Origin: Gammaproteobacteria bacterium
Lineage (GTDB): Bacteria > Pseudomonadota > Gammaproteobacteria > Pseudomonadales > Azotimanducaceae_A
Direction of reading: 5' to 3'
NCBI GenBank assembly: GCA_026713405.1
Contig: JAPOON010000797.1
Coordinates: 1 to 17,193 of the forward strand
DNA: 17,193 nucleotides
Shown here: positions 1-17,193 of the stretch, piece by piece
How positions within the stretch are numbered: position 1 is the first letter of the stretch
Layout: every line of letters starts with the position of its first letter
Translations under genes and position numbers: made by a program
Notes under the pieces: model-generated
Seen by the model: only the letters and a program-made list of their open reading frames with translations
Database searches by the model: none
What the model was told of the DNA's origin: nothing

Positions 1-103
1 GCCAGTTCAGCAGGTGTTCCATTGACCAGGATGTCAGCTGTCCAAACCAGCCTTCGGTGGTTTCGAGCCAGCCGCCGTCGTCTTCAGATTGGTAAAACTG
101 CAA
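1..103 (-). CDS. Possible 5' end of a truncated gene (unrecognised)
   Basis: Reading leftward from a TTG at 103 there is an open frame to the window edge of about 34 residues, rich in Trp, Glu and Asp (it contains SEDDGGWLETTEGWFGQL). A purine-rich stretch (GAGGCGG) lies about 9 nt before the TTG, and the frame begins about 28 nt after the stop of the TetR-like gene, as expected for a following operon member. The frame also stays open upstream of the TTG, and an in-frame ATG lies at 22. The stretch is too short to assign a family, and it could be non-coding. Confidence 0.35.
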   Translation of the reverse strand, partial: MQFYQSEDDGGWLETTEGWFGQLTSWSMEHLLNW

Positions 104-131
104 GTGGTTCCGCCTCGTGCGTCCGCGGAAC

Positions 132-800
132 TCAGTCGCCAGCGGGCAAATCCGGCTCCAGACCCGTCTGGATATCGAATCCGCCGATCTTGCGCAGCCC
201 CTCGTGGAGCAGCACGCGCGCGTGGTCCGGCGGCAACAGATCGCAGCAGCAGAACACGATCAGCCCGATTCCCAGCGCCGAGGCGGCGAGGCCGGCGTTA
301 TCCGCGCTCAGGCCTTTTGCCCGCTCGCAGGATTCGAATACGTTCGTCAGGTAGGCGACGACCGAAGTCGCCAACCCGTCCCGCAGTTCCTTGACGCTGG
401 GGTTGTGCAGGGACTGACCGATCAGCTCCGTGAATACCAGCCGTTCGTCGTGCGAGAAGACCTCGCCGGCGAAGGCGTAGTCTGACATCGTCTTGAACTG
501 CTCTTCCGCGGGTTGGCCCTGCAGGAGAGACACGCTGGCCATCAGGCGCTGGGCCAGATCGCGGTACAGTTCCTGCAGCACCGCATCCTTGCCCTGGAAG
601 TAATAGAAGACATGGCTGGGGGACATGCCGGCTTCCTGGGCGAGTTCGTTGAAGGAAGTGGCGGAGTAGCCTTGCCTGAGAATGCAACGACGCAACGCAT
701 CGAGTATTCGTGCGCGGCGTTCTGCGGCCTTCGGACCGTCGGTTCCTCCGGTGCCGCCGGATTTCTTGCTTGCGTGACTCAAACTGCTGTTCCCGGGCAA
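132..800 (-). CDS. TetR/AcrR-family transcriptional regulator
   Basis: This is a 222-residue one-component repressor-type protein, a normal length for the family. The N-terminal helix-turn-helix lies at about residues 28-75, with RARILDALRRCILRQGY, then SFNELAQEAGMS, then HVFYYFQGKDAVLQELY, the classic TetR_N pattern. The C-terminal ligand-binding part is helical and has a CCC run near residue 184. The reading frame opens just after an upstream TGA and contains no early ATG, so the likely start is the TTG at 800 (a second TTG lies 6 codons in). The start is therefore uncertain. The target is unknown; the adjacent amidohydrolase gene or the RiPP cluster are candidates by proximity only. Confidence 0.88.
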   Translation of the reverse strand: MPGNSSLSHASKKSGGTGGTDGPKAAERRARILDALRRCILRQGYSATSFNELAQEAGMSPSHVFYYFQGKDAVLQELYRDLAQRLMASVSLLQGQPAEEQFKTMSDYAFAGEVFSHDERLVFTELIGQSLHNPSVKELRDGLATSVVAYLTNVFESCERAKGLSADNAGLAASALGIGLIVFCCCDLLPPDHARVLLHEGLRKIGGFDIQTGLEPDLPAGD

Positions 801-947
801 TAACCGTGACGCTTTTCCGGCTCAGTTTAAACCAAATGCGGACCGACTTTCTAAGCGGGGCGGCGGCTTCGGGCGTGGAGACTCACGACAACGATCCTCG
901 GTCATCCAGCCATGGCAGGTCAGAGGAAACCCGCCCATGCACAGGGC
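801..947. other. Intergenic region upstream of the TetR-like gene
   Basis: This 147 nt gap lies between the TetR-like start and the amidohydrolase stop, both on the minus strand. It must contain the regulator's promoter unless the two genes are co-transcribed. I see no convincing -35/-10 pair or terminator hairpin. An AT-rich patch at 828-840 (gtttaaac) is the only notable feature. Confidence 0.5.
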
Positions 948-2084
948 TCAAGTCGCAGGAGCCGGCAAATTGAACAGTTGCTGCACATTGTCGCGCAGGA
1001 TGGCCTTGCGCTCGGCCTCCGACAGGTTGGCTGCGTGTTTCGCCAGGAGTTTCTGGGAATTGGGCCAGGTGGAATCGGGGTGCGGAAAGTCGTTGGCCCA
1101 AAGCAGCTGCTTGTAGTTCATCAGGTCCTTGGTCGCGAAAGCGACCCAGTCGTCCTGGAAAGTGGTGAAAACGTTGGAACGCAGGTATTCGCTCGGTACC
1201 TTCGAGAGCCCGTTGACGATGCCGTCGTCCGTCTCGTTGTAGGCCGCGTGATCCAGCCGGTATGCCCAATGCGGCATCCAGCCGGCATCCGCCTCGGCGC
1301 TGACCATCTTGAGGCCCGGGTGCCGCTCGAACACGCCTCCCAGCAGCATCGTGCCGATGACGTCCTGCACATCACGGATGACCCGCATGAAGTCGTTCAT
1401 GCGCTTGCCTCGGACCTGTTTCTTGAGCAACTTGGCCACGCTGCGCGGACCTCTCCCGGACAGAATGTGGAAGCAAACCGGCATCTTGAGATCGACGGCG
1501 CATTGCCACAGCGCGTCAAAGTCGGGGTGGTCATAGTCCTCGAAATGCGGGATCCCCGGCAGCATCATGCCGACAAAACCTCGTGCCCTGGCACGTTGAA
1601 AATCGTCGATGGCCGCATCGACCGAGCGCACGGAAGTCAGGCCCAGGCCGAATAGCCGCCCCGGCAGGCCGGCGCAGAACCCTTCCAGCCAGCGGTTGTA
1701 GGCCTCGATACAGGCATCCTTGTAGTCGATGTCTGCGTGGCTGACGACGATCAGGCCCACCGAGGGATAGATGATTTCGGCTGCGATGCCGTCGCGCTCC
1801 TGGTCGGCCAGTCGGTATTCGGGATCCCAGGCGCTACGCCTGCACGTCTCAAACGTTGCCTTGAGGATGTGGACCGTGCGCATCGACGGCAGCATCCCCG
1901 CGCCGTCGACCATGCCCACCGGAATGAGCGTTGTCAGGCCTTCGATCACGTAGACATGCCGGCCCAGGCCGTCCAGCTCGATTCGTGGCGCCCGATCGCG
2001 AAAGCCGGGGTCGATGTATTCGCTGAAACAGGCAGGCGGCTCCAGCACATGCGAGTCGGCAGAGATCGCGCCTTCGAAGAACAT
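948..2084 (-). CDS. Amidohydrolase family 2 (TIM-barrel metal-dependent hydrolase)
   Basis: The product is 378 residues from the ATG at 2084, which is preceded by a strong AAGGGAGGA ribosome binding site about 6 nt away. The frame extends to a TTG at 2138, but that start lacks such a site. Amidohydrolase_2 (PF04909) features are visible. The N-terminal metal motif has the variant DSH form (SADSHVLEPP, residues 8-17) instead of HxH. A central SVGLIVVSHADIDYKDACIEAYN segment precedes barrel strands ending in CFHI, and a late WANDFPHPDSTWPNS carries the catalytic Asp. Members include decarboxylases and hydrolases of aromatic or lactone substrates; the substrate here cannot be read. It follows the outer-membrane barrel gene on the same strand but has its own predicted promoter. 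Confidence 0.9.
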   Translation of the reverse strand: MFFEGAISADSHVLEPPACFSEYIDPGFRDRAPRIELDGLGRHVYVIEGLTTLIPVGMVDGAGMLPSMRTVHILKATFETCRRSAWDPEYRLADQERDGIAAEIIYPSVGLIVVSHADIDYKDACIEAYNRWLEGFCAGLPGRLFGLGLTSVRSVDAAIDDFQRARARGFVGMMLPGIPHFEDYDHPDFDALWQCAVDLKMPVCFHILSGRGPRSVAKLLKKQVRGKRMNDFMRVIRDVQDVIGTMLLGGVFERHPGLKMVSAEADAGWMPHWAYRLDHAAYNETDDGIVNGLSKVPSEYLRSNVFTTFQDDWVAFATKDLMNYKQLLWANDFPHPDSTWPNSQKLLAKHAANLSEAERKAILRDNVQQLFNLPAPAT

Positions 2085-2144
2085 CAATTTTCCTCCCTTG
2101 GGGGACGTTGTGCGCAACAACCGAATGAATCCGGACAATGTTGA

Positions 2145-2173
2145 AGAATAGGTTTTGCCCGATGATTTAACAA
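2145..2173 (-). promoter_or_regulatory. Candidate sigma70 promoter for the amidohydrolase gene
   Basis: On the minus strand, TTGTTA (2168-2173) and TATTCT (2145-2150) are separated by 17 nt, a good match to a housekeeping promoter. This would give a leader of about 55 nt before the ATG at 2084. An imperfect inverted repeat (ttgtgcgcaacaa, 2109-2121) lies just downstream of the predicted transcription start and could be an operator. Assigned by pattern only. Confidence 0.45.
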
Positions 2174-2198
2174 TCGTTTGCCCAAGCCATGGACAGCA

Positions 2199-3449
2199 TC
2201 AGAAGCTGTAAGTGAAATCCACGCCCAGGAAGCTGTCGCGGCGTCCGTCCCAGGTCAGATCCTCCGGGTCCGAGCTCAAGTTCACGATCGCTTCCAAGCG
2301 CATGGTCCAGCCGTCCGAAAGTCGGCGTTTCAGTTCCAGGTTCAGCGCGCGGTATTCGTGGCTCAAGTCACCAAGAATGCCTGCGACCAGCTCGGTGCCC
2401 TGCACATCGTTGAAAGCGAGGAAGCCGGCGATAAACAGGTCGTTCGCCCAGACGCTCGCGGCACGGCGCCCGCGGTCATCGTAGAGCCACTCCCCGAGCA
2501 GGGTCAGGTCCGCCGATGAACCGAACAGGCCGTATAGCGTGCTTTCCGCGCCGAATATAAAGGCGCGGTAGCCCTCCTCCTCGCCCAGGAGATTGCGCGT
2601 ACCGGTGCGGTGAATGGCTTCCATCTTGTACAGCACGGGGCCGGTCGTGAGCTGTGCATCGACGCCGAACTGGCGGATCTGCTCGTAGTACGGGATCAAG
2701 TCCCCCTCGATTCCGGGCAACGGCACCGGTTGCGGACTGACGAGAAACGAGGGTTCGCGGCTGGTTCCGATGAAGGCGCTCAGGCCGAAATCGAGCGGGC
2801 CCATCGTATTGCTGTAGCGAAACGCAACGTCCACATGGCGCTCTTCGGCGCCGCTCTCGTAGAGAGCCTCCTTCTCGATCGGGAGGCCCGCCCGGAGGCG
2901 CCCGGACTGCCCGGGAAAGGTGCGCTTGCGATGATAGGGCAGCAGGAAGGACTCAGCGATGCCCCAGTCGCCGGCAATCGTCAGGTGTGCCATGGGCTGG
3001 CCCAGCTTGGGCCGGTTGCGCGGATGCTCGACGAGGTCGAGCTGGTTGACGATGTCCACGAGGTTGTGCAGCTCTGCCACTCCCCAGAAAACGCGGTCGA
3101 GTCCCAGCCGCAGCTCCCAGGCATTGTCGCCCCAGTCTCCGTACATCAGCAGGTAGGCCTCGCGCAGGTCCGCGTGCGTCCGCCTTGAGTCGGCGGTGTC
3201 GTATCGATAAAGCGGCGTAAGGGTGAAGCTAGTTGTCGGCCCGACTTCGCCGTAAAGTGTCGGCTCGACCACAACCCCGCCGGTGCCTGAACGCTGACCG
3301 GGGAACGCCGGCGATTGCGGGTACCATCGCGCCTGCAGGCTCAGATCACCCGAAATATCAAGAGACTGCGCCCCCGCGCCGGCGGCGGCGGCCATGAGCA
3401 CTGGCGCGCAAATTGCGCCAAGGGCCGCAATTGCGCCGACGGGTCGCAT
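2199..3449 (-). CDS. Outer-membrane beta-barrel protein (DUF1302-like porin)
   Basis: The product is 416 residues from the ATG at 3449. That start overlaps the stop of the upstream gene as TGATG, implying translational coupling. The start is followed by a clear signal peptide (MRPVGAIAALGAICAPVLM, then AAAAGAGAQS). The mature part alternates polar and aromatic residues in many amphipathic strands (for example FTLTPLYRYDTADSRRTHADLREAYLL split over two strands) and ends in FTYSF, the terminal Phe typical of BAM substrates. Proteins of this kind often sit beside LolA-like periplasmic proteins and RND exporters in proteobacteria; no RND gene is present here. Cargo is unknown. The pair shares a repeated upstream element with the RiPP genes, so a link to product passage or self-protection is possible (inference). 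Confidence 0.8.
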   Translation of the reverse strand: MRPVGAIAALGAICAPVLMAAAAGAGAQSLDISGDLSLQARWYPQSPAFPGQRSGTGGVVVEPTLYGEVGPTTSFTLTPLYRYDTADSRRTHADLREAYLLMYGDWGDNAWELRLGLDRVFWGVAELHNLVDIVNQLDLVEHPRNRPKLGQPMAHLTIAGDWGIAESFLLPYHRKRTFPGQSGRLRAGLPIEKEALYESGAEERHVDVAFRYSNTMGPLDFGLSAFIGTSREPSFLVSPQPVPLPGIEGDLIPYYEQIRQFGVDAQLTTGPVLYKMEAIHRTGTRNLLGEEEGYRAFIFGAESTLYGLFGSSADLTLLGEWLYDDRGRRAASVWANDLFIAGFLAFNDVQGTELVAGILGDLSHEYRALNLELKRRLSDGWTMRLEAIVNLSSDPEDLTWDGRRDSFLGVDFTYSF

Positions 3450-4321
3450 CAGCGCACGCGTCGAAGTGCCGTTTGGGTGAATTCCCTGTCGTCGAGATTC
3501 GTGCGGAACTGAAAGTCCGCCCAGTGCAGTGTCGTGCTCCCGCCGGTCAGGTGATTCACCATCGTCTGTTCTCCTGCCCGCCAGTACCGATCCAGGTATT
3601 GCCGATAATTGGAGATAGTGAGTGTCTTCAGGTGCGAGCCGCCCCGGTCGTAGAGTTTCAGCTTCCAGGGTCGAAGTTCGGCTGTGTCCTGCCAGACAAC
3701 CTTGCGGCTGTAACCGGATTTCTCGTCCAGGGGGAATTGCTCGGTCACCGTACAACTGAGTTCACCGCAGGGCTCGTCGCGAAGATATCTGTAGGTGTAC
3801 TCCTCCACCTCCGCAGAGGTCATGTCTTCGAACGAAACCTCGCTTCCCATGAACGATCCTGCACGCTTCGCAGCGCTGATGCGCTTCACCCTTTTCAGGG
3901 CCGGGAGATACAGCCACTGGTCGTCCTGGGTGTTGATGTGAGCGTGGGTCAGGAGCGCGGTGCCCTGTACGTCTCGCGGCTGATCGAACACGAACAGGCT
4001 CTTATCGCCATCCCCGGATGCCTCCAGCACCTTGAAGCGCATCTGGCGGACGCTCTCGCGGCCTTGCCGGTCACGCAGCACCATCGTCAGTCCGGCCGTG
4101 AAATCGCCAAAGCCGTCGCTCCTGGCGCTTGATTCACGCGCAATCCGCAGGCCTTTCTCCTCCGGCGTTTCTTCCTGGGCAAGCGCATCTGCATTGGGCA
4201 GGCAAGAGCATACCAGCGCCAGAACCATGAGATTGAACGAAGCACCCTGGGAGCATGGGAAACGCTGCGCGCGGCCTCGCCAGCAAGAACGCTCTTCGGC
4301 GTTCTCGTGGCCGGGGAACAT
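3449..4321 (-). CDS. Outer-membrane lipoprotein-sorting (LolA-like) periplasmic protein
   Basis: The frame is open from 4411 to 3449. I prefer the ATG at 4321 (290 residues) because the ATG at 4228 leaves a signal peptide with no basic n-region, whereas the longer form supplies Arg residues before MVLALVCSCLPNADALA. The body matches the LolA_like family PF17131: DGFGDFTAGLTMVLRDRQG, then KSLFVFDQPRDVQGTALLTH, then DDQWLYLPALKRVKRISAAKRAG and SFMGSEVSFEDMTSAEVEEY, the family's hallmark central motifs. Homologues act in the periplasm, probably binding lipids or hydrophobic cargo, and typically partner RND pumps and barrel proteins. The downstream barrel gene overlaps by one base. The upstream repeated element ends 16 nt before the chosen start, similar to its spacing at the other two sites. 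Confidence 0.85.
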   Translation of the reverse strand: MFPGHENAEERSCWRGRAQRFPCSQGASFNLMVLALVCSCLPNADALAQEETPEEKGLRIARESSARSDGFGDFTAGLTMVLRDRQGRESVRQMRFKVLEASGDGDKSLFVFDQPRDVQGTALLTHAHINTQDDQWLYLPALKRVKRISAAKRAGSFMGSEVSFEDMTSAEVEEYTYRYLRDEPCGELSCTVTEQFPLDEKSGYSRKVVWQDTAELRPWKLKLYDRGGSHLKTLTISNYRQYLDRYWRAGEQTMVNHLTGGSTTLHWADFQFRTNLDDREFTQTALRRVR

Positions 4322-4337
4322 CCGCGCAGGTCCGGCA

Positions 4338-4423
4338 CTCTTATTCGCGGATAAGGTTGTCAAATGAGTCAAGTTCCCCCCGAACGCTGTTTTCCCGTCC
4401 GGCTGGGGCATAGCCCCGTCAGT
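4338..4423 (-). repeat. Upstream element, copy A (86 nt), before the LolA-like gene
   Basis: Read on the minus strand, this segment starts ACTGACGGGGCTATGCCCCA, contains CCAGCCGGACGGG, then 34 nt from the start of CCAGCC comes TTGACTCATTTGACAAC, and it ends CCGCGAATAAGAG. Two further copies lie at 10956-11042 and 8422-8508 with the same order and nearly the same spacing. Copy A carries possible hairpins GGGGC-TAT-GCCCC and CTTAT-CCGCGA-ATAAG. It ends 16 nt before the chosen ATG. It may be an operator, a promoter module or a structured leader RNA; no standard -35/-10 pair is evident. Confidence 0.75.
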
Positions 4424-4521
4424 GATGGAAAGGCGACATTCTAACTCGATTCCCGAAAAGCCCGGAGGAGCGGGCCAGTGGAATCATCGGGAACGCTCAC
4501 AATCATTTTGTTTGGTACAAT

Positions 4522-4551
4522 TTGTGGTTGTATTTTATTAAAACTTATATT
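4522..4551 (+). promoter_or_regulatory. Candidate promoter of the precursor gene in an AT-rich patch
   Basis: The stretch 4498-4560 is strikingly AT-rich in an otherwise GC-rich window. TTGTGG (4522-4527) and TATATT (4546-4551) are separated by 18 nt. An alternative pair is TTGGTA at 4512 with TTATTA at 4535-4540. The exact start is uncertain, but a dedicated strong promoter for the structural peptide gene is likely. Confidence 0.5.
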
Positions 4552-4560
4552 ATCTTCAAA

Positions 4561-4572
4561 TCACGGTCGTGA
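4561..4572. promoter_or_regulatory. Inverted repeat TCACG-gt-CGTGA, possible operator
   Basis: A 5-bp dyad with a 2-nt centre lies about 10 nt after the candidate -10 box and 28 nt before the precursor ATG, a position where repressor binding would block transcription. Short dyads occur by chance, so this is tentative. Confidence 0.3.
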
Positions 4573-4600
4573 TCCGCCACATTGGTAGAAGGAGATAGCC

Positions 4601-4852
4601 ATGCGAACTGGCGATGAAATGCAGCAGCATATCGTTGAGAAGGCCGCCTTGGACGAGGCATTCAGGGAAGCGCTTCTCTCGGATCCGAGAAACACCATCA
4701 GTCAGGAATTGGGCATCACGATTCCCGACTCGATGAACATCCAGATCCACGAGAGCGACATGCAGACGGTGCACTTGGCGCTGCCGCCGGCTCCGAACAT
4801 GAGCGAGGAGCAACTCGAAGCCATATCAGCAGGCCTTTGCTGCTGCTGGTAA
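4601..4852 (+). CDS. NHLP-leader RiPP precursor peptide with LCCCW core
   Basis: The product is an 83-residue peptide. AAGGAGA (4589-4595) lies 5 nt before the ATG, the best ribosome binding site in the window. The nitrile-hydratase-alpha-like leader runs from about residue 7 to Gly78: FREALLSDPRNTISQELGIT, then NIQIHESDMQTVHLALPP, then MSEEQLEAISAG. The core would be Leu79-Cys80-Cys81-Cys82-Trp83, ending at the stop. Known NHLP precursors are cleaved after a Gly-containing site by the C39 peptidase of the matching exporter. The divergent YcaO gene group and the exporters on this window fit that. The three adjacent Cys are natural substrates for azoline formation. It is transcribed alone on the plus strand, followed by a strong terminator. 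Confidence 0.95.
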   Translation: MRTGDEMQQHIVEKAALDEAFREALLSDPRNTISQELGITIPDSMNIQIHESDMQTVHLALPPAPNMSEEQLEAISAGLCCCW

Positions 4853-4909
4853 ACCGGCTGCCGGTCAGAATGCGGAACATCCTGCATTTGCCGACAGATT
4901 GATCCGATC

Positions 4910-4950
4910 CCCGCCGCCCTGCCTTTGCTGGTTGGGCGGCGGGTTTGCAT
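4910..4950 (+). terminator. Rho-independent terminator after the precursor gene
   Basis: A perfect 10-bp GC stem (CCCGCCGCCC at 4910-4919, GGGCGGCGGG at 4934-4943) with a 14-nt loop is followed by TTTGCATTT. It lies 57 nt after the precursor stop. The short interrupted T tract is on the plus side, so it acts mainly for the precursor transcript. It also separates that transcript from the convergent gene ending at 4969. Confidence 0.85.
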
Positions 4951-4968
4951 TTCCGTGTCAGGCCAACC

Positions 4969-6087
4969 TCAGAATGAGACTGCCCCGGAAAGGACCATGA
5001 ACACGTAGCCCTTGGCTTTTTGAAGCTGGTTTTCGGAAATGACCAGCTTGATGTGGTGGATGCCACGCAGCAGCAGATAGCGGCCGGACTTCGCAAAAAG
5101 CGGTGCCGGTTTCGAAACCCAGCCGGCAAGGGCGCCCAGCTTCTCTGGAACAACCAGATCCTCATGTCCCAGGGCTTTCAGTAACGGATCCCAATCGTTC
5201 AGTCCGTCGAGCCAGTAACGTGAATCGTTTGTATATCTCTGCTTGACGATGAGCGCCAGGCCGAGGGTCGGGCCGAGACCGTCTTCCCGCACGTCGAGAT
5301 ACACCCCGGTTCTGAGAACGTTCACGCATGCTTCGAAGCGGGAAAGCACGGAGTCGACAGCCTGAATCCGCCCCGGCCAACCCGTTTCTTCAAGAAAGGC
5401 ATAAATTTCCCGCCGGGCTCTGAAGCCCATGACCGCCAGGCGAATTGCGGTTGAGCGAGACGGGAATACGCCGAACGCATCCAGGTGGGTATCTTGCGGC
5501 TGCGCCAGGTAAATTCGTTCGACATGCTTTCCCTGGGCGTCGTTCCTCTGCCAGCCGACGCAGGAGACGATCGCGTCAACCACCGTACGGACATCGTTCA
5601 CCTGTCCGGCGGCACCGATGATCGGGCGCTCACCGGGCCGCACGAACATTCCCGGATGTGGGTATTCTCCATCCGGCGCCGAGCCGATGTCATGTTCCAG
5701 CATCATCTTGTGGCCCACGACTTCACGCAGAGGCGATGGCTCCGCATCCATTTGTTCGAACAGCCGCGTAATCGCTTTCGCGGTCTCGTCTGTCTCGTCG
5801 GAATACGCGCGATCCCGGAAAAATGCCGCCGTTCGGGTTCCGCTCGCCAGCGAGACCCCGAAATCCGCTTTCGGGCCGGGTTCGTGCAGCGGCAGTTCAA
5901 AGCCGAAAGGCAGGGAAGCGATGACGGCCGGAAATTTGTCGGCGCACTCCAGGATGCGCTCCCACTGGTGATCTCCGATCAGGATCGGCGAAATCTTGTT
6001 GCGAAAGTTCGCCAGGAGTTCACCCATGGTGCCGCCCTCCCGGGCGAGAAGGTCCTGGGTAAGAGCGACTGCCCGGTCAGTGTTCAT
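4969..6087 (-). CDS. Unrecognised cluster protein (372 residues)
   Basis: The ATG at 6087 follows the YcaO stop by 9 nt, and the gap itself carries GGAGG, so the two are tightly co-transcribed. The protein is soluble, with no signal peptide or membrane segment. Its first 30 residues are helical; the middle has GEYPHPGMFVRPGERPIIGA and FPSRSTAIRLAVMGFRARRE; a region near 255-300 has LRTGVYLDVREDGLGPTLGL; the C-terminus has LLLRGIHHIKLVI and KAKGYVFMVLSG. The LxLDV and GIHHIKLVI segments look like beta strands of a folded enzyme or binding domain, but I cannot place it in a family. It is not a SagB-type FMN dehydrogenase: I see none of the nitroreductase motifs. By position it is a candidate modification or scaffold protein for the LCCCW peptide. 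Confidence 0.85.
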   Translation of the reverse strand: MNTDRAVALTQDLLAREGGTMGELLANFRNKISPILIGDHQWERILECADKFPAVIASLPFGFELPLHEPGPKADFGVSLASGTRTAAFFRDRAYSDETDETAKAITRLFEQMDAEPSPLREVVGHKMMLEHDIGSAPDGEYPHPGMFVRPGERPIIGAAGQVNDVRTVVDAIVSCVGWQRNDAQGKHVERIYLAQPQDTHLDAFGVFPSRSTAIRLAVMGFRARREIYAFLEETGWPGRIQAVDSVLSRFEACVNVLRTGVYLDVREDGLGPTLGLALIVKQRYTNDSRYWLDGLNDWDPLLKALGHEDLVVPEKLGALAGWVSKPAPLFAKSGRYLLLRGIHHIKLVISENQLQKAKGYVFMVLSGAVSF

Positions 6088-6096
6088 GTTGCCTCC

Positions 6097-8403
6097 TCAC
6101 GCGATGACAGGAGCGGGATTCAAATCGGCTTCGGCGAGAGGACGCTTGCGCCAGCCCATGCCGACCGGCACCTCGTAGAGGCGCCCGGGCGCGAATCTTG
6201 CCCAGAAATGACGCATGCCCGGCACGACGACCCGCACTACGGGCATGCCGATGTCGGGCCGGGTCTGGTCCAGCACCAGAAACTCCATGCCCCTCGATTC
6301 GACCAGCGCGCGGCAATGTTCCACGTCGTCGCGCGTGTCCGCCGATTCGACCGCCGGATAATCCGGAGCTTTGCGCAGGGGAGCGCTCTCCGCAGGCGCC
6401 AGCCAGGGACAATCGGCGAGTCGAGAAGTCTTCCACCAACAAAGCGCAAGCGGATCGTCGATCATCGGCCGGCCTTCGCCGCCTCCGGGACGTGGCAGCC
6501 AGGTAAGGCACTGGTTCAGTTCGCAAAGTGCACGCAGGGCCGCAAGGCGCGGGTCGGCGTGGGCGCCGGCGCCGTAAATGATGTCTTCGGTTTCCGCTTC
6601 CTGCCTGCGCGAAAGTGCGACGAACGCGGGAATGCCGATGTCGGAGGTAACGTCCAGCATCCACAGCTCACGGTCGTAACGGGCGTAGTAGTCCACGGCC
6701 GATGCCAGGTACTCGTCGTCGAAGCTCGAAAGATCGACCGCGGGCGCGCGCAGCCGGTTGTACCACCAGATGGCGAACGCATCGCGCTCGGCCAGTTCGT
6801 AGAACCCTTGCAGGATGGCTTCCTCGAGTGTATTGCCCGCGGCGCAACCGTTGGAATCGGCAATCAGGTCGGTGGGACCGCGCTGTTCGGCCGGCATGCT
6901 GTAGAGCATCGATGTCGGCAGATAGCGATGCCGCTCCTGCGTAAGCGACCAGACAGGTGTCCAGTCAACTTCGGCATCGGGGTCAAAGCGTCGCGGGACG
7001 ATGTTGTACGGGTGGCCCTGCGCATTGATGCTCTCTGCGTTGTCCAGCTGGTCATCGCTGAACAGTTGCACATGGTTGGGATGGATTGCCTCTTCTGCCC
7101 CGGCGAATTCAATGAATCGTCCGGCCACGCGAATCTCGTCGCCGTGCATGGCGCCGGAATAGCGCTCCACCGCCTCGCAGAGCGCACTGACCTCGGATTG
7201 CTCTCGTGTGCTGCCCTTGCCGGCGCTCTTGCTGCGCAGGCTGCGCCTGAGCGAACTCAGGCTGCGGCTTCTCATGCCGAGGTTGCTGCCAGCCCAGTAG
7301 ACATGCAGCCAGGAGTCGGTTTCATCGGTAGTGCGCGAAAGCCAGGTCACGACGCCACTGACCGGGCTCACCAGGTGGCGGTATTTCGCCAGCGTGACTT
7401 CCGGCGCCACGGTGCGCGCGCCGCCGCTGTTGCGATGGGCTTTGGGGCTCGCGTTCAGGCGTAGCGGAACCGGCGCTCGATCCGGCCGATGCAACGCTTC
7501 GTCGCCACAAGCCGGGCACTGCGGCCGGCGCGTTACCGGATGTCGTGAACTTGTGAACGTACCGAGATTCATCGCGATCGCCTGTTCGTGCAGAGGCGCC
7601 TCCTGTTCGAGCACCAGCCATTTGAGGACCTCTGCCGCGATCAGCCCGCAGCACCCTTCCAGCACTGCGGGATCTGCCGCGAACGGCTTGAAGGCGGCCT
7701 CCTCGCCGGCGAAGTTGCGCAGGAAATTGTGGACTTCCCGATGACTGCGCAGGCGGTAGCTGAGGCAGGCCCAGCAGGGACCCGTGTCGTCCGCGCGAAA
7801 GACCGGGCCGAACAGCGGCTCGACGCCGCGTGGCCGCACCAGCATCCAGGGTGTGCCCTGTTCGAGCCGACGCTGATTTTCGGTTGCAAGTCGTTCATCG
7901 AGATAGTCGTCACAGACGATGACAGTGAGCGCGGGGTCACAAGGCGCCACGCGGCCACCGCATTTTTCCAACTGCTGCGCCAACCGGCCCTCGTCACCGA
8001 CAACCGCGATGCGCGATTCTTCAAGCCGTCGTTCAACCCAGCGAGGCGATGCACCGAGCGAAGACCAGTAAGCCGCCCGGTGCTGGTCCAAGCCATGATC
8101 GGCGGAGACCACATAGCCCCTGGCAGAGAGCGACGCAATGGCCGCAGTTACATCGGCGGCAGCATGGGCGCCCTTTAGGGCCGTGACAATCCTGTCGCAC
8201 GAGCGCCGGCCGTCGAGCAGCGGCAACAGGTCGGTATACAGCTTGCCGTGCAGCAGGGTATTGAACGACTCGGAAACAAGCAGCGCCTGCTGTTCGCCAA
8301 CGTCGCGGAATTGCAGGTGAGGGGCAAGGGCGGGAAGCTCGACGAGACCCCGGTCGAGGGGAGTCGTCCTGATCAGTATCCCGCGCCGGGGATTCGTGTC
8401 CAT
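6097..8403 (-). CDS. Fused TOMM cyclodehydratase (E1-like partner plus YcaO)
   Basis: The product is 768 residues from the ATG at 8403. The frame stays open to the preceding gene's stop, with a TTG at 8457, but the ATG sits 18 residues before the conserved start of the domain. The N-terminal part resembles the leader-binding and E1-like half. It includes RIAVVGDEGR near 131 and two CxxC zinc pairs, CWAC (about 210-213) and CPAC (about 296-299). The YcaO half carries STREQSEVSALCEAVERYSG (about 398-417) and SNGCAAGNTLEEAI followed by YELAERDAFAIWW (about 517-547), the Glu-rich ATP/Mg motifs. It ends DLNPAPVIA, a variant of the Pro-rich C-terminus of TOMM YcaO enzymes. The enzyme uses ATP to cyclise Cys to thiazoline on the leader-bound peptide. 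It lies between the oxygenase gene and the unknown gene in one operon. Confidence 0.93.
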   Translation of the reverse strand: MDTNPRRGILIRTTPLDRGLVELPALAPHLQFRDVGEQQALLVSESFNTLLHGKLYTDLLPLLDGRRSCDRIVTALKGAHAAADVTAAIASLSARGYVVSADHGLDQHRAAYWSSLGASPRWVERRLEESRIAVVGDEGRLAQQLEKCGGRVAPCDPALTVIVCDDYLDERLATENQRRLEQGTPWMLVRPRGVEPLFGPVFRADDTGPCWACLSYRLRSHREVHNFLRNFAGEEAAFKPFAADPAVLEGCCGLIAAEVLKWLVLEQEAPLHEQAIAMNLGTFTSSRHPVTRRPQCPACGDEALHRPDRAPVPLRLNASPKAHRNSGGARTVAPEVTLAKYRHLVSPVSGVVTWLSRTTDETDSWLHVYWAGSNLGMRSRSLSSLRRSLRSKSAGKGSTREQSEVSALCEAVERYSGAMHGDEIRVAGRFIEFAGAEEAIHPNHVQLFSDDQLDNAESINAQGHPYNIVPRRFDPDAEVDWTPVWSLTQERHRYLPTSMLYSMPAEQRGPTDLIADSNGCAAGNTLEEAILQGFYELAERDAFAIWWYNRLRAPAVDLSSFDDEYLASAVDYYARYDRELWMLDVTSDIGIPAFVALSRRQEAETEDIIYGAGAHADPRLAALRALCELNQCLTWLPRPGGGEGRPMIDDPLALCWWKTSRLADCPWLAPAESAPLRKAPDYPAVESADTRDDVEHCRALVESRGMEFLVLDQTRPDIGMPVVRVVVPGMRHFWARFAPGRLYEVPVGMGWRKRPLAEADLNPAPVIA

Positions 8404-8421
8404 CTGGTTTTGCACCTGGGC

Positions 8422-8508
8422 CTGTTGTTCGCGGTTCGACGTTGCCAAATGAATCAACTGCGCGTCTGCCGGCCGGTGCCTCGCCAGGCTGGTAGTGGCC
8501 CCGGCAGT
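8422..8508 (-). repeat. Upstream element, copy C (87 nt), before the YcaO gene
   Basis: On the minus strand it reads ACTGCCGGGGCCACTACCAGCC, interrupted here for length after ACTGCCGGGGCCACTA, then CTGGCGAGG. TTGATTCATTTGGCAAC lies 35 nt after the start of CCAGCC, and it ends CCGCGAACAACAG. The order and spacing match copies A and B, apart from one extra base before CCGCGA. It fills the gap between the oxygenase stop (8536) and the YcaO ATG (8403), ending 18 nt before the ATG. That position supports the ATG over the upstream TTG. It implies the YcaO gene has regulatory input of its own even though it follows another gene. Confidence 0.7.
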
Positions 8509-8535
8509 ATATCCGTGCCGGATCGGCCGGAGCCC

Positions 8536-10932
8536 TCAGGCGCGCGTAACGAGCGCATCGATCCCGGCGGCGGCGCGGGTAGCGGTATCAGCGACCGCTG
8601 AACTCAGCGCGTCGAAGTCCTGGTGCCCGCAAGCGTTTGCAACCAGGGATCTGACCTTTGGCCCTGCAGCGTTAATGTCGAAACCCCCCTCGCCGATCAG
8701 GCACGTGACGCCTTGCAAATCGCGCCACAGGACCGCGGCTTCCGCCAGCGCTTCGGCACCGGCAAGATCGAACAGTTCTGCAGCGGTTGGGGCTGGGTCA
8801 TCGAGATCGGCTCCGGCGATTGTCAACTGAACGAAACGGGCGGCCCGCTCGACATCGTCGAGCCCGCCACGCATAGCGGCATAGGTGGATACACCTGTTT
8901 CGGCCGGGGCTTCCGGCCGTTCCCGCAACCAGGCGATCAACGTCTCGTTCGCGCCGCATTCAGCGAGGATTTCGCCGCGCGCGTCGCCGAAACGGCGGCC
9001 GATTTCGGAATCGCCGCATTCGAAGATACAGCGGGTTCTGGCGAGCAGGGAAATTTCGCCGGAAAATTCACTCCTGCAGTGCCCGGCAAGTTCGGAAAGA
9101 GGCAGCGCAAGCGGGTAATTCGAGTCGGGCGGGATGGGGGAGAACAACAGGCTGTCCTGCGCCAGGACGGCCAGCATCTCCCGGAAGCGGCGCCACAGAC
9201 GTTGATTGTCGCCAAACTGCGAGCCGCCGTGGACAATCAGCATTCGGACTGCAATACCGGGAAATACTTCCCGGCTGGCCAAGTCGCCCAGCAAGATGGC
9301 AGCCAGTCCGCCCTCGCGAATCGGTCCGGCCCGGTCGACGAAATCCGCGACCAGGGCGGCCACCACGGTCGAAATCGATGCTTCGGCGAGATTGGACAGC
9401 GCGGTTTTCGCCTCGGCCGGCGACAGGTTCCCGCGCACCGCGTGCATGCCGATCTGAAACGCCTTGTCGTTCGACCAGTTGCGCACGATTTCAGCCGTGT
9501 CTCCGGCATTGGTCGTCGGCAGTTCGGCGATCTGTTCCTTCATCTGCTGAACGCCCAGCTCGTGCGTCCAATACAGTCTCGCCAGGCCGCGCCGCGCAAT
9601 CGCTTCGTATTCCGGGTCCGGTACGAACCCTTTCGGCAGGTCGAGATCGGTGAATTCCCGGTCCTGCAGGTTATCGAGCAGCTCCGGATTGCGTTCGATC
9701 CGTTCCGCAAGCCGCGGGGCGGCGCCGAAGATTTCAATGATTGCCTCAAAGGCATCGGGCCGCGCCGCGGCGATTCGGCTGTCGTAGGCGCTCCAGTCAT
9801 CGATCTCGGGGTAGAAGTGCTTGCGCCATCGATCCACCAACGGGTCCATCTTCTCGAACCAGCGTTTGGGCCGCAGCACGATGTTCATCATGTCAGCGTA
9901 GGTTCCCGGCAATTCCGGCGACTCGTCGCGGCTTCGAACCTGCAGCAGCGGATAGTGGCGGTTTGCCATCGCATGATGATCGGCATGGCGCTGCATGTTG
10001 AAGAACATCCAGTTGCTGAACTTCCAGTCGGCGCTCCAGGAATGGCGTGGCATCACCTTTTCCCAACGGCCGTTCGGCAGACGCACCCGGCGCAGGCCGT
10101 AGTGTTGAAAATAGTTGCTTAGCTTCATCGAGAAGACACAGCCCAGGCCTAGGAAGGCAAAGATCAGAATCGCCAGAAAGCCGCTCATCCAGAACACCAG
10201 TCCATACCAGAACGCCACAAAGATGCCGTAGCGCCAGAACGGATTGCTGTAGTGCCAACGGGACAGGCGGCGCCGCGCCAGGCGTTCGCCGGCAACTGCC
10301 CAGGAATTGGTGAGATTGCTTACGATCTCCCTCGGGAAATAGCGCCAGAAACTCTCTCCCTTCGGGGCGGATCCCACATCGTGTGGCGTGCCGACCTTGG
10401 CATGGTGGATGTAGACGTGTTCCGTGGCGTACTGCGGATAGGAGGCACAGGCGAGCAGGAATTCGCCAAGCCGCCGTTCCCAGGTGGAGCGCCGATGCAC
10501 CAGTTCGTGACCCACCACGAACACGGCCTGCGCTTCCATGGTCAGGATGATCGCGAGGGCCACGTCTTCCCAGATCGTGAACGGATTGGCGACAAGGATC
10601 TGCCACAGGCCGAAAACGAGTGTCGGCGGCCACAGAAACGCCCACCCCCAGACCGGCAGGTTGTGCCAGAGCAGGCGGCGCTCCGGCGTATTCGCGGGAT
10701 CCATATTGCGCCCGTCGAGACCCAGCACCTTGTCGAGCGGCCCGGCCACGCTCATGAAGAGAAACGGCGCCAATAACCACCAGCCGCCGTGGACCAGGGC
10801 GGCGAGAATCAACGGAAAAACGGCCAATGGCAGATAGTGGGGGAGGGCGTTCCTGATGGACGGAACGATGTACGGAGCGAATTCAGCCTCGTCCGGGCCT
10901 GGGGCGCCCCCTATGGCTGTATCTTGCGGCAT
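8536..10932 (-). CDS. AlkB-type membrane di-iron oxygenase fused to a degenerate GlnE-like domain
   Basis: The product is 798 residues. Residues about 30-375 are a membrane alkane-hydroxylase/desaturase-type domain with hydrophobic segments near 33-65, 95-140 and 235-268. Its His clusters are HELVH (142-146), HVYIHH (172-177), NYFQHYGL (273-280) and QRHADHH (314-320); these match the AlkB signatures HELxHK, EHxxGHH, NYxEHYGL and LQRHxDHH. Residues about 395-798 resemble glutamine-synthetase adenylyltransferase: RLAERIERNPELLDNL (407-422), FQIGMHAVRGNLSPAEA (492-508), AILLGDLASREV (545-556) and GGLDDVERAARFVQL (689-703). The nucleotidyltransferase GSDxD acids are missing (FPGIAVRMLIV at 557-567), so that half is probably non-catalytic. 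The start ATG lies 23 nt after element copy B. The domain may hydroxylate or desaturate the peptide or a lipid partner (inference). Confidence 0.9.
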   Translation of the reverse strand: MPQDTAIGGAPGPDEAEFAPYIVPSIRNALPHYLPLAVFPLILAALVHGGWWLLAPFLFMSVAGPLDKVLGLDGRNMDPANTPERRLLWHNLPVWGWAFLWPPTLVFGLWQILVANPFTIWEDVALAIILTMEAQAVFVVGHELVHRRSTWERRLGEFLLACASYPQYATEHVYIHHAKVGTPHDVGSAPKGESFWRYFPREIVSNLTNSWAVAGERLARRRLSRWHYSNPFWRYGIFVAFWYGLVFWMSGFLAILIFAFLGLGCVFSMKLSNYFQHYGLRRVRLPNGRWEKVMPRHSWSADWKFSNWMFFNMQRHADHHAMANRHYPLLQVRSRDESPELPGTYADMMNIVLRPKRWFEKMDPLVDRWRKHFYPEIDDWSAYDSRIAAARPDAFEAIIEIFGAAPRLAERIERNPELLDNLQDREFTDLDLPKGFVPDPEYEAIARRGLARLYWTHELGVQQMKEQIAELPTTNAGDTAEIVRNWSNDKAFQIGMHAVRGNLSPAEAKTALSNLAEASISTVVAALVADFVDRAGPIREGGLAAILLGDLASREVFPGIAVRMLIVHGGSQFGDNQRLWRRFREMLAVLAQDSLLFSPIPPDSNYPLALPLSELAGHCRSEFSGEISLLARTRCIFECGDSEIGRRFGDARGEILAECGANETLIAWLRERPEAPAETGVSTYAAMRGGLDDVERAARFVQLTIAGADLDDPAPTAAELFDLAGAEALAEAAVLWRDLQGVTCLIGEGGFDINAAGPKVRSLVANACGHQDFDALSSAVADTATRAAAGIDALVTRA

Positions 10933-10949
10933 AGCGCTTCTCTGCTGAG

Positions 10950-11099
10950 CTAGACCTCTTGATCGCGCGGCAAGTTCACAAACGAATCAAGTCTGCGGGC
11001 GACGACCGTTCTCTCGTCGGGCTGGGGCATCGCTCCTTCAGTGCTTCTTTGAACAAAATTCATCGTACCATCGGACACCGCGACCTGCCTATCCTTCAT
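10950..11099 (-). CDS. Possible small ORF (49 residues), ATGA-coupled to the toroid gene
   Basis: An ATG at 11099 overlaps the toroid gene stop as ATGA and opens a 49-codon frame (MKDRQVAVSDGTMNFVQRS...DQEV) ending 17 nt before the oxygenase ATG. An internal ATG at 11027, with AAGGAG 3 nt upstream, would give a 26-residue peptide starting MPQPDERTVV. Against it, the region is largely element copy B, and the conservation with copy A slips by one base relative to this frame, which points to conserved DNA or RNA, not protein. No family resemblance is seen. Confidence 0.22.
   Translation of the reverse strand: MKDRQVAVSDGTMNFVQRSTEGAMPQPDERTVVARRLDSFVNLPRDQEV
10956..11042 (-). repeat. Upstream element, copy B (87 nt), before the AlkB/GlnE-like gene
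   Basis: On the minus strand it runs ACTGAAGGAGCGATGCCCCA, then CCAGCCCGACGAG, then TTGATTCGTTTGTGAAC 35 nt after the start of CCAGCC, ending GCGCGATCAAGAG. By hand alignment about 60 of 87 positions match copy A with a single gap. A possible terminal hairpin CTTG...CAAG corresponds to CTTAT...ATAAG in copy A. It ends 23 nt before the ATG at 10932. Confidence 0.75.
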
Positions 11100-12406
11100 G
11101 TGCTCACGACCTCGAGCAGACGCTCCAGGGCCTCGATGCAAAACGCGGAGGTCACAGCTTCGGAGCCATGCCCGAACTGCCCGACGATGCCCCACTTCAG
11201 CGCCTGGTCGCCAAACGCGAGAAGCTCCGGCCAGCTACCGTCCTCACGTTGCGCACCGATGAAACTCTCAACAGCCCGTTTCGCATCGATACTGTCGAGG
11301 CTACCGATGTTGTAGAGCGCGGAGATGGCCTGAGCGGTCAGCAGGACGTTGCCGAATTCGCCCTTCCCGTCGCGCAGGGACAGGATTCGGTCCAGAAGTA
11401 TCGGGCGCAGATGATCGAGGGCAGGCTGCGTGAGGATCATGGCACGACTGATTGCGTAGTAGGCCGTGACCCTGTCCGGGTACCATTTGGACGAGCCCTC
11501 GAGTTTGTCCTCGGCAATCATGGCTTCCAACCATGTCAGCGCTGCACGTGTTTCCGGCCTATTGCCAAGATAGGCAATGACGTTCGCATTGACCACGGGG
11601 TCGGCATCGATGCGAAAGCTCGAGACCACATCGGGTTCACCCTCGGCCAGCACCCAGGTCATGAACAGGCCTTCGTTGTCGCGATTGGCCAACATCGGTG
11701 CAACGTTCCGGCCCAGCAGCATCCAGGGGTGGGATCGGTGGGATGCAAGAACGAGCGAACAGAGTGCGGTGCTGTCGAGATCCAGGGGCAGATGGCGGTA
11801 ATAGCGCCACAATCCGGGATATTCCATCGTGTCGACAAGATGGGACCGGGTACGCGCACACAGGGCCCTGGCGCGCTCTTCATCGCAGCTTTCCAGGGCA
11901 AGTACGCACAGCGCGGAGATAAACGCGGGCCTTTCGAAATGCCGGGGAACGTTCGGGTCGGCTATGTTGAACCGGATGCAGTGCCAGGCTCCGTTTTCAT
12001 CGAGCGTGGATTCGAGGAAATCGAGACCGCGGCGGATGCTTTCCCTACCTGCCTTCGCCAGTTCTCCGACCGCGAGCGAACTCAACCGTGCGTCCGCCGG
12101 GTTCGCCCCGGCGGGACGGATCGGAGGCGCGGGGTCGTACATGGTTTTTTTGAGAAACTCGAGAGAGGCCACGCCTGTCCTGGCGGCGTCCCGTTCCTCG
12201 TCGCTCTGCTTGCTCCTCGGGGGCAGCACCAGATGCGTCAAGGCATCGGTTTCTTCATGCACGTGAATCTCGTGATCTTCGGCGAGCGTCACGCCGAATT
12301 CCTGTTCGATGGTTGCTTTCGGCTTCGACAGAAGACGTTCGCGAAAGTCAGGGTCTTCGCTGGCTCTCTTAGCGATGTGATCTTCCGCGTCAATGGGTTT
12401 ATTCAT
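11096..12406 (-). CDS. NHLP leader fused to an alpha/alpha-toroid (squalene-cyclase-like) protein
   Basis: The product is 436 residues; the ATG at 12406 has TGGAAGG about 7 nt upstream. Residues 7-78 align without gaps to residues 7-78 of the precursor peptide with 29 of 72 identities, both ending in Gly78. Shared pieces include FRE.LLS.P, TI.QE.G.T and HL.LPP. From about residue 110 the chain is a helical repeat protein of the prenyltransferase/squalene-oxidase type. Its repeats include GLDFLESTLDENGAWHC (127-143), LPLDLDSTALCSL (206-218; the DLDSTA resembles the class II cyclase DxDDTA), RIDADPVVNANVIAYLG (265-281) and the QW-like AQREDGSW (385-392). It may be a cyclase, a peptide-binding toroid or a large leader-directed export substrate. 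It has no signal peptide. It is divergent from the FAD gene. Confidence 0.88.
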   Translation of the reverse strand: MNKPIDAEDHIAKRASEDPDFRERLLSKPKATIEQEFGVTLAEDHEIHVHEETDALTHLVLPPRSKQSDEERDAARTGVASLEFLKKTMYDPAPPIRPAGANPADARLSSLAVGELAKAGRESIRRGLDFLESTLDENGAWHCIRFNIADPNVPRHFERPAFISALCVLALESCDEERARALCARTRSHLVDTMEYPGLWRYYRHLPLDLDSTALCSLVLASHRSHPWMLLGRNVAPMLANRDNEGLFMTWVLAEGEPDVVSSFRIDADPVVNANVIAYLGNRPETRAALTWLEAMIAEDKLEGSSKWYPDRVTAYYAISRAMILTQPALDHLRPILLDRILSLRDGKGEFGNVLLTAQAISALYNIGSLDSIDAKRAVESFIGAQREDGSWPELLAFGDQALKWGIVGQFGHGSEAVTSAFCIEALERLLEVVST

Positions 12407-12481
12407 TGCTGCCTTCCATTAGTCTGGATCCTGACAGAGCCGTAAGTCCCTGGACGCAATCGCCTGCGGTGCTGTTAGTAT

Positions 12482-12493
12482 CCGAAGCTTCGG
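12482..12493. promoter_or_regulatory. Perfect 12-bp palindrome CCGAAGCTTCGG, candidate operator
   Basis: It lies in the 106-nt region between the divergent toroid (start 12406) and FAD (start 12513) genes, 19 nt before the FAD ATG and just after a TAGTAT (12475-12480) that could be a -10 box. A repressor here could control the plus-strand gene or both. No confident -35 box is seen for either direction. Confidence 0.35.
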
Positions 12494-12512
12494 TAGGGCG
12501 GGAGAATACCCC

Positions 12513-13964
12513 ATGACTGGTCCTGAAACTCGTCCGGCTCGCAATCAAGGCGTGTCTCCGGAGGGATCGGAAATCCTGGTGGTAGGCGCAGGTGCGGCCG
12601 GCCTCGCCGCTGCCTGGACTCTCGCGGTCCGCCGCAAGGACAGCAATTGCCGCGTTCGGGTACTGGAAGCCTCGGAGAAGATCGGCGGGCGCATGTTCTG
12701 CGAGGAGATCGACGGCTTTCATGTGCATGGCGGCGCCAGCGTCATCCATGAGTCCTTCACAACGACCAGAGGCCTGGCGCGCGATCTGGGCGTGGAATTG
12801 TGGCAAAGCCCCAAAAAGAAAGGCGGCCAAAGCTACGCCGACGGCCACTTTTGGGGCGCCTACGTGGGTGGTTCGCTGAAGCAGACCCTGACGACCTTGC
12901 GCACCATGCTCTTTTCGCCGCAGCACACGCTGGCCGGAAATTGGGAATTCATGCGCCTGTTCGGGATGCTCAAGAAGCGCGCCGGGGATCTCGATTTCGA
13001 AGACCATTCCCGAATGTTGGACCTGGACACAGGCGAGAGCTTCGCCGAATTCGCTCGCGCCAATTCCCTTGGCCGGTATTTGCAACAGTCTGGAGAACTG
13101 GACCTCAACTGTTTCACCGCGGGGAGTTCCGACCGGGTGGGGGCTGCCTATGGAATGGCGTTGCTGTGGCTCTGGACCATCAATCCGGCTACGCGCAGCT
13201 ATCTGCCCAGGCAGGGAATCGGCGCCCTGGCAAAGGCACTGACGGATGCCTGCGCGAATCTCATTCGCGTTTCCACCCCGGTCGAACAAATTGTCGTTAA
13301 AGACGGGGCGGCGAGCGGCGTTGTCACTTCCAGTGGAGAAAAGATCGAGGCCGATGCAGTCATTTGCGCCACCACCGCTTCGAGCGCCGCACGAATCAAT
13401 CCGGAATTGCCTGGAGAACTGCGGGCCGTGCTTGAACGTGTCAGCTACGGCTCTTGCTGCAACGTAGCCTTTGGGCTGGATACGAACATCCTGGAGGAGG
13501 GATCTCACGCGGGGCTCTTTCCTCCGGGTTCTCCAACCTTTCTGACGATGGTTACCAATCTGGCGGCCACGACTCCGGAGGCGGCGCCTCCAGGCAGGAC
13601 CCTCGTACATGCGCTGGCCATCGGCGAGCAGGCAGGGGCACTCTTTGCCTTGAACGACGATGAAATCGTGCGCCGCGTGGCTGAAGAAATGCGCCGGTTC
13701 TTTCCCGCCATGCCGGAACAACCCCTGTTCGCCAGGGTCTACCGCTGGCCGGAAGGCCTGTGTCTCGCGCCCGGCGGCATGCTCAGGGACGTGCACGACA
13801 TGCGTTTGCGGCTGCCCCAATGCACGCGGGGGCTGTTCCTCGCAGGCGACTACATGCTTCTGCCGTCCCTGAACGGCGCCATGAAAAGCGGGGTTGAAGC
13901 CGCAGAGGCGAGCCTGTCGTACATTGCCTCGGCGAGCAGGGGCGCGAATGCAGCTGGCCGATGA
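12513..13964 (+). CDS. FAD-dependent amine-oxidase/desaturase-like oxidoreductase
   Basis: The product is 483 residues; the ATG is preceded by GGCGGGAGAA. The N-terminus has the Rossmann FAD motif ILVVGAGAAGLAAAWTL (GxGxxG at 25-30), a VRVLEASEKIGGRM stretch with the ribose-binding Glu, and FHVHGGASVIHESF, as in the amine oxidase/phytoene desaturase/protoporphyrinogen oxidase superfamily (PF01593). The C-terminus has GLFLAGDYMLLPSLNGAMKS followed by GVEAAEASL, the second FAD contact. No signal peptide or membrane anchor is seen. Substrates in this superfamily are amines, polyenes or porphyrinogens. In this cluster it could act on the peptide or oxidise azolines to azoles in place of the missing SagB-type dehydrogenase (inference). 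It converges with the exporter gene, with 21 nt between the two stops and no clear hairpin. Confidence 0.88.
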   Translation: MTGPETRPARNQGVSPEGSEILVVGAGAAGLAAAWTLAVRRKDSNCRVRVLEASEKIGGRMFCEEIDGFHVHGGASVIHESFTTTRGLARDLGVELWQSPKKKGGQSYADGHFWGAYVGGSLKQTLTTLRTMLFSPQHTLAGNWEFMRLFGMLKKRAGDLDFEDHSRMLDLDTGESFAEFARANSLGRYLQQSGELDLNCFTAGSSDRVGAAYGMALLWLWTINPATRSYLPRQGIGALAKALTDACANLIRVSTPVEQIVVKDGAASGVVTSSGEKIEADAVICATTASSAARINPELPGELRAVLERVSYGSCCNVAFGLDTNILEEGSHAGLFPPGSPTFLTMVTNLAATTPEAAPPGRTLVHALAIGEQAGALFALNDDEIVRRVAEEMRRFFPAMPEQPLFARVYRWPEGLCLAPGGMLRDVHDMRLRLPQCTRGLFLAGDYMLLPSLNGAMKSGVEAAEASLSYIASASRGANAAGR

Positions 13965-13985
13965 ATTCGGGTCTGAAAATGCGGA

Positions 13986-16931
13986 TCAGGCGATCTGCCT
14001 TTTGACCAGTTCGTTGAACGCGCCGCCAATGTCCATGAGTTCCTCGAAGGAGCCCGTCTGTACCACCTTGCCAGCCTGCATGACGTAAATCCGGTCAGCC
14101 TGTTCCAGCGTTGACAGGCGGTGGGCGATTACGATTCGAGTTGAAGTCAAAAGAGCCAGGTTCTGCATGACCTCGGCCTGATTCTCGTTGTCGAGCCAGT
14201 TGGTCGCTTCGTCGAGCAGCATGATTCGCGGACCGCCGATCAGCGACCGGGCGATGGTGACACGCTGACTCTCGCCGCCGGACAGCACAGACCCGCTGGC
14301 ACCGACCATCGTCATCAACCCCATGGGCATCGCCTTGATCTCGCTCTCGATGCCGGCGGCCCGGGCGGTTGCCCAGACATCGTCGACGGTCACCGCCTCG
14401 TGGTGTGCGACGATGTTGTCCCATAGATCCTGGGGATGGAGACGCACGGACTGGGGAACCGCGCCGATCTTGCGGCGAACCTGTTTCAGGTTCAGGTGCC
14501 GCAGGTCGCGCCCGTCGTAGTACACGGCGCCGGCCGACGGCCGGTCCATGCCGAGTGCGAGCCGGAAAAGGGTGCTCTTGCCGGCGCCCGACTCGCCTGC
14601 GATCGCGACGAATTCGCCGGGACGGGCGCGAATGGTGACATCGTCGAGGATCAGCGGGCCGTCGGGATCGTAGCGGAAGGAAATGCGATCGAACAGAACG
14701 TCGCCGCCCAGACGTTCAACTGGCTCTCCTTCGACCTCGGATTCCGGAACCGCGGCGAGCAGGGGACGCATCTGGTCGAACGCCGGCAGCATGGCGGCAA
14801 CGGAACCGAACGACTCGCCGAGCCGGGCAATTGCGGACTGAAAGGCGATGAACAGGGTGTAGACAACGAGAAAGTCGCCTACCGGAACAACCCGGTCGCC
14901 CGTCGTGGACACGGCGAAAAGCAATACCCCGGCGGCGATGAAGGGAACCGCGGCACCGAACGCCTGCGAATGCCCCTCTAGCGCGCCCAGTTCGAGTTCC
15001 GCGCGCTTCTGCTCGCGATAGTCCCGCGCCCAGATGGCGAAAGCCGATGCTTCCGCGTTTTCCACACGCAGCTTGGCGATGCCTTCTACAATCTGGAACA
15101 GCCGGCCGACGACGCGGCGAGCCGCCCCGATCATCCGCCCATGCGGTACGATCTGGCGCAATCCGAGCGCGACGGTGACCAGCAGCGAAACCAGGCTGAA
15201 AGCGAGGGCGATTACCCCGAGGGCGGTATCGTAGAAAAAGATGACGGCAAACACCGGAAGCAGGAAAAAGATGGAAAGCAGACTGTCGGCGACGATTCCC
15301 TGCAAACCATCACGAAGATGCTGGAAAGTCATGCCGGACATGGCCAGATCGCCCGCCGGGTGACGGTGCAGAATGCTTGACGGAAGGCGCATGAGGCGGT
15401 CCCAGAAGGCAGCTTCGGCGCGTGAGGCCGAGCGACCCTCGAGCCGCATCATCGCCGTGCTTTGCAGCAGGTGCAGCATTGCGCCGAACAGGCCGAATCC
15501 GGCAAGCGTCACGGCCACAGCGTAGAGCGCTCCGGGGCTTCCGCCCGCTACGGCATGGGTTGCGACGAATCCCAGGGCGAGTGCCGGCAGCAGTTTGATC
15601 AATCCGCCAGGAAGCCCTGCAATCACCAGTCTCGCCAGATCGCCGGCCGATCCACGCAAGGCGATTCCCAGGAGGTCTGCCGGTTTTACGTTCCCCGACG
15701 GCAATGGCCGGTAGAACATCCATGCTTCGTCCTGAAGCGCCCCCGCACGATCCGCCGCGATCCGGGTACTGCGTCCGGTGACCGGGTCGATCTCTCGATA
15801 GCGCCCGAACAAACGCGGCAGCAACGCTACGGGACGACCGTCCTCGGCGCGAAATGCCAGCATCGGGCCGCTGTCGCCACGCCACCAGTCCTCACCGGTC
15901 TTGAGTCGCACGCGCCGGGCGCGTACGCCGGATACATCCAGAATGTCCACGAGTCCGACCGGAGGGCTGGAAGGCCCCGAGCGCACAGGAATCTTGAAGT
16001 CGAATCCCTGGCGGCGGCCGATGATCTGCAGCGCGTCCGAGAGTGCCGTGTCCTCGGCATCGGCATCCCGATCGACCGGCATGTCGTACATGTTGAATAG
16101 CCGCGCCCTGGCGGCTTTTTCGGCCGTGCGGCGGCTGGAGGTCCGCTCGCGCTCGAGATTCGCGTCATCCACCACCGCCAGGCGGCGGTTGAGGCGCTCC
16201 AGATTGAAGGCGACTGCGTGAAACGCGGCGAGTGCCGGCTGCAGCACGCCCTGTTCCGCAAGCGTTTCAGTGGATTTACCCGAAACTGTCGCCTCGCCGA
16301 ACAAAGTGAGCCAACTGGACCGCGTCAGCGGCGTAACGACTTCGTGAGAGCCGCTCGCCTCGGCGACTTCCGCCTGGTCGACCATGTCCATGAACAGACC
16401 CGTACCCTGCGATGGCTCGGACACCCAGACCACCCCGCGCCGTACGGATAGCGTACAAGGGCCCAGGGTCTGGGTCAGGCCGGGCTCAGCCAGGGCAGTC
16501 GGGCGCGGAAGCCGGCTTACGAAACGCGCAAGCGTGTCCGTGATGTCTGTCAGCCACGCCTCCGTCTGTTCTGCCTGTTCCGCTGGATGAACCTCGGACA
16601 GCCGGGTTGCCGGCAGGCGCTTCAGCACGGTACCCGGCAATCCTTTGGCAATCAGGCTGAGCGTCGTGTCCTTGCCGTTGTCGTCCTGTTCGTCCGGTGC
16701 GACCCCGGGCAGCAGGCTGCCCGCTGCACGGCGCAGCAGATGCTGCGGTGAAGCCTGCTCGACCCCGTCCCTGAACTCAACCAGGAAGAGATCGACCGCG
16801 CCCCGGTCGATAAACCAGACACTGTCCGCATCGTCGAGCTTCACCGGCTGGTTGCCGGCGCAGGGCACGGATGTACCGGAGCGAGCGGCGAGATCGGCAA
16901 TCGTTTTGTATTGCTGGCTCGTGTCCTGCAT
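13986..16931 (-). CDS. NHLM-type ABC exporter, permease/ATP-binding subunit
   Basis: The product is 981 residues. The ATG at 16931 overlaps the stop of the upstream exporter gene as TGATG. The long N-terminal part (about 1-420) is soluble and has no C39 peptidase signature. Membrane helices lie near 436-465, 470-490, 550-592 and 660-700. The nucleotide-binding domain is complete: Walker A GESGAGKST (779-787), signature LSGGESQRV (884-892), Walker B IMLLDEATNWLD (903-914) and an H-loop His at about 937. The architecture matches the second, peptidase-free ATPase of NHLP-associated exporters (NHLM family, TIGR03797-like). It would pair with the truncated upstream subunit and export the cleaved peptide across the inner membrane. 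Confidence 0.92.
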   Translation of the reverse strand: MQDTSQQYKTIADLAARSGTSVPCAGNQPVKLDDADSVWFIDRGAVDLFLVEFRDGVEQASPQHLLRRAAGSLLPGVAPDEQDDNGKDTTLSLIAKGLPGTVLKRLPATRLSEVHPAEQAEQTEAWLTDITDTLARFVSRLPRPTALAEPGLTQTLGPCTLSVRRGVVWVSEPSQGTGLFMDMVDQAEVAEASGSHEVVTPLTRSSWLTLFGEATVSGKSTETLAEQGVLQPALAAFHAVAFNLERLNRRLAVVDDANLERERTSSRRTAEKAARARLFNMYDMPVDRDADAEDTALSDALQIIGRRQGFDFKIPVRSGPSSPPVGLVDILDVSGVRARRVRLKTGEDWWRGDSGPMLAFRAEDGRPVALLPRLFGRYREIDPVTGRSTRIAADRAGALQDEAWMFYRPLPSGNVKPADLLGIALRGSAGDLARLVIAGLPGGLIKLLPALALGFVATHAVAGGSPGALYAVAVTLAGFGLFGAMLHLLQSTAMMRLEGRSASRAEAAFWDRLMRLPSSILHRHPAGDLAMSGMTFQHLRDGLQGIVADSLLSIFFLLPVFAVIFFYDTALGVIALAFSLVSLLVTVALGLRQIVPHGRMIGAARRVVGRLFQIVEGIAKLRVENAEASAFAIWARDYREQKRAELELGALEGHSQAFGAAVPFIAAGVLLFAVSTTGDRVVPVGDFLVVYTLFIAFQSAIARLGESFGSVAAMLPAFDQMRPLLAAVPESEVEGEPVERLGGDVLFDRISFRYDPDGPLILDDVTIRARPGEFVAIAGESGAGKSTLFRLALGMDRPSAGAVYYDGRDLRHLNLKQVRRKIGAVPQSVRLHPQDLWDNIVAHHEAVTVDDVWATARAAGIESEIKAMPMGLMTMVGASGSVLSGGESQRVTIARSLIGGPRIMLLDEATNWLDNENQAEVMQNLALLTSTRIVIAHRLSTLEQADRIYVMQAGKVVQTGSFEELMDIGGAFNELVKRQIA

Positions 16932-17193
16932 CAGCCTGACCTGACCAGCTTGTGATAGCTGCCGCCGGTGTCCGCAATCAACTTGTCATGGGTGCCCCGC
17001 TGCACTTCGACGCCCCTCTCGAGCACGACGATTTCGTCGCAATCCCGCACCGTGCTGAGCCGGTGCGCCACGATGAGGCAGGTGCACCCGCGACGCCGCA
17101 GGGCGGCGGCGACGGGTTCTTCCGTTGCGGCATCCAGCGCGCCGGGCGCCCCCTCCCGCATGCACACGGGCGGCATTCTTACCAAGGGCCAGC
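16931..17193 (-). CDS. C-terminal end of a second ABC exporter subunit (truncated by window edge)
   Basis: About 86 residues of the ATP-binding domain are visible, with no stop before the edge, so the gene continues to the right. The distal part is normal: CTCLIVAHRLSTVRDCDEI with the H-loop His, then VLERGVEVQRGTHDKLI and the C-terminal helix. The region where LLLDEATSALD is expected instead reads VCMREGAPGALD, with the Walker B Asp as Glu and the catalytic Glu as Gly. By position it should be the peptidase-containing (C39) NHLM subunit, whose N-terminal protease would cut the leader after Gly78; that part is not in the window. The stop overlaps the next gene's ATG. Confidence 0.8.
   Translation of the reverse strand, partial: WPLVRMPPVCMREGAPGALDAATEEPVAAALRRRGCTCLIVAHRLSTVRDCDEIVVLERGVEVQRGTHDKLIADTGGSYHKLVRSG

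Follow-up and report, generated by a model that had tools for sequence, protein, structure and literature searches.

Terpene-cyclised RiPPs, srp clusters and class II terpene cyclases with a single domain are already known. In NctPC, an ABBA prenyltransferase and an MstE-like cyclase are joined in one protein, by which a C20 chain is placed onto a Trp of a RiPP and then cyclised (PMC13290415). For the srp clusters, LCCCW is given as the core of SrpE, with the YcaO enzyme SrpC making thiazolines and SrpI acting as brominase (PMC10858898, PMC10286304); a further source describes the cluster as conserved across sponge species (PMC9426513). With respect to leaders, three papers state that the L(X)4L motif at positions -12 and -7 of MprE7 is required by its YcaO enzyme (PMC12455567), that this motif is the chief contact of the brominase SrpI (PMC10858898), and that a lanthipeptide prenyltransferase requires the folded nucleus as well as the motif of a Nif11-type leader (PMC12715784).

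Here we describe TOR, a protein of 436 residues in which an NHLP leader domain is followed by a class II terpene-cyclase fold. As with the NctPC and ChrPC maturases (Hubrich et al. 2024), prenyl transfer to a RiPP and subsequent cyclisation are proposed; unlike these maturases, which hold both domains in one protein, the prenyltransferase-like gene stands by itself and the NHLP leader is on the cyclase. The locus shares an NHLP precursor, the LCCCW core and a YcaO gene with the srp clusters of sponge microbiomes (Nguyen et al. 2021), and related loci often harbor a Trp halogenase; unlike the brominase-bearing srp clusters, the 17-kb window contains no brominase gene. TOR has the single-toroid class II fold of MstE and of the HAD-fused AsDMS (DLDST in TOR, DLDTT in AsDMS) and, like AsDMS, consists of an N-terminal domain and one cyclase domain, but it differs from both by its NHLP leader domain, an identity of about 15-20% and the RiPP setting. 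Its leader retains the folded three-helix nucleus, the LPP segment and the boundary Gly of MprE7 and SrpE; unlike these precursors, TOR has no short core, has lost L(X)4L and continues into a 355-residue enzyme.

The word 'prenyltransferase' occurs in the main text of neither PMC10858898 nor PMC9426513, and the review PMC12615548 contains neither 'prenyl' nor 'terpene'. A literature search covering few subscription journals returned no description of an NHLP-terpene cyclase fusion or of an srp prenyltransferase, and they may be described in Hubrich et al. 2024 or Nguyen et al. 2021; with this scope, the leader-bearing cyclase and the srp pair of prenyltransferase and cyclase constitute a variant for which the search found no description. 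We consider it fairly probable that TOR is a class II terpene cyclase of one domain that belongs to a RiPP cluster of the srp type, acting in a pathway of prenylation and cyclisation with its leader as a docking domain.

The srp-type cluster and its relatives

The window, that is, the whole stretch of 17,193 nucleotides analysed here, encodes a precursor of 83 residues (4601..4852, plus strand) ending in ISAG-LCCCW, with the core at 4835..4849 and the stop codon at 4850-4852. The ending equals the published SrpE core and therefore marks a proteusin cluster of the srp type; both an NHLP precursor with this core and a YcaO gene are present. The minus strand harbors a 372-residue protein with a predicted ABBA-type prenyltransferase fold (4969..6087), a YcaO cyclodehydratase with a leader-binding part as the counterpart of SrpC (6097..8457), and a membrane fatty-acid-desaturase/AlkB-like oxygenase whose C-terminal part has weak matches to GlnE adenylyltransferase (8536..10932). 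The AlkB-like enzyme may oxidise the product. Related genes are found in 40 of the 57 related loci. The gene for TOR (11096..12406, minus strand) is a single open frame with its ATG at 12406 and its stop at 11096. Between it and the exporter lies a flavin amine-oxidase-family gene (12513-13964, plus strand), which is probably not core to the cluster, as it occurs in only 2 of the 57 related loci. The exporter consists of an NHLM-type export ABC permease/ATPase (13986..16931, minus strand; 677 bits with TIGR03797, cut-off 709.4) and the C-terminal piece of an NHLM peptidase/permease/ATPase exporter (16931..17191, minus strand), which is cut by the window end. When all six reading frames are searched with a profile built from the halogenases of related loci, no SrpI-type brominase is found in the window, which may be cut short. 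A preliminary description of this DNA had seen in TOR the fusion of a RiPP-type leader with a toroid derived from cyclases, within a cluster that suits it. This is borne out; the published srp type of the cluster and the prenyltransferase-like 372-residue gene had been overlooked.

Homologues of TOR number at least 1075 in a protein search, a lower bound because only 7996 candidates were scored, and all of the 120 listed among them span 97-100% of the query. Of these 120, 66 were aligned together with the window protein (alignment A1, 67 rows); alignment A2 consists of 33 locus rows and the window, alignment A3 of 16 loci, the window and one leaderless relative. In NCBI, one family member of 433 residues (P0109) bears the name 'NHLP leader peptide family RiPP precursor', an annotation that treats the entire fusion as a precursor. 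A scan of genome contigs yielded 57 relatives that are 58-78% identical to the window protein. The MAGs that bear them are labelled Gammaproteobacteria, Alphaproteobacteria, Gemmatimonadetes, Acidobacteria, Nitrospirales, Nitrospinota, Latescibacterota and others. One MAG name indicates a sponge (Spongia_Bin9); for the remaining MAGs we infer a sponge origin from the srp literature. The labels are unsafe as taxonomy: L007 is labelled Gammaproteobacteria, but its genome, G006, falls in the phylum of G011 (Gemmatimonadales by label). In a cyclase tree of 26 of the 58 TOR rows and six of the seven leaderless loci (the partial L092 omitted), which carries a long-branch warning, most inner branches are unsupported; one pair of Acidobacteria and Gammaproteobacteria (by label) is supported at 98/91 and hints at horizontal spread.

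In the 35 of 57 loci that are fully flanked (10 kb), the precursor and the 372-residue gene are always present (35/35 each), accompanied by YcaO in 32, a large exporter protein in 31 and the AlkB-like gene in 26. The precursor and the 372-residue gene are at most 700 bp apart in 34 of the 45 loci with both, and in 47 of 50 loci the exporter gene is the immediate upstream neighbour of TOR. A Trp halogenase is found in 35 of the 57 related loci (profile, >100 bits), PF04820 being confirmed for one representative, L031. Four loci contain a second precursor whose core starts MCCCG or WCCCG (L018:19664-19918, L022:18567-18857, L023:19867-20625 and L030:18369-18674). Among the 298 genomes of the phylum of G011, an srp-type TOR is found in 19 and an srp-type 372-residue gene in 20, including all 19; a full-length precursor match (at least 126 bits, residues 1-83) is found in 20 genomes and in one more split across contig ends. 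TOR is present in 17 of these 21 precursor genomes and missing from G470, G509, G521 and G620; two TOR genomes, G008 and G700, give no precursor match. As MAGs are incomplete, single gene absences carry little weight.

The toroid and the prenyltransferase-like neighbour

The toroid comprises residues 113-436 of TOR (11099..12070, minus strand) and, by structure prediction, is a class II terpene-cyclase fold with a single alpha/alpha toroid. Its DLDST motif (residues 209-213; 11768..11782, minus strand), with D211 as the expected catalytic Asp, belongs to the DxD(D/S/T) acid motifs. DLDS is found in all 58 aligned TOR rows, with D209 and D211 in 58/58, and many further toroid residues are invariant in the 67 rows of A1. 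The preliminary description had taken DLDSTA as a sign of descent from cyclases, and the result goes further: the motif aligns onto the DxDTT (DLDTT) of the drimenol synthase AsDMS. A second motif, QREDGSW (residues 386-392; 11231..11251, minus strand), we take to be of the QW type. Identity to known cyclases is about 15-20%, and we suggest from fold and motif that TOR cyclises an isoprenoid.

The predicted structure of the 372-residue protein shows an ABBA barrel (rmsd 4.4 A, 8% identity). The protein has no Pfam or NCBIfam match, and its profile finds no match among PDB sequences even at E 10; by fold alone, it is probably an ABBA-type prenyltransferase. Two loci contain tandem copies of its gene, two per locus (L051:11337-13770 and L054:11337-13944), which score differently against the window copy.

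Natural controls are provided by leaderless cyclases and by other precursors. Leaderless relatives of the cyclase occur in one of 398 genomes of the phylum of G001 (single-sequence query) and, with a profile query, in three of 298 genomes of the phylum of G011 and three of 297 of the phylum of G022. A leader profile that gives 116 bits on the window protein has no significant match in the six complete ones, and the leader-bearing cyclases form one clade against this outgroup (98/96). A relative of the 372-residue gene adjoins the leaderless cyclase in L086 and L088 and lies about 6 kb away in L090 (E 9e-11, 1e-4 and 3e-9, respectively, in a small search). NHLP precursors are present in L086, ending EGWRPF, and in L088, ending ICWSNCSNYIP; in L087, L089 and L091 neither a precursor nor a 372-residue relative is seen. 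Apparently the leaderless relatives work without a leader, which counts against the reading preferred here. In two further loci a different NHLP precursor adjoins a 372-residue relative (L084:1290-2012 with 2098-3306, and L085:3312-4040 with 4211-5335). Both precursors end in a Trp-containing stretch (NAWNSLNQNS), that of L084 ending SQSWQDFANAWNSLNQNS, and no cyclase is found within the 7.5-8 kb examined. Finally, four sister clusters of the phylum of G011 (L126, L127, L128 and L129, of genomes G490, G501, G478 and G572) combine a precursor with LCCCG core, YcaO and a 372-residue relative; a genome search finds no cyclase in these four genomes, and the stretches examined, of only 4.3 kb for L129, contain no brominase. 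In these data the cyclase accompanies a terminal Trp and the prenyltransferase-like gene has no Trp requirement, the four LCCCG genomes being few. As the 372-residue gene also stands beside Trp-free LCCCG cores, Trp need not be the acceptor.

The substrate of the toroid could be a free isoprenoid, e.g. a terpene unit that is attached later, rather than a prenylated peptide. We judge this unlikely: the nearest fold, drimenol synthase, uses free FPP (PDB entry titles), and the four LCCCG clusters hold the 372-residue gene in the absence of a cyclase, but a leader domain would have little purpose on such an enzyme, the MstE-like domain of NctPC acts after prenyl transfer (PMC13290415), and MstE structures contain prenylated dihydroxybenzoates (PDB entry titles).

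The leader domain

The leader domain consists of residues 1-78 (12173..12406, minus strand), with predicted helices at 7-17, 19-27 and 29-37. Its tail (residues 67-78; 12173..12208, minus strand; E71-R72/Gly78 at about 12165-12195) is followed by a linker (residues 79-112; 12071..12172, minus strand) with conservation below that of the leader nucleus and the toroid; the predicted structure is poor at residues 51-92. Where precursors have a short core after the boundary Gly, TOR has 358 residues, given as roughly 355 in the preliminary description. The leader profile TIGR03793 (leader_NHLP) matches residues 7-71 with 49.7 bits (E 2.4e-13), missing the cut-off of 50.9 by 1.2 bits, compared with 72.3 bits for the small precursor; the cut-off of PF02979 is passed (28.4 vs 27.2 bits). 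As a background, TIGR03793 gives matches at E 1e-5 in 22 of 150 genomes of the phylum of G332, the best reaching 44 bits and none the cut-off, and 14 control genomes are devoid of matches. The leader region thus scores better than chance. The count in the preliminary description of 29 identities in 72 gapless positions (residues 7-78, with Gly78 in both proteins) is exact; residues 6, 79 and 80 are mismatched, and BLASTP of TOR against the precursor (4601-4852, plus strand) gives 29 of 75 identical, gapless over residues 6-80, at E 2e-17.

All 58 aligned TOR rows (57 loci and the window) contain the leader, counted as present where 60 or more of the first 70 positions are occupied. A leaderless state as a rule among homologues, which had been named as speaking against the fusion, is thus not seen within the clade, and is seen in the six complete outgroup cyclases. 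In a leader tree of 50 rows and 78 columns with long branches, built from the leaders of 15 TOR rows and 19 srp precursors, four others and 12 of 25 segments of nitrile-hydratase type, the TOR leaders group with the RiPP precursor leaders, apart from the 12 nitrile-hydratase-type segments (100/100), and form one clade (100/99). The position of the precursors of L084, L085, L086 and L088 beside the TOR leaders (98/94) may hint at a relationship, the branches being long.

Relative to the precursors, the helical nucleus and the HxxLPP segment are retained and the tail is changed. The L(X)4L of the precursors becomes mostly (L/F/Y)(X)4R: position -12 is hydrophobic in 53 of 58 rows, Arg (R72) occupies -7 in 58/58 and Ala occupies -4 in 56/58, compared with hydrophobic residues at both -12 and -7, L/M at -7 and I/V at -4 in all 52 srp precursors. 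E71, R72 and Gly78 are each present in 58/58 rows despite the vanished cleavage and recognition motif. Seven leader residues (A15, D18, R22, E36, H58, P63 and G78) are invariant in the 67 rows of A1. At the positions by which the a1 helix of MprE7 touches the RRE of the YcaO enzyme, mapped via the alignment, the majority residues differ between TOR and the precursors, with D for E at one, a point against the docking reading. Across 31 loci the mean pairwise distance is 0.55 for the TOR leader, 0.33 for the toroid and 0.20 for the precursor leader. The median dN/dS is 0.25 for the leader (residues 5-66) and 0.18 for the toroid (956 non-independent pairs, dS large in most), and 2.7 for the leader of the close pair L022/L030. 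As judged from sequence comparison, the TOR leader evolves faster than the toroid, yet under purifying selection.

The distances and the value of L022/L030, together with the leaderless outgroup, would fit a relic, i.e. a functionless fragment of a fused precursor that is tolerated because it folds by itself. The presence of the leader in 58/58 rows, the seven invariant residues and the median dN/dS of 0.25, compared with 0.18 for the toroid, make this improbable, and we prefer a leader with a role in docking.

Three roles had been suggested for the protein: an enzyme docking to the same machinery, an exported protein, or a giant precursor cut after Gly78. The docking enzyme fits best. In the other two, a peptidase exporter would cut after Gly78 and the toroid would be sent out, to act there or as the product itself. 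Such export would be in keeping with the leader, with Gly78 (58/58, and 67/67 in A1), with the NHLM exporter directly upstream, whose distances the TOR leader tracks best, and with the NCBI name of P0109. Both roles are weakened by Arg at -7 and Ala at -4, and the toroid retains the invariant catalytic motif, with nothing resembling the core of a precursor. To our knowledge, a folded domain of 355 residues would also be an unusual load for such exporters. The invariant R72 and the loss of L(X)4L make a giant precursor unlikely, and we give export a low probability; a docking handle is the more likely function of the leader. A toroid that is dead as a cyclase and acts instead as a scaffold, or as a regulator of YcaO or the exporter that mimics a leader, would suit the docking-type leader and the identity of ~19% to the best-matching cyclase, and is very improbable given D209 and D211 in 58/58 rows, the many invariant toroid residues (67 rows) and purifying selection on the toroid.

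Proposed pathway and its meaning

In the pathway that we propose, YcaO converts the three Cys of the LCCCW core to thiazolines, as established by others for SrpE and SrpC. The ABBA-fold enzyme of 372 residues would then add an isoprenoid chain to the peptide while this is bound to its leader, with the terminal Trp as the most likely site; both site and chain length are conjectural. The toroid, judging from fold and motif, would protonate the chain via D211 of DLDST and cyclise it, and the brominase would act as well where present (35 of 57 loci; absent from the window). The NHLP domain would be a precursor leader captured by the enzyme, with the nucleus kept and the L(X)4L tail lost, and its most likely function is that of a docking handle keeping the cyclase in the leader-binding machinery. 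Docking could achieve non-covalently what the fusion of prenyltransferase and cyclase does in NctPC. With respect to the docking partner, a mirror-tree analysis of 31 loci (leaving out L051 and L054 with their two copies of the 372-residue gene) gives correlations of the TOR leader distances of 0.72 with the exporter and 0.70 with its own toroid, and of 0.29 with the 372-residue protein and 0.08 with the precursor; docking on the prenyltransferase is thus unsupported. Linkage may explain the value of 0.72, since in most loci the two genes are immediate neighbours, with the exporter upstream.

More tentatively, and with somewhat less than even confidence, we propose that a RiPP leader was turned from a substrate tag into the docking domain of a cyclase: in this view the cyclase of the cluster acquired by fusion an ancestral NHLP precursor, that of a prenylated peptide, which lost its tail for cleavage and recognition and now brings the enzyme to the leader-binding machinery. 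The srp peptide would then be thiazoline-containing, terpene-bearing and often brominated, and would come from several phyla.

The final srp product was reportedly called cryptic by Nguyen et al. in 2021. Our results suggest that a cyclised terpene group may be present on a peptide that is widespread in sponges. If a prenyltransferase and a terpene cyclase are indeed encoded, the predicted srp product changes, and reconstitution with YcaO and brominase alone would miss the terpene group; searches of sponge metabolomes would, if this is true, use the wrong masses. Automatic annotation can mislead here, as the name of P0109 illustrates. The leader domain on the enzyme would be a natural example of the recruitment of a tailoring enzyme through leader mimicry.
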